From: a virus
IMG/VR virus record: IMGVR_UViG_3300006753_004675
Span: 1-64,000 of that record
Reading direction: 5' to 3' (one strand)
Length of the DNA stretch: 64,000 nt
Shown in pieces: positions 1-64,000 of the stretch. Position 1 is the stretch's first letter. Every line of letters starts with the position of its first letter. A program made the position numbers and the translations under genes. Below the pieces are notes generated by a model, which saw nothing but the letters and a program-made list of their open reading frames with translations, had not been told where the DNA came from and ran no database searches.

Positions 1-30
1 AAGAAGATAAGAAAGAAGAAAAAGAAATAA
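1..30 (+). CDS. C-terminal end of an upstream gene (partial)
   Basis: The first nine codons of frame 1 are nearly all lysine and end in a TAA stop at 28-30. This could be the basic tail of a protein that starts before the window. Only the tail is visible, so no function can be given, and an A-rich non-coding stretch would look similar. Confidence 0.3.
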   Translation, partial: KKIRKKKKK

Positions 31-66
31 ATTAAAACTTGAACATTACTATTAAAAACTATATTA

Positions 67-95
67 TTGAATTGCTGACAAACATTGCATATTAA
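67..95 (+). promoter_or_regulatory. Probable promoter of the ssDNA-binding protein gene
   Basis: TTGAAT (67-72) and TATTAA (90-95) are separated by 17 bases, close to a bacterial sigma-70 promoter. A strong Shine-Dalgarno AAGGAG follows, with ATG at 113. The region is AT-rich, so a chance match is possible. Confidence 0.45.
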
Positions 96-112
96 ACATT
101 AAGGAGTTAAAC

Positions 113-907
113 ATGGCAAATATTGATTTTGATGCTATCCGTAAAAAGCTTGAGAGGCTAAGCGGAAATAATACAAATAGGTCATCCACATGGAGGCCTG
201 TTGAGGGTGAAGAACATACAGTTCGTTTGCTTTCATTCCCCAACAATGATGGACAACCCTTTAAGGAAAGGTGGTTCTATTATAATATTGGAACTAACAG
301 GGGACTTTTAGCTCCCTATCAGTTTGGAGATCCGGACCCAATTCAAGATCTTATCACTAAGCTTCGTGAAGAAGGTACAAAAGAGTCGTATGAGCTGGCT
401 AAGAAGCTATATCCGAAGATGAGGACATATGCTCCAGTTATTGTACGAGGAGAGGAAGATAAGGGTGTTCAAATCTGGGGTTTTGGAAAGATGGTCTACC
501 AGACACTTCTTGGGCTCATGCTTGATGAGGACTATGGAGATATCACAGATCTAGTAGATGGGAGAGATATCAAGGTCGTCTGCTCTAAGCAGCCTGGAAA
601 GCGATGGGCCATGACAGAGGTCAGGCCAAGAGGAAAGCAAACAAAGCTTTCAGATGACAATAATCAGGTAAAGACTTGGGTCTCTGAGATTCCAGATCTA
701 GATGAAATGTATCAATGCAAGACTAGTGATGAGCTCACAAAGATTATAAATGACTGGCTGAATGATGATGAAGCTCTCACAGAGAGTAGTGACAAGGACG
801 ACAGTTCGTCAAATTCAGATACTAGTACTTCTGAGTCTACTGTACCTGCATCAGGATATAGCAGCATAGATGACGCCTTTGCTGACTTGATGTCTGACGA
901 TAGTTAA
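113..907 (+). CDS. T4 gp32-like single-stranded DNA-binding protein
   Basis: Coats single-stranded DNA during replication and recombination and contacts the other replisome proteins. The 264-residue length, the basic N-terminal segment (residues 10-20, KKLERLSG), the aromatic and basic core (WRPVEG, ERWFYYN, MRTYAPVIV) and a Ser/Asp/Glu-rich tail from about residue 220 ending DLMSDDS match the T4 gp32 layout: cooperativity region, OB fold, acidic tail. Only two cysteines are present and no CxxC pair, so the zinc site of T4 gp32 seems to be missing. It has its own promoter and a terminator after it, as expected for a highly expressed protein. The recombinase and helicase genes downstream support the role. 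Confidence 0.85.
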   Translation: MANIDFDAIRKKLERLSGNNTNRSSTWRPVEGEEHTVRLLSFPNNDGQPFKERWFYYNIGTNRGLLAPYQFGDPDPIQDLITKLREEGTKESYELAKKLYPKMRTYAPVIVRGEEDKGVQIWGFGKMVYQTLLGLMLDEDYGDITDLVDGRDIKVVCSKQPGKRWAMTEVRPRGKQTKLSDDNNQVKTWVSEIPDLDEMYQCKTSDELTKIINDWLNDDEALTESSDKDDSSSNSDTSTSESTVPASGYSSIDDAFADLMSDDS

Positions 908-915
908 TTAAAATG

Positions 916-942
916 ATTCCCCGCACAAATTGTGCGGGGAAT
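916..942 (+). terminator. Hairpin terminator after the ssDNA-binding protein gene
   Basis: Near-perfect inverted repeat, ATTCCCCGCACAA pairing with TTGTGCGGGGAAT around one central base. It is GC-rich against an AT-rich background and lies between two co-oriented genes. The following T-run is weak, so it may also act as an mRNA 3'-end stabiliser. Confidence 0.7.
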
Positions 943-1000
943 TCGTTATGAACAATGTCCTACCGTAGGTGTAAGATATAACATGCTTAGGTAATAAATA

Positions 1001-2176
1001 ATGTCGTCAAAAGGAACAGAAGATTTTACGTCTGATCTTATTCAGTCACTCAACAAGGAACACGGTAGCAGGATTGCTTACAATCTTGCATATGATGAAT
1101 CTCCAACACATGTAAAGCGATGGATTTCTACAGGGTCAAGATTACTTGATTATATCTGTTCTAATAGAAGAGGTGGAGGTCTTCCTGAAGGAAGAATAGT
1201 AGAGATCTTTGGCCCACCGTCAATTGGAAAGTCACATATAGCAACGCAGATCGCTAGGACTACACAACAGATGGGTGGAATTGTTGTGTATATCGACACA
1301 GAGAATGCCACATCTGTTGAAAATTTAGGAATGCTTGGTGTTGATGTTTCAAGGCGCTTTGTCTATGTTGACACACACTGCACAGAAGAAGTTTTGTCTA
1401 TTGCTGAAGCAACCATTATGAAAGCAAAGGCAATGGATAAGGATATACCAGTTACTATTGTGTGGGATTCTGTGGCAGCCTCATCACCTAAGGCAGAGCT
1501 TCTGGGTGATTATGACAAGGAATCAATTGGCCTGCAGGCCCGAGCGATCTCCAAGGGCATGCGAAAGATCACGGGGGTTATTGCAAATCAGAGCGTCTTA
1601 TTTGTGATCTTGAATCAGACTAGAACAAAAATTGGTGTCATGTTTGGTGATCCTACGACGACGCCCGGCGGAAAGGCAATTCCGTTTCATGCTTCTACAA
1701 GAATTAAGCTCGGTGCAGGGCAACAGATAAAAGATGGCGATGACGTAATCGGTATTCATGTTTCTGCAAAGACAATTAAGAACAAGGTTGCAGCACCATT
1801 TAGAAAGATTGACTTTGAGATACACTTCGGAGTCGGTATAAAAGAGCATGAACAAGTATTCGATATTTTGAGAAAACATGGTCCAGAGATAGTAGACGGA
1901 AATGAGGTATCTATTTCTGGAACAGGATCGTGGAAGACTCTGTCTGTTGTAGATGCTGGTACAGGTGAGTGTATAATTGAAAAGAAGTTTCATAAACCTA
2001 AGTTTAATGAGATAATGAATAATCCAGAGTATTCCCATTATATAGATGACCTTTTGGAAAAGGTCATGGTCAAAAGTATGAATAATGATGATTTAGATGT
2101 AGATGTTAATTCATATGTTGAGGTAAGTGCATTAGTAGATTCTATTGATGATGAATTAATTGATCCAGAAGGCTAG
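1001..2176 (+). CDS. RecA/UvsX-like recombinase
   Basis: ATP-dependent strand-exchange protein for recombination-dependent replication and repair. Walker A GPPSIGKS is at residues 71-78 and Walker B TIVWDS at 152-157, followed by a RecA-like L2 region (LNQTRTKIGVMFGDPTTTPGG, about 204-224). The glutamate switch region around ENATS and the segment KSEGLQAR-like ESIGLQARAISKGMRK also fit. At 391 residues it is about the size of T4 UvsX. The tail is strongly acidic (NNDDLDVDVN onward), as in many RecA proteins. It heads a tight run with the exonuclease and helicase genes. Confidence 0.93.
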   Translation: MSSKGTEDFTSDLIQSLNKEHGSRIAYNLAYDESPTHVKRWISTGSRLLDYICSNRRGGGLPEGRIVEIFGPPSIGKSHIATQIARTTQQMGGIVVYIDTENATSVENLGMLGVDVSRRFVYVDTHCTEEVLSIAEATIMKAKAMDKDIPVTIVWDSVAASSPKAELLGDYDKESIGLQARAISKGMRKITGVIANQSVLFVILNQTRTKIGVMFGDPTTTPGGKAIPFHASTRIKLGAGQQIKDGDDVIGIHVSAKTIKNKVAAPFRKIDFEIHFGVGIKEHEQVFDILRKHGPEIVDGNEVSISGTGSWKTLSVVDAGTGECIIEKKFHKPKFNEIMNNPEYSHYIDDLLEKVMVKSMNNDDLDVDVNSYVEVSALVDSIDDELIDPEG

Positions 2177-2179
2177 AAT

Positions 2180-3157
2180 GTGCAGGAAGAAAAAGATAGA
2201 CATCTTGTTATCTTGGTTGATGCACTAAATCTCTTTACAAGACATTTTGTAGCACACCCAGCTGTTAGTTCAAATGGTGAGCACGTGGGTGGAATAGTTG
2301 GATTTCTTTATGCAGTAATAGATCTTGCAGAGAGGTATAGACCAGCGCAGATGATTGTAGTATGGGAAGGCGGTGGGTCCACCCGTAGAAGAAATTTATT
2401 TAAAGATTATAAGTCTCGACGACGTCCAGAGCGACTTAATAGATATTATGACGACGACATACCTGATACTATTGAAAATAGAAATCATCAGATTTCAACA
2501 CTTGTTAATATTATAAAGGATCTTCCAATAGAACAGCTGTACATACCAGATTGTGAGGCAGATGATGTGATAGGATATCTTAATAAGTACAGACTTCGTG
2601 ATTGTAGAAAGTTAATAATTTCTTCTGATAAGGATTTTTATCAGCTTCTTGATAAAAAAACAATTATTTATTCACCAACTTGGAAAAAACTAGTTACAGA
2701 AAAAGAGGTAAAGGAGAAGTTTAAGATATCTCCTAGAAATTTTTGTCTTGCTAAGTCAATTTGCGGAGACCCGTCTGATAATATATCGGGTGTAAAGGGA
2801 GTTGGATTCAAGACTTTAGCTAAAAGATTTCCAGAATTACTATCAGATGAAGATATCATGATATCAGACATCATTGCAGTAGCAAAGCAAAACATATCAG
2901 AGGGTAGCAAAATAAAAGCATTTGAAAGAATAGCTGAGTCAGAGTCTTTAATAAGAAGAAACTGGAAGTTAATATATCTTGATACTTCAAATTTATCAGA
3001 ATTTCAGATATCTAAAATTGTTAATTCTGTTGATACTTTTTCAGATTCAAGAAATAAAATAAACGTGATGAGAACTTTAATTAAAGAAGGTATTCAGACC
3101 TTCAATGTGGATAGAATGTTTTTGTCAATGAATCACATGGGTAAAAAGAATGTCTGA
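2180..3157 (+). CDS. 5'-3' exonuclease, T4 RNase H/FEN family
   Basis: Removes RNA primers and flaps from the lagging strand. Metal-binding motifs of the family are clear: VDALN near residue 13, EADD at 126-129, SSDKDF at 148-153 and GDPSDN at 196-201, followed by the helix-hairpin-helix GVKGVG at 204-209. The start is GTG; a nearby ATG at 2178 is in another frame and gives no long product. It begins 3 bases after the recombinase stop and overlaps the helicase by 8 bases, so the three genes are probably co-translated. Confidence 0.92.
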   Translation: MQEEKDRHLVILVDALNLFTRHFVAHPAVSSNGEHVGGIVGFLYAVIDLAERYRPAQMIVVWEGGGSTRRRNLFKDYKSRRRPERLNRYYDDDIPDTIENRNHQISTLVNIIKDLPIEQLYIPDCEADDVIGYLNKYRLRDCRKLIISSDKDFYQLLDKKTIIYSPTWKKLVTEKEVKEKFKISPRNFCLAKSICGDPSDNISGVKGVGFKTLAKRFPELLSDEDIMISDIIAVAKQNISEGSKIKAFERIAESESLIRRNWKLIYLDTSNLSEFQISKIVNSVDTFSDSRNKINVMRTLIKEGIQTFNVDRMFLSMNHMGKKNV

Positions 3158-4532
3158 CTCATCATACTTTGGGCAGTATGGAAAACAATTTCAAGAAAAG
3201 ATTTTTCAGTGCTTTCTTATAGATCATCAGTGGTCTACCCAGATGTCGGACGTGATGACGTCTGAATATTTTGATTTAAGATATTTAAAATACTTGACAG
3301 AAAGATATTTTAAATATTATGAAAAATATAAGTCTTTTCCCACCCTATCTTTGCTCGTTTCAATCATACGTGATGACCTAAGAGAGGGAAATGACGCAAT
3401 ATTAAGAGATCAAATTGTTGAATTTTTGCATAGAGTAAAAACAAATCCAAATCCTGGAGATTTACAGTATGTAAAAGATAAAACATTAGAGTTTTGTAGA
3501 AAGCAGGCGCTTAAGGATGCGCTAGAGAAATCAGTTGAACTCATTGCTTCTGACGACTATGAGTCTGTTGTATCACTTATGAAAGATGCTATTTCTGTCG
3601 GAATGCCAAACACGCTAGGTCATGATTTTTTTGAAGACTATGAGTCAAGATTTTCTATCATTAATAGATCAGCATGCCCTACAGGAATTCCACAAATAGA
3701 TAAAAAAGGAATATTGAATGGTGGGCTTGGAAGAGGAGAGCTTGGGGTAATGATAGCAAATACCGGTGTAGGAAAGTCTCATTTCTTAGTTCATGCAGGA
3801 TGTGAAGCTTTACGTCGTGGGAAAAATGTCGTGCATTACACATTTGAATTATCTGAAAGAGCTGTCGGAATAAGATATGATAGCAATCTATGTCATATTC
3901 CAAGTGATGAAGTAATAGAAAGAAAAGAAGATGTCATTAAAATGTATGAGGGAATGGACGTAGGTCGACTTATCATTAAGGAATACCCAACAGGGTATCC
4001 TAGCGTTTTAACAATTAAAAGTCACATTGAAAAGCTTTTACTCAAGTCTTTCGTTCCCAGCCTGATAATTATTGATTATGCAGATATCATGAAGGCTACT
4101 AGGAAGTTTGAATCTTTGCGACATGAATTAAAACTTATATATGAGGAACTTAGAAACTTGGCTATGAGTTTAAATGTTCCAGTCTGGACCGCATCTCAAG
4201 CTAATAGAGATGCAGCTAATTCTTCAATTGTTGGATTAGAAAATATGTCTGAGGCGTATGGAAAAGCTATGGTAGCAGATATAGTCCTTTCTATTTCAAG
4301 AAAGCCCACTGAAAAGGCATCAGGTTGCGGTAGGCTATTTGTAGCAAAAAATCGAGCCGGAAGGGATGGCGTGTTATTTCCTATTCACCTGGACACATCT
4401 ATATCAAAGTTATTTGTAGTAGAAAATGCAGAGGAAATGACGCTAGGTGATGTTATTGAGACAGATAGTAACTCAATGAAGCAGTTATTGAAAGATAAGT
4501 GGAAAGAGGTTAACGGCGACACAGCCGTGTGA
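3150..4532 (+). CDS. Replicative DNA helicase, DnaB/T4 gp41 family
   Basis: Hexameric 5'-3' helicase at the fork. The N-terminal 150 residues are helical, as in the DnaB/gp41 N domain, then a RecA-type motor follows: Walker A ANTGVGKS at 203-210, HYTFELSERA after strand 2, Walker B LIIIDYAD around 305-312, and the sensor-like SQANRD at 349-354. Length 460 is typical. No separate primase is seen in the window. It overlaps the exonuclease gene by 8 bases. Confidence 0.93.
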   Translation: MSDSSYFGQYGKQFQEKIFQCFLIDHQWSTQMSDVMTSEYFDLRYLKYLTERYFKYYEKYKSFPTLSLLVSIIRDDLREGNDAILRDQIVEFLHRVKTNPNPGDLQYVKDKTLEFCRKQALKDALEKSVELIASDDYESVVSLMKDAISVGMPNTLGHDFFEDYESRFSIINRSACPTGIPQIDKKGILNGGLGRGELGVMIANTGVGKSHFLVHAGCEALRRGKNVVHYTFELSERAVGIRYDSNLCHIPSDEVIERKEDVIKMYEGMDVGRLIIKEYPTGYPSVLTIKSHIEKLLLKSFVPSLIIIDYADIMKATRKFESLRHELKLIYEELRNLAMSLNVPVWTASQANRDAANSSIVGLENMSEAYGKAMVADIVLSISRKPTEKASGCGRLFVAKNRAGRDGVLFPIHLDTSISKLFVVENAEEMTLGDVIETDSNSMKQLLKDKWKEVNGDTAV

Positions 4533-4548
4533 TAAATTTTTAGAAGGA

Positions 4549-7011
4549 ATGGGAGCGAGCGTGTATAATTTCGATGAAGTTTTTAATGAAAGCGTAAAGT
4601 ATTTTGATGGAGATGAGCTCGCTGCAAATGTATTCGCTACAAAATATGCGCTTTGTGATAGAGATGGAAATTTTTATGAATTAACTCCCGATGACATGCA
4701 CAAGAGAATAGCAAAGGAATTTTCTAGAATTGAAAGAAAGTATGAAAATTCAATGAGCGAAGATGAGATATATTCTCTTCTAAAAGATTTCAAATACATA
4801 GTTCCTCAGGGAAGTCCCATGGCGGGAATTGGAAATAATTTTCAAATTCAATCTTTATCTAATTGCTTTGTGATAGAGCCTCCGCATGACTCATATGGTG
4901 GAATTCTAAAAACCGATCAAGAGCTTGTTCAAATAGCTAAACGTAGAGGAGGAGTTGGATTTGATATATCGACAATTAGACCAAAAGGACAGTCAACAGG
5001 AAATTGTGCGAGGACTACAGATGGAATTGAAGTTTTTATGGATAGATTTTCAAATTCTTGCAGGGAGGTGGCTCAGGGCGGACGTCGCGGAGCACTTATG
5101 CTTACTATCTCTGTTCACCATCCTCAAATTAGAGACTTTATAAAGATTAAGAGAGATCTAACAAGAGTAACAGGTGCTAATATATCCATTAAAATAACAG
5201 ATGAGTTTATGAATGCTGTTGTAGATGATGAAGATGTAGAATTAAGATGGCCAGTTGATGAAGAGACACCTAAGATAAAGGATAGAGCTAAAGCTAAAGA
5301 ATTGTGGAATGATATAATTGAGTCAGCTCATGCTTCTGCAGAGCCGGGAATTCTCTTCTGGGATAATGCAAAACAGCTTACACCTTCTGACATTTATGAA
5401 AATGAAGGATTTGGGTCTGTTTCTACAAATCCATGTGGAGAAATAATTTTATCTCCATATGATTCATGTAGGCTGATGTTGATAAATCTTTCTTCATTTG
5501 TTGATGATGAATTTTGTGATAGTGCAGCATTTAATTTTAAGAAAATGTCTGAGGTTGTGCAAAAAGCACAGAGACTAATGGATGATATGATTGATCTTGA
5601 AATAGAGCAGATAGATAAAATTCTTGAAAAAATTAACTCTGATCCTGAGCCTGACATAGTTAAGCTAAATGAAAAAAATATGTGGAAACAGATAAAAGAT
5701 AGAGCCCGGCGCGGAAGAAGAACAGGATTGGGTGTGACCTCAGTTGGTGATACGCTTGCCGCACTTAATGTAAGATACGGATCTAAAGCATCCATTGATA
5801 TTGTTGAAAAGATCTATAAGACTCTTTGTATAAATTCATATATGTCCTCTTGTATTCTTGCAAAAGAGAGGGGAGCATTTCCAGTTCACGATTTTAGAAA
5901 GGAAACATATCATCCATTTTTAAGAAGAATATGGGAAGAAAATCCAAAGCTTCTAGATATGAATGAGAAATATGGAAGAAGAAATATAGCTCTCACGACA
6001 ACAGCACCGGCAGGGTCAGTTTCCGTATTGACGCAAACAACGTCTGGGATTGAGCCAGCTTATCTCTTGAAGTATACTAGAAGAAAGAAGCTTACTGAAA
6101 GTGATGCAGGTGGCAGAGTAGATTTTATAGATGATGTTGGAGACCGGTGGCAGGAATATGATGTTTATCATCATGGATTTAAAAAATGGATGGACGCAAC
6201 AGGAAAAACTGAGGTAGAAGATTCTCCCTATTGGAAGTCTACAACAGATGATATAGACTGGGTGTCTAAGGTTAAGCTGCAAGCAGCAGCACAGAAGTGG
6301 GTCTGCCACGCAATATCAAATACAACAAATGTTCCTTCTGAGACATCTATTGACACAATTAAGGACATCTATATGCAAGGCTGGAGGCTAGGATGCAAGG
6401 GAGTAACCGTCTATAGAGAGGGAAGCAGAACCGGAGTATTAGTCAGATCAGAAAAGAATGCCTTTAAAACTCATGATGCTCCTGTCAGGCCTGGAGAATT
6501 GCCATGTCAAATCCATCATGCAACAATTAAAGGTGAGGCGTGGACAATTCTCGTAGGATTGATGGATGGTAGCCCCTATGAAGTGATGGGAGGCTTACAA
6601 AAATACATAGAGATCCCCAGGAAATATAGGAAAGGAACTATCATAAAACATCATTACAAGACCAAGAATTCTAGATATGATCTCCAGATTGGAAAGAATG
6701 GTGAAGAGATTTTGATCAAGGACATAGTGTCAGTCTTTGATAATCCTAATCATGCTGGCTATACAAGGACGATATCCCTCGCCCTTCGACATGGAGCGAG
6801 GATCAACTATGTGGTTGAACAGCTTCAAAAAGATGTAGAGATGGATATGTTTTCCTTCTCAAAGGTGATTGCTAGAGTTCTTAAAAATTACATAAAAGAT
6901 GGAACAGTCCCTGGAAAGACGTCATGTGGAAATTGTAGTGCAGAAGATACACTAAGATATCAGGAGGGCTGTGTAACATGCACAGCGTGTGGTTTTGGAA
7001 AGTGTGGATAA
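4549..7011 (+). CDS. nrdJ: Adenosylcobalamin-dependent (class II) ribonucleotide reductase
   Basis: Reduces ribonucleotides to deoxyribonucleotides using adenosylcobalamin. The first active-site cysteine lies in LSNCF (Cys106) and the thiyl-radical cysteine in NPCGE (Cys296). TTTAPAGS (about 482-489) and a GIEPAY segment are typical of the class II barrel. The Cys-rich tail with CGNC, CVTC and CGFGKCG is the usual redox tail of NrdJ proteins. At 820 residues it is complete. ATG 4549 follows its Shine-Dalgarno almost directly; GTG 4561, preceded by GGGAG, may be the real start. The enzyme is oxygen-tolerant but needs host B12. Confidence 0.93.
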   Translation: MGASVYNFDEVFNESVKYFDGDELAANVFATKYALCDRDGNFYELTPDDMHKRIAKEFSRIERKYENSMSEDEIYSLLKDFKYIVPQGSPMAGIGNNFQIQSLSNCFVIEPPHDSYGGILKTDQELVQIAKRRGGVGFDISTIRPKGQSTGNCARTTDGIEVFMDRFSNSCREVAQGGRRGALMLTISVHHPQIRDFIKIKRDLTRVTGANISIKITDEFMNAVVDDEDVELRWPVDEETPKIKDRAKAKELWNDIIESAHASAEPGILFWDNAKQLTPSDIYENEGFGSVSTNPCGEIILSPYDSCRLMLINLSSFVDDEFCDSAAFNFKKMSEVVQKAQRLMDDMIDLEIEQIDKILEKINSDPEPDIVKLNEKNMWKQIKDRARRGRRTGLGVTSVGDTLAALNVRYGSKASIDIVEKIYKTLCINSYMSSCILAKERGAFPVHDFRKETYHPFLRRIWEENPKLLDMNEKYGRRNIALTTTAPAGSVSVLTQTTSGIEPAYLLKYTRRKKLTESDAGGRVDFIDDVGDRWQEYDVYHHGFKKWMDATGKTEVEDSPYWKSTTDDIDWVSKVKLQAAAQKWVCHAISNTTNVPSETSIDTIKDIYMQGWRLGCKGVTVYREGSRTGVLVRSEKNAFKTHDAPVRPGELPCQIHHATIKGEAWTILVGLMDGSPYEVMGGLQKYIEIPRKYRKGTIIKHHYKTKNSRYDLQIGKNGEEILIKDIVSVFDNPNHAGYTRTISLALRHGARINYVVEQLQKDVEMDMFSFSKVIARVLKNYIKDGTVPGKTSCGNCSAEDTLRYQEGCVTCTACGFGKCG

Positions 7012-7034
7012 TACATAGATAAGGAGATAAAATA

Positions 7035-7136
7035 GTGTACTCAGATAAAGTTTTAGATCATTTTGAAAATCCAAGACACGAACGTGCGAGTGCGGCGAGT
7101 CTATTGCTTTCTAGGTGGTATAATGAAGTGGGTTAG
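7035..7136 (+). pseudogene. N-terminal fragment of an IscU/NifU-type Fe-S scaffold
   Basis: A GTG start behind a strong Shine-Dalgarno (AAGGAG at 7021-7026) opens a 33-codon frame whose first 14 residues, VYSDKVLDHFENPR, match the conserved start of IscU (YSEKVIDHYENPRN). The frame then loses similarity and stops at 7136. None of the three cluster-binding cysteines of IscU is present. It overlaps the start of the ClpP-like gene. It may be a relic of a once full-length gene or a short translated leader. Confidence 0.55.
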
Positions 7137-7725
7137 TAAAATATCTCCTCTTATTAAAGAGGTCGAATTAAGAAAGAATCCAGTTATCATAACTGTTAAT
7201 AAATTTGATGAAAAATCTGCAAAGGAATTTCAAGAGCACATTGCACTAGCTCATAATACGGGTCAGTCTGTAATTCCTGTCATTATTGATTCATATGGAG
7301 GACAAGTTTATTCACTTATGTCCATGATAAGCGCAATCAATAATTCTGATATTCCTGTCGCCACAATTGTTGAAGGAAAGGCAATGTCTTGCGGAGCAAT
7401 TTTATTTAGTTTTGGTAAACAGGGTCTTCGATTTATGGATCCAGACTCCACAGTAATGATTCATGATGTATCATCTATGGAGCGAGGAAAGGTAGAAGAG
7501 ATAAAAGCCTCAGCTGAAGAAACAGAGAGATTAAATCAAAAAGTTTATACTATGATGGCTAGAAATTGTAGAAAAAGAGACAATTATTTTTTAAAATTAG
7601 TTCATAAAAAGGGGCATGCTGACTGGTTTTTAGATGCAACAGAGTGTAAAAAGCATGGGTTGGCAAACCAGATTAGGGTTCCAAAATTGAATATAAACAT
7701 ATCAGTAGATATAGACTTCGAATGA
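7123..7725 (+). CDS. ClpP-like serine protease (S14 fold)
   Basis: Has the crotonase/ClpP fold with a plausible catalytic triad: Ser89 in KAMSCGA, His114 in VMIHDVS and Asp171 in LDATECKKHGL, all in the order and spacing of ClpP. The oxyanion strand (IIDSYGGQVYS, 55-65) is also present. At 200 residues it is the size of ClpP. ATG 7123 is chosen for the AGGTGG Shine-Dalgarno just upstream; a longer form from 7063 would overlap the IscU fragment. It might be a prohead or scaffold protease or a host ClpP mimic; no ClpX or ClpA partner is seen. Confidence 0.75.
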   Translation: MKWVSKISPLIKEVELRKNPVIITVNKFDEKSAKEFQEHIALAHNTGQSVIPVIIDSYGGQVYSLMSMISAINNSDIPVATIVEGKAMSCGAILFSFGKQGLRFMDPDSTVMIHDVSSMERGKVEEIKASAEETERLNQKVYTMMARNCRKRDNYFLKLVHKKGHADWFLDATECKKHGLANQIRVPKLNINISVDIDFE

Positions 7726-7738
7726 ATGGAGAGCATTA

Positions 7739-8698
7739 ATGGACAAGGATTTTTATAATAAATCAAGTGCAGATAGCCTTGGATGGGATCCTTCCTGGTT
7801 CGGCTGTGAAGAATTTGATTTTCTTTTGGTTAAAGCTGTTCAAAAATGGCAAAAAAATATGGGCCTTAAATCTGATGGATTGGTTGGTCCGGCTACATAT
7901 CGCCGGGTATGGACAGAAAGAGAGACAAACATAACTGACTGGATGGACGCTCTTCCGCTTAAGAAGAGTTACAAGATGGGGGATAAGCATATAGTTCATA
8001 ATGGCCATTTTATCCCTATCGAGTGGGATAAGGTTATTTTGTGGGATGAGTCGGGCGGATATAAATCGAAAGATGGGTGTTATACAAATTACGCAGGAAA
8101 GCCTGATAGAAAGCCCACGATGTTTGTAAATCACTGGGATGTCTGTCTAAGCGCAGGTTCCTGTGCCAAGGTCTTAAATAGGCGGGGAATATCTGTTCAC
8201 TTTCTCATCGATAACGATGGGACAATTTTTCAAATGCTAGATACTCAGCACAAGGCATGGCATGCGGGAATTAGCAACGGTGTCGGAGGAAATGCAAAAG
8301 GTATTGGAGTAGAGATTTCTAATGCTTATTACACAAAATATCAAGACTGGTATGTTAAACACGGACATGGTGAACGACCTATTCAAGAGAACGGCCACAT
8401 TCATGGAAGAAAACTCAAACCATTTTTAGATTTTTATCCAGTTCAGCTTGAAGCTTTAAGGTCTCTTTGGAAGGCAATTCATACTGGAATTGGAATTCCA
8501 CTTGTGTGTCCATTAAATAGTGACGGAGAGCTGTGTACAACAGTTTACGATCAATGCGTAAAGGGTAAATATAATGGGTTTGTTAATCACTATAATTTTG
8601 TTAAAACAAAAATTGATTGCGCCGGGCTAGATTTAAAGACTATGTTAGAAGATGTGAAAAAAACACTGGTTAATTATTGCCCAGATAGGGAAAGATAA
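7739..8698 (+). CDS. Endolysin: peptidoglycan-binding domain plus N-acetylmuramoyl-L-alanine amidase
   Basis: Likely cell-wall lytic enzyme for host lysis. Residues 27-58 (VKAVQKWQKN, SDGLVGPATYRRVW) form a PG_binding_1 repeat. An amidase_2 domain follows, with zinc ligand His132 in NHWDV, VHFLID at 153-158, HKAWHAG at 171-177, GVEIS at 190-194 and a later NHYNFVKTKIDC motif holding the last His and the lysine. No signal peptide is visible, so export would need a holin; a holin-like gene lies at 31854. It starts 13 bases after the ClpP-like gene. Confidence 0.88.
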   Translation: MDKDFYNKSSADSLGWDPSWFGCEEFDFLLVKAVQKWQKNMGLKSDGLVGPATYRRVWTERETNITDWMDALPLKKSYKMGDKHIVHNGHFIPIEWDKVILWDESGGYKSKDGCYTNYAGKPDRKPTMFVNHWDVCLSAGSCAKVLNRRGISVHFLIDNDGTIFQMLDTQHKAWHAGISNGVGGNAKGIGVEISNAYYTKYQDWYVKHGHGERPIQENGHIHGRKLKPFLDFYPVQLEALRSLWKAIHTGIGIPLVCPLNSDGELCTTVYDQCVKGKYNGFVNHYNFVKTKIDCAGLDLKTMLEDVKKTLVNYCPDRER

Positions 8699-8703
8699 AA
8701 TAA

Positions 8704-10254
8704 ATGATAAGTGAAATAATTGAAGATGTCTTGACTGATGAAGCGGAGATTTTTTTACATGATCTTATAAGAGAATTTAGGGATCAACTGGGTGACCTTT
8801 TACGCAGCAGGGATGGAAGACAAAATTTTTATGATGTAGGATATCTTCCGGACTTCTCACCTGATACAGCAGATACAAGAGACGAGAAGTGGAAAATATC
8901 TGAGATTCCTAGTTGCTTACTTGATAGAAGAGTTGAGATAACCGGTCCAACAGATAGAAAAATGGTTATAAATGCATTAAATTCTGGTGCAAATGTTTTT
9001 ATGGCAGACTTCGAAGATTCACTTTCTCCAACGTGGGAAAATATCATAAATGGTCAGTTAAATTTGAAGGATGCTGTAAGAGAAACAATATCTTATGAAC
9101 ATCCAACAAAGGGAACATATAGACTTAATTCAGATCATGCTGTTTTATTTGTCCGCCCTAGAGGGCTTCATTTAAAAGAATCTCACTTTCTTGTAGACGG
9201 TAATCAAGTTCCAGCTTCACTTTTTGATTTTGGGCTATTTATGTTTCATAATGCTAAAATTCTTTTGGAAAGAAAAAGAGGTCCATTTTTCTATCTTCCT
9301 AAACTAGAACATCATTCTGAAGCTGGGTGGTGGAATGACGTATTTAACTGGACACAGGATAGACTAAATATTCCTAGAAAATCAATTAAGGCAACAGTTC
9401 TAATTGAAACTCTTCCTGCAGCATTTCAAATGGATGAGATTCTTTATGAGCTTAAAGATCACTCTGCGGGTCTTAACTGTGGAAGATGGGATTATATTTT
9501 TAGCTTCATAAAAACAGTTAGAAATCATAACGAAAGAATCTTTCCTGATAGAGATCAGGTCACCATGACGTCTCACTGTATGAAATCTTATTCTGAGCTT
9601 TTAGTTCATACATGTCACAAAAGGGGTGCACATGCTATGGGAGGAATGGCTGCGCAGATTCCAATTAAAAACGATGAAGATGGAAATAGTGCAGCTATCA
9701 AAAAGGTTAGAGAGGACAAACTTAGGGAAGTTCTCTTAGGGCATGATGGAACATGGGTCGCTCACCCAGGACTAATACAGGTGGCAAAGGAAATTTTTGA
9801 TTCGTATATGCCAAATTCAAATCAGATAAATAATTCAAAAGGACACAAGGCCTCTAGGGAAGATCTGCTTAGGGTGCCATTAGGATCTATATCTGAGAAA
9901 GGTTTGTATCATAACCTAAGTGTTGGGATTCAATATATTGAATCTTGGCTAAGAGGAAATGGATGTGTTCCTCTTTATAATTTAATGGAAGATGCAGCTA
10001 CAGCAGAGATTTCAAGAACACAGGTGTGGCAATGGAGAAAACATAATTGCTCTGTAGAGTCTGGTGAGATAATAGATGTACACATGATCAATAGAAAGAT
10101 TTCAGAAGTCCTCGAGAACATAGAGAGAGAAGTTGGATCAGATAGATTTAATAGCGGAAAATTTGATGAATCTGTGAGTTTATTTAGAGAAATGGTATTT
10201 TTAGATGAATTACCTAAATTTTTAACAATAGATGCTTATGAACATATAAGGTGA
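8704..10254 (+). CDS. aceB: Malate synthase A (glyoxylate shunt)
   Basis: Condenses glyoxylate with acetyl-CoA to malate. Family signatures appear in order: MADFEDS (100-106), RPRG with Arg151, IETLPAAFQMDEILYEL with Glu235, and GLNCGRWDYIFS with Asp263 for Mg/glyoxylate binding. The C-terminal block NLMEDAATAEISRTQVWQW carries the expected catalytic aspartate (Asp430). At 516 residues it is near the 533 of E. coli AceB and looks intact. The next gene encodes isocitrate lyase, so together they form a complete shunt. The base composition is like that of the neighbours, so any transfer is not recent. Confidence 0.95.
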   Translation: MISEIIEDVLTDEAEIFLHDLIREFRDQLGDLLRSRDGRQNFYDVGYLPDFSPDTADTRDEKWKISEIPSCLLDRRVEITGPTDRKMVINALNSGANVFMADFEDSLSPTWENIINGQLNLKDAVRETISYEHPTKGTYRLNSDHAVLFVRPRGLHLKESHFLVDGNQVPASLFDFGLFMFHNAKILLERKRGPFFYLPKLEHHSEAGWWNDVFNWTQDRLNIPRKSIKATVLIETLPAAFQMDEILYELKDHSAGLNCGRWDYIFSFIKTVRNHNERIFPDRDQVTMTSHCMKSYSELLVHTCHKRGAHAMGGMAAQIPIKNDEDGNSAAIKKVREDKLREVLLGHDGTWVAHPGLIQVAKEIFDSYMPNSNQINNSKGHKASREDLLRVPLGSISEKGLYHNLSVGIQYIESWLRGNGCVPLYNLMEDAATAEISRTQVWQWRKHNCSVESGEIIDVHMINRKISEVLENIEREVGSDRFNSGKFDESVSLFREMVFLDELPKFLTIDAYEHIR

Positions 10255-10263
10255 GAAACTTTA

Positions 10264-11493
10264 ATGATGAATGATAAGAAAAACACAATAAGAACGTGGA
10301 GTCAGTCAGATGTCGATAAGCTTAGGGGTAGAGTAAGAATAGAGTACTCTTTGGCAAAGGAGGGATCAGAAAAATTATGGGATCTTTTGCTTTCGAAAGA
10401 AAGTGTTTCTGCATTAGGAGCGCTGACTGGTAACCAGGCTGTTCAACAAGTTCGAGCTGGGCTTAAGGCTATTTATCTTTCTGGGTGGCAGGTCGCAGCA
10501 GATGCTAATCTGTCGGGTCATATGTATCCAGATCAGAGTTTATATCCTGCCAATAGTGTTCCAAGCGTGGTAAAGAGAATCAATCAGGCTCTTCAAAGGG
10601 CTGATCAGATTGAAAGCGTTGAAGGAGTTAGAAGCTGTGATTGGATGGTTCCAATTATAGCTGACGCAGAGGCTGGATTTGGAGGTCACTTAAACGCATA
10701 TGAGTTAATGAAAGCAATGATAGAGTCAGGTGCCGCCGGAGTTCATTTTGAGGATCAGCTAAGCTCTGAAAAAAAGTGCGGCCATCTTGGAGGAAAAGTT
10801 CTTGTTCCGACATCTCAATTTATTAAAACTTTAAAAGCTGCCAGGCTCGCATCTGATGTCATGGGTGTTTCTACAGTGCTTATAGCTAGAACTGATGCAA
10901 ATAGTGCTAAGCTTATGACATCTGATATAGACCCATATGATCATCAATTTATGTCAGGAGAAAGAACACGAGAGGGTTTCTATAGAATTACTGGCGGAAT
11001 AGATCAGGCTATATCTAGAGGTCTAGCATACGCTCCGTATGCTGATCTTCTTTGGTGTGAAACTTCCACACCAGATCTTGATGAAGCTAGAAAGTTTGCT
11101 AATGCTATTCATGAAAAATATCCTGGAAAACTACTTGCATATAATTGCTCTCCATCGTTTAACTGGAGAAAGAATCTTGACGAAGTTACTATATCAATAT
11201 TTCAAGATGAGTTGAATAAGATGGGATATAAGTTTCAATTTGTAACACTCGCAGGGTTTCATTCCCTTAATCACTCTATGTTTGAATTATCTAGAAAATA
11301 TAAGGATTATGCGATGAGTGCATATGTAGAGCTCCAAGATAATGAGATGATGTCTGAGCACTTTGGGTATACAGCAACAAAGCACCAGAGAGAGGTTGGA
11401 ACAGGATACTTTGATGCAGTTAGAGAGATAATTAGTGAAGGTGAATCTTCTACTTTAGCTTTAAACGAATCCACAGAAGAAGATCAGTTTTAA
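10264..11493 (+). CDS. aceA: Isocitrate lyase (glyoxylate shunt)
   Basis: Cleaves isocitrate to succinate and glyoxylate. The catalytic signature KKCGH is at 170-174 with the active Cys172. SGWQVA (73-78), [10 protein letters not shown] (132-141), ARTDAN (209-213) and NCSPSFNW also match AceA. Length 409 is slightly below E. coli AceA (434), with no missing core motif. It lies 9 bases after malate synthase, so glyoxylate made here would be used by the upstream enzyme. A palindrome at 11513-11534 ends the pair. No regulatory kinase/phosphatase (aceK) is present. Confidence 0.96.
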
Positions 11494-11512
11494 TCTTTAG
11501 AAATTTTACAAT

Positions 11513-11534
11513 CCTTATTATAGTTATAATAAGG
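11513..11534 (+). promoter_or_regulatory. Perfect 10-bp inverted repeat downstream of aceA
   Basis: CCTTATTATA and TATAATAAGG face each other around GT. It is AT-rich with no T-run, so it is a poor intrinsic terminator; an operator, an mRNA-stabilising hairpin or an embedded -10 (TATAAT at 11525) are alternatives. Confidence 0.45.
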
Positions 11535-11586
11535 GGACTATAGCATACTTAGGGCATTTAAACAGCAGCTAAGAAAAATAAAGATC

Positions 11587-11904
11587 GTGCATCTTTTATC
11601 GGGAATTCTAATAATGAATCTCATAGATGCCGTAGCAACAGCAATTTGGGTGTCGACTGGTATAGCTAGTGAGATCAACCCGCTTATGGCTAGCCTTTTA
11701 GGGGTGGGGTCTTCATTCTTTATCATAGCTAAGCTAACGATTGTTTCACTGTGCGTTCTTTTAATATGGAGACTTAAAATGGCTAAGACAGCTAAGCTTT
11801 TTGTTCTGCCAGTCTTTATGGCTTATCTTTGTGTTGTTGCTATTCATATGTCAATTGGATTTGATTTATTTAAAAGCGAAATACCTATTATTGAAGGAAG
11901 ATAG
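11587..11904 (+). CDS. Small membrane protein, DUF5658-like
   Basis: About 105 residues with three predicted membrane segments (residues 2-20, 34-60, 67-90). The pattern NLIDAVATAIWVSTG followed by EINPLMASLLG and a later AKLTIV is typical of DUF5658 membrane proteins, whose role is unknown. The GTG start lacks a clear ribosome site. A strong AAGGGG lies further upstream (11531-11536) with an open in-frame stretch after it, so translation may begin earlier from a rare codon. Confidence 0.6.
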   Translation: MHLLSGILIMNLIDAVATAIWVSTGIASEINPLMASLLGVGSSFFIIAKLTIVSLCVLLIWRLKMAKTAKLFVLPVFMAYLCVVAIHMSIGFDLFKSEIPIIEGR

Positions 11905-11908
11905 TAAT

Positions 11909-12295
11909 ATGATAGAGATGGACATTCTATTTTTAATTTCATTTTTATGTATTTTTTCGTGCATCTTTTTTACAATGGGAAGATTTATCGAAAAGCCTCG
12001 CGCGATCAAAGATAGCAAGACAGATATAAAAGAATTGTCAATTATTAAGAGTAATTCAATAGATGTAGATTTTGTAGATGTAGAGTATGAGGAAATTTAT
12101 CCTGATGGGGTTGTTAATTTTCAAGAATTTAAGAAAAATAAACAAAAAGAAAAGAACGATGCAATTGATTCAGTAATCGGTTACGAGTGGATGTATTCTA
12201 AAAGAGATGAAACATACGTGAAAGTTCCTAGAGACATAGCGGACTTTATCAAGTACATCAAGGAAAATATAAATAATGAAAGACGTAACGGATGA
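11909..12295 (+). CDS. Single-pass membrane protein of unknown function
   Basis: 128 residues: an N-terminal hydrophobic segment (about 5-25, ILFLISFLCIFSCIFF) then a charged cytoplasmic domain rich in Asp, Glu and Lys. The segment YEWMYSKRDETYVKVPRDIADFIKYIKE is well ordered but matches no family I know. ATG 11909 is chosen because it follows directly on the previous stop. It overlaps the next small membrane protein by 20 bases, so the three small membrane genes are likely one unit. Confidence 0.6.
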   Translation: MIEMDILFLISFLCIFSCIFFTMGRFIEKPRAIKDSKTDIKELSIIKSNSIDVDFVDVEYEEIYPDGVVNFQEFKKNKQKEKNDAIDSVIGYEWMYSKRDETYVKVPRDIADFIKYIKENINNERRNG

Positions 12296-12563
12296 TCATT
12301 CTAGCGAACGTGTACAGCGGTTTTTGATAGGTTCATTATGTAAGGTCTTAATGGTCGCTATTGTTTGTTATAGCGTATCATATGTTATTCTTAATAAAAA
12401 GATAGATCCACTAACCATAGAGTCATGTCAGTCTGCGTGTTTGTTTTCTATAGAGATTAAAAATGGAATGCTTGATTTTGGTGTAGTTAGAGAGGTCACA
12501 CCAAATAGTTGTGTTTGCGGAGTTGAAAAATATGAAGATCTCTGGTTTAGAGACCTAAGATAG
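12276..12563 (+). CDS. Small membrane protein with cysteine-rich outer part
   Basis: 95 residues. One membrane segment lies near 17-38 (LIGSLCKVLMVAIVCYSVSY), followed by a polar part with four cysteines (ESCQSACLF and NSCVCG) that could form disulfides outside the inner membrane. No family recognised. It is the third of a run of overlapping membrane genes after the glyoxylate genes. Confidence 0.55.
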   Translation: MKDVTDDHSSERVQRFLIGSLCKVLMVAIVCYSVSYVILNKKIDPLTIESCQSACLFSIEIKNGMLDFGVVREVTPNSCVCGVEKYEDLWFRDLR

Positions 12564-12567
12564 ACGA

Positions 12568-12596
12568 ATGTAAATTTCATTTTTACAATGTATCCT
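12568..12596 (+). promoter_or_regulatory. Phage promoter, GTGTAAA class (ATGTAAA / TATCCT)
   Basis: ATGTAAA at 12568-12574, 16 bases, then TATCCT at 12591-12596, the same geometry as the GTGTAAA-N16-TATAAT sites at 20008, 48295 and 58296. It lies 18 bases before the start of the glycosylase gene. Confidence 0.5.
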
Positions 12597-12614
12597 TATT
12601 AAAATGGAGGATAG

Positions 12615-13040
12615 ATGAAATGGTCGCCGCCGAGATCACCGTTTAATTTAATTCAAGAGCATCTATGGCAAGATCCATGGAAAATATTTGTCGCGTGTAT
12701 ATTTTGCAATCTTACTAGAAGGGTAGATGCAGAACCGTATATGTGGAAATTTTTTGAGAAATATCCAGATCCAGTATCTGCATCAAGTGCAGATCCTAGT
12801 GAAATAAGAGATATGATAAAGCCGTTAGGGCTATCAGAAAGACGATCTAAGTCTCTTATTAGAATGTCTGATGATTACATCAATAAGGATTGGAGATATA
12901 GTCCAGATGTTCTCTATGGGATCGGAAAGTATGGATCTGATGCCTATAGGATATTCTGCTTGGGAGAGTGGAGATCTGTTATGCCGTCTGATCATGCACT
13001 TAATGATTATCACGAATTTCTTAAGCGGGTGTTTTATTAG
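12615..13040 (+). CDS. MBD4-like DNA glycosylase (HhH-GPD fold)
   Basis: Predicted to remove thymine or uracil from G mismatches. The whole 141 residues resemble the catalytic domain of animal MBD4: LIQEHLWQDPWKIFVACIF (12-30), LWKF-like MWKFFEKYPDP, IKPLGLSERRSKSL (69-81), helix-hairpin-helix LYGIGKYGSDAYRIF (100-114) and PSDHALNDYHEFL with the probable catalytic Asp126. There are no iron-sulfur cysteines as in endonuclease III. It is just the glycosylase domain, with no methyl-CpG-binding part. It has its own promoter of the phage class. Confidence 0.82.
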   Translation: MKWSPPRSPFNLIQEHLWQDPWKIFVACIFCNLTRRVDAEPYMWKFFEKYPDPVSASSADPSEIRDMIKPLGLSERRSKSLIRMSDDYINKDWRYSPDVLYGIGKYGSDAYRIFCLGEWRSVMPSDHALNDYHEFLKRVFY

Positions 13041-13085
13041 CTTGATAATGTGTGCAGCTCTTAATAAATATAAGATGAGTATCAT

Positions 13086-13931
13086 ATGATTATCACAAAA
13101 AGAGCACTTAGATCTCTTATATCAGATATTGTATTGAGAGAATCCAAATATTTTGGAATGTCTATTTCAGACGTGCTATCATTTTTAGAAGGGTTTAGAG
13201 ATAATACGTGGATTTTTTTCGATACAGAGACATTAGGGTTTAATCCAAAATATCAACAATTAACTGAAATAGGAGCTGTTGCTGTAAGCCCGGGAAATTG
13301 GAATACTGATCCTAAAATTCTTGGAACATTTAATGAGAAGGTAAAGCTGGAGCCTAAAAGTATTGAAAGACTATCCAAACATAAAGAGATGCCTCCTGAA
13401 GAGATAAAAGCTCGCCGCGGGAGGATGACTGCTCCTGAGATTCTTTCAATGACTCGCTATGGAGAAAGAGGGCGTGAGTATTTTGAAGAGCAGGATGTGA
13501 TCGATGGATTCTTAGATTTCGTGGATTCATTTTCAAATCCCGTACTGGTGGCACAAAATGCATCGTTCGATATGAAGTTTGTAGCTGTTAGATCGGATAG
13601 ACAACCAGATAGATATCCAGTAATAGATACTATGAGAATAATGCAATTATTTTTAATACCTCTTCTTAGAACACTAAAAGATCAGCATGATGATCAGTCT
13701 GCAAGAGAGTTTTTAGAAAAGATTAAAAAGGGAAAATATTATTCTGCCTCTATGGGTGTCGTATCGTCTGCCTATGGAATATCTACGGATGAGTGGCACA
13801 ATGCTCTTGCAGATGTAAAGATGCTAATGAAATTATTGAGTCATGTTGTTAGAACATTGAGAGAAAATCCTGATATTGATATTAGAGATGAACATGCACG
13901 GGCTGCCTCTAGGCAAAAACGCAGGCGATGA
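13086..13931 (+). CDS. DEDDh 3'-5' exonuclease with N-terminal delivery-like segment
   Basis: DnaQ-type exonuclease. Active-site residues: FDTET with Asp46 and Glu48, NASFD with Asp162, and HNALADV with His238 and Asp243. It could proofread for the DnaE-type polymerase at 20052, or degrade DNA on its own. The first 20 residues (ALRSLISDIVLRES) form a basic amphipathic segment ending in L-R-E, like several virion-type proteins here, which may mark it as a packaged enzyme. The C-terminus is basic (ASRQKRRR). It begins 45 bases after the glycosylase. Confidence 0.85.
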   Translation: MIITKRALRSLISDIVLRESKYFGMSISDVLSFLEGFRDNTWIFFDTETLGFNPKYQQLTEIGAVAVSPGNWNTDPKILGTFNEKVKLEPKSIERLSKHKEMPPEEIKARRGRMTAPEILSMTRYGERGREYFEEQDVIDGFLDFVDSFSNPVLVAQNASFDMKFVAVRSDRQPDRYPVIDTMRIMQLFLIPLLRTLKDQHDDQSAREFLEKIKKGKYYSASMGVVSSAYGISTDEWHNALADVKMLMKLLSHVVRTLRENPDIDIRDEHARAASRQKRRR

Positions 13932-14591
13932 CTAGCCGTCGAATTTTTGTAATCTTGCTATGCCGTTTGAAACTGTAACATACGTTTGGTGTGTAACCCA
14001 ATCTCCTGCGTTGATGTATGTCTTTATTTCTTGATCCTCGTTGATCCATATAATAGCTTCGGGTATGTGTGTGTGTCCCATAATAAAAACGTCAATCTTA
14101 GGGTGATGTCGTAAAATGTGGATGATGCTTCTTAGTTGGTGTTTTTTAATTTGCTTTTCTGTCCACCATGTCGTGAGATCAAAGTTAAATGTGAATTCCA
14201 GAATGCTCTGTATCACAGAGAGAATTTTAACAAATATTCTATTATGAAGAACACCTCTATCATATTCATCACCATGTTCGATTCTAAACTTTCTATCACC
14301 GTCTTCAAAATCATATCTTTTTAAAAACGTTACATTGAAGAATTTTTTTCCAACAAGCCCGACAAGGCTTTCATCATGGTTTCCTACAACGTAGATGATA
14401 TTCTTATCTACATCAATTGCATCAATAATCTCCATACATCTTTCTGTAAAGACGGGAATTTTTATGAAATCAATAATATCTCCAGCCAAAATGAGCTCAT
14501 CATAAGACTCAGATTTTAGAAATTTTAATAGATCGTTTGATTTATAAAACTTACTACCAATATGCGTGTCAGATATTATGACTCTCTTCAT
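13932..14591 (-). CDS. Calcineurin-like metallophosphoesterase
   Basis: One of only two genes on the minus strand. Dinuclear metal motifs: SDTH (7-10), GDIID (37-41), GNHD (70-73), HGDEYD (106-111) and GHTH near 172. The motif order and the central insert (about 112-155) resemble UDP-2,3-diacylglucosamine pyrophosphatase (LpxH) and related phosphoesterases, but the substrate is unknown. The stop abuts the stop of the exonuclease gene, making a convergent pair with no room for a terminator. Transcription must start in the divergent gap 14592-14709; AGGA lies before the ATG. Confidence 0.82.
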   Translation of the reverse strand: MKRVIISDTHIGSKFYKSNDLLKFLKSESYDELILAGDIIDFIKIPVFTERCMEIIDAIDVDKNIIYVVGNHDESLVGLVGKKFFNVTFLKRYDFEDGDRKFRIEHGDEYDRGVLHNRIFVKILSVIQSILEFTFNFDLTTWWTEKQIKKHQLRSIIHILRHHPKIDVFIMGHTHIPEAIIWINEDQEIKTYINAGDWVTHQTYVTVSNGIARLQKFDG

Positions 14592-14680
14592 TGAACATTT
14601 CTTCCTATATTATTATATTTTATATAGACAGGATGTTTTCCTGGTTTTAATAATAGGAATACAGCTTAGGATCTATTGTT

Positions 14681-14686
14681 TATAAT
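14681..14686 (+). promoter_or_regulatory. Possible -10 element in the divergent gap
   Basis: TATAAT stands in the only divergent intergenic region of this part (14592-14709), 23 bases before ATG 14710. No convincing -35 or GTGTAAA box precedes it, so the promoter call is weak. Confidence 0.3.
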
Positions 14687-14709
14687 CAAGTGTAGATGTT
14701 GGAGAATAT

Positions 14710-14934
14710 ATGAAATCTTATAAACTATCAGATGAAGTCATTGCTCAAATTGCAAAACTAGTCCAGCTAGCAATAATAACTGGAACAGATGTCGTTGACA
14801 ACCTCAGAACGATTAGAGTAACAGAGTCAGAAAATAATAGTCAAAACTTAGCTTTGACACCCGAGTATAGAGAGGTTGGAGAAAATCAACTTCAAGGTCT
14901 TTTAGAAAAAGCTGAGAATCTAGGAAAAAAATAG
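14710..14934 (+). CDS. Small conserved-looking phage protein, unknown
   Basis: 74 residues, mainly helical: an amphipathic helix (KLSDEVIAQIAKLVQLAIITG), a short strand (NLRTIRVTES) and a C-terminal helix (ENQLQGLLEKAENLGKK). A good Shine-Dalgarno GGAG precedes it. It starts a run with the dUTPase-like genes, 1 base before the next start. No function recognised. Confidence 0.6.
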   Translation: MKSYKLSDEVIAQIAKLVQLAIITGTDVVDNLRTIRVTESENNSQNLALTPEYREVGENQLQGLLEKAENLGKK

Positions 14935-14935
14935 A

Positions 14936-15400
14936 ATGGGAATCGCTGTCAAGGGAGAATCATTTATTAAAAACAGTGCTGTCGAAGAAGATAATAAATC
15001 TTTTTCTGGCTCCAGTGAAGAAGATAATGAAGACAGTCTAAGACATATGTTTGAGTTAAGAGAGTCATTTATGAATTCGCTTATTGAAAAATATCCGAAT
15101 GATAACCTGGAATGGCCGGTTGATCTATCAAATAAAAATAGTCAGCAATATTGCAGAGATATAGCTCTAAGAGGCGTTGAAGAGATGTTTGAGGCTCTTC
15201 AGCATCTTAAAAACTGGAAACCCCATAGATCAACAGAAAATATTGAATTTGACAAAGATGAGTTTTTAGAAGAAATTGTTGATGCATTTAATTACTTTTT
15301 CTCTCTTATAATTCTTGCAGGATTTAATTCAACTGATCTTTATGAATCATATCTTAAAAAGGATGAAGTTATTCATGAAAGACTTAGGAACGGATATTAA
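14936..15400 (+). CDS. All-alpha NTP pyrophosphatase, dimeric dUTPase/MazG-like
   Basis: Likely hydrolyses dUTP or another dNTP. Metal-binding helices of the family can be seen: ALRGVEEMFEALQHLKNWK (about 77-95) and DEFLEEIVDAFNYFFSLIILAG (about 103-124), the E-x-x-E and E-x-x-D pairs of dimeric dUTPases. The C-terminal YLKKDEVIHERLRNGY is typical of the family. The first 40 residues are acidic and low in complexity. It would limit uracil entry into DNA, in step with the ThyX-like enzyme and the dCMP deaminase nearby. It overlaps the next gene. Confidence 0.75.
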   Translation: MGIAVKGESFIKNSAVEEDNKSFSGSSEEDNEDSLRHMFELRESFMNSLIEKYPNDNLEWPVDLSNKNSQQYCRDIALRGVEEMFEALQHLKNWKPHRSTENIEFDKDEFLEEIVDAFNYFFSLIILAGFNSTDLYESYLKKDEVIHERLRNGY

Positions 15401-15641
15401 GCCAGGCTCCTTTTTTCATAAGGAATCTGATAAAGCTTTTACATTTGATTCTATTAAAGCGCTAATCGAGATCATAGAGTCTTTGAACTTTGACAGTCAT
15501 AGCGGAATAATAAGATTATCCATTTCATCTGGGTATATGGTTTTCAGTAACTGCGATACAGCGTCATTAATAGAGTCAATTAAAAATTATAATAAAAATC
15601 AGCAAAGTGATGTTACAATTATTCATGATAAGAATAAATAA
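15375..15641 (+). CDS. Small protein of unknown function
   Basis: 88 residues from ATG 15375 (an earlier ATG at 15315 would overlap the dUTPase-like gene heavily). A mixed alpha/beta pattern (FDSIKALIEIIESLNFD, then GIIRLSISSGYMVFSN). No family recognised. Its stop overlaps the start of the next gene by one base, so it belongs to the nucleotide-metabolism run. Confidence 0.5.
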   Translation: MKDLGTDIKPGSFFHKESDKAFTFDSIKALIEIIESLNFDSHSGIIRLSISSGYMVFSNCDTASLIESIKNYNKNQQSDVTIIHDKNK

Positions 15642-16576
15642 TGAATTTTGATTTAAAGAGATTATTTGAAAGGCAACAAGATTTTAACAAAATATTTTAT
15701 GATAGTAGTCTTTCTATAGAAGAAAAAGAAGAGATAACAAAATCTTTATCATTGGCCCTGCATTCTGAGGTTAGCGATCTTATTTCTGGAATTAACTTTA
15801 AAGATCATAGAAATATTAAAAAGGAAGTAGACTTAAATAAAATAACATATGAATCAGTTGACGCCTTCAGGTATCTTCTTGCAATTCTGAATTTATGGGA
15901 TATTTCAAGTGAGACGTTTATGAGTGCATTCGAGGATAAGGATTTGTTTTTACACGCCAGACATAAATCAACACAAAATAAGTGGAATGGTCAGCCAGTT
16001 ATTATTTTTGACCTAGATGATGTAATTTCAGAGTTTAGATCAGGCTTTATTGACTGGCTAGATGAAAAATATGGTATCAAGGCTGATAAAAATTCATCTG
16101 AATATTATACAACGACTGAAGTTAAAAATGCAGGATATAATCCTGAAGAAGTATTTTTAAGATTTATTGATCATAGAGGGCTTAGAGACATTGAAGCTAA
16201 TAAAGAAATGATAAAGCTAATTAACTCTCTTTCAAATGATGGATTTTGGATTCAAATTTTAACTGCTAGACCTGATGAAAATCCCATTTGTAGGTATGAT
16301 ACATATTTCTGGCTTGAAAAGTTGCAAGTGAATTATCACAGACTTGACTTTAGCGCCGAAAAGTATAGGTGGTTAACTCAGTCTGAATATTTTGATTCTG
16401 GATCAGTTGTATGTGCTGTTGATGATTCTCCAAAGCATGCAGGAGAATATGCCAAGCATGGAATTCCTGTTTTACTTCCGAAGCTTTCTTATAATTCAGA
16501 AGTGTGGAATATAGAAAATATTCATGTATATGAAGATCCTAAAAATTTAAATGATATGATAAAAACACTTGTATAG
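15641..16576 (+). CDS. dUTPase/MazG-like domain fused to a HAD-like phosphatase
   Basis: Two domains. Residues 1-115 are helical and resemble the previous dUTPase-like protein (LSLALHSEVSDLISGINFK and YESVDAFRYLLAILNLW hold the acidic pairs). From about residue 123 a HAD-type domain begins with IIFDLDDVISEF (motif I, DxD), then ILTARPDENP (motif II) and VCAVDDSPKHAGEYAKHG (motif IV), like phage and bacterial 5'-nucleotidases. A dNTP to dNMP to nucleoside route within one chain is an inference. I do not know this fusion from well-studied phages. Confidence 0.72.
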   Translation: MNFDLKRLFERQQDFNKIFYDSSLSIEEKEEITKSLSLALHSEVSDLISGINFKDHRNIKKEVDLNKITYESVDAFRYLLAILNLWDISSETFMSAFEDKDLFLHARHKSTQNKWNGQPVIIFDLDDVISEFRSGFIDWLDEKYGIKADKNSSEYYTTTEVKNAGYNPEEVFLRFIDHRGLRDIEANKEMIKLINSLSNDGFWIQILTARPDENPICRYDTYFWLEKLQVNYHRLDFSAEKYRWLTQSEYFDSGSVVCAVDDSPKHAGEYAKHGIPVLLPKLSYNSEVWNIENIHVYEDPKNLNDMIKTLV

Positions 16577-16606
16577 CTTGGTATAATATAGAAATAAGGA
16601 GAAAAA

Positions 16607-17581
16607 ATGCCAGTTAATTATGATCTCGAACCAATTATTCTTCCCATGGATTTGAAGTTTGGTCAAGATACAAACACAGAATTTTACAATAATCTCAAGG
16701 CCTTAAAGGTCGAGTTAGTTGATCATCCTACAAGAGAGCAATCTCTTAATGTCGCCTGGCAATATGTGAAGGCAACATGGGCTGATCATCATGATGAAAC
16801 AAACCCAGTCGGAACATCTAGAAAAGATCTATCCAAAAATCTGGAAGATGTTTTATCATTCAGGGCACTGCCAACTCCCATGGAATGTCTTAGCTTTACG
16901 TTTAAATTAAGTGGATTATCATTTCAAGAAGTGACACATATCATTAGGCATAGAGCAGGATCATTTGCTGCACAATGCACGGGAGACAGAGACCTACGGG
17001 ACGATCCTGCTGTGATTCCAGAGTCTGTTGAAAATTCTCCAGAATTTTTAGAAAGGTGGAAAAATCTAGTATTGGAATCAAAACAACTATATGCAGACAT
17101 GACGGATAGCAAAAGTGTATCAATGATGGATGCAAGAATGATCCTTCCTAAGTGTATGACATCATTTTATTTAATGAGAATGAATCTTAAAGATTTGATT
17201 GGATTTATAAGGCAACGGCAGGATGTTCAGATTCAACCTGCCGCTGATAATCTTCTTGCAGGCTATATGGCTAGAGAACTTATCAGGGTTCTTCCAGAGG
17301 CATCTGTAGCTATTGACTTTAACAAGCCGGATATGCATTATATAAAAACCTTTAGGGTTCAAGAAGGAGGAAAGTGGACTAGCAAGGGAACAAATCTATA
17401 TTGGCCCGAGCCTAAAAATGATAAGTTTGATTATCATCCTGAGGATACAATTTATCAGTCTACTCGAGAAAAGATCAATGGAACAAACAATCCCGGCGGC
17501 TATACAGTATTTGAAACACTATGGGCAAAAATACTTGATGACATTCACAGAATGAGATTTAAATATCAAAATGAAAGATAG
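16607..17581 (+). CDS. ThyX-like flavin-dependent thymidylate synthase
   Basis: Makes dTMP from dUMP with FAD and methylenetetrahydrofolate. The signature RHRAGSFAAQC (114-124) fits the ThyX motif RHR-x7-S except that the serine is Cys124. Downstream blocks (MILPKCMTSFYLMRMNLKDLIGFI and LAGYMARELIRVLPEA) match the helix carrying flavin and dUMP contacts. At 324 residues it is longer than the usual 220-250, with an extended C-terminus. Good Shine-Dalgarno AAGGAG. The context of dUTPase-like enzymes supports the role. Confidence 0.78.
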   Translation: MPVNYDLEPIILPMDLKFGQDTNTEFYNNLKALKVELVDHPTREQSLNVAWQYVKATWADHHDETNPVGTSRKDLSKNLEDVLSFRALPTPMECLSFTFKLSGLSFQEVTHIIRHRAGSFAAQCTGDRDLRDDPAVIPESVENSPEFLERWKNLVLESKQLYADMTDSKSVSMMDARMILPKCMTSFYLMRMNLKDLIGFIRQRQDVQIQPAADNLLAGYMARELIRVLPEASVAIDFNKPDMHYIKTFRVQEGGKWTSKGTNLYWPEPKNDKFDYHPEDTIYQSTREKINGTNNPGGYTVFETLWAKILDDIHRMRFKYQNER

Positions 17582-17616
17582 ATGTTTTTCATAGAATGTG
17601 AATAATATGTATCTAA

Positions 17617-18417
17617 GTGAAGCTATTAAAAGAATACATTAGAGAAATGCTACTCGAAGGTCGAAAGACACAGTCTAAAAGACTGCATTCATTTACCAAC
17701 ATGATAACATCGGATATTATGAGAGTTATTCATGGAAAGGAAACAAGACTTCCTTCGTCTGCCCTAACTAGAGATGATTTTTCTTATGATGTAGGTGGCG
17801 ACGAGACATCTGAATTTGTTGAAATTGTTGCCGGAAATATTCCACTAAGCATGGATTGGAAGTCACAAGGTTTTTCACATGACATATCTGATGATATAGT
17901 TGATACAACTGTCTATATAGTGGTTCAAGTTAATAGGGGCACAGAAGATTTTAATGTGAGCGGGGCTGACAAGGATGTGACGGGAATCCATGACATAGGA
18001 TTATATGTCTCAGTAGATATTCCTTCAGATTTGAATTTAAGTGAGTACTCTAAGCTAAGAGATGAGGTATCAAATACTGTGAGACATGAGCTAGAGCATA
18101 TAACGCAGGGTGAGGGATCCGATCAAATGTTTATAGCTCACGGAAGAGATGATGATTATTATGATTTTATAAACTCTCCCAGCTCTGTGGAGGGAGATTT
18201 TGCCAAATATCTTTTAGAACCAAAAGAGATTCCATCTCATGTAAGAGGGTACATTCAGAATTCTAAAGATTTGAAAGATTTTAATATGAGAATTTATATA
18301 TTGTTAAATAGATATCAGGATAAAGGTCTTATAAGCGACTATGAAAAGAATATTATCTTTGATACGTGGAAAGATTGGATGAGAAAAAAAGTTCATCAAA
18401 AGAAATTTAATGCATAA
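17617..18417 (+). CDS. HExxH metallopeptidase-like protein with delivery-like N-terminus
   Basis: 266 residues. RHELEHITQ (about 165-173) is a zinc-metallopeptidase HExxH motif, and LEPKEIPSHVRGY about 40 residues later offers a third glutamate ligand, an arrangement seen in several phage and bacterial metallopeptidase families. The substrate is unknown. The start (LLKEYIREMLLEG) is a basic amphipathic segment ending L-L-E, like T4 capsid-targeting peptides, so it may be packaged. The start is GTG; ATG 17607 nearby is in another frame and soon closes. Ribosome site weak. Confidence 0.6.
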   Translation: MKLLKEYIREMLLEGRKTQSKRLHSFTNMITSDIMRVIHGKETRLPSSALTRDDFSYDVGGDETSEFVEIVAGNIPLSMDWKSQGFSHDISDDIVDTTVYIVVQVNRGTEDFNVSGADKDVTGIHDIGLYVSVDIPSDLNLSEYSKLRDEVSNTVRHELEHITQGEGSDQMFIAHGRDDDYYDFINSPSSVEGDFAKYLLEPKEIPSHVRGYIQNSKDLKDFNMRIYILLNRYQDKGLISDYEKNIIFDTWKDWMRKKVHQKKFNA

Positions 18418-18478
18418 CATTTTTAAAAATAGAAATACTATTGCATATAATTGATTTATTAACCCGCTCGGAGAAAAA

Positions 18479-18919
18479 ATGAAGGCATATATTGCTAGTT
18501 CTTGGTTCACACCTGACGCATTTGAAGAAGTTGAAATGATTAAAAAGACTTTAACAAAGAATGAATTTGGATATTTTTCACCAAAAGATTTTTTTGTCTG
18601 TCCCCCAACAGCTGATCTTCAAACACAGAAGGATACGTTCGAAGGAAATGTCAAGCACATCCTTGGAAATGATTTTGTAATCTGTAACACACGTGACAAA
18701 GATATGGGAAGCATCTTTGAAGCAGGAGTCGCATACAATTCAAATACGCCGCTAGTGTATTTTTGTGCAGGCCTGCCTGAAGGAGCTACGTTTAATCTCA
18801 TGCTGGCACAGTCAGGTGTCAAGGTTTGCACATCTTTTGATGATCTCGATGATTATCTATCACGGTGCAAGGAGTCTGGTGAGCTTCTATTTGAACCGTA
18901 TTATGGAAATATTGAATGA
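18479..18919 (+). CDS. Nucleoside 2-deoxyribosyltransferase-like protein
   Basis: 146 residues with the Rossmann-like fold of the family: KAYIASSWFTP start, FYFSPKDFF-like strand, a catalytic-type region KDMGSIFEAGVAYNSNTPLVYF (about 77-98) with the glutamate in FEAG, and NLMLAQSG. These enzymes move deoxyribose between bases or hydrolyse nucleosides. In T4-like phages related proteins sit in nucleotide salvage. Good Shine-Dalgarno GGAG. Its stop overlaps the glutamine synthetase start by 4 bases (ATGA), suggesting translational coupling. Confidence 0.75.
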   Translation: MKAYIASSWFTPDAFEEVEMIKKTLTKNEFGYFSPKDFFVCPPTADLQTQKDTFEGNVKHILGNDFVICNTRDKDMGSIFEAGVAYNSNTPLVYFCAGLPEGATFNLMLAQSGVKVCTSFDDLDDYLSRCKESGELLFEPYYGNIE

Positions 18920-19980
18920 CAAAAAGTGGTCTAGTAAAGCTAAAGCTTGAGTATGTCTGGATAGATGGATTCAAGCCATGGGGTCTTAGGTCTAAGGTAA
19001 GGGTTCATACTTTACCTGAGTCTGATTTTTTAAAATTAAGAAATGATCTTGATCATAAGGTGTTTCCTGAGTGGGGGTTTGATGGATCATCCACCGGCCA
19101 GGCAAGCGGATCTGATTCTGACTGCTTATTGTTACCAGTGAGAGTGGTTCCAGACGCTGTAAGAGGCGATAGCCTGGCATTCGTTGTACTGTGCGAGGTT
19201 TTGAATGGAGATGGTAGTCCCCATATTACGAATAATAGAAGTGATTTAGAGAAGATAGACGGGAAAACTCACGAATCAGAATCGTGGTTTGGAATTGAAC
19301 AGGAATACACGGTTATAAAGAGTGAAAGACCTCTTGGGTTTCCAGAGGGCGGATATCCAAAGCCTCAAGGAATTTACTACTGTAGTGCTGGCGGGGATAG
19401 ATCATTTGGTCGTGACATATCTGATGATCATATGAATGCGTGTCTATGGGCAGGACTGGATATAACGGGCACAAATGCTGAAGTAATGCCTGGTCAGTGG
19501 GAATACCAAATAGGAGGTCCAGGTGTGGGTCCTGTTGATGTATCAGATCAGCTATGGATCTCTAGATGGTTCCTGCTAAAGATATCAGAAGCTTATGGAC
19601 TAACAGTTACATTTGATCCAAAGCCAATGATGGGCGACTGGAATGGAGCCGGATGTCATACTAACTTTAGCACAGGGAAGATGAGAGCTCCCGGCGGAAT
19701 AAAATATATAGAGCAGGCATGTAAAAAAATTGGAAACAATATACAGAAACATTTAGATGCATACGGCGATGGATTAGAGCTAAGGCTTACAGGATTGCAT
19801 GAAACATGCTCGTATAAAGAGTTTAAATGGGGTGTTTCAGATAGAACAGCTAGTATTAGAATACCAAGACATGTGAACAATGATGGATGTGGGTACCTTG
19901 AAGATCGTCGTCCCAATTCTAATTGTGACCCATACAATGTCACGCGTATTATTCTTGAAACAGTTTGTCTAGAAGATTAA
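18916..19980 (+). CDS. glnII: Glutamine synthetase, type II (eukaryote-like)
   Basis: Makes glutamine from glutamate, ammonia and ATP. At 354 residues it is the short GSII form, not the 450-residue bacterial GSI. Motifs in order: LEYVWIDG, EWGFDGSSTGQA (beta-grasp), WFGIEQEYT with metal ligands, EVMPGQWEYQIGG, NGAGCHTNFST (ATP site), ETCSYKEFKWGVSDRTASIRIPR and GYLEDRRPNSNCDPY. All look intact. GSII lacks the adenylylation site, so the enzyme would escape the host GlnE control of GSI. Coupled to the deoxyribosyltransferase by an ATGA overlap. Confidence 0.95.
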   Translation: MTKSGLVKLKLEYVWIDGFKPWGLRSKVRVHTLPESDFLKLRNDLDHKVFPEWGFDGSSTGQASGSDSDCLLLPVRVVPDAVRGDSLAFVVLCEVLNGDGSPHITNNRSDLEKIDGKTHESESWFGIEQEYTVIKSERPLGFPEGGYPKPQGIYYCSAGGDRSFGRDISDDHMNACLWAGLDITGTNAEVMPGQWEYQIGGPGVGPVDVSDQLWISRWFLLKISEAYGLTVTFDPKPMMGDWNGAGCHTNFSTGKMRAPGGIKYIEQACKKIGNNIQKHLDAYGDGLELRLTGLHETCSYKEFKWGVSDRTASIRIPRHVNNDGCGYLEDRRPNSNCDPYNVTRIILETVCLED

Positions 19981-20007
19981 TTTAAAATTCTTAGTATTAC
20001 TCATTTC

Positions 20008-20036
20008 GTGTAAATATCACAAAATCGTGGTACACT
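20008..20036 (+). promoter_or_regulatory. Phage promoter, GTGTAAA class, before the polymerase
   Basis: GTGTAAA at 20008-20014 (preceded by C), 16 bases, then TACACT at 20031-20036, 15 bases before the polymerase ATG at 20052. Same layout as at 48295 and 58296. Confidence 0.65.
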
Positions 20037-20051
20037 AGGAATAGGTAATTA

Positions 20052-23000
20052 ATGTCAGATTTTAATAAATTTTCTATTCCCAAACAGTTTGTTGGATTGC
20101 ATGCACATGATGGTTCAAGTGTATACGATGGGCTAGGTTATCCTAACCAGCATATCGATTTTATCTTGGAGAACGGTATGAATGCATTTGCGTTGACAAA
20201 TCATGGTAACATGAATTCAGCTGCTCATGCTCACACATATTCTAAAAAATTAAAAAATAAGGGTGTAGACTATCGACACATCTATGGATGTGAATTCTAC
20301 TTCGTAGATTCATTAAGCGAGTGGAGAGATGACTATGAGGAACATAGAGAAAATGTCAGGCTTAAAAAGATAAATAAGAAGAGTTTAAAAACAGATGATT
20401 CTGGCGAAGAAACAGAAGGGCTTATTATTGAGAATGAGTCTGAGTCAAAGTCATCTAAAGGAAAAAGCTATCCCGAGTGGAAGAGAAGGTATCATCTGGT
20501 TGTCGTAGCTAAAAACTTTACTGGCCTTCAAAACTTATTCAAGCTCATAAAAAAATCATTTAAATATGGATTTTACAGATTTCCTAGAATAGATTTTAAG
20601 ATGCTCAAGGAGCATAGTGAAGGGCTTGTTGTATCCACAGCATGTGTTGGCGGAAGGATGTCGGGATTAATTTTTCAACACTTTCCAGATAAGTCATTTG
20701 AAGATTTAGCTCCAGAGCTCGTTGATGATCCCGTTATTTTAAACAGCGTCATGAGAAAGCTTGAAAATTCCACAGACAGATTTATTGATGCTGTAGGAAA
20801 AGAAAACTTTTTTCTTGAAATTCAATTTAATAGATTTCCCGCGCAGGATCTCACAAATAGATGTCTTCTTCGACTATCTGAAAAAACAGGCATTCCGCTC
20901 ATAGCCACAGCTGATTCACATTATTGTCATCCAGACTTATGGGAGGCTAGAGAGCTATATAGACTTCTTGGAAGAATGGGTCAAAGAGGTGATGACATGC
21001 CAGAGCTTCCTAGTAAAGAAGATTTAAAATGTGAACTCTATCCTAAAAATTCATTCCAAATGTGGGATGCCTTCAAGGATCAGTGGGAAAAATATGACTT
21101 CTATAAGGACAGTGAAGAGATTGTTAAGGATGCGATTGAAAGAACTCATGACATAGCGTGGCAGATGTGTGAAGAGGTCTGGTTTGATTCTTCAGCAAAA
21201 CTTCCAGATTTCAGCACACCAGACGTTAGCGCAATTAATCAGCTTATAAAGCTTGTCAAGAAGAGAATGATTGAGCACGGCTTGCATGAAAATCAAGAGT
21301 ATATTAGTAGAGTCACAGAAGAGCTCTCTGTGATTAAAGCGCTAGGATTCGAGAACTACTTTTTGACTCTAACAAAGGTGTTTGAAAAGGCGGGAAATAG
21401 AACACTATTGGGCCCTGGAAGAGGATCAGGAAGCGGTAGCCTTGTGAATTATATTTTGGGTATCACGCACATAGATCCTCTTGAATATGGCCTACTATTT
21501 GAGAGATTTTTAGGTCTTCATAAGGTTGCATGGCCAGATATAGATTCCGATGTAGCGGATAGAGATGTTCTTATTGATGTTTCTAGGGAGCTTTTTGGAG
21601 AGGATTCTGTAATTCCAGTTTCAAACTTTAATACATTGAAACTAAAGTCTCTTATAAAGGATGTCTCTAAGTTCTATGGTATTCCCTTTGATGAGGTGAA
21701 CGCAATGACAAATCCTCTTGAAAGAGAGGTCCAGCCTCTCGCAATGGGAGACCATGAGGAAAAGTCGACATATATTTTGACAAATGAAGATTGTGAAAAA
21801 TATAGTGAATCGTACAGGGAGTTTATGAAAAAATATCCCAAAGTACAGGAGCATGTTAAAAATCTATTCATGGAGATTAGAAGTATTGGAAGACATGCAG
21901 GTGGCGTGCTGGTGTGCCCAAATCTTGAAGACAACATGCCTGTCATCAAGGTGAGAGGTGATCTACAAACACCGTGGTCAGAGGGCATGAACTTTAGACA
22001 TCTTGAAGAGAATGGATTTCTTAAGTTTGATTTTCTCGGACTTGCTACCCTGAAGATGGTTGAGGACACAATAAGACTAATTCTTAGAAGCCAGGGAGTT
22101 GAAAATCCTAATTTTAATCAAATCAATAAATTTTTTGATGAGAATTTAAGCAGCAGATATCACAAGCTAGATGATCAAAAGGTCTGGGAGTATATCTATC
22201 ATGCAGGTAGATTTGTTCAAATTTTTCAATTTACCAACACCGGCGCTAGAAAGTTTTGCATAGCTGCCAAGCCTAGATGTATTGAAGATCTGTCTGCTAT
22301 CACAGCGATTTATAGACCAGGCCCACTCACAGCTAATGTTCACAGGAAGTATGTAAAGGTGGGCCAAAATCTTAATCTTATTAAATATGATCATCCAGTA
22401 CTAGAGGAGATTCTTTCAGAAAGTAGAGGATTTGTTATATATCAGGAACAGTTTATGCTTATAGCACAGAAGCTATCCGGATTCGACAAGGGTGCTTCTG
22501 ACAAGATGAGAAAAACACTTGTTAAGAAGTCTCTTGACCAGAATGATAAGAAGGTAGGGGAGCGCATTAAACTTAGAAAGGACTTTATTGATGGAGCAGT
22601 AACCGTCAGCAACATGGATAGAGAAAAAGCAACATCTCTTTATGAGACAATTGAGGCTTTTTCTGGGTATGGTTTCAATAAGAGTCACGCAGTAGCGTAT
22701 GCTATAGATTCTTATTATTCTGCATGGATGCATACACATTATGAAAAGGAGTGGCTAGCTACCTGTCTTCAGACGTGGAACGGCTCTCCAAAATTTGGAA
22801 AAATTATTTCTGAAATTAAATCAATTGGGTATAAAATTCTTCAGGCAGATATTAATACATCTTCTGATGTGTGGGTATTTTCTGAAGAAAGGGGCGGGTT
22901 TGTTCCGCCGTTAACAGCTATCAAGGGTGTGGGATCTGCTGCTGTGCAAGAAATTTTAGATCGGAGGCCATTCAAAGACATCGATCAGCTGCTGTTTACA

Positions 23001-23642
23001 GAGGACGGAAAGTGGAAGCCATCTAAGATGAATAAAACTTGTTTTGATTCTCTATGTAAGGTAGAGGCTTTTGGATCTTTAGAAGAGATGACGAATGGTA
23101 CGATTAAAAATCACAGACAGCTTCACGAAATTATAGTTGGAAACTATGACCTTCTCAAGAAGGGCCGCCATGGAATCACAAAGACAGCTGCAAAAAAACT
23201 AATGAAAGAAACAGGAGCAGTTCCAGACTTCATACCTGAAAAGATAAGGGAGTCTTATGATTTACCTGACTGGCAAAGATCGTCTAAGATATCATTTGGG
23301 GTTGACTTGATGTCAGGAGTAGATTCAGAGATAATATTCCCGTCATCAATAATGAAAAAGATAAATGCTGCTCAAGTCAAACCTGTAAGTTCTCTTAAGG
23401 GAAATGAAAAAGGAATAGCTTGGTTTTGCATAGAGGAGATTATAGAAAAAAAGACCAAGAACGGAAAGACATTTTATAGACTGAGGGTTTGTGACGATAA
23501 TTCTAGTAGTAAGTGGGTTCGTGTCTGGAGTAAGTTTAATCAAATTCCAGAGCTGTATACAATATGGCTGGCAGAGATATCCTCTAATGAAACATGGGGA
23601 TACTCAACTTCTACATATAAGATGAAAAAGATAGATGTTTAA
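20052..23642 (+). CDS. dnaE: DNA polymerase III alpha subunit-like (DnaE, family C)
   Basis: Main candidate replicative polymerase. The N-terminal PHP domain (FVGLHAHDGSSVYDGLG, LTNHGNM, GCEFYFVDS) is followed by the family C core: LGPGRGSGSGSLVNYILGI, catalytic aspartates in WPDIDSD (Asp496, Asp498) and the third in LKFDFLGL (Asp660), then IYRPGPL, IYQEQFM and FSGYGFNKSHAVAYA. The C-terminal part has HhH and OB-like segments (KGVGSAAVQEIL, FYRLRVCDDN). At 1196 residues it looks complete. T4-like phages normally use family B gp43; pairing gp32/gp41-like genes with DnaE is unusual. The DEDDh protein at 13086 may proofread. Confidence 0.95.
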   Translation: MSDFNKFSIPKQFVGLHAHDGSSVYDGLGYPNQHIDFILENGMNAFALTNHGNMNSAAHAHTYSKKLKNKGVDYRHIYGCEFYFVDSLSEWRDDYEEHRENVRLKKINKKSLKTDDSGEETEGLIIENESESKSSKGKSYPEWKRRYHLVVVAKNFTGLQNLFKLIKKSFKYGFYRFPRIDFKMLKEHSEGLVVSTACVGGRMSGLIFQHFPDKSFEDLAPELVDDPVILNSVMRKLENSTDRFIDAVGKENFFLEIQFNRFPAQDLTNRCLLRLSEKTGIPLIATADSHYCHPDLWEARELYRLLGRMGQRGDDMPELPSKEDLKCELYPKNSFQMWDAFKDQWEKYDFYKDSEEIVKDAIERTHDIAWQMCEEVWFDSSAKLPDFSTPDVSAINQLIKLVKKRMIEHGLHENQEYISRVTEELSVIKALGFENYFLTLTKVFEKAGNRTLLGPGRGSGSGSLVNYILGITHIDPLEYGLLFERFLGLHKVAWPDIDSDVADRDVLIDVSRELFGEDSVIPVSNFNTLKLKSLIKDVSKFYGIPFDEVNAMTNPLEREVQPLAMGDHEEKSTYILTNEDCEKYSESYREFMKKYPKVQEHVKNLFMEIRSIGRHAGGVLVCPNLEDNMPVIKVRGDLQTPWSEGMNFRHLEENGFLKFDFLGLATLKMVEDTIRLILRSQGVENPNFNQINKFFDENLSSRYHKLDDQKVWEYIYHAGRFVQIFQFTNTGARKFCIAAKPRCIEDLSAITAIYRPGPLTANVHRKYVKVGQNLNLIKYDHPVLEEILSESRGFVIYQEQFMLIAQKLSGFDKGASDKMRKTLVKKSLDQNDKKVGERIKLRKDFIDGAVTVSNMDREKATSLYETIEAFSGYGFNKSHAVAYAIDSYYSAWMHTHYEKEWLATCLQTWNGSPKFGKIISEIKSIGYKILQADINTSSDVWVFSEERGGFVPPLTAIKGVGSAAVQEILDRRPFKDIDQLLFTEDGKWKPSKMNKTCFDSLCKVEAFGSLEEMTNGTIKNHRQLHEIIVGNYDLLKKGRHGITKTAAKKLMKETGAVPDFIPEKIRESYDLPDWQRSSKISFGVDLMSGVDSEIIFPSSIMKKINAAQVKPVSSLKGNEKGIAWFCIEEIIEKKTKNGKTFYRLRVCDDNSSSKWVRVWSKFNQIPELYTIWLAEISSNETWGYSTSTYKMKKIDV

Positions 23643-24548
23643 ATGCTAACATTTCCAACGCAAAATTTATTTATCGAAGGATCAGATTGTGCAGGAAAGA
23701 CAACTCTGATTAGGAAGATTCATGATATCACGGGCTATAGACGGCATATTCATGACAGATCACAGATCTCAAGAAAAATATTTGCAGATCTTTATCAAAG
23801 AAATCTAGATAACCTAGAGTCTGATTTTCATCTTGAGATATCAAATCTCAATAATAGGTTTGTATTTTTATATCCAGATTTTGAAACTGTTAAGGATAGA
23901 TTTTTAAAAAGGGGTGATGAAATTCACAAAGATATTTCATCAATAAAGAGAGTCTATGATGAGTTTTTAGATGCATATATTTTTTTATCACAGTTTCCAA
24001 ATATTTCCGGATATGGTGGTGATGATACAGGTGAAATAGCGGGCAAGCTGTCTGCATATCTAGATATCGTTGAAAGGTGCATGCTAAAAGAAGTCTCTGA
24101 TCAAGTATCAGAATTTGTAAAAAATATCTCTAATGAGTCTTATCCGCTTTCATTCACACTTTATGATGATGGAAAGTTTGAAGAGTCTACAGAGTCTTCT
24201 ATGTCCTATGGGCCAGAAAAAGAATATTATTTCATGATTCATGATAGTCTCATCCATAAAATTGAGATGGAGCTCTCTGGAGAAAATGAGTATAATAGAG
24301 TGGAGGGTTTTGAATCCAGAAGGTTCGTATTCGCAGATAAATCATGTATATCTTTTATACAGGTAGCAGTAAGAAATAATATAATGGACTTTAATGTTGT
24401 TTTAAGATCAACAGATGTTGCAACGACATTTCCACATGATTTAAAATTTTTATACTATTTGGCATCAAAATGCTGGAAAGTAATTGGAATAGGATGTATT
24501 AAGTGTAGATTAAGATTTAATTTAAACTCTGCACACATTATTGGTTAA
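23643..24548 (+). CDS. Thymidylate-kinase-like P-loop protein fused to a ThyA-like C-terminal segment
   Basis: Residues 1-150 carry a nucleotide-kinase P-loop, GSDCAGKTT at 13-21, and a lid-like KDRFLKRGDE region. From about 240 the chain resembles the second half of ThyA: VVLRSTDVATTFPHDLKFLYYLAS (Arg255, Ser256, Asp258 match the dUMP-binding QRS-x-D) and a late NLNSAHII like the conserved dUMP-contact N and H. The ThyA catalytic cysteine region is absent, so the fused part cannot be a normal thymidylate synthase. It may only bind dUMP or dTMP. It starts directly after the polymerase stop. Confidence 0.65.
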   Translation: MLTFPTQNLFIEGSDCAGKTTLIRKIHDITGYRRHIHDRSQISRKIFADLYQRNLDNLESDFHLEISNLNNRFVFLYPDFETVKDRFLKRGDEIHKDISSIKRVYDEFLDAYIFLSQFPNISGYGGDDTGEIAGKLSAYLDIVERCMLKEVSDQVSEFVKNISNESYPLSFTLYDDGKFEESTESSMSYGPEKEYYFMIHDSLIHKIEMELSGENEYNRVEGFESRRFVFADKSCISFIQVAVRNNIMDFNVVLRSTDVATTFPHDLKFLYYLASKCWKVIGIGCIKCRLRFNLNSAHIIG

Positions 24549-24569
24549 AATGATAGAGGATGGTGTTTT

Positions 24570-25574
24570 ATGAATAAAAGAGCTTTGGTCACTGGGGGTT
24601 GTGGATTTATTGGTTCTAACCTATCAAAATCGCTTGTTAGTGATGGATGGGTAGTTGATATAGTAGATGACATGTCTAATGGTCATCTTGAGCTATTAGA
24701 AGGTCTCAAGTTGAGAGTTATACCTGCAGATTTATTGCCCGCATTTTATGAAAAGACAAATAGGAGTGTTGATGATGTTCACGTCATTCAGGGAGATTTT
24801 TCTCATCCCAATGTGCTAGGCAATATCATTAATCAAAGATACAATGTAATCTTTCATCAAGCTGCTGTTCCTCGTGTGTCTTATTCTGTTGAAAATCCAT
24901 CTATTACGACTGATGTGAATATTTCATCGACAGTTCGATTATTTGAAGCATGTAGATCAAGTGTTGATAGGGTTGTTTGGGCATCTTCGTCTTCTGTCTA
25001 TGGGGGCGCTGATACTCTCCCTACTCCTGAAACAAGCCCTAAGAATCCAAAGTCACCATACGCGTGGCAAAAAAGTTCAATTGAAGATCTTGCAGAAATG
25101 TTTTATAATTTATATGATTTGGATATTGTATGTCTAAGATATTTTAATGTTTTTGGTCCAGGCCAGTACGGAGACTCACCATATTCAACAGCTGTTTCTT
25201 CATGGTGCCATAGAACAAAAGACATGAAGCCGCTTAGATCTGACGGCGACGGCACTCAATCGCGTGATTTATGCTACGTTGATAACGTTGTTCATGCAAA
25301 TATTCTTGCCGCTTCATCAGATCGTGTATTTGGTGGGAGATGTTATAATATTGCATGCGGAGATAGAACAACAAATAACGAAATACTTGAATATTTTAAA
25401 AGTAAATTTTCACATACAGTTATACAGCATGCAGAGTGGAGATCAGGTGATGTGATGCATACAAAGGCTGATATTACAAGAGCGAGAGAGGAGCTCGGAT
25501 ATGAACCTCTAGTTAGATTCTGGGACGGTATTGAGAAAACAATTGAATGGTGGGAACTTGAAGATGGAGCATGA
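24570..25574 (+). CDS. NAD-dependent sugar nucleotide epimerase/dehydratase (GalE-like SDR)
   Basis: Rossmann motif GGCGFIGS at 9-16; catalytic SSVYG (141-145) and Tyr164/Lys168 in SPYAWQKSS; then LRYFNVFGPGQ and RDLCYVDNVV. This is the extended SDR family of UDP-GlcNAc/UDP-Glc 4-epimerases (WbpP/GalE type). Its substrate cannot be fixed. It is followed at once by a cupin, a sulfotransferase-like gene and, further on, a cytidylyltransferase, so a phage-coded sugar modification of host surface or virion is possible. 334 residues, complete. Confidence 0.85.
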   Translation: MNKRALVTGGCGFIGSNLSKSLVSDGWVVDIVDDMSNGHLELLEGLKLRVIPADLLPAFYEKTNRSVDDVHVIQGDFSHPNVLGNIINQRYNVIFHQAAVPRVSYSVENPSITTDVNISSTVRLFEACRSSVDRVVWASSSSVYGGADTLPTPETSPKNPKSPYAWQKSSIEDLAEMFYNLYDLDIVCLRYFNVFGPGQYGDSPYSTAVSSWCHRTKDMKPLRSDGDGTQSRDLCYVDNVVHANILAASSDRVFGGRCYNIACGDRTTNNEILEYFKSKFSHTVIQHAEWRSGDVMHTKADITRAREELGYEPLVRFWDGIEKTIEWWELEDGA

Positions 25575-25983
25575 CGATATCAAGACAGCATGGGTTTCTA
25601 GGGGATGGAATATCAATAAAAAGCCGTGGGGCCGTGAGCATAGCTGGTCTTCATTTACGGCAGGGCATGGCAAGCTTCTTTTTATCGAACAGGGACACAG
25701 AACAAGTTTAAAATTCAATCCACAGAAATGTGAATCTTTAATAGTGATATCTGGAAGTATAGATGTAACTTATGGCGATGAGTTATCGCTAGATTTTCCA
25801 GAATCTCACCCATTAAAGACAGAAAGATTAGGTGTAGGTGATAGTCTCAATGTTCAGTCTAGGTGCCCATATAGAATATCAGCTATAGAAAACTCTAGAG
25901 TAGTAGAGATTGGAAATTTTTTAAATGATATTCCATTTAGAATAAAGGATGACTATGGAAGAGGTGATGAGAAGAGCTCCTGA
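25564..25983 (+). CDS. Cupin-fold protein, mannose-6-phosphate isomerase-like
   Basis: 139 residues. The start (RGWNINKKPWGREHSWSSF, with KPWGRE) is the signature seen at the start of type II phosphomannose isomerase cupins, and the barrel follows (LLFIEQGHRTSLKFNPQK, ISGSIDVTYGDE, VGDSLNVQSRCPYRISA). The metal His set is incomplete, so it may bind sugar without isomerising. ATG 25564 overlaps the epimerase stop, supporting a joint sugar role. Confidence 0.6.
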   Translation: MEHDDIKTAWVSRGWNINKKPWGREHSWSSFTAGHGKLLFIEQGHRTSLKFNPQKCESLIVISGSIDVTYGDELSLDFPESHPLKTERLGVGDSLNVQSRCPYRISAIENSRVVEIGNFLNDIPFRIKDDYGRGDEKSS

Positions 25984-26527
25984 ATTTATAATTTTTACAG
26001 GCCCAATGTTTGGATCAAAAACTACGCGACTACTTGCTCACATAGATAGGTTCAAATATCAGAATAGAAGTGTTGCTGCGTTCAAGCCAAGACTAGATGA
26101 TAGATATTCTAAGGGAGAAATTTGCACACATAGTGGTGGAACAATTGAGGCAAAAGTTGTTGGAACTGGATTAGATATATTGGAGAATGTTCACAGTGAC
26201 GTCGATGTTGTTGCTGTAGATGAGGCTTTTATGATAGACGGTGTTTCAGATGCTCTATTGAAGCTATTTAGAATGGGAAAGACGATACTTGTATCATCTT
26301 TGCAATTATCTGCTAGTGGTAATGTCTTTGAAGAAGTTCGTGACATGATGCCTTGGGCCACAAAGATTGAAGTTTGTCCTGCTGTCTGTACAGTTACTGG
26401 GCTAGATGCCTTTTATACACACAAAAAATTTGACGATCTAAATGAAATATCTATTGGTGGATCAGAACTTTATGAACCGAGATGCTGGTTTCATCATAGC
26501 TTTATGAATCAGTCCGAGGATAGCTAA
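25955..26527 (+). CDS. tdk: Thymidine kinase
   Basis: Phosphorylates thymidine and deoxyuridine for salvage. P-loop GPMFGSKTT near the start, FKPRLDDRYS, the Walker-B-like VVAVDEAFMI with the catalytic glutamate, and late CPAVCTVTGLDAFYT with the C-x3-C half of the zinc-binding lasso. About 190 residues, as in the TK1/Tdk family. ATG 25955 is preferred because AAAGG sits 6 bases upstream; ATG 25949 and 25967 are alternatives. It overlaps the cupin gene. Confidence 0.9.
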   Translation: MEEVMRRAPEFIIFTGPMFGSKTTRLLAHIDRFKYQNRSVAAFKPRLDDRYSKGEICTHSGGTIEAKVVGTGLDILENVHSDVDVVAVDEAFMIDGVSDALLKLFRMGKTILVSSLQLSASGNVFEEVRDMMPWATKIEVCPAVCTVTGLDAFYTHKKFDDLNEISIGGSELYEPRCWFHHSFMNQSEDS

Positions 26528-27571
26528 ATGATCGAGCCAACCAGTGTCGACCTTATAATTTATCATGCAGATTGTTCTGATGGGTTTGGAGCTGCATATT
26601 CAGCATGGAAGTGTTTGGGGAAAAAAGCTGAATACTATCCTGCTAAGCACGGATCTCTACCACCAGACGTTACGGGTAAAACTGTTGCAATTCTTGATTT
26701 TTCATATGATAATACTACGATAAAGAATATGACTGAAGAGGCAGATGGCTTGATAGTGATTGATCATCATAAGTCCGCCATGATTGAGCTTCATGATATT
26801 TCTAATACTCATTTTGATATGACTAAGAGTGGCGCGATGCTAGCATGGGAATTTTTTCATCCTGGAAAAGAGCCCCCTAAGTTTATTCGGTATATCGAAG
26901 ATAGGGATCTTTGGAAGTGGGAACTTGAGTATTCAAAAGAGTTTTCTGCTGCGTTTGATATGGTCCCATTTGAATTTGAAGAATTTTTAAAGTTTGAGGA
27001 TGACTCTGTTTTTGATGATGCAGTCAAGCGGGGATCATATATTTTGGCATACTCTAAGACTGTTGTTAAAAAAGTATGTGAAAAGGCGAAGCCTAGAAAG
27101 TTCAAGGGCATGGATGTTTTAGTTGTTAACTCATCTCACTGGATGTCTGAGATTGGAGCTAGACTTTCTCCAGATTGCGATTTTGCAGTGATATGGTATT
27201 ATGATCATGAAAATAGAAATATAAAAGTCAGCCTGAGATCATTTCATGATTCAATTGATGTTTGTGAAATAGCTAAGGAATTTGGGGGAGGCGGCCATAA
27301 AAAGGCTGCAGGATTCTCTCTATCAGGAGAAACTATAGTTGATGATCTATTTGATGTAGTTGATGAGCCGATAGTTGATACAACACCTGCAAGAGAGGCA
27401 CTCAAGGAGATTCGACAGTCCCTAGAAGAAAAAGGAGATGTCGACAAGGAAGAGGCAGTCGATCAGATGGAGGCAATATTAGATGAGCTTGAGACAGACA
27501 CAAAAGAAGATCAAGGACAAGAAGAGACAGATGACAGCGAGACTCAGCAAGCTGATGATAAAGAATCCTAA
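26528..27571 (+). CDS. DHH/DHHA1 phosphoesterase (NrnA-like)
   Basis: Two-domain manganese phosphoesterase. The DHH domain has HADCSDGFGAA (13-23), ILDFSY and IDHHKS; the DHHA1 domain has GGGGHKKAAGF (about 258-268), which binds the nucleotide end. Such enzymes degrade short oligoribonucleotides or pAp, and the phage could use it to recycle nucleotides from RNA. The last 55 residues are very acidic and look disordered. It starts directly after the thymidine kinase stop. 347 residues. Confidence 0.85.
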   Translation: MIEPTSVDLIIYHADCSDGFGAAYSAWKCLGKKAEYYPAKHGSLPPDVTGKTVAILDFSYDNTTIKNMTEEADGLIVIDHHKSAMIELHDISNTHFDMTKSGAMLAWEFFHPGKEPPKFIRYIEDRDLWKWELEYSKEFSAAFDMVPFEFEEFLKFEDDSVFDDAVKRGSYILAYSKTVVKKVCEKAKPRKFKGMDVLVVNSSHWMSEIGARLSPDCDFAVIWYYDHENRNIKVSLRSFHDSIDVCEIAKEFGGGGHKKAAGFSLSGETIVDDLFDVVDEPIVDTTPAREALKEIRQSLEEKGDVDKEEAVDQMEAILDELETDTKEDQGQEETDDSETQQADDKES

Positions 27572-27592
27572 TTGTTATGAGAGAGTTTTTTA

Positions 27593-28348
27593 ATGTCGTA
27601 TCAGGCGTTTGCAAAGCCAATAATGTCTTTTTTATCAGGAATAGATAATCCCAGAATTCTAGAGATAGGTGTGGATAAAGGTCAAACTTCAATACCTTTG
27701 ATTCACAACTTAACATTAGAGTGTAACAGATTTCTATACGAGGGAATTGATCTAGTTATTCAAGACTCTGTTATACAGTCTCTTACAGCAATGCTCAATG
27801 TAAGTGTTAATCAGCTGGAAGATAGTCCTAATGTAAATCTGATAAAAGGAAATAGCTTATCCCTTTTACAAGTGCTAATAGAGGAGAATTTAAAATATGA
27901 TCTAGTTCTTGTAGATGGTGATCACAATTATCACACAGTCTCCAAAGAATTAGAAATGATTCAAGACTTATGTCACCCAACATCTCTAATTATTTGTGAT
28001 GATTATTTTGGAAAGTGGGAAAAAAAAGATCTATACTATAGCGAGTACGAGCACTATTCAGATGTATCAGACACAACACCTAGAAAGAATACAAAAAAAC
28101 AAGGTGTAAGAAGTGCAGTAGATGATTTTGTGAAAAATTCAGACAGTAGATGGTCTTGCTATTCTATGCTGGTTGGCGATGGTGATCAGGAAATCAAAGG
28201 CGCCGATTTCTGCATCTTACATCAGAAAAATTTTATAAAACTTACATGTGAACCAGGTGCGAATTACATGTATGAGACAAAATTAAAGATGGAGATTAAT
28301 GGGAGCTTTTCACATAGATTTATAGATTCACCGCTTAGGAGTATGTGA
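27593..28348 (+). CDS. Class I SAM-dependent methyltransferase-like protein
   Basis: Residues 20-140 have a methyltransferase-24-type fold: ILEIGVDKGQTS (motif I), YEGIDLVIQ (motif II), LVLVDGDHNYHTVSKELEM (motif IV) and LIICDDYFGKW. These resemble O-methyltransferases acting on sugars or small molecules, and the nearby sugar and sulfotransferase genes fit. The C-terminal 100 residues are not recognised. Target unknown. Confidence 0.7.
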   Translation: MSYQAFAKPIMSFLSGIDNPRILEIGVDKGQTSIPLIHNLTLECNRFLYEGIDLVIQDSVIQSLTAMLNVSVNQLEDSPNVNLIKGNSLSLLQVLIEENLKYDLVLVDGDHNYHTVSKELEMIQDLCHPTSLIICDDYFGKWEKKDLYYSEYEHYSDVSDTTPRKNTKKQGVRSAVDDFVKNSDSRWSCYSMLVGDGDQEIKGADFCILHQKNFIKLTCEPGANYMYETKLKMEINGSFSHRFIDSPLRSM

Positions 28349-28351
28349 ATA

Positions 28352-28753
28352 ATGAGGCCTGAATGGGATGAAATCTGGATGCAGTTTGCACAGTCAATAT
28401 CGCGAAGATCTTATGATCCTCGTCACCAAGTTGGAGCTATTGTTGTAACAGGTGATAACACACAGATTTTGGCAGTAGGATATAATGGAAATCATTCTGG
28501 AGGACCCAATGAGGTTGAATCATATGTTCCCGGTGAATCTGGAATGCTACATGCAGAAATTAATGCGCTGTTAAAGATGGACTATAACAACCCTAAGAGA
28601 AAAATACTTTATGTTACTCTTTCACCATGTAGAATGTGTGCAAAAGCCATTATAAATTCTGGAATTAGTGAAGTTGTCTATAATGAAGAATATAGAGACA
28701 GGTCAGGAGTAGATCTACTTTTAGAGTCTGAAGTCATTGTTAGAAAATATTAG
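28352..28753 (+). CDS. Deoxycytidylate (dCMP) deaminase
   Basis: Converts dCMP to dUMP, feeding thymidylate synthesis. Zinc site: HAEINAL (His and catalytic Glu) and SPCRMCAKAI (two Cys), plus GYNGNHSG near residue 46 for the base. At 133 residues it is shorter than T4 gpCd (193) and lacks its insert, so it may lack the dCTP/dTTP allosteric site. It starts 3 bases after the methyltransferase. Confidence 0.92.
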   Translation: MRPEWDEIWMQFAQSISRRSYDPRHQVGAIVVTGDNTQILAVGYNGNHSGGPNEVESYVPGESGMLHAEINALLKMDYNNPKRKILYVTLSPCRMCAKAIINSGISEVVYNEEYRDRSGVDLLLESEVIVRKY

Positions 28754-28765
28754 TTAATCTACATC

Positions 28766-28774
28766 ATATTTAAT
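28766..28774 (+). promoter_or_regulatory. ATATTTAAT box, possible late promoter
   Basis: ATATTTAAT ends 17 bases before ATG 28792. The same box at a similar distance precedes genes at 33003, 35761, 36953, 44748, 47678 and 50555. AT-rich background makes chance matches fairly likely. Confidence 0.35.
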
Positions 28775-28791
28775 TTACGATAGAGAGATTT

Positions 28792-29658
28792 ATGCCTGTA
28801 TACCAGAGAGATGACAAAAAGATTCACTTCATTCATATTCCTAAGACAGCAGGAATGTCTGTAAGAAAGCTGCTTGAATCTAACGGGTGGAATAGAATTA
28901 ATGAGCCTCGGGAGTTTTGTCCAGGAGTTTCAGGCCACGGTCACGCACCTTATAAGTTTTGGAGTCTGTGGGACGAGACTAAAAACGTAGATTTTGAATT
29001 TTCTATTGTTAGAAATCCAATGTCTAGAGTAGTTTCACATTTACAAATGACAATTCTTCATCAATTTGATCGAGCTGCTCAAGAATTGTTAAGCCTGGGT
29101 GCTTCAATTGACCCTGAGGATTTTATTAGTTTTTTTGAAAAAATAGGCATTCATGACATTCGAGACATGCCAGAGGATCAGGTTTTAGATAAGATTGGAA
29201 GCATTTTTACATCTAGCTGGAGTGACTCCAACCTTATTGCAAAGATAAATTACGGGTATGTGTGGCTAGAAGAAAACCTTAATAAAGAGTTAGAGATGTC
29301 ATCGTGGCCAGAATTGATAGACTTATATTTGAAAGACTGGATTAGAGAGGTGGGTGACGACTTTGAAACAATCGGTGCAGTTCCATGCCCGATGCACCTA
29401 TATAATTCTGATAATACGAATGTCTATAGGCTTGAAACAGATATAAAGAAAATGATATCTGACCTAAAGGATCTAAAAATCATTCATCTGCTTGATACTA
29501 TGCCCAAAATAAATAAAAATTATCATAATTTTACTCCAGGTAGAGAGTCTTCATGGGAAGACTTTCCAAATATCAAAGAAAGATTTTTTAATTTATATGA
29601 TAAGGATTTTGAACTATTTGAATATGATAGGTCTACCTCCTTTCCTGAGGTCAGATAA
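28792..29658 (+). CDS. Sulfotransferase-like protein
   Basis: Resembles Golgi-type carbohydrate sulfotransferases (Sulfotransfer_2). HIPKTAGMS (15-23) is the 5'-phosphosulfate loop and FSIVRNPMSRVVS (about 78-90) the 3'-phosphate site that binds PAPS. 288 residues, complete. It would move sulfate onto a sugar, possibly one made with the nearby epimerase and cupin; the acceptor is unknown. Marine phages often encode such proteins. Its stop overlaps the next start by one base. Confidence 0.8.
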   Translation: MPVYQRDDKKIHFIHIPKTAGMSVRKLLESNGWNRINEPREFCPGVSGHGHAPYKFWSLWDETKNVDFEFSIVRNPMSRVVSHLQMTILHQFDRAAQELLSLGASIDPEDFISFFEKIGIHDIRDMPEDQVLDKIGSIFTSSWSDSNLIAKINYGYVWLEENLNKELEMSSWPELIDLYLKDWIREVGDDFETIGAVPCPMHLYNSDNTNVYRLETDIKKMISDLKDLKIIHLLDTMPKINKNYHNFTPGRESSWEDFPNIKERFFNLYDKDFELFEYDRSTSFPEVR

Positions 29659-29924
29659 TGAAAGTTTTTTCTGCAGAAGATATGATTAAGATTATTGAAG
29701 GAATTCAACACGAAAACCTTGATGTTTCTATAGGAAAAGGTGATGAAAAAAGAATAATTATAAAGCCTGGCCTTAAGATAAGACATAAAGAATCTAAATT
29801 GGTCTATACAGTGATAGCAATTTTATCTAATGATGGTGAATCTAATTTTAAGATTTTGTGCTTTAGGCCCGGTAAAAGAATACTTATACCTAGTGAAGAA
29901 TTTAAAGATTATGAGAGGCATTAA
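29658..29924 (+). CDS. Small protein of unknown function
   Basis: 88 residues. A short N-terminal helix (AEDMIKIIEGIQ) and then a beta-rich part (IIIKPGLKIRHKESKLVYTVIAIL, KILCFRPGKRILIPSEEF), which looks like a small barrel. No family recognised. One-base overlaps on both sides tie it to the sulfotransferase and the SOD-like gene. Confidence 0.5.
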   Translation: MKVFSAEDMIKIIEGIQHENLDVSIGKGDEKRIIIKPGLKIRHKESKLVYTVIAILSNDGESNFKILCFRPGKRILIPSEEFKDYERH

Positions 29925-30619
29925 TGTCAAGTTTTACGAATAAAGACCTTAAAGAAACAATAAGAAATTCTCTTCATTTAAATGAAGAAGATATTTTAAA
30001 AGAATCTTATGTAGCACAACTCAAGCAATTTAATCTTCCTACAGAGCTTTTGAGTGCAGCAAATAAGGCAAATCACATAGAGCTCTATGAAAACTATGTA
30101 AAGGAATTCAATAGAATAAGTGCAGAGCTAGATACAGTAGATAGAGAAGCATCTAGTTCAAATCACTCTCGGTATAGATCTTTAAAGATAGATGAAACGT
30201 TTAACATGAATGCAATCTATTTGCATGAATTATATTTTTCCAATATTAGCGATCTTCATAGTGAAATTTCTATGGATTCAATTTCATATATGAGACTAGC
30301 AAGAGATTTTGGAACATTCGATGAGTGGCAGGAAGACTTTATAGCGTGTTGCATGGCATCTAGATGCGGCTGGGCGATAACATATTTTAATGTTTATCTA
30401 CAGTCATATATGAATTGTGCAATTGATCTTCATAGTCTTAATGTTCCTTTTGGATCCTACCCAGTAATAGTTATGGACATGTGGCAACATGCATACTATA
30501 GAGATTATTTACGTGATGTAAAGACATATACGTTTGCAATGATGAAACAGCTTAACTGGAATGTCATTGGAGAGAGATTTAAAAAGGCAGAAGCCATACA
30601 ATCTGTTTTGAGGTCATAA
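29924..30619 (+). CDS. Fe/Mn superoxide dismutase-like protein, probable virion component
   Basis: 231 residues with the SOD fold and all four metal ligands in order: His51 (NHIELYENYV), His101 (YLHELYF), Asp185 and His189 (VMDMWQHAYYRDY). The tail TYTFAMMKQLNWNVIGERF also matches SOD. The first 40 residues are extra and include LKETIRNSLHLNEEDILKE, similar to delivery-like segments of neighbours. It sits at the edge of the virion-type genes, so it may be carried in the particle. Whether it is an active dismutase or a structural use of the fold is not clear. Confidence 0.75.
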   Translation: MSSFTNKDLKETIRNSLHLNEEDILKESYVAQLKQFNLPTELLSAANKANHIELYENYVKEFNRISAELDTVDREASSSNHSRYRSLKIDETFNMNAIYLHELYFSNISDLHSEISMDSISYMRLARDFGTFDEWQEDFIACCMASRCGWAITYFNVYLQSYMNCAIDLHSLNVPFGSYPVIVMDMWQHAYYRDYLRDVKTYTFAMMKQLNWNVIGERFKKAEAIQSVLRS

Positions 30620-31267
30620 ATGAATAATGTAAACAGGCACATGATTAGAAGAATTATACTTGAGGAAGTCGAGGAGCTATTTGTAGCGTCTGATGCTGAA
30701 GAAGTTACAAGGCTATCAAAAGATTCTGCTGATGATCAAATAGACGCTTTTATTCTTAAGTTTGAAAAGGATTCAATTGAAGAAGAGGAAGGTGAAGATC
30801 TTCTTGAATCATTAAGAAATCTCTCACTAAGGGGAATTTTAAATGAACAGCCATCACCAGATGATCTTCCAGAGCCAGAAGATCTTGCCGCGCCGCCCGA
30901 AGAACCTGCTCCTGAAGCAGAGGAAGAAGTAGAAGTAGAGGATCCGGCTGGGAGTGAGGATGTGACAGTTACAGATGCAGAAGAACTTCCAAAGCCACCG
31001 CTTAACATAGACGAATTTACAAAAAGAGTTGCAAGACTCGCAATGAACTATGAAACTCTACTAGATATAAAAACAATTATAGTTAACAGGGCGATGAACT
31101 TTTTGGCAGATAACTACGACAAGGCACATGTCGATGAAATGAAAGAAATATTAGATTCTCAATTTGATTTTGATCTAGACGGATCAAAAGATATTCCAGA
31201 GCCTCCATACGCTGTTGGAGCATATGCCGGAGGAACAGGACAGATGGGTGGCGGCGGCGGTGTATAG
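30620..31267 (+). CDS. Acidic virion-type protein with N-terminal delivery-like segment
   Basis: 215 residues. Starts with HMIRRIILEEVEE, a basic amphipathic segment ending I-L-E. The middle (about 75-130) is a Pro/Glu-rich acidic linker, then a helical part (DEFTKRVARLAMNYETLLDIK) and a Gly-rich end (GGTGQMGGGGGV). This build is like prohead core or internal head proteins cut by a maturation protease. No family recognised. It abuts the SOD-like gene. Confidence 0.6.
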   Translation: MNNVNRHMIRRIILEEVEELFVASDAEEVTRLSKDSADDQIDAFILKFEKDSIEEEEGEDLLESLRNLSLRGILNEQPSPDDLPEPEDLAAPPEEPAPEAEEEVEVEDPAGSEDVTVTDAEELPKPPLNIDEFTKRVARLAMNYETLLDIKTIIVNRAMNFLADNYDKAHVDEMKEILDSQFDFDLDGSKDIPEPPYAVGAYAGGTGQMGGGGGV

Positions 31268-31554
31268 TGCCTAAAAAAACATATAAAGATTTTGAGACAA
31301 AAAAGACAATTCACTTTAACATAACTCGTGAAGCTCATTCGAATCTTAGGATAATATGTTTTAAAAAAAGGGTATCTATGCAAGAAGTCTTTGAAGAAAT
31401 ATCTCAAAGAATAGCTGCAGAATCTCCAGATATGATGGATTTAATAAATGACCTTTCACAAAGAAAAAGAGATGGTATAATTAAAAAGTTATCCAAGTCC
31501 GATGTCGAGTCATTGTTTAATGTTATAGAAAAAGAAAATCCACTGGCAGAATAA
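31267..31554 (+). CDS. Ribbon-helix-helix-like small protein
   Basis: 95 residues from a GTG start that overlaps the previous stop (TAGTG). TIHFNITREAHSNLRIIC then VSMQEVFEEISQRIA (about 15-50) fits a ribbon-helix-helix: a strand followed by two helices, as in Arc/CopG DNA-binding proteins. The C-terminal helix may be for oligomers. A regulator role is inferred only from the fold. Confidence 0.5.
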   Translation: MPKKTYKDFETKKTIHFNITREAHSNLRIICFKKRVSMQEVFEEISQRIAAESPDMMDLINDLSQRKRDGIIKKLSKSDVESLFNVIEKENPLAE

Positions 31555-31555
31555 G

Positions 31556-31819
31556 ATGAAAAAATTTCTAAAGATTTTTGGTTTTAAAAATAAAAAGCTG
31601 TCACGTATTGAAAATAGAATCGCTGACATAGAGGTTCAGCTAAATGAATCCCTTTTAATTATTTCCAAACAAGCAGAGATGATAGCTATACTTGCTAAAA
31701 TACAGGGTGATCTTGTTTCATATATCCACGATAATGAAATCATAAATGATAAAAATAAAAAATTATCTTCAGGAATAATTCTTCTAGAGACAGTTGATGA
31801 TGACGGTTTTATAAATTAA
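31556..31819 (+). CDS. Small coiled-coil protein
   Basis: 87 residues. Basic start (KKFLKIFGFKNKKL) then a coiled coil with heptads (IENRIADIEVQLNESLLI, about 18-60), then an acidic end. No family recognised; it could be a scaffold or lysis helper, as it precedes the lysis-like trio. Confidence 0.5.
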   Translation: MKKFLKIFGFKNKKLSRIENRIADIEVQLNESLLIISKQAEMIAILAKIQGDLVSYIHDNEIINDKNKKLSSGIILLETVDDDGFIN

Positions 31820-31853
31820 GAATACTTATAGTTGACTTTTACATGGAGACTGT

Positions 31854-32048
31854 ATGAAAGCTGGAATCATAGATAGAATTTTAGGAAAGATTATTTCTAG
31901 AAAATTCACAGTATTCTTAACTGCAACAGGTTTGATGATATTTTCTGATCTAACATCAGACACATGGGGCATGATAGCCATAGTATATATAGGAAGCCAA
32001 GGCGTCATAGATGCAGCTTTATCATGGAAGCATGGTCCGGGTCAGTAG
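31854..32048 (+). CDS. Holin-like small membrane protein
   Basis: 64 residues with two membrane segments (FTVFLTATGLMIFSDL and WGMIAIVYIGSQGVIDAAL). The pattern of RKF-x-VFL...W...YIGSQG-x-D is common in phage holins. It is followed by a spanin-like gene and a secreted protein. The endolysin lies far away at 7739. Holin is an inference from shape and place. Confidence 0.5.
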   Translation: MKAGIIDRILGKIISRKFTVFLTATGLMIFSDLTSDTWGMIAIVYIGSQGVIDAALSWKHGPGQ

Positions 32049-32052
32049 TTAA

Positions 32053-32457
32053 ATGACTTGGCTTGGTTTTAAATTATGTGCAAAAAAGTTCTGGCTTTGG
32101 TGCAAGAAAAATTGGAAGTTTTTCATCGGTCTAATGATTCCAATTGTTTTATCAATCATAGCGAGAAAGCAAATTAATCCTCAAAAGCTTTTAGATAAGA
32201 TTAAAGATGATCATGAAAAAGAAGTTGATATATTAAATCGTTCTCATCAAAAAGAGATAGAAGATAGAGAGAAGGCTAAAAAAAGATATGATAGTGCTAT
32301 CAAAGAACTAGAAGAAAAGTATAAAGATGCAGAGCATGAGCTTGATAAGAAAAAGAAAAAAGAAGTTGAAAAAGTTTTAAAGAATCACTCCTCTGACCCA
32401 GATGAAATCACTAGAAGAATATCAGAAATAACAGGGTTCGAAATACACATTTCATAA
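32053..32457 (+). CDS. Membrane-anchored coiled-coil protein (inner spanin-like)
   Basis: 134 residues: one N-terminal membrane segment (about 20-40, FFIGLMIPIVLSIIA) then a long highly charged coiled coil (about 48-112). This is the build of an Rz-type inner-membrane spanin, which helps disrupt the outer membrane at lysis. A matching outer lipoprotein (Rz1) is not obvious; the next gene has a signal peptide but no lipobox. Could also be a structural membrane protein. Confidence 0.5.
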   Translation: MTWLGFKLCAKKFWLWCKKNWKFFIGLMIPIVLSIIARKQINPQKLLDKIKDDHEKEVDILNRSHQKEIEDREKAKKRYDSAIKELEEKYKDAEHELDKKKKKEVEKVLKNHSSDPDEITRRISEITGFEIHIS

Positions 32458-32503
32458 ACTATCAAATATATCTGTGTATGATTGATCTTGAAAGGATGTG
32501 AAA

Positions 32504-32968
32504 ATGAAAAATCCAATATTGCATTATTTTACAATTGTTTGTTTTTTAACAAACATATTAATCATTCCTTCTACTGCACATGCTGACGAACAGGTCGCAA
32601 CAGTTATAGAAGGACAGGCAGCACCGTTTAATGGGACACTATTTAGTACGGAGGCGGCAGCTAGACTTCTATCTGATCTGACATTTTCAGAAGAGGCCTG
32701 TCAAATAAAACTTGAGCAATCAAATGAAGAACAGCAGGCTCAATGTCAATTACAGCTAGATATACTACAAGCCTCTAAAGATGCCATACAGATGAGGTAT
32801 GAAGAAACGATTGTAGTTAGAAATGATCACATACAATATTTAGAAAAACAGCTGACGAAGCCAAAGATTCCCCAGGAGCTTTCATTTGTCCTGGGTGTCG
32901 TCGCGGGAATAGGTCTCACTCTTGGAGCAACATTTGCAATGAGTGAGATTGTAAAATCAACAAATTGA
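32504..32968 (+). CDS. Secreted/membrane protein with signal peptide and C-terminal anchor
   Basis: 154 residues. Signal peptide (TIVCFLTNILIIPSTAHA, cleavage after AHA near 30), a helical polar part with two cysteines, and a C-terminal membrane segment (SFVLGVVAGIGLTLGATFAM). ATG 32504 is favoured over GTG 32498 because the AAAGGA site is 8 bases before it. A periplasmic protein anchored at its end, perhaps part of lysis with the two genes before it. No family recognised. Confidence 0.55.
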   Translation: MKNPILHYFTIVCFLTNILIIPSTAHADEQVATVIEGQAAPFNGTLFSTEAAARLLSDLTFSEEACQIKLEQSNEEQQAQCQLQLDILQASKDAIQMRYEETIVVRNDHIQYLEKQLTKPKIPQELSFVLGVVAGIGLTLGATFAMSEIVKSTN

Positions 32969-32978
32969 TCATAAGCAA

Positions 32979-32988
32979 GATATTTATC
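32979..32988 (+). promoter_or_regulatory. GATATTTATC box, possible late promoter
   Basis: Identical 10-mer to the one at 47654. It ends 14 bases before ATG 33003 of a virion-type gene, with GAGGAG between. Confidence 0.45.
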
Positions 32989-33002
32989 ATTGAGGAGCTA
33001 TT

Positions 33003-34961
33003 ATGAAGGTCGTCGTTGATAGAGTTGCACTTAAAAATGTTATTCAAAAATTAGTTTCAGAAGATAGAAGTATTCACACAACAAGAATAGATGTGATTGC
33101 CGGAAACTCTGAAGATGTTGAAATGTCTGATGAGAATGAAGATCAGCCAATTCATCCAAATCCACAAATGGCGACACAGCTTTCTGTAGACAGGCCACCC
33201 GTAGAGGACCCTGATTTCGTACCGGGAACAATTGAAGAGCTATCTAGATCCGCATCAGTTTTAGCAATGGAGGTGCCCGATGATCAAATAGACTTTTTCT
33301 ATAGAAGCCTTCATGAATTACTAGATAGAGCTTTAGATGAACATGATAAAAAGAAGTATGACATATCAGAAAACTTTATTAGATCAAGAATAAAGAGAGT
33401 ATTAAAAGAAGTAGAAGAGATGACAGACGAAGATGAGGAAAGAATCTTTTCTTCTATAGCAAATACTGATCCTATAGATACAGTTCTTAACTCGATGAGA
33501 GAGTTTGAAGATAGAATCTTCAAAGCTAGAAAAGAAGCAGTCTTCAGTGTCAGCCCTGATGTCTTAGATCATATAGACGAACTTTATGACTGGATGTTCT
33601 ATCCCAAAGACAGTGAGCAATTTATGCTTCCTCAAAAAGTTCTTAAAATAATTGAAAGACCAGAAGTCAAGGGAGCTTTTAGAGATGCACTAAAAGCCAC
33701 TAATATGAGTGAAGAGGAGCTTAAGCGAGAAATTATAAGAAGATATCGAGCCCTCCAGCCTGCACCTGAAAAATCTCTACAAGAAACTCCAAGTGTTGCA
33801 GCTGAGATGTATTCAAACGTTCAAGCAGATAAGATAATGAAAAGTGTGGAGGGAGATGCTGATAAATTTATTTCAAAATTTGATGATCTCATAAGAGCCA
33901 CAAAAGAATCTAATATGTCTACAATAACAGTTAAGTTTGCTGAGAGGACTGGAGAGCCTCCATTAAAGATAGATATTCCGATAGACATGTATATATCTGC
34001 TCTTGAAAGTGTAAGAGAAGAAAGGGCAAGTGAGTTTCAAAAGGCCAGGGAAAAAGAGGAGGAAGTAGAGGTAGAACCAGAAGTTGATGTAAAGCTTCTT
34101 CAAAAACAGGCTAGAGAGAGAGAAAAGACTGAAAGGCAACAGCTCGCTGATGAGCTTGGAACGACATATGGTGCGCTCACAAATATCGAACAAGATATGG
34201 CAGTAGCGTTAGGTCCCAGAATAGCTGGTGCAAAAATGAGAGCACCCAGAAGAGCAGATCCAGATAAGCTTGGAATGTTAAAGAAGATATACGTCGCTAT
34301 CTTTGATAAATTAAGTAGTGAGATATCTAGAGAGGTCGTAGCTCCCAAATTCGCTGAGATGCACAACCTAACAGGAAAACTATCACCAGAAGAGAGAAAG
34401 ATAATAAATCAGACAGCATCTGAGATCACGTCGGAAATCTTTGGATTTGATAAGGAAAATCTTTCTTTTACAAACAAAGATGCTGCAGAGATAGCAAGAC
34501 AGTTTGTAACAGATTTTGTTAAGCAGCTCGATAAAGATTTAACGGGACCATTCTTTGATGCGCTTCCTGATTACGCTGATTTTAAAACAGGAGATATGGA
34601 GTTTGAAGCAAGAACAGATTTTACACCGAAGGACCTTAGAGAGACTAGAAGCACTGCTAAAAATATTGCATATTTGATAAGAAACATATTTAATGTAGGC
34701 TATGAATTAGAAGCCATGTCACAAAAACTTAAAATGGATGCCAGACAGGCGGGTCGATCAGGTGATTCAAAAGCAAGTAAAAGACTGAGAATGGAGGCAG
34801 AAGAATATGAAAATGAATCATCGAAATATATGACCAGGCCTCTTGAAATACTTGCCGCGCTCAAAGAGACAGAGGTGTCTCCGAAGGTATTAAGGAAGTA
34901 TATTTCACCAATGGAAGCGATAGTGAATAGCCTATATTCAGCAACGGAAGAGGCACAATAG
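33003..34961 (+). CDS. Large acidic helical protein, probable prohead/internal virion protein
   Basis: 652 residues, mostly charged helix, rich in Glu, Asp, Arg and Ser. It begins with VALKNVIQKLVSED, similar to the delivery-like segments of neighbours. It includes an acidic run EKEEEVEVEPEVDVKLL (about 350) and coiled-coil-like parts. No enzyme motif is seen. Size, charge and place suggest a scaffold or internal head protein. A one-base overlap joins it to the next gene (TAGTG). Confidence 0.55.
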   Translation: MKVVVDRVALKNVIQKLVSEDRSIHTTRIDVIAGNSEDVEMSDENEDQPIHPNPQMATQLSVDRPPVEDPDFVPGTIEELSRSASVLAMEVPDDQIDFFYRSLHELLDRALDEHDKKKYDISENFIRSRIKRVLKEVEEMTDEDEERIFSSIANTDPIDTVLNSMREFEDRIFKARKEAVFSVSPDVLDHIDELYDWMFYPKDSEQFMLPQKVLKIIERPEVKGAFRDALKATNMSEEELKREIIRRYRALQPAPEKSLQETPSVAAEMYSNVQADKIMKSVEGDADKFISKFDDLIRATKESNMSTITVKFAERTGEPPLKIDIPIDMYISALESVREERASEFQKAREKEEEVEVEPEVDVKLLQKQAREREKTERQQLADELGTTYGALTNIEQDMAVALGPRIAGAKMRAPRRADPDKLGMLKKIYVAIFDKLSSEISREVVAPKFAEMHNLTGKLSPEERKIINQTASEITSEIFGFDKENLSFTNKDAAEIARQFVTDFVKQLDKDLTGPFFDALPDYADFKTGDMEFEARTDFTPKDLRETRSTAKNIAYLIRNIFNVGYELEAMSQKLKMDARQAGRSGDSKASKRLRMEAEEYENESSKYMTRPLEILAALKETEVSPKVLRKYISPMEAIVNSLYSATEEAQ

Positions 34962-35368
34962 TGGAAAAACCTCTTTTAAGCTATATTGATAAAAGATTTA
35001 TTCAAGAAGGATCTGATAACATCAGCTCACTTAGGAGAATTTTTGGAACTGACACAACAATTCCAAGTGATAGTCTTCCAGTTGAAGCAGAGACATCTCT
35101 GTGGGAAACACTTGAAGATCCTGAGCGTCTTATTCGTACCTATGTTTTTCAAGAATTTAGAATGCTGAAGTATTTTATAGATGAGCTTCTGATATTTCAA
35201 GAGGAGATTCAGCATCATGCGCTCGTTACGGTTGATCATTTGAGTGTAACAGTTGAGACATACACTCGAGATCTAAACGCGGTATCATATCAAGACATAA
35301 AGCTCACAAAGTTTTGTGATGAAATTTATGGTGATACGAGATATTTTATGGAGGAAGATAGTGAATAA
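34961..35368 (+). CDS. Pterin-4a-carbinolamine dehydratase-like protein
   Basis: 135 residues. The C-terminal 70 residues match the PCD/DCoH fold: RMLKYFIDELLIFQEEIQHHALVTV with the HH active-site pair, a strand SVTVETYTRD and KLTKFCDEI as the last helix. A proline usually follows HH but is Ala here, and the third catalytic His is not obvious, so activity is doubtful. In this place among virion-type genes it may be a structural use of the fold. Start is GTG. Confidence 0.5.
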   Translation: MEKPLLSYIDKRFIQEGSDNISSLRRIFGTDTTIPSDSLPVEAETSLWETLEDPERLIRTYVFQEFRMLKYFIDELLIFQEEIQHHALVTVDHLSVTVETYTRDLNAVSYQDIKLTKFCDEIYGDTRYFMEEDSE

Positions 35369-35735
35369 TTCTGAATCAGATAGTCAGATCATGATGAGTG
35401 ACTCTCTCATAGGTGAGGTAGACATGTCTCAGTTTTATCAGGATTCAGATTTAAAATCTGATCTATTGATAACGATGTGGGTTGGAGGAATTATAATAAC
35501 TCAGCCAATTACATCTATAAGAATTTCAAAAAAAAGAATGAATGCTAGATTTTATTGCGAACCCGCACAGGCATTTCAAATAATATTAAACGAAGAAGTA
35601 GATTCTGTTCAGGTATGTCAGTCATCAGGAAATACATCATTAGATTTATCAGCTTGTGAAATTTTGTCCAAGTCAATTTCTATTTCAAGTTCTGATTTTT
35701 ATGAATGTAGATTGGTTGTTAAGTTGGCATCATGA
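35361..35735 (+). CDS. Small virion-region protein, unknown
   Basis: 124 residues from GTG 35361, which has GAGGAAG just before it and overlaps the previous stop by 8 bases. Beta-rich (LLITMWVGGIIITQPITSIRIS, ARFYCEPAQAFQIIL, ECRLVVKLAS), which suggests a small sandwich or barrel. No family recognised. An upstream in-frame ATG at 35316 has no ribosome site. Confidence 0.5.
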   Translation: MNNSESDSQIMMSDSLIGEVDMSQFYQDSDLKSDLLITMWVGGIIITQPITSIRISKKRMNARFYCEPAQAFQIILNEEVDSVQVCQSSGNTSLDLSACEILSKSISISSSDFYECRLVVKLAS

Positions 35736-35743
35736 TATTTAAT
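35734..35743 (+). promoter_or_regulatory. GATATTTAAT box, possible late promoter
   Basis: Overlaps the stop of the previous gene and ends 17 bases before ATG 35761; similar boxes precede other virion-type genes. Confidence 0.4.
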
Positions 35744-35760
35744 TTTATGGAGAAGTAACA

Positions 35761-35943
35761 ATGGAAGAGAAAAATTTTTCATTTGATAAGTTTATCAATG
35801 ATATCTGTAAAAGAGAAGAAGACGGAAGACAAAGAGTCTTAGAGCATCAACAGGGTCAGGAAGATCTACCACAGAGAAAGTATAATAAGTTATACAGAGA
35901 GCTATGGCAAAATTCAGTGAGGTTCGTAAAGAGAGATGAGTAA
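35761..35943 (+). CDS. Very small charged protein
   Basis: 60 residues, highly charged and helical (FDKFINDICKREEDGRQRVLEH). A good ribosome site (GGAGAAG). It overlaps the next gene by 8 bases. Shape and place recall the small head-core proteins of T4, but there is no real similarity to show this. Confidence 0.5.
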   Translation: MEEKNFSFDKFINDICKREEDGRQRVLEHQQGQEDLPQRKYNKLYRELWQNSVRFVKRDE

Positions 35944-36646
35944 GATAAAGCTTAAGTCAGAAGACGACATTTTAACATTTCTAAAGATTCTAGCAGAGGA
36001 AAGTGTTTTAGAGGCACAAAAGTATCTTGATCCCAAGCAGGAATATTTTATCAATATGATGAAAAGTGATACAAGCGTGTATGGCGGGCTTAATGAGGTA
36101 GAAGCAGGTGAGGATTCGCCAGAAGATATTGAGGTAGAGGCAGAGGAAGAGATAGATGTCGAAGAGCCTGTATCGGATGAGCCACTGGACGTAGAAGAGC
36201 TAGAGGCTGAAACCCCTGAGGAACACCTGGAAGTGTCACTAGATAGCATTACAGACAGCATAAAGCAGCTTAGAAGCGGTAGGTCTGTTGATGATAGCCA
36301 GATTAAAATGCAAATCAGAACATATTATGACAGGCTGTCAGAAATAGAAAGACAGGCACTTCTAACATTCTTAAAATCATTTTCAGGCATTTTAACTGGT
36401 GCATTTGATGGATCTGAGGCACCTGATCCAAGCGAGCCACCGTCTAATATCACTATGTCATTAGGTGGATCTGGAGAAGCTAGTGATGTTGAAGCAGAAG
36501 AGGAAGTCCTGGATGAGCCAGAAGGGATTGATGTAGAAGAGGAAGAAGAAGAAGAGATCGAAGACACATCTCCCCCAATTAGGGCTGGTGCACCCGCAGC
36601 CATGGCAGAGATGAGAGAAAGAGTTAGAAACTTGATGAACCTATAG
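35936..36646 (+). CDS. Very acidic protein, probable head-core type
   Basis: 236 residues. A helical start (DDILTFLKILAEESVLEAQ) with V-L-E near residue 25, two long acidic linkers (about 55-100 and 180-215, nearly all Glu/Asp/Pro), a helical middle (MQIRTYYDRLSEIERQALLTFLK) and a basic end. It resembles the protein at 30620 in build. Likely removed or cut during capsid maturation if the (L/I)xE rule applies. No family recognised. Confidence 0.55.
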   Translation: MSKIKLKSEDDILTFLKILAEESVLEAQKYLDPKQEYFINMMKSDTSVYGGLNEVEAGEDSPEDIEVEAEEEIDVEEPVSDEPLDVEELEAETPEEHLEVSLDSITDSIKQLRSGRSVDDSQIKMQIRTYYDRLSEIERQALLTFLKSFSGILTGAFDGSEAPDPSEPPSNITMSLGGSGEASDVEAEEEVLDEPEGIDVEEEEEEEIEDTSPPIRAGAPAAMAEMRERVRNLMNL

Positions 36647-36651
36647 TTTTC

Positions 36652-36680
36652 CTGTATTATTCTTTTGTATATGGTATAAT
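36652..36680 (+). promoter_or_regulatory. Phage promoter, GTGTAAA-like (CTGTATT / TATAAT)
   Basis: CTGTATT at 36652-36658, 16 bases, then TATAAT at 36675-36680. The ATG of the next gene is 7 bases after the -10, at the expected transcription start, and no Shine-Dalgarno is present, so the mRNA may be leaderless. Confidence 0.5.
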
Positions 36681-36686
36681 TTAGAT

Positions 36687-36914
36687 ATGGAAAAAAGAAT
36701 AATTAAATTACCATTAGGCGGAGAATTAGAGGTTGATTTTTCTCTAGACTTTGAATCAATCATCAAAAAGAACTTTGACCTTAAAGATAATGAAGACATT
36801 AGCGATGATCACATAAGAATGTTTATTTATGGAAGCACAAGGTCAGCAGTAGAAAAGGCTGAAATAGATCTTGAAGATAATACTTTCTTTCAAGATCAAA
36901 ATTCAAAAAGTTAG
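36687..36914 (+). CDS. Small protein, probably from a leaderless mRNA
   Basis: 75 residues: a beta start (RIIKLPLGGELEVDFSLDF) and an acidic helical end. The start ATG coincides with the predicted transcription start. No family recognised. Confidence 0.5.
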   Translation: MEKRIIKLPLGGELEVDFSLDFESIIKKNFDLKDNEDISDDHIRMFIYGSTRSAVEKAEIDLEDNTFFQDQNSKS

Positions 36915-36926
36915 CTAGATGAATTC

Positions 36927-36935
36927 ATATTTATA
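36927..36935 (+). promoter_or_regulatory. ATATTTATA box, possible late promoter
   Basis: Ends 17 bases before ATG 36953 of the nucleotidyltransferase-like gene; TCGGAG ribosome site lies between. Confidence 0.4.
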
Positions 36936-36952
36936 TTCGCTCGGAGTTAAAA

Positions 36953-38254
36953 ATGAATTCGGAATCTTTTTTAAGAATTCTTATAAGAGAGATAAATCAT
37001 ACTCGAAAGGTGCTGCCTGAGTATGGTTCTCAGGAACACCTTGAAGAGCTAGATAGAATTTTAGATGATATTCAAAATCTAAAACAGACGCTAAAGAAGG
37101 GCCCTAATAGACACAAGAATAGAAAAGAAGTGAATCAGCTTCAAAGTGCTGTCCAGGCTCTTAGGTTTCTTAGAAGAAGAGCTCATAAAGAAGGTATAAA
37201 GAGTGGCCTTATTAAGGAGCATCTTTATTCTAAGTTTCATTTATTTGAAGGCGGTCTCAAAGCTCCGCACTTAACAGGTCACGTGAACCTTAATCAAGAG
37301 ACAGTTGCTGCTGCCATAGATGTCTATAAAAAAGTAATGGAAATGTGGAATGAACATCTTAGTTCAGATAACATGAAGAACGTTAGTGTAATAGGGCCAG
37401 TAGGGTCTTCTGCATATTATCTTAAGGATGAACCAGGAACTGAATATGGAGATGTGGATTTTCTTGTTTCCTTTCCAGTAAAAACTGATGATACAATGGG
37501 ACCTGCAGATATTAGAAAAGCAGAAAATGAAGCGAAAAGAAATTATGAAAATTCACTTAGAGATTTTCTAAACACTTCAGTTGACGTTGAAGATTATGTC
37601 AATACAGCTGCTTCAAATAAGGGATCACCGTTCTTATTGATCGTGCGGCTACCTAGCGGGGACCATGTTCAGGTGGATACAATCGTAACATACCCACAAT
37701 ACTCTGATCCCGGGGAAGAAGAAGAGTCTCAGTGGATGCCGTATAGATGGATTCCTGAACAAGGGTTCAAAGGATATACTATAGGAAATCTCTATATGGC
37801 ACTGGGAAATTATTTTAATATGTCAATAGGTGATAGAGGAGTTACTGCTCGTGTGGTAGGTGATCAAAGAGTTTCATCTCGAAAGACTAGTGCTGATCTT
37901 GTGATGATAAGCAAGAATATTCGAACATTTCTTAGAGACATAGCTAGAGAAGTTGCAGGAGAAGACATCGCAGAAGATGATCTATTATTAAGATACCCTG
38001 GAGTAAATCCAGATAATATTAAAATAAGTGACCTTGCTAATGGAATAAAAGGTCTTGCACTAACATTGGGTAATTTAGAAATTATAAATTCTCCTAAAGT
38101 AATGCTAGATTCTGTATTTGAATCATACAAGGAGGGTCTTCAAAGAAATGTTAAAAGTAAGCTTTCGAAAGGTCTTGATAAAGAAAGTCATAACAAGCTT
38201 TTAAATTTAAATGATAAAGTTTTAGGCATAGTAAAATCAGTATTTGAGTCGTAA
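36953..38254 (+). CDS. Polymerase-beta-fold nucleotidyltransferase-like protein with delivery-like N-terminus
   Basis: 433 residues. The start FLRILIREINHT resembles capsid-targeting segments (I-R-E). Residues 20-70 are a coiled coil. The nucleotidyltransferase core has GPVGSSAYY (148-156), GDVDFLV with Asp167/Asp169, and VQVDTIV with Asp242, the three metal-binding acids of the pol-beta superfamily (poly(A) polymerase, CCA-adding, OAS-like). The rest is helical. The substrate is unknown. It starts a cassette with a phosphoesterase, a HxGH nucleotidyltransferase and a ligase/nucleotidyltransferase fusion. Confidence 0.72.
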   Translation: MNSESFLRILIREINHTRKVLPEYGSQEHLEELDRILDDIQNLKQTLKKGPNRHKNRKEVNQLQSAVQALRFLRRRAHKEGIKSGLIKEHLYSKFHLFEGGLKAPHLTGHVNLNQETVAAAIDVYKKVMEMWNEHLSSDNMKNVSVIGPVGSSAYYLKDEPGTEYGDVDFLVSFPVKTDDTMGPADIRKAENEAKRNYENSLRDFLNTSVDVEDYVNTAASNKGSPFLLIVRLPSGDHVQVDTIVTYPQYSDPGEEEESQWMPYRWIPEQGFKGYTIGNLYMALGNYFNMSIGDRGVTARVVGDQRVSSRKTSADLVMISKNIRTFLRDIAREVAGEDIAEDDLLLRYPGVNPDNIKISDLANGIKGLALTLGNLEIINSPKVMLDSVFESYKEGLQRNVKSKLSKGLDKESHNKLLNLNDKVLGIVKSVFES

Positions 38255-38262
38255 TATAAACA

Positions 38263-38901
38263 ATGGATTTTTTCACATCAGATCTACATTTTGGTCATTT
38301 TAATGTAATTAAGTGGTGCAATAGACCTTTTTCATCTGTTGATGAGATGAATGAGGAACTTATAAAAAGATGGAATGAGACCGTAAAAGATACAGACACA
38401 GTGTATGTTGTTGGGGATATGTGTCTATGTAGATCTAATATCGCGGAAACCTATGTTAAAAGATTGAATGGGTATAAGATATTAATAAAGGGAAATCATG
38501 ATCGAGGAGAAAAAACAATGCTCAAAATGGGATTCGATGAATTTCATAAAAAACTTACGTATGAGATGCCAGACGGAAGAAGAGCATTGATTCAGCATAG
38601 GCCCGTTTCCAAATGTCTAATAGGGGATCATGATCTTTTAATTCATGGTCACATACACATAACAGAGAATTTTAAAGATAGAGTTAATGTTAGCTGTGAT
38701 ATGTGGGATTTTAAACCCGTTTCTATAGAAGAGATTACGATCTTAGGCCTTGATAAAATTAATGACATTGATGCAGTAGACATTTCTTTTGACGGCAATA
38801 GAGTTATTATAAATGCAGATATCACAACTGAAAATTTTTCTGGTGTGGTAGATCATATTTATACTCAGATAATTGATATCTGGCCTGGAGGCAAAAAGTG
38901 A
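38263..38901 (+). CDS. Calcineurin-like phosphoesterase
   Basis: 212 residues. FTSDLHFGH (4-12), VVGDMCL (49-55), IKGNHDRG (74-81), an IQHRP motif near 110 and LIHGHIH near 126 give the usual two-metal site of small bacterial and phage phosphoesterases. Between nucleotidyltransferases, it could remove an end phosphate or a 2',3'-cyclic phosphate before ligation; that is inference. It overlaps the next gene by 4 bases. Ribosome site weak. Confidence 0.8.
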   Translation: MDFFTSDLHFGHFNVIKWCNRPFSSVDEMNEELIKRWNETVKDTDTVYVVGDMCLCRSNIAETYVKRLNGYKILIKGNHDRGEKTMLKMGFDEFHKKLTYEMPDGRRALIQHRPVSKCLIGDHDLLIHGHIHITENFKDRVNVSCDMWDFKPVSIEEITILGLDKINDIDAVDISFDGNRVIINADITTENFSGVVDHIYTQIIDIWPGGKK

Positions 38902-39632
38902 AGATAGGAATTTTTGCAGGGGGCTTTAAACCTTTCCACACAGGTCACTTTGGAAAGGTTGCTCTTGCTCTTGAGGAAAATGATAAAGTATATCTTTTTT
39001 ATGGTGTCCAGAGTGAGAAAGCTAAAAACCCCACTATGAGAAAGATAGGCTCCAGAGAATTTACGCCCAGAATGTCAAAGAGAATCTTTGACATTATTAA
39101 GCCTGCTCTTGAGAGAGAGTATGGAGATAGAATACGAGTTTTTGATGTGCATAGGCCAGTTGGCGCTGTCGTAGACAAGATACGCCAATTAAAGGACGAC
39201 CCATTAGAAAAGCTCAAGGTGTATGGAAGAATCGAAGACTTGAGAAGATACTATATCAACAATAGGCACCTAATGAGAGACGTGCAAGATCTTTATGATA
39301 GCGGCGTGCTAGAGTTTGGAACCATATCCCCAAATGAATCAGAGGGGCTATCTGCAGAGGAGCTTTCAGATCTTGAAGTAGATAGAATTTCAAAAGCATT
39401 GAGTGGAACCTATCCAGAAGCATCTGACGAGGAATTAAGAGATTATTCTGGTGTAAGTGCTACGGCAGTTAGAAACATGATAGATTCTAAAGATGTAGAC
39501 GCCTTAAAGAGATATCTTCCTAACTTTTTATCTTCTGAGGAAGAGGATCAAATAATAGACGTGCTTTTAGAAAGAGATGTGCAGGCAGAAGCATATCTCA
39601 GATACTTAATACGTGGAATCATTAGAGGATAA
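38898..39632 (+). CDS. HxGH nucleotidyltransferase (cytidylyl/NMN-adenylyltransferase superfamily)
   Basis: 244 residues. GGFKPFHTGHFGK (8-20) is the HxGH motif of nucleotidyl transfer, and YSGVSATAVRNMI (about 186-198) is the second nucleotide-binding motif, as in NMNAT or CoA adenylyltransferase. The C-terminal 50 residues are extra and end with AEAYLRYLIRGIIRG, a basic amphipathic segment like those at the N-termini of neighbours. Substrate unknown; NAD repair (NMN adenylylation), useful to an NAD- or ATP-dependent ligase, is one idea. Confidence 0.75.
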   Translation: MKIGIFAGGFKPFHTGHFGKVALALEENDKVYLFYGVQSEKAKNPTMRKIGSREFTPRMSKRIFDIIKPALEREYGDRIRVFDVHRPVGAVVDKIRQLKDDPLEKLKVYGRIEDLRRYYINNRHLMRDVQDLYDSGVLEFGTISPNESEGLSAEELSDLEVDRISKALSGTYPEASDEELRDYSGVSATAVRNMIDSKDVDALKRYLPNFLSSEEEDQIIDVLLERDVQAEAYLRYLIRGIIRG

Positions 39633-39633
39633 G

Positions 39634-42600
39634 ATGGCCATATTACCAGTTCATAAGCAATACATCTCAGTAGCTGCAAAAATTGTCGCAGAACAGATAG
39701 CTTCTAAGAGCGATGGGCCTGGCTCAGAGTCACACATATATAATATCTATGAACAGCTAGGAATGCCACTCTCTGACATAGAAGAGATAATGGACGCAGC
39801 TCTTGCAGGGCGGCTAGAGAATGTTCAGGAAAAGGTTGACGGACAGAATATCACGTTCACAGTTGTCAACGGTGTTGTTCAATTTTTCTCCAAGATGGAT
39901 CTCAATGATCAAAGGAGCAGAGATCGTGCAAGAGATAGGATATTAAGAGGAGATGGAGCGACACCAGACGATATAGCTAGAAAATATACAGATGATAAAG
40001 GAATGGGTGCACTAAGGGAGACGTATACAATGGCATATGAAGCGCTCACTCCAATAGCGTCAAAATATTCAGATTCTTTATTTCAAAATGGAAACGTTGT
40101 AGTTGTTTCATCTTTGGCAACTCCTAGAAATCCCAATACTATTTTGTATGAGGAGGATAATTTTATTTTTATAAAGCCTATAGCTCTTCAAGAGGGAACA
40201 TTTGTTGATGAGTCTGCATACTCGAATTTTTTAAGCGACGCAGAAAAAGAAAAAGAAAGCGTTTTCAATATGAGCAGTGTTCCCACAGCAAAGCTGATAA
40301 AGGAGCTTGAAGAGGATGACGATAAAATCGAAGAGCTCAAGTCAGACTTTAGAGATGTGGTAGGTGAAGCAGGTCTTTCTGTTGGTTCAGATACTGTTGG
40401 TGATTATGTTCTTGAAAGAGTTGAGGATCTAATATATTCTAAGTATAAGTTTATACCTGATGATATGGTAAGGCCTGTTGCTCTTAGATTTGTTACAGGG
40501 AGGGGTGCTGTTGCAAATGCTCTTAAAAAATCTATTTCTTCAGATGACTATAGGAAGTATCAAGATCTGGATAAAAGAAAGTCACAGATAGTAGATGAGG
40601 CAATAATTCCTCTTGAAGAGATAGTACAGCGGCTAGGAGTTATGGTTGCCGACAGGCTTGATCTTGCACTAAGGGCAACAAACTCTAATGAATTATTATC
40701 TCTAGTAAAAACAGTACGATCTGAATTTGAAAGAGGCGCTAGCTTTATTGATAATAGCATGGATCCACAAAAGGCAAAGCGTGTCTCTGAGGGTATCAGG
40801 GTCGCTCTTGAAAGATTGAAGTCAAATGAAGATCTCTTTAGAACTGCAACTGAGGGCATAGTCTTTACATGGAAGGATGGAAAGACATATAAGCTCACTG
40901 GTTTATTCACACCCATTAATAAGCTAAGAGGATTTTTTGCATATAGTGGAGCACAATCACCTTCCCATCCAGAGACATCTGAGAGTGAAACAGTTAGAGA
41001 GAGGGTTCGGAGAAGATGGAAAAAGCATCAGCTAGTAGAAGGTGGGTCGGCATTTAAAGATTCCTCTGGTAGTGTTCTTACAAGAAAGGAAAGGATACCT
41101 AGAAGAGATGTAGATATAATATTGAAGTCATTTGAAGATGAGGTTCTTAAACCTCTTGGAATTAATTACATGCCAGTAGGAAGTACGGCCACCAACACAG
41201 GTGCTGTGGGTGACATAGACATCGCTGTTGACATAGCTTCAAGAAATGTTCTTGCAGATGTTCTAATGGGCCACATAGATAGGGAAAAGGTTAAAAAATT
41301 ACCTGGATTGGTTGCAGTGATGTTTAAGGTGCCGGACTCAGATCCTGAGGAGTTTGTTCAGATCGACGTGGTTCCAAGCTCTAATATATCAGACACACAG
41401 TGGCTAATGATGGGGGCACAAGAAGGCGGGGTAAAGGGTGTTTATAGAAATCTTCTTTTAGCCTACCTGGCAAAGACTAAAAGCGACAAAGAGTCTAGTA
41501 CACTTCAGTCTGTTAAATATACGATAACATTTCCTGGCGGGCTATTAAAGAAGGTAAATGGGTCTGCTATTGGAGAAAGAGAACATGATCCCGACGTATT
41601 CCTGCCAGTTCTTGGATTTCCTAAAGATCTATCAAAGGATAATATTGAAAGCTTTGAGCAGCTAGTTGACTATATGAGGGGAGATCCTAGCATGTCAACA
41701 ATCCTGCCAGGGTTCAAGGACTATATTGATAATAATAGGTATTTAAGGAACTCAAACAAGATGATAAGTGATGAGGCTAAAATGGCCGCAGATTATATAG
41801 ATGAAAAATCACTAATGGAATCCATGATAAAAAAGAGAATCACGGAGCTACTGACAGAAGCAGAACAGTTTTCGCTGCCAGGTATTCTATCAGATCCCGA
41901 GCCTGGATCATCGGTGTCAAGGATCGATCACGCGTGGCTAAACGCTCACGCCGTAACAGATCCGCTATATACAGGTGGAAATGGAGAGGGAGGAGTTTTA
42001 CATCCAGCCGGGTTCAGCGGTCTAGCTCTTGGAATAAGAGAAAGCACTCAGCGAAACGATGGCGAGAGATTTGAAGATGGAATGGTCGGATATGCTGACG
42101 AGCTGGTAGAGCTGGGTGGGTATAATGCAGTCCCCCTTAAGAGAGAGGGGCTTCCTGGAACAGATTTATCACAGCTTGTAGAGAAGGGTGGAAAGGGAAG
42201 GACCTACGAGCTTAAGAAGTCAACACAGAATTCTCCGAATCTTATGCTCAATGCATCATTCCCAAAATCAGATCCAAATCACTATTATGTTTTTGTTGTA
42301 AATCTTCCAAATCTCCAGATTATGACGCGTGCGTGGGAACAGCTAGAGTCACAATCAGGCGGTGATTTAAATAAAGCATGGGCTGACTTAGAGGCAGAGG
42401 TTCAGAAAAGAGTAGACGTAGATCGTGAATTAACATTCTTTATAAACGATAGCAAAGCAAGAGATTCGGCTGCAGATGAGATTGAGTCTGGTGAAATTAA
42501 TCCCGATTCAGAATCTTCAGCTCTGGTGGTTCCCTTGGGGGTAATGTCATCAGCTCAGCGATTTATAAAGATGTACGAAGCATACGGAGAGTTAAATAAT

Positions 42601-43092
42601 ATTTCGAAAGAAGATGCACTTGATTACATGAAATCAAAGACGGGAAAAATTACATCTGGCTCTCTGAAAGGTGTAAGAACTGAGCTTAGGGCACAATACA
42701 GCGAGACTAAGTCGGGAGCAGCCGCCGGAACCCGAGGCGAATTATTCAAGAACGTTTTAGGAAATGTAAAGTTATGGGTTGTTCCAAGTAGAGATCTTAG
42801 GATCGAGATACTAAGCTCGAATGAAGCACTACGATCTGCAATTGATATGGAGACGGGTGAGCTTATTAAAGGCGGAAGGGAGGTGATTGCAGCAGCACTA
42901 AGGAGTGAGCTTACAAATCTTAAAATAGAGGATAAGATAGTTGAAAAGATTGCGCCACTAGTAGAGGATCAGGTGCTAGACGGTGTATCTCCATCTCAGT
43001 CCAAAGAAGACAAAGACCCAGCATTTGATATTAGACTTGGACTATTAAAGGTTAGGATAAGCCTAAAGATAGAGCCTCCAAAGGGTGTGTGA
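39634..43092 (+). CDS. Multidomain ligase-like/nucleotidyltransferase protein with internal cleavage-like site
   Basis: 1152 residues. (1) Residues 1-430 look like a covalent nucleotidyltransferase (RNA/DNA ligase): motif I KVDG at 67-70, EGIVF at 407-411 (motif IV) and KLTG at 420-423 (motif V). (2) 500-700 is a pol-beta nucleotidyltransferase: GSTATNTG (516-523), GDIDIAVD with Asp527/Asp529, and QIDVV with Asp578. (3) MIKKRITELLTEAEQ (about 732-746) resembles the delivery segments and contains L-T-E. (4) 750-1152 is unknown; YELKKS (Glu859, Lys861) could be part of a PD-(D/E)xK nuclease site, which is weak. ATG 39634 has AGAGGA before it. The combination suggests nucleic-acid end repair. 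Confidence 0.62.
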   Translation: MAILPVHKQYISVAAKIVAEQIASKSDGPGSESHIYNIYEQLGMPLSDIEEIMDAALAGRLENVQEKVDGQNITFTVVNGVVQFFSKMDLNDQRSRDRARDRILRGDGATPDDIARKYTDDKGMGALRETYTMAYEALTPIASKYSDSLFQNGNVVVVSSLATPRNPNTILYEEDNFIFIKPIALQEGTFVDESAYSNFLSDAEKEKESVFNMSSVPTAKLIKELEEDDDKIEELKSDFRDVVGEAGLSVGSDTVGDYVLERVEDLIYSKYKFIPDDMVRPVALRFVTGRGAVANALKKSISSDDYRKYQDLDKRKSQIVDEAIIPLEEIVQRLGVMVADRLDLALRATNSNELLSLVKTVRSEFERGASFIDNSMDPQKAKRVSEGIRVALERLKSNEDLFRTATEGIVFTWKDGKTYKLTGLFTPINKLRGFFAYSGAQSPSHPETSESETVRERVRRRWKKHQLVEGGSAFKDSSGSVLTRKERIPRRDVDIILKSFEDEVLKPLGINYMPVGSTATNTGAVGDIDIAVDIASRNVLADVLMGHIDREKVKKLPGLVAVMFKVPDSDPEEFVQIDVVPSSNISDTQWLMMGAQEGGVKGVYRNLLLAYLAKTKSDKESSTLQSVKYTITFPGGLLKKVNGSAIGEREHDPDVFLPVLGFPKDLSKDNIESFEQLVDYMRGDPSMSTILPGFKDYIDNNRYLRNSNKMISDEAKMAADYIDEKSLMESMIKKRITELLTEAEQFSLPGILSDPEPGSSVSRIDHAWLNAHAVTDPLYTGGNGEGGVLHPAGFSGLALGIRESTQRNDGERFEDGMVGYADELVELGGYNAVPLKREGLPGTDLSQLVEKGGKGRTYELKKSTQNSPNLMLNASFPKSDPNHYYVFVVNLPNLQIMTRAWEQLESQSGGDLNKAWADLEAEVQKRVDVDRELTFFINDSKARDSAADEIESGEINPDSESSALVVPLGVMSSAQRFIKMYEAYGELNNISKEDALDYMKSKTGKITSGSLKGVRTELRAQYSETKSGAAAGTRGELFKNVLGNVKLWVVPSRDLRIEILSSNEALRSAIDMETGELIKGGREVIAAALRSELTNLKIEDKIVEKIAPLVEDQVLDGVSPSQSKEDKDPAFDIRLGLLKVRISLKIEPPKGV

Positions 43093-43373
43093 TAGATATG
43101 GACTCACATGACAAATCAATAATTATTGAGTGCACAAACTTTGTTTCAAGCTATTCTGGTGACTGCGATGACTGGGTTACAATTAAAAAACAAATAATGC
43201 TCAATCTCGCACCCAGGCTCAGAAGAAATTTTTCTACAAGGGATTCTAAAACTAAAGAGCAATGTCTTAATGATTTTGAGAAGGAGCTGATTAATTATTA
43301 TAGAGATGCGACTGGCATAGAGCTAGTCCTAAGATCTCTTGATGAGAGAAGAGAACTATTTGATGTCCTATAG
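43089..43373 (+). CDS. Small helical protein, unknown
   Basis: 94 residues. The GTG start overlaps the stop of the large fusion gene (GTGA); ATG 43098 is the alternative. Basic and helical (IKKQIMLNLAPRLRRNF, LNDFEKELINYYRDATGIELVL). It overlaps the next gene by 11 bases. No family recognised. Confidence 0.5.
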   Translation: MIDMDSHDKSIIIECTNFVSSYSGDCDDWVTIKKQIMLNLAPRLRRNFSTRDSKTKEQCLNDFEKELINYYRDATGIELVLRSLDERRELFDVL

Positions 43374-44271
43374 CAACGAAATACTTTTGAGAGAGTTTGT
43401 AAAAGACAGTCTTAGAGTAGATAATAGCTCACTATTGTTAGAGAAATTGCAATCAGTTTATACAACCACAGATCAAGCTATTGATGCAGAGAGGGGAGCG
43501 CTACAAAGTCGTGAAGATGTATATGGAATCTGGGGGCGACGAGCTGAGGGGATCCTGGGATGGCTCGGAGCAACCGCAGGAATGATGGCGTTGTGGGAGG
43601 CTTTATTTGGAACATCTGCAACAGCACGACGAAAAGGGCGTGCTGGACTTCTATGGGCACAGGGAGACCTACAGGGCTCTGCTAAAGGTGCTTCAATTGG
43701 AAACTTTCTCAAATCATTTTTCCTTGGTAATATTAGAAATCCTGCTAGAAAGATAGGAGACATGTTTCCTTCTGTGAGAAGATTTCTATCTCGGGGCTCA
43801 TCAGTAAACGAGTCTTATTCTATGATTAATGAGGGAGGGCTCTGGGATTTTGTAAAGAGAGCTACCGCACGCGGCGCTAGCAATGTTAGAGATGCTGGTG
43901 TAGAAGGCATGGGTGAAGAAGACTTTGTTAATCTTATTTCAGCTGTTGCAACTGACTTAGAGTCTATTGCAGATAGCATCGATGAGATAGCAGCTAATGA
44001 AGATATAATATCTATGATGCAGGAGTGGTCTGACTTTATTGGAGCGACATTCTCGTCTGCTGAAACATCAAGCGGACTCTCACACGTGATAGAGATGGTA
44101 GGGGGCGAAGACGTCGTAACAGAACACTTCTATAGTGAGATTATGAAACCATTTATTTCTTATCAGATCGACGTCTTGGGAAACCAATTGATGGATATAG
44201 GGCTATCAGGGGAGCAGAAAGAATTAATTGAAGGCATTTTTTCTGAAGCATCGACCTCTGTATCACGGTAA
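43363..44271 (+). CDS. Virion-type protein with delivery-like N-terminus
   Basis: 302 residues. Starts SNEILLREFVKDSLRVD with L-R-E and soon LLLEK. A hydrophobic Gly/Ala-rich stretch (ILGWLGATAGMMALWEALFGTS, about 60-80) may insert into a membrane. A second segment ESYSMINEGGLWDFVKRATARGA (about 146-170) with I-N-E looks like another maturation site. The C-terminal half is acidic and helical. A packaged protein that acts at the host membrane during DNA entry is a possible role. Confidence 0.5.
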   Translation: MSYSNEILLREFVKDSLRVDNSSLLLEKLQSVYTTTDQAIDAERGALQSREDVYGIWGRRAEGILGWLGATAGMMALWEALFGTSATARRKGRAGLLWAQGDLQGSAKGASIGNFLKSFFLGNIRNPARKIGDMFPSVRRFLSRGSSVNESYSMINEGGLWDFVKRATARGASNVRDAGVEGMGEEDFVNLISAVATDLESIADSIDEIAANEDIISMMQEWSDFIGATFSSAETSSGLSHVIEMVGGEDVVTEHFYSEIMKPFISYQIDVLGNQLMDIGLSGEQKELIEGIFSEASTSVSR

Positions 44272-44300
44272 GTATAATAAATAGTTTATTGTGTTATAAT
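44272..44300 (+). promoter_or_regulatory. Phage promoter, GTGTAAA-like (GTATAAT / TATAAT)
   Basis: GTATAAT at 44272-44278, 16 bases, TATAAT at 44295-44300; then GAAGGAG and ATG 44328. Spacing equals that of the stronger members of the set. Confidence 0.45.
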
Positions 44301-44327
44301 GTAGATTAATAGCTGAAGGAGATTGTT

Positions 44328-44693
44328 ATGTCTATTGCAGGAGAATCTAGTTGGATTCCTGAGATTGTTTATGAGGATTCTGAAGAGGGCGGCTCAAGTA
44401 TTCCGTTTGTTATGGTTCCTAGTGATGAGGAGATGCCAAATCTTCTTTATATCTTTGAGAGCAGGGAGACAGGAGATGTTGAGCCTGGATCAGATGGTGA
44501 GGAAGTTCCTGTTTTACAGTGGGACCTCCACCAATATGCTGATATGGGCGTGCTTAAGCAAAGATTAGATCCTCTAACTTTTGATCTTGTGAGGGCATCA
44601 CTTGGGCTGGAAAGCCTATCATCTGCGACAGAGAAGGGACAAAAGCTTACAAGTAAGATTAGAGAAAATATTGATTCTGGTGAATCTCATTAA
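44328..44693 (+). CDS. Small acidic protein, unknown
   Basis: 121 residues. Beta-like start (SSWIPEIVYEDSEEGGSSIPFVMVPSDEE with NLLYIFESRE) then a helical end (LKQRLDPLTFDLVRASLGLESL). Strong ribosome site. No family recognised. A T-rich stretch follows (44694-44713) without a hairpin. Confidence 0.5.
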   Translation: MSIAGESSWIPEIVYEDSEEGGSSIPFVMVPSDEEMPNLLYIFESRETGDVEPGSDGEEVPVLQWDLHQYADMGVLKQRLDPLTFDLVRASLGLESLSSATEKGQKLTSKIRENIDSGESH

Positions 44694-44719
44694 GTTTTTG
44701 TTTTTTTTGTTTTATCGGT

Positions 44720-44728
44720 ATATTTAAT
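44720..44728 (+). promoter_or_regulatory. ATATTTAAT box, possible late promoter
   Basis: Ends 19 bases before ATG 44748; GCGGAGG lies between. Confidence 0.35.
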
Positions 44729-44747
44729 AACGTGCGGAGGAAATATA

Positions 44748-45332
44748 ATGAATTTTGATGTTAACAGACTTGCTCGGCTGGCTGGGTTGGGTTCTCCTGA
44801 GAGTGGTCAGCTAAATGAGGCTGGTAATAGAAGTCAAAGAGAAGATCCAGGAAAGCCTGATGATGTTGACCATCGCTGGGGCAAGAACCAGATAAGCGAA
44901 CGAGGAGACAAGAAAGATGACCAGTCTGCTTCTCATAGAGACTATGAGCCCGTAGATGAGGATCTCGATGAGCTACGCGGAGACAAGAAAGGTGATCAGT
45001 CTGCTTCTCATAGAGATTATATGGATGAAGAAGAGATGTATGAAAAAGAAGTTCACGTTGATAAGCCGGGCCGGGGCAAGGGCAAGGCTGGGACCGATGA
45101 AGATGTCATGCTTGAGATAGATGAGAATATGCTTCGCAGAGAGATCAGAAAAATGAGACAGGAGCGCCTGGAAGAGAACAGGCTCCGGGTGGCAATCCGC
45201 GGTGAGATACAAAACGTTTTAGAGGATCTTGGTGTTGAATCTGATAGTAGCTGGGTTTATGGAGATAATAAACCATCAAACAGTAGAAGCGGCTTCGTAA
45301 ACATGGCATTTCCTGGAATTGGATTTAAGTAG
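44748..45332 (+). CDS. Acidic repeat-bearing virion-type protein
   Basis: 194 residues. Begins NFDVNRLARLAGLGSPES...LNEAG, a pattern of a short helix and L-N-E that also looks like a maturation site. A 14-residue unit (GDKKxDQSASHRDY) occurs twice, at about 53-66 and 78-91. Later MLRREIRKMRQERLEE and LRVAIRGEIQNVLEDLG again have the LR..IR pattern. Hydrophilic and probably disordered in the middle. A strong terminator follows, so expression is set apart. Confidence 0.55.
   Translation: MNFDVNRLARLAGLGSPESGQLNEAGNRSQREDPGKPDDVDHRWGKNQISERGDKKDDQSASHRDYEPVDEDLDELRGDKKGDQSASHRDYMDEEEMYEKEVHVDKPGRGKGKAGTDEDVMLEIDENMLRREIRKMRQERLEENRLRVAIRGEIQNVLEDLGVESDSSWVYGDNKPSNSRSGFVNMAFPGIGFK
44904..44945 (+). 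repeat. Direct repeat, copy 1 (42 bp)
   Basis: First of two in-frame copies coding for GDKKDDQSASHRDY; the copies start 75 bases apart and differ at a few positions, mostly silent. Confidence 0.8.
44979..45020 (+). repeat. Direct repeat, copy 2 (42 bp)
   Basis: Second copy, coding for GDKKGDQSASHRDY; one amino-acid difference from copy 1. Confidence 0.8.
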
Positions 45333-45361
45333 AAATAAATACTTTCCCACGTTATTTATTT

Positions 45362-45392
45362 AAGCGGATCAGCTATGCTGATCCGCTTTTTT
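45362..45392 (+). terminator. Intrinsic terminator
   Basis: A 12-bp perfect stem (AAGCGGATCAGC / GCTGATCCGCTT) with a TAT loop and a run of six T. The clearest rho-independent terminator in the window. It separates the virion-type genes from the chaperonin block. Confidence 0.93.
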
Positions 45393-45422
45393 GTATATAC
45401 TCTCTAATATTTGTGATATAAT
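45393..45422 (+). promoter_or_regulatory. Possible promoter after the terminator
   Basis: TATAAT at 45417-45422 with GTATATA at 45393-45399 (17-base gap), a loose version of the GTGTAAA class. It directly follows the terminator and precedes AGAGG and ATG 45445. Confidence 0.45.
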
Positions 45423-45444
45423 TTACTGTTAGAGGTATTGTTAT

Positions 45445-45825
45445 ATGAAACTAAATGTGGGTCAGATAGTCTTTCTATTGTCTCAAAATGATTTAAAAAT
45501 ATTCCCTGCTCAGGTTGTAGAGGAAATCAAGAGGAAAACAATTGAGGGAGAGACTATCTCTCATACCATTAGACTTCCTGATCAAAATTTGACAGAAGTT
45601 TCTTTAAGTGAAGTTAAGGCTAGTATTTTTTCTTCTCTAGGCGATCTTGAATCCAAGATGATAGAAGACTCTAAAAATAAAATAAGTGAAATGATCAAGG
45701 GTGTAGAGAAAATGTCAGAAGTGTTTGGCTCACCGAGCGTAGCACCTGAGAATGAAGAAGAAGTCATGAAGGTGGATTTGGGTGGTGGTGTTCAAGGAAA
45801 GATTAATTTAGCTGATATACCATAA
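45445..45825 (+). CDS. Small protein upstream of groEL, unknown
   Basis: 126 residues. Beta-rich N-terminal half (VGQIVFLLSQNDLKIFPAQVVEEI, THTIRLPDQ-like ISHTIRLPDQNLTEVSLSE), a coiled-coil helix (about 65-95) and a Gly-rich end. Its place before GroEL raises the question of a GroES-like partner, but the mobile loop and fold signature of GroES are not seen, so I do not call it one. Confidence 0.5.
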   Translation: MKLNVGQIVFLLSQNDLKIFPAQVVEEIKRKTIEGETISHTIRLPDQNLTEVSLSEVKASIFSSLGDLESKMIEDSKNKISEMIKGVEKMSEVFGSPSVAPENEEEVMKVDLGGGVQGKINLADIP

Positions 45826-45836
45826 GGAGAGACAAA

Positions 45837-47622
<1,786 letters not shown>

Positions 47623-47653
47623 AATAATTGCACATAAAAACGCTACCGTGTAG

Positions 47654-47663
47654 GATATTTATC
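47654..47663 (+). promoter_or_regulatory. GATATTTATC box, possible late promoter
   Basis: Same 10-mer as at 32979. Ends 14 bases before ATG 47678, with AGGTG between. CTACCGTGTAG just upstream forms a small dyad. Confidence 0.45.
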
Positions 47664-47677
47664 TACAGGTGCATCTT

Positions 47678-48061
47678 ATGTCAGTAGAAGAAAACAAGAT
47701 AAGAGAAGCTGTACGGGCTCTTTTAGAACAAGACACAGATCTTCGTCTCAATAGAGATCTTGTCAATGTTACACTCAGACTTATAATGGAACCAGAGGCA
47801 CATGTTCCTGATACACTTACGCGAATAAGAGTTTTGCCAACAGTATCTGTTGTTGGACAAAAGGAGCCTGTAGAGAGAACACCAAAGGGTAGCACATTTT
47901 TAGTCATATATGTAAAATTTCTTCCTTCGACAGGAGACAATTATAAAAATGTTTTGCATCTTGGAAAGCTAATAAAGTCTCTTCCTGGAATAAAGATAGT
48001 ACGTGTTCTTTCTATAGGCGGGAGACCGACGCTGTATAAGGGTGAACCAATAGTTATATGA
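47678..48061 (+). CDS. Conserved-looking phage protein, unknown
   Basis: 127 residues. A helical start (EENKIREAVRALLEQDTD) and an alpha/beta rest (TLTRIRVLPTVSVVGQKE, TFLVIYVKFLPSTGDNYKNVLHLGKLIKSLPGIKIVRVL). ATG 47678 has AGGTG 6 bases upstream; GTG 47669 is in frame but lacks one. ATGA overlap with the next gene. No family recognised. Confidence 0.55.
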   Translation: MSVEENKIREAVRALLEQDTDLRLNRDLVNVTLRLIMEPEAHVPDTLTRIRVLPTVSVVGQKEPVERTPKGSTFLVIYVKFLPSTGDNYKNVLHLGKLIKSLPGIKIVRVLSIGGRPTLYKGEPIVI

Positions 48062-48288
48062 GTGTTAAAAAGCCCAGATCAAAGAGGGCGACAATAGCCG
48101 CAACGTATAGGGCAGATTTAGGCCTTATTCTTAGCTGGCTTAAATTAAACAAGGCAATAACAGCACATGGAGAAATTAGAGCGCTAAGAAATGATTCATA
48201 TGCTGTAAGTGTAAAATCAAAAGTAAACAAAGCGTCTCTTAATGATCTTGTAAAAGACAAGTTTGGTATTTTTGCAAAGGTTATTTAA
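48058..48288 (+). CDS. Small basic protein
   Basis: 76 residues, strongly basic (KKPRSKRATIAATYR start, then KSKVNKASLNDLVKDK). May bind nucleic acid. Coupled to the previous gene by ATGA. No family recognised. Confidence 0.5.
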   Translation: MSVKKPRSKRATIAATYRADLGLILSWLKLNKAITAHGEIRALRNDSYAVSVKSKVNKASLNDLVKDKFGIFAKVI

Positions 48289-48294
48289 ATTTTC

Positions 48295-48323
48295 GTGTAA
48301 ACTATTGCTAGCTGATATATAAT
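48295..48323 (+). promoter_or_regulatory. Phage promoter, GTGTAAA class (consensus copy)
   Basis: GTGTAAA at 48295-48301 (preceded by C), 16 bases, TATAAT at 48318-48323, in an intergenic gap of 74 bases. GAAGGAG and ATG 48363 follow. The best match of the class; it lies upstream of the sigma-factor gene. Confidence 0.75.
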
Positions 48324-48362
48324 AAATCATAATCCTATAAATCATCTTGAGAAGGAGATTCA

Positions 48363-48620
48363 ATGAGAAAGAATAGGATGGAAGACCTTGCAGTGATGCC
48401 TGATGATGAGTTTTTTTCACTGCTTTATAAAACAAAGAGAAGCGTATCAAGCGCACAGAGAAAGCTAGACAGGACACATCATAAAGATGATAAGTCTTAT
48501 CTAGATGATCTTGAAGTAGAGATGTGCTACATTCAACGTGAAGCAGAGGTGCGTGAAAAAAGAAGGGAGATGCATACAGAGTATCTTTCATCTTTGCGTA
48601 AAAAGTTTGCAGTCGCTTAA
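48363..48620 (+). CDS. Small charged helical protein
   Basis: 85 residues, mainly charged helix (LLYKTKRSVSSAQRKLDRTHH, VEMCYIQREAEVREKRREMH). Strong ribosome site and strong promoter. No family recognised. It is the first gene of the sigma-factor unit. Confidence 0.55.
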   Translation: MRKNRMEDLAVMPDDEFFSLLYKTKRSVSSAQRKLDRTHHKDDKSYLDDLEVEMCYIQREAEVREKRREMHTEYLSSLRKKFAVA

Positions 48621-48681
48621 TTTTTTTCCTTTCCTTTTAAAAAACAGTGTCTATATTAATAACGACAACTAGGAGAATAGT

Positions 48682-49446
48682 TTGAAAAGCTCAATTGATG
48701 CTTATTTTAAAGATGTTGGCAGAACTTCACTGCTTACTAGAGAACAAGAGGTCTCTCTTTCTAAGAGAATTGAAAAAGGAGATCTCGTAGCTAGAAGTGT
48801 TATGATTGAATCAAATCTTCGTCTTGCAATAAGCATAGCGAAAAGATACTATAAGAGCGGATGCTCTATGGAGGATTTAATCCAAGAATCAAATATTGGC
48901 CTAATTAAGGCAGTTGAAAAATTTGATTGGAGAAGAGGGTTCAAGTTTTCAACATACGCTAGCTGGTGGATCAAGCAGTCTGTGTGTCGTCACATCAGCT
49001 CTCATAGAAACACTGTAAAGGTTCCAGCTCACACAAATAGTCTATCTCTTAAAATATCGAGACTAAGAGATGAGTACAAGAAGGAATTTAGACAAGAGCC
49101 TAGTATATCTGAAATATCTGAAATCTTGAGCGTTACAGAAAATATGGTCAAGGCCAGCTTAAGCTCTATTAAGTTTCAAAATATACTATCTGTAGACGGA
49201 GCGATGGGCAGAGGTGATAATAGTAGAACTATCTTAGAAACCATTGCAGATGATGACTTTCCAGATCTTGATGAAATGATTGATAGGGAAAAGATGGTTA
49301 AGGTGATATCATCATCGCTATCACGCCTTACAAAGAGAGAAGAACAGGTTATGAGGCTTAGATTTGGTCTTTGTGAAATAGATGATGAAGAAGAGTTTGT
49401 CTTGGATGAAGAAGAATTAGGAATCATTTTAAAGGGAGCACTATAA
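48682..49446 (+). CDS. Sigma-70 family factor lacking region 4.2
   Basis: 254 residues from a TTG start with AGGAG upstream. Region 1.2 (SIDAYFKDVGR...LTREQEVSLSKRIE, 4-31), region 2 (NLRLAISIAKRYY, MEDLIQESNIGLIKAVEKFDWRRGFKFSTYASWWIKQSV, about 47-103), region 3 (about 115-175) and region 4.1 (LTKREEQVMRLRFGL, about 216-230) are well kept and close to RpoD/RpoS. After LDEEELG the protein ends, where region 4.2 (the -35-binding helix-turn-helix) should follow. The next gene, 1 base on, has such a helix-turn-helix. Confidence 0.9.
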   Translation: MKSSIDAYFKDVGRTSLLTREQEVSLSKRIEKGDLVARSVMIESNLRLAISIAKRYYKSGCSMEDLIQESNIGLIKAVEKFDWRRGFKFSTYASWWIKQSVCRHISSHRNTVKVPAHTNSLSLKISRLRDEYKKEFRQEPSISEISEILSVTENMVKASLSSIKFQNILSVDGAMGRGDNSRTILETIADDDFPDLDEMIDREKMVKVISSSLSRLTKREEQVMRLRFGLCEIDDEEEFVLDEEELGIILKGAL

Positions 49447-49447
49447 T

Positions 49448-49735
49448 ATGTCAATGCCAAAGGGACATAAGTCTAGACATGGGTATGCAACGGTAGCGTC
49501 AATAGAGGGCGGATTCGGATATAGAGAGATAGCAGAGCACATGTCGGAGAAAGGAATCAAAATGAATCACTCTACAGCTCGAAACATCTTTCTGTCAGCT
49601 ATGAGGAAGATAGCAAGGGATGCGTGTCTGTTCTATGATATAGAACCTACAAAGGAGAATCTTAAGAAGGTATCATCTGATCCTAGATTTCAATCTGGAA
49701 TTATTGACTTCTTACAGGATAGTAATGTTCGATAA
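49448..49735 (+). CDS. Helix-turn-helix protein resembling sigma region 4.2
   Basis: 95 residues. GYREIAEHMSEKGIKMN then STARNIFLSAMRKIARDAC (about 24-58) fits the region 4.2 pattern (L-x-E-I-A/G ... R-x-R-I-x-x-A-x-x-K-L). The start is basic (KGHKSRHGY). It is in the +1 frame relative to the sigma gene, with its own ATG and an AAGGGAG site. It may complete the truncated sigma factor as a second subunit. A general DNA-binding role is the alternative. Confidence 0.65.
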   Translation: MSMPKGHKSRHGYATVASIEGGFGYREIAEHMSEKGIKMNHSTARNIFLSAMRKIARDACLFYDIEPTKENLKKVSSDPRFQSGIIDFLQDSNVR

Positions 49736-50021
49736 CATTTTTCAAGGTCTTTTCGGCCTTGCGTGTGAAACAAAATTGCTAGAGGCTTGTGAATGGGACG
49801 AAGATAGAGCTCAGATTGTATCTGAGCTTTTTTCTAAAACACTTGAAGAGATGTCTGAAGGTGAAGACTTAAAGTCACTAGATGATGTAAGTGATAAAAT
49901 TAGATCAAAATTAGAGGGTTCGATGTCTGAAAACGAAATAGTTATATTGTTAGAGATATTATCGGACAGTATAGATCATTTTGTGACTTTTAGCGGGCAA
50001 GAAGAAAAGTATGACAATTAA
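49725..50021 (+). CDS. Small acidic protein, unknown
   Basis: 98 residues, acidic and helical (LLEACEWDEDRAQIVSELFSKTLEEM). ATG 49725 has AGGA just upstream and overlaps the HTH gene by 11 bases, so it may belong to the sigma unit, perhaps as a partner. No family recognised. Confidence 0.5.
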   Translation: MFDNIFQGLFGLACETKLLEACEWDEDRAQIVSELFSKTLEEMSEGEDLKSLDDVSDKIRSKLEGSMSENEIVILLEILSDSIDHFVTFSGQEEKYDN

Positions 50022-50050
50022 ATTTTTCTTCGATGCACTAAGGATTAATA

Positions 50051-50272
50051 ATGGAAGATCGGAGAGATTTAGAGAAAAATAAACTGCCAGGTTGTCTTGT
50101 AAGAAACATAAGAGATGATGCTGTTGGGGTTGTTGTTTGTAAAGATAACCCCCATAGTGATTATTGGAAAGTCCTCTCTGAGGGAGAGATAGTTTCCTGG
50201 TTTGAAACAAATATTGTGGGAATCGACGATGAGCAATTCAACGGAATTGATGTTAGACATATTTCTAGATGA
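50051..50272 (+). CDS. Small beta-rich protein, unknown
   Basis: 73 residues; LPGCLVRNIRDDAVGVVVCKDN and YWKVLSEGEIVSWFETNIVGI suggest a small barrel, much like the protein at 51258 (PNLGVVVDSDD, CWKVLINKKIETFYEQDL). The two may be distant copies. Function unknown. Confidence 0.5.
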   Translation: MEDRRDLEKNKLPGCLVRNIRDDAVGVVVCKDNPHSDYWKVLSEGEIVSWFETNIVGIDDEQFNGIDVRHISR

Positions 50273-50474
50273 AGAAACTGAGACAGTAGTAATAACAATT
50301 GGAAGAGCGACATTTGCACTGGACATGAGTGAGTTTATGGAGCTGTGCAGTGAAATAGATGCTGTAAGAGACGAGGTGGTTAGAAATTCAGGCATCGTTA
50401 AGAAGTATAGCTCTGTCGGTGCGTTTGGAAGCTTATTCTTTAAGTCACAATCAATTGATGACGATGTAAATTAA
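50229..50474 (+). CDS. Small acidic protein, unknown
   Basis: 81 residues from ATG 50229, overlapping the previous gene by 44 bases. A strand pair (MLDIFLDEETETVVITIGRATFALD) then a helix (EFMELCSEIDAVRDEVV). No family recognised. Confidence 0.45.
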   Translation: MSNSTELMLDIFLDEETETVVITIGRATFALDMSEFMELCSEIDAVRDEVVRNSGIVKKYSSVGAFGSLFFKSQSIDDDVN

Positions 50475-50523
50475 TCTAATATTTACTATATCAGAAAATG
50501 AAATAAATTACTGTTGATGACCC

Positions 50524-50532
50524 ATATTTATT
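50524..50532 (+). promoter_or_regulatory. ATATTTATT box, possible late promoter
   Basis: Stands in an 80-base gap and ends 22 bases before GTG 50555, with TAGGAG between. The downstream product looks like an abundant virion protein, which fits a late promoter. Confidence 0.45.
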
Positions 50533-50554
50533 ACATGAGACTTAGGAGTTAATA

Positions 50555-51031
50555 GTGGCACTTAAAAATTTTCAAGGGCAAGGACCAAACTGGGTCGGCT
50601 CATATCAAACAGCTGGGACACCATATGTCACAAGCTCTAATGCAACGGGAACAACAGCGGGCCCTAACAGAATTCAATTTCCATATGTCACAAAGACATT
50701 AACGGTTCGAAATCACGGAGCCGTAGATCTACGAGTCGCTTTTTCAATGTCTGGATCTTATGCAGTTGGAGAGACAGTAAAGGGCGGTCAGACAAAACCT
50801 CAGAGCTCTGCTACAAACGACCAAGGAAATAACTTTTTTACTCTTCCTGCAATAGCGGCAACCGTTGCTCCGTCTCAGGTAACACTTGATGTAAGGTGCA
50901 AGGAGATTTTCCTCATGTCAGCTCACAGTACAACTGAGACAGCATATAGCTTATACGCAGGTCTTACTGGAATTTCCACAGATCAGTTCCCAGTCTTATC
51001 AGCCAGTAATGAATTTAAGGGAATCGGATAA
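50555..51031 (+). CDS. Probable virion surface/decoration protein
   Basis: 158 residues, beta-rich and low in charge, full of Thr, Ser, Gly and Ala (TAGTPYVTSSNATGTTAGPN, TKTLTVRNHGAVDLRVAF, TVAPSQVTLDVRCKEIFLMSAH). This make-up differs sharply from the acidic helical neighbours and suggests an immunoglobulin-like or jelly-roll fold, as in head decoration or fibre proteins. GTG start with TAGGAG. No close family named. Confidence 0.5.
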   Translation: MALKNFQGQGPNWVGSYQTAGTPYVTSSNATGTTAGPNRIQFPYVTKTLTVRNHGAVDLRVAFSMSGSYAVGETVKGGQTKPQSSATNDQGNNFFTLPAIAATVAPSQVTLDVRCKEIFLMSAHSTTETAYSLYAGLTGISTDQFPVLSASNEFKGIG

Positions 51032-51032
51032 T

Positions 51033-51251
51033 ATGCCAGTGTCTGAAAATGTACGAGAGCTTGTTGAAAAATTAACAAGCGTAGAGAATGAGTTAAAGCT
51101 ACTTCAAGATGATAGAAGGGAGCTTCTCTTAGAATATAAAGATAAAATTGATATGAAGGCGTTTAGAGCGGCGTGGTCTATAGCTAAGCGACGTGAGGGC
51201 GTTAACGAAATAGAATTAGATAATATCTTAGATATCATAAGGGAAAACTAA
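51033..51251 (+). CDS. Small coiled-coil protein, GapR/DUF2312-like
   Basis: 72 residues. LVEKLTSVENELKLLQDDRRELL then DMKAFRAAWSIAKRR (about 10-53) follows the GapR/DUF2312 plan: a coiled coil with I-E-x-L-E, then F-D-x-K-A-L-R-x-x-x-x-x-R-K-x. GapR binds overtwisted DNA in alphaproteobacteria. The match is by pattern only. Confidence 0.45.
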   Translation: MPVSENVRELVEKLTSVENELKLLQDDRRELLLEYKDKIDMKAFRAAWSIAKRREGVNEIELDNILDIIREN

Positions 51252-51257
51252 GATGCT

Positions 51258-51464
51258 ATGCGCCGAGGCTCTCTAATAAAGATATCTGAATCAGGAATGT
51301 TATCTGCTGGCATAGATTCGCAGATGCCTAATCTTGGTGTAGTTGTTGATTCAGATGACATCTTTTTAAGACTGGCAGAGATTCCTGGAAAGGAAAAATG
51401 CTGGAAGGTTTTAATCAATAAAAAGATTGAAACATTTTATGAGCAAGACCTTACAATCTTATAG
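51258..51464 (+). CDS. Small beta-rich protein, unknown
   Basis: 68 residues, similar in pattern to the protein at 50051 (VVVDSDD, CWKVLINKKIETFYEQDL). Six bases after the GapR-like gene. Function unknown. Confidence 0.5.
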   Translation: MRRGSLIKISESGMLSAGIDSQMPNLGVVVDSDDIFLRLAEIPGKEKCWKVLINKKIETFYEQDLTIL

Positions 51465-51471
51465 ATTAATT

Positions 51472-51960
51472 ATGAAAAATAAAAAGACAGTAGCCGTGAG
51501 CGGTGGATTTGATCCTATTCATGCTGGACATGTTAGGATGATTTTGGATGCATCCAAGCTGGGTGATGTCGTAGTGATAATAAACAGTGATGAGTGGCTC
51601 TCAAGAAAAAAGGGATATGTTTTCATGCCCTGGGATGAGAGAGCTGAAATCGTTAAAGGCATCAGAGGAGTGACTAGAGTCGTTCATGCAACAGATGACG
51701 ATGAAACAGTTTGTGAAACTCTTAAAGATTTAAAGAGAGATATCGATTTAGATATATTTGCAAACGGTGGAGATAGAATTGTTACAAATACACCAGAGAT
51801 GAATGTTTGTGAAGATCTGGGAATAGAGATGGTGTGGAACTGTGGTGGGTCTAAGATTCAAAGCAGTTCTGAATTAGTTAACAAAAGGGTTTGGAGCCAA
51901 GACGGACTCTGGAATAAGACTCATAAAAAATCAAAGACAAAAACAGGAGATATAAAATGA
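51472..51960 (+). CDS. Cytidylyl/adenylyltransferase (TagD/RfaE type)
   Basis: 162 residues. AVSGGFDPIHAGHVRMILDA (7-26) holds the HxGH motif; INSDEWLSRKKGY and MPWDERAEIVKGI are the conserved blocks of glycerol-3-phosphate cytidylyltransferase and of the RfaE adenylyltransferase domain; FANGGDR and SSSELV close the site. It would activate a sugar or polyol phosphate. ATG 51472 chosen because the longer form overlaps the previous gene. ATGA overlap with the next gene. Confidence 0.85.
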   Translation: MKNKKTVAVSGGFDPIHAGHVRMILDASKLGDVVVIINSDEWLSRKKGYVFMPWDERAEIVKGIRGVTRVVHATDDDETVCETLKDLKRDIDLDIFANGGDRIVTNTPEMNVCEDLGIEMVWNCGGSKIQSSSELVNKRVWSQDGLWNKTHKKSKTKTGDIK

Positions 51961-52214
51961 ACTTAGGAAGACTTGTGTTAGTCGAGAACTCAGCTCATAG
52001 AGGTGATTCTCACTATAATCAATTAACATTTGTTAAAAAAAATGGAGTAGTTGAGCAGGTGTTATTCACAGATAGAGAGCTTAATGTTGCAAGAGACAGA
52101 GCAGTAAAAAACTTTAATGATGTATCAGGTGTTAGTTGGCTGGATCGAATAGCTGCATTTAAGATTAGTGTTTTTTCAAAGCTTCTTTCCGTATGGGCAA
52201 AATTTCGTGCCTAA
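51957..52214 (+). CDS. Small protein of unknown function
   Basis: 85 residues. A beta start (NLGRLVLVENSAHRGDSHYNQLTFVKKNG) followed by a helical end. Coupled to the cytidylyltransferase by ATGA. No family recognised. Confidence 0.5.
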   Translation: MNLGRLVLVENSAHRGDSHYNQLTFVKKNGVVEQVLFTDRELNVARDRAVKNFNDVSGVSWLDRIAAFKISVFSKLLSVWAKFRA

Positions 52215-52617
52215 TGTGTGGAGTGATCCATCGATACTTAAATGCATCAAGAACCCAGCATCAGCTGGCTATGAGATAAAGATCAAGTGCCCAGAGATAA
52301 CCTTCGAGGGTGTTCGCAGCCAGCCTGATTTTGCATCGTTATTCATAACATTTTTCCCCAATAAAGATGTTGTTGAGCTTAAGTCTCTTAAGGAATATTT
52401 CTATCAGTTTAGAAGTAAAACATTCTCTTATGAAAGACTTGTGAATGTAATTTATAAAGATATGATGTCAGTTTATAAACCCACTAGGTTGAGACTTGTT
52501 ATGATTTGTAACGCTCGAGGAGGGATCAGTAGCAAGCTAACGATAGATTCAGACTGGTCAATCCGAGGTGGAAAGGAAGAGTTTCGTGACTGGCTCGGGC
52601 AGGAAGATGAGTGGTAA
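52168..52617 (+). CDS. QueF-like T-fold protein lacking the catalytic cysteine
   Basis: 149 residues. QPDFASLFITFFPNKDVVELKSLKEYFYQFR and the late CNARGGISS match QueF, the preQ0 reductase (QPDFAT, ELKSLK, NPRGGIS). In QueF the active cysteine lies in CPxTGQPD; here the segment reads TFEGVRSQPD, with no cysteine. It may bind a deazaguanine or pterin without reducing it, or use other chemistry. The GTG start overlaps the previous gene by 47 bases; GTG 52207 or 52216 are possible but would trim the N-terminus shared with QueF. Confidence 0.65.
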   Translation: MFFQSFFPYGQNFVPNVWSDPSILKCIKNPASAGYEIKIKCPEITFEGVRSQPDFASLFITFFPNKDVVELKSLKEYFYQFRSKTFSYERLVNVIYKDMMSVYKPTRLRLVMICNARGGISSKLTIDSDWSIRGGKEEFRDWLGQEDEW

Positions 52618-52635
52618 TCATTAATATTTATTATT

Positions 52636-52896
52636 ATGGATCAGCGTAATAAGCTTTATTACATGTGCCCTGAGTGTTCAGCTTCTGTTGTTTGGTCACT
52701 TATAAGTGGGAAAAATGGAGCTTCATCTAGAATAATATGCACAAACAATCCTGAAGTTTCTAAAGCCGACTGGAACAAGCACAAGGCAGTTTTTTGTTTC
52801 TGGATTGGTGTAGCTGTTAGACAGAGAGACGGTAGTGTAAGGTTATTTGACAGAGATGGAATAAGTCACATTAAAGGGGTCTTTCGAAATACCTAA
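52636..52896 (+). CDS. Small zinc-ribbon-like protein
   Basis: 86 residues. YYMCPECSASVVW gives one CxxC knuckle and IICTNN with KAVFCFW give possible further ligands. No Shine-Dalgarno before the ATG; an ATATTTATT box lies only 3-5 bases upstream, so the mRNA could be leaderless. Function unknown. Confidence 0.5.
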   Translation: MDQRNKLYYMCPECSASVVWSLISGKNGASSRIICTNNPEVSKADWNKHKAVFCFWIGVAVRQRDGSVRLFDRDGISHIKGVFRNT

Positions 52897-52907
52897 TACT
52901 TAATTGT

Positions 52908-53282
52908 ATGGGAAGACGTAGAAAAAAACTATGGAGCAAGAGATCTATATATGAAACTTCTGAAGGTAAAAAAGTTTCAATGGATAGCACGTGGGAAGTC
53001 GCAATGGCAAAGAGGCTCGATGATTTAGGGGTGAGGTGGGTTAGAGATGATACACTCAAGCTATCGTACTTAACACGGGGCAGGCGCAAAAGAAAATATA
53101 TTCCTGATTTCTATTTGCCAGAGTATGACCTCTATATTGAAGTTAAGGGTTACTGGACTGATGCGGCACGCCACAAGATGAAAGATGTCCAGAAGAGGAA
53201 TCCTGTCAAGATTCTCATAGTGGAATCTCTATCAGAGATATCAGATGTAAATCTTGAAATCTTGAAATATACTTCACGATAG
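52908..53282 (+). CDS. PD-(D/E)xK nuclease-like protein (Vsr/phage endonuclease type)
   Basis: 124 residues. MDSTWEVAMAKRLDDLGVRWVRDD then RKYIPDFYLPEYDLYIEVKGYWT (about 64-86) gives the PD...ExK nuclease core (Asp in PDFYL, Glu-x-Lys in EVKGY). Such small proteins include Vsr-like and homing-type endonucleases of phages. The basic start (GRRRKKLWSKR) fits DNA binding. It ends 2 bases before the tRNA-Thr gene, a frequent neighbour of mobile endonucleases. Confidence 0.7.
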   Translation: MGRRRKKLWSKRSIYETSEGKKVSMDSTWEVAMAKRLDDLGVRWVRDDTLKLSYLTRGRRKRKYIPDFYLPEYDLYIEVKGYWTDAARHKMKDVQKRNPVKILIVESLSEISDVNLEILKYTSR

Positions 53283-53284
53283 AC

Positions 53285-53357
53285 GCCATTGTAGCTCAGT
53301 TGGTAGAGCAGTGCTCTTGTAAAGCACCGGTCGGAGGTTCGAGTCCTCTCAATGGCT
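53285..53357 (+). tRNA. tRNA-Thr (anticodon UGU)
   Basis: Full cloverleaf: acceptor GCCATTG/CAATGGC, D stem GCTC/GAGC, anticodon stem GTGCT/AGCAC with loop CTTGTAA, T stem GGAGG/CCTCT with TTCGAGT. Reads ACA codons, common in this AT-rich genome. CCA is not encoded (TCCG follows). Confidence 0.96.
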
Positions 53358-53363
53358 CCGCAC

Positions 53364-53392
53364 CTATAATTTTTATAGAGCTTAGATATAAT
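53364..53392 (+). promoter_or_regulatory. Phage promoter, GTGTAAA-like (CTATAAT / TATAAT)
   Basis: CTATAAT at 53364-53370, 16 bases, TATAAT at 53387-53392. The ATG at 53398 is within one base of the expected transcription start and no ribosome site is present, so the product may be made from a leaderless mRNA. Confidence 0.45.
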
Positions 53393-53397
53393 GATAC

Positions 53398-53787
53398 ATG
53401 AAACTTATATTTTTTGGAATGTTTGGTCTCTTTTTGGAGATAATATTTACATCATTTCGTAATCTTATATGCAACAAGGATGTATCTTTGATAGGGCATA
53501 CGTCACTGTGGATGTTTCCTGTCTATGCTATTGGACTAACATTTGGGTTAGACTTTATTAGATCCTTGATATTGACAGATGTTATTAGATGGGCTTCCTA
53601 TCCTATATGGATATGGACTGTTGAGATCATTTTTGGATCATTACTATTAATTTTCGGTATCAGGGCATGGGATTATCACTATCTACAGGATAAGTTTCAT
53701 TGGAGAGGATTAATAAGCTATGTTCATGCTCCTGTCTGGATCATGTTTGGCTTAATGGTGGAGACAATAGATGGAAAATTATTTTAG
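53398..53787 (+). CDS. Polytopic membrane protein, PF06541 (CmpB)-like
   Basis: 129 residues with about four membrane segments. The pattern G-x-x-L-E-x-x-x-T at the start (FGLFLEIIFTSF), LIGHTSLWMFPVYAIGL, and late AWDYHYLQDKFHWRGLISY fits the PF06541 group of putative ABC-type membrane proteins of unknown role. It could change the host inner membrane or help exclude other phages. Not related to its neighbours. Confidence 0.6.
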   Translation: MKLIFFGMFGLFLEIIFTSFRNLICNKDVSLIGHTSLWMFPVYAIGLTFGLDFIRSLILTDVIRWASYPIWIWTVEIIFGSLLLIFGIRAWDYHYLQDKFHWRGLISYVHAPVWIMFGLMVETIDGKLF

Positions 53788-53852
53788 CTGCATATTAGTT
53801 TTTTATACATTTGAGAAAAATCATGTATAATTCTCTCTTATACGAGAAATAT

Positions 53853-54068
53853 ATGAAGCCAATAATACTAACTTCACTTTTACTATTAGGGACAATTGAC
53901 GCTATAGAGGATAAAATAGCAGTAGTTGAAATAACTGATAGCGACCACGGTGTAATCACAACAACACTTCCCACCTCAATATTCCCATGCCAGATTTCTG
54001 AGGGAGACATGTTCTATTTTGAGTATTCAAATGGTGTTACGGAAATTAGGTGTGGAGATCCAGAATAG
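53853..54068 (+). CDS. Small exported protein
   Basis: 71 residues from ATG 53853. Signal peptide (KPIILTSLLLLGTIDA, cleavage near 18), then a beta-rich part with two cysteines (FPCQISE, IRCGDPE) likely joined by a disulfide in the periplasm. A TATAAT lies at 53826-53831. No family recognised. Confidence 0.55.
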   Translation: MKPIILTSLLLLGTIDAIEDKIAVVEITDSDHGVITTTLPTSIFPCQISEGDMFYFEYSNGVTEIRCGDPE

Positions 54069-54112
54069 CTGTTGCTTATATACAATGACATAAATTTGCA
54101 GTACATTTCTTT

Positions 54113-54505
54113 ATGAAGAAATTTTTAATTGTTTTTTCTATTTTAATGTGTGGGTGCTCCACACATAATCTCAAGTTCAATTCCACAAGCAGCCTTTGCC
54201 TTGATGGAATGTTTGCTAATTTTATAGATGCAAGATGCAAAGACGTCAGAGAGAATGGATCTTGGGGAAAATATACTGATGAAGATACACTGGCTTGGGA
54301 ATTTCAATGTGTAGAGCCCAGGGTTGAAACAGAGTGGACATCTATAAGATATATCATTGTTCAACCCGGAGCAGGTGTCACTGATAGATCTCTTATGCCT
54401 ATATGTGGAGATATGTCAGTTATTGTTTTAACTCCTCATGTGAGTCTTGGAAGTGAGTTTGATGATACAAATTCATCAAGCTCTTCGCCAAGGAGAGGAA
54501 GATGA
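54113..54505 (+). CDS. Lipoprotein, unknown
   Basis: 130 residues. A short signal with lipobox LMCGC (Cys15 lipidated), so it would sit in the host outer or inner membrane. The rest holds four more cysteines (SSLCLDG, DARCKD, EFQCVE, PICGD). A Ser-rich basic tail. No Shine-Dalgarno; TACATT 5 bases before the ATG may make it leaderless. It overlaps the next gene by 4 bases (ATGA). A surface role such as superinfection exclusion is a guess. Confidence 0.6.
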   Translation: MKKFLIVFSILMCGCSTHNLKFNSTSSLCLDGMFANFIDARCKDVRENGSWGKYTDEDTLAWEFQCVEPRVETEWTSIRYIIVQPGAGVTDRSLMPICGDMSVIVLTPHVSLGSEFDDTNSSSSSPRRGR

Positions 54506-55326
54506 GGCGTAAAAAGTTTAACGCTCTCTTAGAAAATGATGATGAGTTTGGTCTTCCGTTAAAATTAGTAAAAAAATATTTTGATCCATATTATATTGAA
54601 CGATCAGTAAAGATAGAAAATAATTCGATAAACTTTAAGCGGTATGCGTGTGGGTATGTCATGGGAAATGGGCTTCAGCATAGATCAGCTATGCTTGACT
54701 TTTGTTCTGATTTTGGTGTTCCAGATGATTGTTATAAATTTGTGGATCAAAAGTGCAAAGAGATGGGAACTAATTCTGTTCACTTTGGAGCTGGTTCACA
54801 GAAAAAGGGCGATAAGACATTTTATAAAGCTTATTTGGGACACGCAGAAGAGAATAAATTTGATCGACAAGAATTTGCATATGAGTGGGAAAGTGGATCA
54901 GGTGACTATTTTTCAAGAAAATATTTGACAAAGACAGACTTAGAAAAAGAAGAATTTTCAATTCTAATTGAAACAACATTTAATAATTATGAAATGATAG
55001 AATACTCTAATAATATCTTAAACGATGCCTTCAAAAGTGTGGAAAAAATAACAAGCTTCATTTGTCTGGGAGATCATGATGACGATAGAGCAACAGCTGG
55101 AATCAAGCTGTATGATACAGACCGCCAGGTCTCATCAGTTCAATCTAATCTACGGCCCATATTTGAAGAGTTTGGATTATCATGGAATCAGTTGATGCAA
55201 TTAAGCCACGGAGAGTTTAACTCTCTAAGAGCACACTGGGTTACGTGGGGAATAGATAGGGACAAAAATAAATTTTTAAACATCTATGTAGATGGAAAAC
55301 ATGAGAAAAACTATGAAAAAAAATGA
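54502..55326 (+). CDS. Protein of unknown function
   Basis: 274 residues, soluble, no signal peptide. Alternating strands and helices with Gly/Phe-rich strands in each half (SVHFGAGSQKKGDKTFYKAYLG near 95 and VTWGIDRDKNKFLNIYVDG near 250), which may mean an internal duplication and a barrel-like fold. Cys-poor. I recognise no family. Coupled to the lipoprotein gene by ATGA and overlapping the next gene. Confidence 0.55.
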   Translation: MRRKKFNALLENDDEFGLPLKLVKKYFDPYYIERSVKIENNSINFKRYACGYVMGNGLQHRSAMLDFCSDFGVPDDCYKFVDQKCKEMGTNSVHFGAGSQKKGDKTFYKAYLGHAEENKFDRQEFAYEWESGSGDYFSRKYLTKTDLEKEEFSILIETTFNNYEMIEYSNNILNDAFKSVEKITSFICLGDHDDDRATAGIKLYDTDRQVSSVQSNLRPIFEEFGLSWNQLMQLSHGEFNSLRAHWVTWGIDRDKNKFLNIYVDGKHEKNYEKK

Positions 55327-55510
55327 TATAGATAAATTAGTAAGCTTAAGAGCATTTGTAATACACCAGTACAATAGGCTAGATGGAAGATTAAATCCGT
55401 CCGGTGCTGTTATGAAACAAATAGATGCAGCTTTGACCTATGAGGAAATAGTGAAGAAGCTAGATTTAGTTCTTTCTGAGCACGTATCTTTTGAAAAAGA
55501 TAGCAAATGA
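55292..55510 (+). CDS. Small helical protein, unknown
   Basis: 72 residues. DKLVSLRAFVIHQYNRLDG and AVMKQIDAALTYEEIVKKLDLVLSEH are amphipathic helices. ATG 55292, 55301 or 55313 may be the start. It overlaps the previous gene by 35 bases. No family recognised. Confidence 0.5.
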   Translation: MENMRKTMKKNDIDKLVSLRAFVIHQYNRLDGRLNPSGAVMKQIDAALTYEEIVKKLDLVLSEHVSFEKDSK

Positions 55511-55547
55511 TCTAGCATAGCGCTATTGCGCTTGATGAAATCATAAT

Positions 55548-55575
55548 TTCTCACCTATGTATTATTGGGTGAGAA
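55548..55575 (+). promoter_or_regulatory. mRNA hairpin covering the ribosome site of the vWA lipoprotein
   Basis: TTCTCACC (55548-55555) pairs with GGTGAGAA (55568-55575). The 3' arm holds the likely Shine-Dalgarno for ATG 55581, and an in-frame ATG (55557) is at the loop. It could block translation until melted or until upstream ribosomes open it. Confidence 0.5.
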
Positions 55576-55580
55576 GTTTT

Positions 55581-56483
55581 ATGATGTCGCAATTGTGTAG
55601 CTTCGTTAAAGAAATAGCAGCTTTATCTTTATTGATACTGCTGCCGCTTTCTTTGTCTTGTCAAGGCGATGTGATGATAGCTGATAAGAGCGAGACTCGC
55701 GTTGTTGTTGATTCGTTTGTTCAAGTAGATATGATCGACGAGCTAGACATTCTTGTAGTTGTAGACACGTCTGGGTCAATGAGAGATAACTTTGACGATG
55801 TCGGACTTGGGATGGAGACGCTCAGAATAGATATTGAGAATTTAACTTTAGATTATCAATTTGGATTTATCACCGCCGACCCGACTAATTCTTCATTTGT
55901 GGGACCCTATAGTTCAACATCATCTTCAATTGATATCTTATTAGCTGCTTCATTATTAAATAATACATTTTATGAAGAGGGATTTGCTGCCACACACGAA
56001 TTTTTAAGATCAGAAGCTGGTCTATCTTTTTCAAGACCACAATCCGATTTCTTGTTATTTCTTATATCAGATGAAGACGAGCAAAGTAGTATTTCTTCAG
56101 AACTATTTCAAGAGTTTTTACAATCTGAGTTCTCTGAAGTCAATCATGATGTTGTAGCTATAACAACTATTATGGATGGGCTGTGCGGACATTCATATGA
56201 TATTGGGTGGAAATATACAGAATTAGCTAGCCTATACGGAAAAAATTCAATCGATATATGCGGAGATTGGACCGTCTGGTTATCAGAATCTTCTTTTATA
56301 ACTCAGCAAAAAGACCATATTGATTTAAGTGAGTCTGATCCCATTGTAAGTTCAATTGTCGTGTATGTTGATAACAGCTTCACATATGAGTGGGAGTACA
56401 TAGAAGAATTTAATAGAGTTCAACTTGATTCAGTTCCTGATTACGGATCTCTTATCGAGGTGGGATACAAGGTAAACATATAG
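55581..56483 (+). CDS. Lipoprotein with von Willebrand A domain
   Basis: 300 residues. Signal peptide with lipobox LSLSC (Cys about 22), then a vWA domain: VVVDTSGSM (about 54-62) is the metal-ion-dependent adhesion site DxSxS, followed by FGFITADPTNSSF and FLLFLISDEDEQSS. The end (VVYVDNSFTYEWEYIEEFNRVQL) resembles the end of the next protein. It would be shown on the host envelope or carried to it. Cell-surface binding or exclusion of other phages is an inference. Confidence 0.75.
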   Translation: MMSQLCSFVKEIAALSLLILLPLSLSCQGDVMIADKSETRVVVDSFVQVDMIDELDILVVVDTSGSMRDNFDDVGLGMETLRIDIENLTLDYQFGFITADPTNSSFVGPYSSTSSSIDILLAASLLNNTFYEEGFAATHEFLRSEAGLSFSRPQSDFLLFLISDEDEQSSISSELFQEFLQSEFSEVNHDVVAITTIMDGLCGHSYDIGWKYTELASLYGKNSIDICGDWTVWLSESSFITQQKDHIDLSESDPIVSSIVVYVDNSFTYEWEYIEEFNRVQLDSVPDYGSLIEVGYKVNI

Positions 56484-56492
56484 GAGGATCAT

Positions 56493-58124
56493 ATGAATCG
56501 TTGTATAGTATTATTTTCTACATTATTTTTAATGTTGACATTTGGTTGCAGCGATTATACTGTTAGTAAAGTTATAGAGTATGCTCCAGAGATAGAAGTG
56601 AGTCCAGTAAATCACGACTTCGGAGCTTTAAATGCCGGTGTAGAGACAAGAAATGTAGAGATAGTTATCTCAAATATCGGTAATGAGAAATTGTCTATCT
56701 CTTCTGTCTCTTTAGGAGTGGGATCTTCTAATTTTTCATTGAGCACATTATTAGATGATAGCTTAGAACCTGCAGAGTCTACTAGCTTATTTGTCACATA
56801 TGACCCTGTGACATACGAGACAAATAGCAATTCTGTCATAATTCAGTCTAATGATGAAGATGAGCCAGAAGTCGTAGTTGATTTAGACGGATCGGGAGAT
56901 GCGCCAGTTATTGATATCGATCCTATGTACCATGACTTTGGAACTGTTCTGATAGGGTGTGAAGAGCAGATCGATATCAAAATTAGCAATATAGGAAATG
57001 CTAATTTAGAAATTTCTGATATAGAGTACTTTGTATCTGTTCCTGTTGACTTTGATCTGTATGCAAATTATGATAGTGTGTACGGTGAACTGCCATGGAC
57101 AATAGCTCCTTCTGACTCTACAATAGTGACTGTTTTTTATACTCCTCTAGATCTGCTAGATGATGCTGCTTATGTTGAAGTGACTTCAAGTGATCCCGTG
57201 AATGTAAATGTTCAATCAGATCAATTAGGGCTGGGAGATTATGAAGGGTGGGTGCTGGATAGCTTCACGCAGGATGGAGAGGTTTCAGTAGATATTCTAT
57301 TTGTCGTCGATAACTCTGGGTCCATGTCATCTAACCAGACAAATTTAAAAAATAATTTTGATGATTTTATCGCCGTGTATGTGGGTGCTGGTGTAGATTA
57401 TCATATCGCTTTAATAACTACAGATGACGCTAGTTTTGTTGGAAGCATCATAACACCCGCCGATTCAGACCCAGCTGGATCATTTAATGATCAAGTTGAT
57501 TTAATTGGGTATGGAGGAAATCCACATGAAAAAGGGCTGTGGTATTCTTATGTATCAACTGATTCTGGCGGTGATGCATCACCTGGTTCATCAATAGGAT
57601 TCTTTAGAGAATCTGCAAAGCTAGTAATTGTTTATGTATCTGATGAGCCTGATTTCTCTCATTCAACTTCAGCAGGCGGTGGGTCTACATCGATGGTTCC
57701 ATCAGATTATTCATCACATCTTTTAGCGCTAAAGAGCTCGTCAGATCTTGTTGTCGCTCATGCAGTAGCTGGTGATCACCCTTCAGGATGCACAGGCAAC
57801 GGCAGCGCACAATTTGGAGATGGATATTATGATGTAGTTTCAGATCTAGGAGGTACATTTATGTCAATTTGTGCATCTGACTGGAGCGTCACAATGGACA
57901 CACTAGCTAGAGAATCCATGGCCATAATGACCTTTCCGCTTTCTAATAATCCAATTGAAGACACCATTCAGGTTGAAGTAGACGGATCTCTATCAACGGA
58001 CTGGTCCTACGATAGCTCAGCCAATTCTATTTCTTTTACAGTTGCTCCAGCGGATGGAAGCAATATTGACATCACATATGCTATATGGGCAGACTGTGAA
58101 AAGGATACGGGAGATTCGGGATAG
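56493..58124 (+). CDS. Lipoprotein with two choice-of-anchor-D domains and a von Willebrand A domain
   Basis: 543 residues. Lipobox LTFGC (Cys about 19). Two Ig-like repeats of the ASPM/SPD-2/Hydin (choice-of-anchor D) type: EVSPVNHDFGALNAG...ISNIGNEKLSISSV and DIDPMYHDFGTVLIG...ISNIGNANLEISDI. A vWA domain follows with LFVVDNSGSMSSN and FVGSIITPADSD. The C-terminal 100 residues match the previous protein (CxxDWSV, IEDTIQVEVDGS...W.YD). Such builds are common in surface proteins of myxobacteria-like and Bdellovibrio-like bacteria. A host-derived gene pair is likely. Confidence 0.8.
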   Translation: MNRCIVLFSTLFLMLTFGCSDYTVSKVIEYAPEIEVSPVNHDFGALNAGVETRNVEIVISNIGNEKLSISSVSLGVGSSNFSLSTLLDDSLEPAESTSLFVTYDPVTYETNSNSVIIQSNDEDEPEVVVDLDGSGDAPVIDIDPMYHDFGTVLIGCEEQIDIKISNIGNANLEISDIEYFVSVPVDFDLYANYDSVYGELPWTIAPSDSTIVTVFYTPLDLLDDAAYVEVTSSDPVNVNVQSDQLGLGDYEGWVLDSFTQDGEVSVDILFVVDNSGSMSSNQTNLKNNFDDFIAVYVGAGVDYHIALITTDDASFVGSIITPADSDPAGSFNDQVDLIGYGGNPHEKGLWYSYVSTDSGGDASPGSSIGFFRESAKLVIVYVSDEPDFSHSTSAGGGSTSMVPSDYSSHLLALKSSSDLVVAHAVAGDHPSGCTGNGSAQFGDGYYDVVSDLGGTFMSICASDWSVTMDTLARESMAIMTFPLSNNPIEDTIQVEVDGSLSTDWSYDSSANSISFTVAPADGSNIDITYAIWADCEKDTGDSG

Positions 58125-58285
58125 TGAAGGTTTTAAAAAACAAGACGTTCTGGTCAGTTCTTTCAGGAGTAAATGCTACATCCGCCTTGTTTTGTGCAGC
58201 TATGGGAAGCGCTGAGGGAGTTTTATTTAGCGGAATAGGATTCTTAAGCTCTACATATATTCTTCTCTTTGTTTGTGAAAAATAG
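58124..58285 (+). CDS. Very small membrane protein
   Basis: 53 residues from a GTG that overlaps the lipoprotein stop (TAGTG). One or two hydrophobic segments (SVLSGVNATSALFCAAMGSAEGV and GIGFLSSTYILLFVC). Below the usual length cut-off but tightly coupled. Function unknown. Confidence 0.45.
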   Translation: MKVLKNKTFWSVLSGVNATSALFCAAMGSAEGVLFSGIGFLSSTYILLFVCEK

Positions 58286-58295
58286 ATCCTACTAC

Positions 58296-58324
58296 GTGTA
58301 AATTAATGAATATTGTATTATACT
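58296..58324 (+). promoter_or_regulatory. Phage promoter, GTGTAAA class, before tRNA-Leu
   Basis: GTGTAAA at 58296-58302 (preceded by C), 16 bases, TATACT at 58319-58324, 17 bases before the tRNA-Leu 5' end. Being in front of an RNA gene, it cannot be a disguised translation signal, which strengthens the class. Confidence 0.72.
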
Positions 58325-58341
58325 TTATTCATGATTAATAT

Positions 58342-58427
58342 GCCGGGTTGGTGGAATTGGTATACACAACAGACTTAAAATCTGTCACCCTGTGGGTTTG
58401 CGGGTTCGAGTCCCGCACCCGGTACCA
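58342..58427 (+). tRNA. tRNA-Leu (anticodon UAA), CCA encoded
   Basis: Acceptor GCCGGGT/ACCCGGT (one G-U), anticodon stem ACAGA/TCTGT with loop CTTAAAA, a long variable arm (CACCCTGTGGGTTT) typical of Leu, T arm GCGGG/CCCGC, and an encoded 3' CCA. Reads UUA. Confidence 0.96.
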
Positions 58428-58451
58428 ATTGAACTTATATACTGGAAAAAA

Positions 58452-58733
58452 GTGAATAGAAAACAAAGAAGAGCTGCAGCAAAGATGGCGCAAAAGGCGG
58501 GACATGATGACCTGTCTAAAAAGATAATGCTATTTAATGAAATTGGAGATGAGTGTACTTGCTGTGAATCTCCTTTCGATAAGACAGATGCAGAGATGCT
58601 CAATAGTTGGATGGTCATAGTTCGAGAAGAAAAGAATTTAGTTAATATATACTGTCCGGAATGCTGGGAAAGAGCAAGAGATGCAATTGCTACCCTAAAA
58701 AAGGATGAAGAATCCGAAAGAGAAGAGGAGTAA
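58452..58733 (+). CDS. Small zinc-finger-like protein
   Basis: 93 residues from GTG 58452. Starts NRKQRRAAAKMAQKAG, a basic motif common at the start of small phage proteins. CTCCES and YCPECW give two CxxC pairs that could bind zinc. The tail is Glu-rich. Starts 24 bases after the tRNA. Function unknown. Confidence 0.55.
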   Translation: MNRKQRRAAAKMAQKAGHDDLSKKIMLFNEIGDECTCCESPFDKTDAEMLNSWMVIVREEKNLVNIYCPECWERARDAIATLKKDEESEREEE

Positions 58734-58739
58734 TTTGTC

Positions 58740-59027
58740 ATGGAAGGTTTTGCTTTTGGTGCTATTGATAATGGTATTGTGCTAATTGGCATGTATATGG
58801 GTGTGGACATTGAAGGATGGCTTTCAAAAAGGCTTGGAAAAGATGCCAATCCTATTCTTGGCGCAGTTGTAGGAGCAACAGGCTTTAATTCAGTTTCAGA
58901 TGGTGCAGCTGCAGCGCTTGATCCCTCTATGACTGGAATGACAACTGGAATAGTCCTGGGCTGTTTGTCTATAATGTTATTCATCCCCATCATAGAGAAG
59001 ATTAAGAGAAAGCCAGGCGCTAAATGA
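58740..59027 (+). CDS. Small Gly/Ala-rich membrane protein
   Basis: 95 residues with two or three hydrophobic segments (FGAIDNGIVLIGMYMGV, NPILGAVVGATGFNSVSDGAAAAL, GIVLGCLSIMLFIPII). Ends basic. ATGA overlap with the next gene. No family recognised; a holin role cannot be excluded. Confidence 0.5.
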   Translation: MEGFAFGAIDNGIVLIGMYMGVDIEGWLSKRLGKDANPILGAVVGATGFNSVSDGAAAALDPSMTGMTTGIVLGCLSIMLFIPIIEKIKRKPGAK

Positions 59028-59290
59028 AATTAGGAGATGAAGGGTCTTTAAGCTACAAATTCATAGTCAAAAAGGAAAGGCTCGGTAGGGTTTGTCCAGG
59101 ATCTCCATTTTATTACAAGGGCAGGTTGTGGGTAAGCCTAAACAGAGCAGATGGTGGAGGAAAGCTCATTAGATCTCTTGAGGGTGGTGAGCATGAAATT
59201 CAGATACTTCCATCAACTACAATAGTTTTATATTTGCTTTCAGGAAAAAAAATAAAAAAAGCCCCTGTTCGCACACAATATGGTGATTAA
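59024..59290 (+). CDS. Small beta-rich protein, unknown
   Basis: 88 residues; strands such as YKFIVKKERLGRVCPG, YYKGRLWVSLNRAD and ILPSTTIVLYLLSGK. Coupled to the membrane protein by ATGA. No family recognised. Confidence 0.5.
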   Translation: MKLGDEGSLSYKFIVKKERLGRVCPGSPFYYKGRLWVSLNRADGGGKLIRSLEGGEHEIQILPSTTIVLYLLSGKKIKKAPVRTQYGD

Positions 59291-59324
59291 ATTATTTATG
59301 ACACAAACATAGGAGTTTTAAAAG

Positions 59325-61193
59325 ATGTCAAAAGTTATAGGAATTGATTTAGGAACTACAAATTCTGCTGTTTCAGTTATGGAATCAGGAGGAGCAAAAG
59401 TTATTAATAATGAGGAGGGTGCAAGAACAACGCCTTCTGTTGTTGCATACACTAGGGAGGGAGACAGATTAGTTGGTGTTACAGCCAGACGACAAGCTAT
59501 CACAAATCCTGAAGATACAGTGTATTCTGTCAAGAGGTTTATGGGAATGAAGATGAATGATGTAAAGAGTGAATCTGAAAAAGTTCCATATAAGGTCGTT
59601 ACAAGCAAGGGTGGGATGTGCAAAATATCTGTAGGGGGAAAGAAACTTTCACCTCAAGAGATTAGTGCACAAATTCTTATCAAGCTTAAAAGAGATGCTG
59701 AAAGATATCTGGGACATGAAGTTAGTGATGCAGTCATCACTGTTCCTGCATACTTTAATGACGCACAGCGACAGGCAACAAAGGATGCCGGCAAGATTGC
59801 TGGGCTAGAAGTCAAACGGATTATCAATGAGCCAACAGCAGCAGCACTAGCGTATGGTCTAGATAAGACTGATGAGCAGAAGGTTGCTGTGTATGACCTT
59901 GGCGGAGGAACATTCGATATATCAATTCTCGATATATCTGATGGTGTTGTAGAGGTTATGAGCACTAATGGAGATACTCATCTCGGTGGTGATGATGTTG
60001 ATCAAATAATCATGGATTGGATGCTATCTGAGTTTAAGAGCAACACTGGAATAGATGTGGGATCTGATACCATGGTTCTTCAAAGAGTGAAGGATGCTGC
60101 TGAAAAGGCAAAGATCGAGCTATCAAGCACACAGAAGACAGATGTTAATCTTCCATTTCTCACAGCAGACTCATCTGGACCAAAGCATTTAGCTCTCACA
60201 CTTACTCGTGCGAAGTTTGAGCAGATGATCGAGTCTTTTGTAAAGAGCACACTGACACCGGTGAAGAACGCTCTAAAGGACGCTGGACTTAAGCCTTCAG
60301 ATATCGATGATGTAATTCTTGTTGGTGGTTCTACTAGAACACCCTCAGTGAGAGATGCAGTCGAGAAATACTTTGGAAAGAGTGCAAATTCATCTGTCAA
60401 CCCAGATGAAGTCGTCGCGATGGGAGCAGCTGTTCAAGGTGGAGTCTTTTCAGGAGATGTGAATGATATCTTGCTCTTAGATGTCACTCCGCTTTCTTTG
60501 GGAATCGAGACGCTGGGCGGCGTATGTACGAGGCTTATTAATAGAAATACTACCATCCCGTGCTCAAAGAGCGAGGTATTTTCTACAGCAGCGGATAATC
60601 AGCTTGCAGTTGACATACACGTGCTTCAGGGTGAAAGAGAGTTTGCATCTGACAATCGGACTCTGGGACAGTTTCAGTTAACTGAAATTCCCCCAGCACC
60701 AAGAGGTATGCCTCAAGTAGAAGTCACATTTGATATTGATGCTAACGGAATTGTCAGTGTTTCTGCAAAGGATAAGGCTACCGGAAAGGAGCAATCTATT
60801 ACAATCACTGCCGGCGAGACATTGACAGATGAAGAAGTTAGCGAGATGGTGGAAAATGCTAAATCTCACGAAGAGGAAGATAGACTTCGAAGAAAGATGA
60901 TAGAGTCTAAAAACAAGCTAGATTCTATGGTATATCAGTCCAAAAAGATTGTAAGTGAGCATGGCGAAAATCTCTCAGATGAGACAAAGACTGAGCTTAA
61001 TAGCAAGTTAGAAGATGCAACAAGCGCGCTTTTATCTGATGATATCACGTCTATTGATAGCGCATACTCATCTCTTGAGTCAGTACTTCATGCAGCTGGA
61101 GCAGAGATGTATAGCACATCTCAAGAGCCTTCTCAGACAGCTGATGAGAATGACGATATCATCGATGCCGAATATCAAGAGGCATCTCCTTGA
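59325..61193 (+). CDS. dnaK: DnaK-type Hsp70 chaperone
   Basis: 622 residues, complete: [11 protein letters not shown] (5-15), [47 protein letters not shown] (about 189-202), [13 protein letters not shown], the substrate domain ([21 protein letters not shown]) and a helical lid. It ends IIDAEYQE plus four residues, close to the DnaK tail. No DnaJ or GrpE is seen, so host partners are presumably used. TAGGAG ribosome site. The TTG start of the next gene overlaps its stop. Confidence 0.97.
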
Positions 61194-61711
61194 GAATTAG
61201 GGAGAGAAGCAGGAGAGAGAGATATGATGCCAAAAAGCCTAGCTCTAAGAATTATCCTATCAGTCTTTGCTGTGTTAATTTCCAGTGCGATGGTAACCTT
61301 GGTTATCTTATCCGGAGTGCCGCTTGCTTTGGTGCAAGCGGCATTCATGTAATTGGATCAGTTCCGGAGAGATCTCAGTTAAACTCTTTATCAGGAAGCT
61401 TATTTGATTATGTTCAGATTAAACAATATACATCACCAGATAAGTTTATTGATTACGCAAAAAATACAGGAACTAAACTCATATCTGCGGAAGTTTGTGA
61501 AAATTCAGAATCCCTTACTTCTTATGTTTTCGATTTTTCTAGCCCTGTGTGTCTGGTTGTGGGTCAAGAGGAATGTGGTGTCCCAATAGGAATTCTTATG
61601 AATGGTGATATTATACATATTCCTATGCCTGGTGTTGGATATTGTTTAAACACATCACAGGCTGCGAATATAATCCTATATGAAGCTGTGAGGCAATATG
61701 AGCAACGATGA
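61190..61711 (+). CDS. SpoU/TrmH-family RNA 2'-O-methyltransferase
   Basis: 173 residues with the knotted SPOUT fold: [14 protein letters not shown] (motif 1), [11 protein letters not shown] (motif 2) and [23 protein letters not shown] (motif 3). It would methylate a ribose in tRNA or rRNA; it may act on the phage tRNAs. TTG start within the DnaK stop; overlaps the next gene by 14 bases. The first 20 residues are very basic. Confidence 0.88.
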
Positions 61712-61970
61712 AAAATATAAAGAAAATAAACTATCAAAAGATGAAGTTATTGATCTACTAAGTGTAAAGCTGTTTGATATTACAAATGATCCTTTTGAAA
61801 CAAGGATGAGAAAGGATTCTGATGGATCGATACTCAGAATATACGTCGAGGGAGATAGCTCCAAGACAGTGAGAAAAAAAATTCCACCCAGATTTCATGG
61901 ATTTACAACTATCATCTACAATGTTCCAGATGGGTTTATACATGAAAAATTTTATCGCGGGCGGGAGTAA
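61698..61970 (+). CDS. Small charged protein, unknown
   Basis: 90 residues, charged, with a helical start (LSKDEVIDLLSVKLF) and a strand-rich end. Its last codons and stop run 10 bases into the tRNA-Gly gene. No family recognised. Confidence 0.5.
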   Translation: MSNDEKYKENKLSKDEVIDLLSVKLFDITNDPFETRMRKDSDGSILRIYVEGDSSKTVRKKIPPRFHGFTTIIYNVPDGFIHEKFYRGRE

Positions 61971-62036
61971 CTCAGCTGGTAGAGTCACAGCCTTCCAAGC
62001 TGTTGGTCGCGGGTTCGAGTCCCGTCTCCCGCTCCA
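61961..62036 (+). tRNA. tRNA-Gly (anticodon UCC), CCA encoded
   Basis: Acceptor GCGGGAG/CTCCCGC, anticodon stem ACAGC/GCTGT with loop CTTCCAA, T arm GCGGG/CCCGT with TTCGAGT, and an encoded CCA. Reads GGA, a favoured glycine codon here. The 5' end overlaps the stop of the previous gene. Confidence 0.96.
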
Positions 62037-62086
62037 CTTATTTGTCTTATTCTAGAATATTTAATTATGTAACAGGGGAAATAGTC

Positions 62087-62560
62087 ATGAATAAGAAGGG
62101 CTGGATAACAGGTTCAGGAAGAGAGATAATATTTAAAGACATTCTCATAGAAATTGAGAGGTATGTGTCACACGGTGGAAAGATATTTATAGGATCAGAT
62201 AGCCAGCTTTGTGATAATACATGTATATTTGCAACAGCTATCTGTCTACATGGAGCAAAAGGATCTCGCGGCGGAAAATACTTCTTTAAGAGATTTAAGG
62301 ACACAGGGCCGCAATATTCAAACCTAAGATTAAGAATAATGAGTGAGGTCACACACTCTCTAGAGGTTGCTCTTGACATGATGGAGAGGTTTCCTGATGC
62401 GGAAATAGAGGTTCACGTGGATATAGGAAGAGGCCCAAAATCTAAGACAAGTGTTTATGTGGATCAGATACAAGGGTGGGCCACATCCACTGGGCTATCA
62501 TGTAAGGTTAAGCCTAATGCGTGGGCGTCTGCATCAGTTGCTGATAAGCATACAAAATGA
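62087..62560 (+). CDS. RNase H-like protein (DUF458/YkuK type)
   Basis: 157 residues. IFIGSDSQLCDN (about 32-43), FATAICLHG, EIEVHVDIGRGPKSKTS (about 106-122) and late VKPNAWASASVADKHTK match the YkuK/DUF458 family, which has an RNase H fold with acidic residues and a late D-x-x-x-K. The true activity of the family is not well known. ATG 62087 is preferred for its AGGGGA site. Confidence 0.72.
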   Translation: MNKKGWITGSGREIIFKDILIEIERYVSHGGKIFIGSDSQLCDNTCIFATAICLHGAKGSRGGKYFFKRFKDTGPQYSNLRLRIMSEVTHSLEVALDMMERFPDAEIEVHVDIGRGPKSKTSVYVDQIQGWATSTGLSCKVKPNAWASASVADKHTK

Positions 62561-62599
62561 TCGCAAGCGTAATAGTTATACATGAATGGAGATCCACCA

Positions 62600-63679
62600 A
62601 TGAGAATTAAAGAAAGTCAGCTACGATTATTAATAAGAAGAGAGCTTATTAGAGAGTCTAATAGGCGGAGGCGGGCCCTAAGAGAGCAGGCTGATGCCGC
62701 AGAAGAGTTTGAGGTTGCCGCCCGAGACATGGATGATGACTTTAATTTTGATGAAGAGGAGGCGGCAATAAGAGCATCAGACCCCGGTGAGCTGGTGCTG
62801 GCTGACAACATAAAGGATTACGTTCAGGTACAGTTTGGGAATGCTAGAGACGGAACTCCAGAGGAAAGGCAGGACGCAGATAGAATTCTTTCAACAGTTG
62901 CTGTGGTCCACATTAATAACATAGCTAAGTATCGCAGCAGAGATCAGGGAATAATCAGAACCTGGAAAGAGACGATTGAAGACACGAGGGGTGGTGGATA
63001 CCCAGTGTCTCTGGCAGCCCTAGCTGCTCCATCGACACCTGAGCAGCGACAACAGCTAGCTAGAGGAGAATCTGTCTATGAGTATCCACACGACAGGAAG
63101 TGGGAGTACACGGTCAAGGATGAAATGTGGCATACTAGAAAGAAGGGAACTGATGGAAGGTGGATCTCTCTATCAGCTACAAAATTTGCAAAATCTCGAG
63201 GAAATCTAGATAAGGAATTTCCAGACGCAAGAGAGGCAGATGAATCTGGAGAGGCCGGTCTGGTGCGATCCGCGGCTTCTCAAGAGGCTTCCAGGCTCGC
63301 CGCTCTCGCACTCGCCAAATCTGAGGAATCCAGCGACGACGAGGCACAGATCGACGACGAGGAAGCCGCCGCGGAAGGTCAATCGGAATACGAGGTGGGG
63401 GATGTGGTGGCCACCTTCCTCTACGGTGATAGGAGGGACTGGGAGAAAATAGAGGACACAACGGGCAAGGGCAAGGGTAGAGCGGGATGGACACACGACG
63501 CCGAAATAGTCGGCAATGAGGGGACACCATTTTCAAGAGTCACTATATGGGATGATGATACTGTGGAATTTATGGATGAAGATGGAAGAACCGAGGTATC
63601 AACAACCTCAGGATCGGAAGACACACTATTGCCAACATACAGCGAGATTGAGACAGGGGCGACTTCGACCTGGCGATGA
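62600..63679 (+). CDS. Virion-type protein with delivery-like N-terminus
   Basis: 359 residues from ATG 62600, with GGAG 8 bases upstream; ATG 62582 has none. It starts RIKESQLRLLIRRELIRES, the clearest of the basic amphipathic segments ending (L/I)xE. A very basic stretch and then an acidic one follow. The end (YEVGDVVATFLYGDRRDWEKIEDT, about 258-281) is barrel-like. Bases 63250-63500 are much richer in G+C than the rest. No enzyme motif seen. Confidence 0.5.
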   Translation: MRIKESQLRLLIRRELIRESNRRRRALREQADAAEEFEVAARDMDDDFNFDEEEAAIRASDPGELVLADNIKDYVQVQFGNARDGTPEERQDADRILSTVAVVHINNIAKYRSRDQGIIRTWKETIEDTRGGGYPVSLAALAAPSTPEQRQQLARGESVYEYPHDRKWEYTVKDEMWHTRKKGTDGRWISLSATKFAKSRGNLDKEFPDAREADESGEAGLVRSAASQEASRLAALALAKSEESSDDEAQIDDEEAAAEGQSEYEVGDVVATFLYGDRRDWEKIEDTTGKGKGRAGWTHDAEIVGNEGTPFSRVTIWDDDTVEFMDEDGRTEVSTTSGSEDTLLPTYSEIETGATSTWR

Positions 63680-63685
63680 TCTACC

Positions 63686-63700
63686 CCTTCCTAGGGAAGG
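63686..63700. terminator. Possible two-way terminator between convergent genes
   Basis: CCTTCC and GGAAGG with a TAG loop, in the 28-base gap between the + strand gene ending 63679 and the minus-strand gene ending 63708. The stem is short and lacks a T-run. Confidence 0.3.
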
Positions 63701-63707
63701 ATACGGG

Positions 63708-63923
63708 CTAAACAGTGCTGAGAAGATAGAACATGAGAAAAGATATCACCATTCCCAGACAGAATGATGACAGTATGTAGAGACTCATCTTTGATTTTTG
63801 GCTTCTAGTCTTCATGATGTCTACTTCTAGTCGGTGCCTGTCCATTCTAATTTCATGCTCAAGCCTAGCGAGCTCTCTTTGTTTTTCTATTATGAATGTA
63901 GGAAATTGTACTAAATTGTCCAT
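63708..63923 (-). CDS. Small membrane-anchored coiled-coil protein (minus strand)
   Basis: 71 residues. DNLVQFPTFIIEKQRELARLEHEIRMDRHRLE is a charged coiled coil, followed by a C-terminal membrane segment (LYILSSFCLGMVISFLMFYLL). The start is an ATG at 63923; a TATAAT on this strand (63942 to 63937) precedes it. Function unknown; a tail-anchored protein of this build might be lysis-related or a scaffold. Confidence 0.5.
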   Translation of the reverse strand: MDNLVQFPTFIIEKQRELARLEHEIRMDRHRLEVDIMKTRSQKSKMSLYILSSFCLGMVISFLMFYLLSTV

Positions 63924-63965
63924 AATGACATAATTAATTATATACATCAATGAGACACAGTATAA

Positions 63966-64000
63966 ATGGCTTTAAATAAAAATATAGATAAGATTAGTAT
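63966..64000 (+). CDS. Start of a gene cut by the window end
   Basis: ATG at 63966 opens a frame (MALNKNIDKIS) that runs off the window. TATAAAT lies directly before it. Too short to judge. Confidence 0.3.
   Translation, partial: MALNKNIDKIS

Follow-up and report, generated by a model that had tools for sequence, protein, structure and literature searches.

Multi-domain proteins that are injected together with DNA have been described as the polyvalent proteins of phages and conjugative elements (Iyer et al., 2017, PMC5512222). These large proteins combine domains of unrelated kinds, among them pol-beta nucleotidyltransferases, ParB-like domains and zincins, are thought to enter with the DNA, are encoded near late genes in phages and are proposed to be processed by their built-in zincins. 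In T4, a 10-residue capsid targeting sequence leads proteins into the head, and gp21 cuts after Glu (PMC9026906), while in the RNA repair sets of jumbo phages a pol-beta nucleotidyltransferase accompanies an RNA ligase, as in the sets with RlaP (PMC7824862). The locus described here is best read as encoding a protein for end repair that would be delivered with the virion, a further variation on polyvalent proteins. Its largest product, like polyvalent proteins, unites at least two unlike enzymatic domains in a single chain. The survey, however, reports that its polyvalent 2H domains are not associated with RNA ligases, the parts of it consulted here do not describe the combination of ligase-like, HxGH and PolX-like domains, and processing would here occur through a gp21-type protease at L-x-E rather than through zincins (PMC5512222). 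Thus, where an earlier sequence-only reading held that the arrangement was not known from described systems, the arrangement itself does appear new, but the theme of injected multi-domain proteins had already been described.

The window analyzed here, 64,000 nt in length, is a portion of an IMG/VR record of 69,886 bases, which is a fragment of a large uncultured phage with PolIII alpha. Other products read from the ORFs of the window include RecA-like, ribonucleotide reductase, GroEL and DnaK proteins. The window also contains a malate synthase gene (PF01274, 1e-110) adjoining an isocitrate lyase gene (PF00463, 2e-100) at 8704-11493, a glyoxylate shunt in a phage record, and a glutamine synthetase-like gene at 18916-19980 (PF00120, 1e-14). 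The four linked genes that had been noted at 36953-43092 were confirmed as ORFs at these coordinates, all on the plus strand: gene A (36953-38254, 433 aa), a pol-beta-type nucleotidyltransferase; gene B (38263-38901, 212 aa), a calcineurin-like metallophosphoesterase; gene C (38898-39632, 244 aa), an HxGH (HIGH) nucleotidyltransferase; and gene D (39613-43092), a fusion protein of 1159 aa from a GTG start or 1152 aa from the ATG at 39634, the start from which its residues are numbered here. PADLOC gave zero matches. D consists of a ligase-like domain, then a PolX-like domain and then a C-terminal region that, as judged from a motif, may be a nuclease, the last of these an addition to the earlier description.

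The ligase-like domain of D (39721..40944, plus strand) carries motif I (K67-V-D-G), motif IV (E407-G, in EGIVF) and motif V (K420, in KLTG), with Ser160 at the position of motif III and a large helical insertion separating motifs III and IV. K67, D69, G70, E407, G408, F411, K420, T422 and G423 were invariant among 42 diverged sequences including that of the window, and this invariance argues that the ligase motifs are not due to chance. An AlphaFold2 model of D built with the 42 sequences was of high confidence for the ligase part (pLDDT mostly 80-97), moderate for the PolX-like domain and low for the C-terminus. When the model was compared with the PDB using Foldseek, T4 Rnl1 ranked first (E 0.008, probability 0.89), followed by archaeal RNA ligases and Rnl2; the top E values were 0.008-0.1, with probabilities up to 0.90, and never fell below 0.001, partly because the query was the whole three-domain chain. 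Among the viral models of BFVD, phage proteins labelled cytidyltransferase-like ranked first (2e-18), followed by unnamed proteins and, from 4e-4 on, by RNA ligases. Alignment of the ligase-like family with an Rnl1 profile of seven sequences by hhalign paired motifs I, Ia and III (P 9e-4). A profile search of the PDB with the family gave no true match, and the domain is missing from Pfam, PHROGs and NCBIfam, where the only match for D was a sub-threshold one to RNA_ligase at motif I. Collectively, the model and motifs I, IV and V point to an RNA-ligase or covalent nucleotidyltransferase fold for the first domain of D, in agreement with the ligase assignment made previously from the motifs.

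The more specific likeness to T4 Rnl1 held for the fold and for the profile alignment of motifs I, Ia and III, but not for the motif III Glu itself. This residue, which is Glu159 in T4 Rnl1 and essential for sealing there, is near-invariant in the wider family, but is Ser160 in the window and Gln in the three closest relatives (loci L085, L086 and L087); this clade of four keeps motifs I, IV and V. Given the loss of this Glu, ordinary RNA sealing by D is in doubt, and the steps that need it may be altered, leaving the predicted activity uncertain. Other features also set D apart from T4 RNA ligase 1 (RnlA), including the weak profile match, the helical insertion, the fused partners and the early end after motif V, as the family domain stops ~20 residues past this motif and the Rnl1 C-terminal helical domain is missing.

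The predicted junction of the ligase-like and PolX-like domains, LVE469|GG at 41038..41043, is LSE|GG or IKE|GG in L085-L087. The second domain (41041..41856, plus strand) shows the GS...DxD...D palm pattern of the PolX or DNA polymerase beta superfamily, with Asp527, Asp529 and Asp578, and its GS...GD(I/V)D...Q(V/I)D signature is conserved in the three relatives. A profile of this domain matched African swine fever virus (ASFV) DNA Pol X (E 8.3e-4) and, more weakly, Pol lambda, and the L086 protein had a weak match to DNA_pol_B_palm (0.028), bearing out the proposal of a second pol-beta domain in D. The C-terminal region (41860..43089, plus strand) starts after LLTE|AE and contains a GTDLS..YELKKS stretch that resembles PD-(D/E)XK and may mark a nuclease; Pfam and the PDB gave no support, and the model is of low confidence here. 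L085-L087 have a different sequence in this place, with SDVYV..GIEVKL.

Gene A comprises a leader of residues 1-99 (36953..37249, plus strand), with an N-terminal LRILIREI segment and the end ..HLFE|GG, and a pol-beta-type nucleotidyltransferase domain (37250..38251, plus strand; GSS..GD167VD169..QVD242). The three Asp residues of this signature, recognized earlier, are kept in the L085 protein (42% identity), the sole full homologue found. Since Pfam and the PDB gave no match for A, its assignment is motif-based. Direct blastp of A against the PolX-like domain of D showed no real similarity, and profile comparison gave a short motif alignment and nothing more. A and D resemble the jumbo-phage sets in pairing a pol-beta nucleotidyltransferase with an RNA ligase-like protein, but differ in that neither matched RlaP in Pfam at E ≤ 1 and in that the constant partner here is the HxGH domain (PMC7824862). 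Searches of sequenced phages by tblastn with A and with the PolX and C-terminal regions of D returned nothing meaningful. Gene B, read previously as a calcineurin-like phosphoesterase, indeed matched PF00149 (2.1e-5), phrog_547 (2.4e-45) and PDB 1xm7 (6.8e-10).

Gene C, likewise in line with the sequence-only reading, carries HTGH and SATAVR, corresponding to the (H/T)xGH and SxTxxR motifs of NMN/NaMN adenylyltransferase. It matched phrog_395 (9.5e-6), the NMNAT/Nudix model NF003791 (9e-5) and PDB 2qjo (0.017), suggesting an NMNAT/PPAT-like protein with weak similarity to NMN adenylyltransferases; scores against the NMN/NaMN adenylyltransferase equivalogs were 12-22 bits, below curated cut-offs of 100-400. 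In a structure model of a relative (L103), the HxGH domain was confidently predicted and matched PPAT and NaMNAT.

We then examined how widely this arrangement is shared. By tblastn, the first 445 residues of D matched Microcystis phage Mel-JY01 and a 484-kb metagenomic phage, each of which encodes the HxGH and ligase-like domains in a single protein, and searching with Mel-JY01 reached a third record (462 kb); these three are the only sequenced phage records with the ligase-like domain. In IMG/VR, a scan with the Mel-JY01 sequence gave 304 relatives and a profile scan at least 510, from uncultured, largely marine viruses, unlike scans with whole D, its C-terminal region or its PolX region alone, which gave zero. 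Three matches in genome contigs, all MAG contigs, are probably binned phage. Of 164 loci examined, 43 cut at the contig start were left out. In 116 of the 121 informative loci the HxGH and ligase-like domains occurred together, with HxGH fused before the ligase-like domain in 90, fused after it in 20 and encoded next to it in 6. These numbers count loci and not independent events: all loci were picked via the ligase domain, a first batch starting from the HxGH-ligase fusion of Mel-JY01, and similar samples contributed many near-duplicates. The link is nonetheless seen in both domain orders.

Among the closest relatives, L085-L087 share ~50% identity with the D ligase domain and have kept the synteny of C and D. 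In L085, A and B are present and C and D are fused in a single 1439-aa protein; in L086 and L087, which lack B, C and D are present and A has shrunk to free-standing homologues of its leader (97-99 aa; L086:7810-8109 and L087:7792-8085) without the pol-beta domain. The conserved unit is therefore C plus D, with A and B optional, so that of the four-gene kit first proposed, the HxGH-ligase synteny survives and the four-gene unit does not. The comparison with T4 Pnkp finds no counterpart in this cassette, which has no Pnkp-like kinase, though a P-loop kinase is fused in the same polypeptide in 27 ligase ORFs of marine relatives, and a second or other type of pol-beta domain in 9.

The sequence-only reading had also pointed to a delivery-like segment in several of the proteins. 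A position weight matrix (PWM) for LRxLIRExL, built from ten segments of other phages, gave 15 matches in the first 25 residues of the window genes compared to 2.1 in shuffles, an enrichment that supports the claim, although the test is not fully independent because the seeds include L085-L087 proteins homologous to several window genes. Enrichment was seen with the PWM alone, simple regular expressions giving none or weak enrichment. Such segments also sit between domains and at a C-terminus, and the top PWM match was the C-terminal segment of gene C, LRYLIRGIIRG (39597-39629, plus strand). One further window gene with such a segment at its N-terminus (13086-13931) encodes a DnaQ/RNase T-like exonuclease (PF00929, 8e-11).

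At the start of the ligase domain, (L/I)-x-E|GG is common: among nonredundant domains, Glu directly precedes GG in 45 of 50, and L or I occupies position -3 in 46 of 50. This motif could belong to the fold itself, but the window clade has x-x-E|Q ~10 residues further upstream. In linkers outside the ligase start, [LIVM]xE[GASQND] was enriched 1.8-fold, ~1.35-fold of which comes from Glu content, and the stricter [LI]xEG pattern showed no enrichment. A gp21-type Glu-specific protease (S77) was found in 12 of 24 records bearing the family, including most of the larger ones, and S78 in 0 of 24; in Mel-JY01, an isolate, the protease and the HxGH-ligase fusion occur in the same phage. The gp23 capsid proteins of eight of these phages have LLEG and L-x-E sites in the N-terminal region. 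The window record and L085-L087, fragments of 55-83 kb, gave no S77 or gp23 match, and the evidence tying the family to this protease therefore comes from relatives further away. The family resembles T4 internal proteins in its N-terminal helical segment, in the candidate cutting after Glu in L/I-x-E and in comprising enzymes that would be internal to the phage, as Alt is, but differs in that its packaging into the virion is proposed by analogy from sequence and in that the segments are also interdomain and C-terminal (PMC9026906).

We therefore favor, at a probability of about one half, a model in which a single polyprotein-like unit, made for packaging in the head, yields both C and D, is cut by protease and mends nucleic-acid ends on entry. 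The short amphipathic LRxLIRExL segments would direct these proteins to the core of the prohead, and cutting after L-x-E by the prohead protease would free the HxGH nucleotidyltransferase, the RNA-ligase-like enzyme, the PolX-like nucleotidyltransferase and the possible nuclease. These would enter the cell along with the phage DNA and process broken ends prior to phage gene expression by trimming, adding nucleotides, activating and sealing. The computed support consists of the identities of B, C and the first two D domains, the HxGH-ligase coupling, the synteny and the enrichment of the segments and of L-x-E; from these we infer packaging, cleavage, nucleic-acid repair and a counter-defence role. 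The substrate would more likely be RNA, given the ligase family, with DNA possible given the PolX domain. Overall, the C-D arrangement is real, conserved and largely undescribed, and the repair-kit idea, partly supported, is plausible.

The similarity of the second D domain to repair DNA polymerase X, together with PolIII alpha and other replication genes in the window and the neighbors of family members, many of them replication genes and SbcC/D and primase among them, would also fit a set made in the cell for ordinary DNA gap or break repair or for replication (ligase, PolX and phosphoesterase, with base-excision or LigD-like logic) and not delivered by the virion. We consider this unlikely, as the fold neighbors of the ligase-like domain are RNA ligases, the proteins carry targeting-like segments at termini as well as L-x-E junctions, and terminase adjoins several distant relatives (for example Mel-JY01 and LR756508), though none lies near D within the window. 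The resemblance of C and the family HxGH domains to NMNAT, NaMNAT and PPAT raises another explanation, NAD+ salvage or reconstitution against NAD-depleting defences, with the ligase-like domain as a partner nucleotidyltransferase. Phages do carry NadV-NadM/NadR (PMC9503650), but nicotinamide phosphoribosyltransferase (PF04095) occurred in 1 of 24 records only, the HxGH scores lie below the equivalog cut-offs and the pathway as described has no role for an RNA-ligase fold, making this improbable.

Two further readings concern the chemistry. The replacement of the motif III Glu by Ser or Gln in all four clade members, and the unlike C-terminal regions of the window and L085-L087, would be consistent with a domain that no longer seals, being a pseudo-ligase or activating ends for a different transfer (a cap-like adduct made with HxGH) while the PolX and C-terminal domains do the work; the Lys nucleophile and motifs IV and V, needless for a pure scaffold, are invariant in the clade, and we regard this reading as rather doubtful. 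Similarly speculative is that the constant HxGH and ligase-like pair carries out an undescribed two-step end chemistry, in which HxGH would make an activated nucleotide or cofactor adduct that the ligase-like enzyme would transfer to a broken or phage end. The pair would then be packaged in virions as a polyprotein cut by protease, and this chemistry would be common among marine phages that are uncultured.

If members of the family are packaged and are cut by the prohead protease, as in the favored model, phages would arrive with end-processing enzymes already made, for use against immunity that cuts nucleic acids. The ligase-like family is in any case unnamed in curated libraries, nearly missing from isolated phages and tied to one partner enzyme. 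A related combination without the ligase is found in Flavobacterium phage immuto, in a 907-aa protein annotated as NadR (L168:7119-9839) that has a pol-beta-like region and HxGH together with two HExxH stretches. Such fusions are reminiscent of polyvalent proteins (PMC5512222). In the window, the product of 17617-18417, which has an N-terminal LKEYIREML segment, a HELEH motif and no Pfam match, resembles by eye the C-terminal HExxH region of immuto_182.
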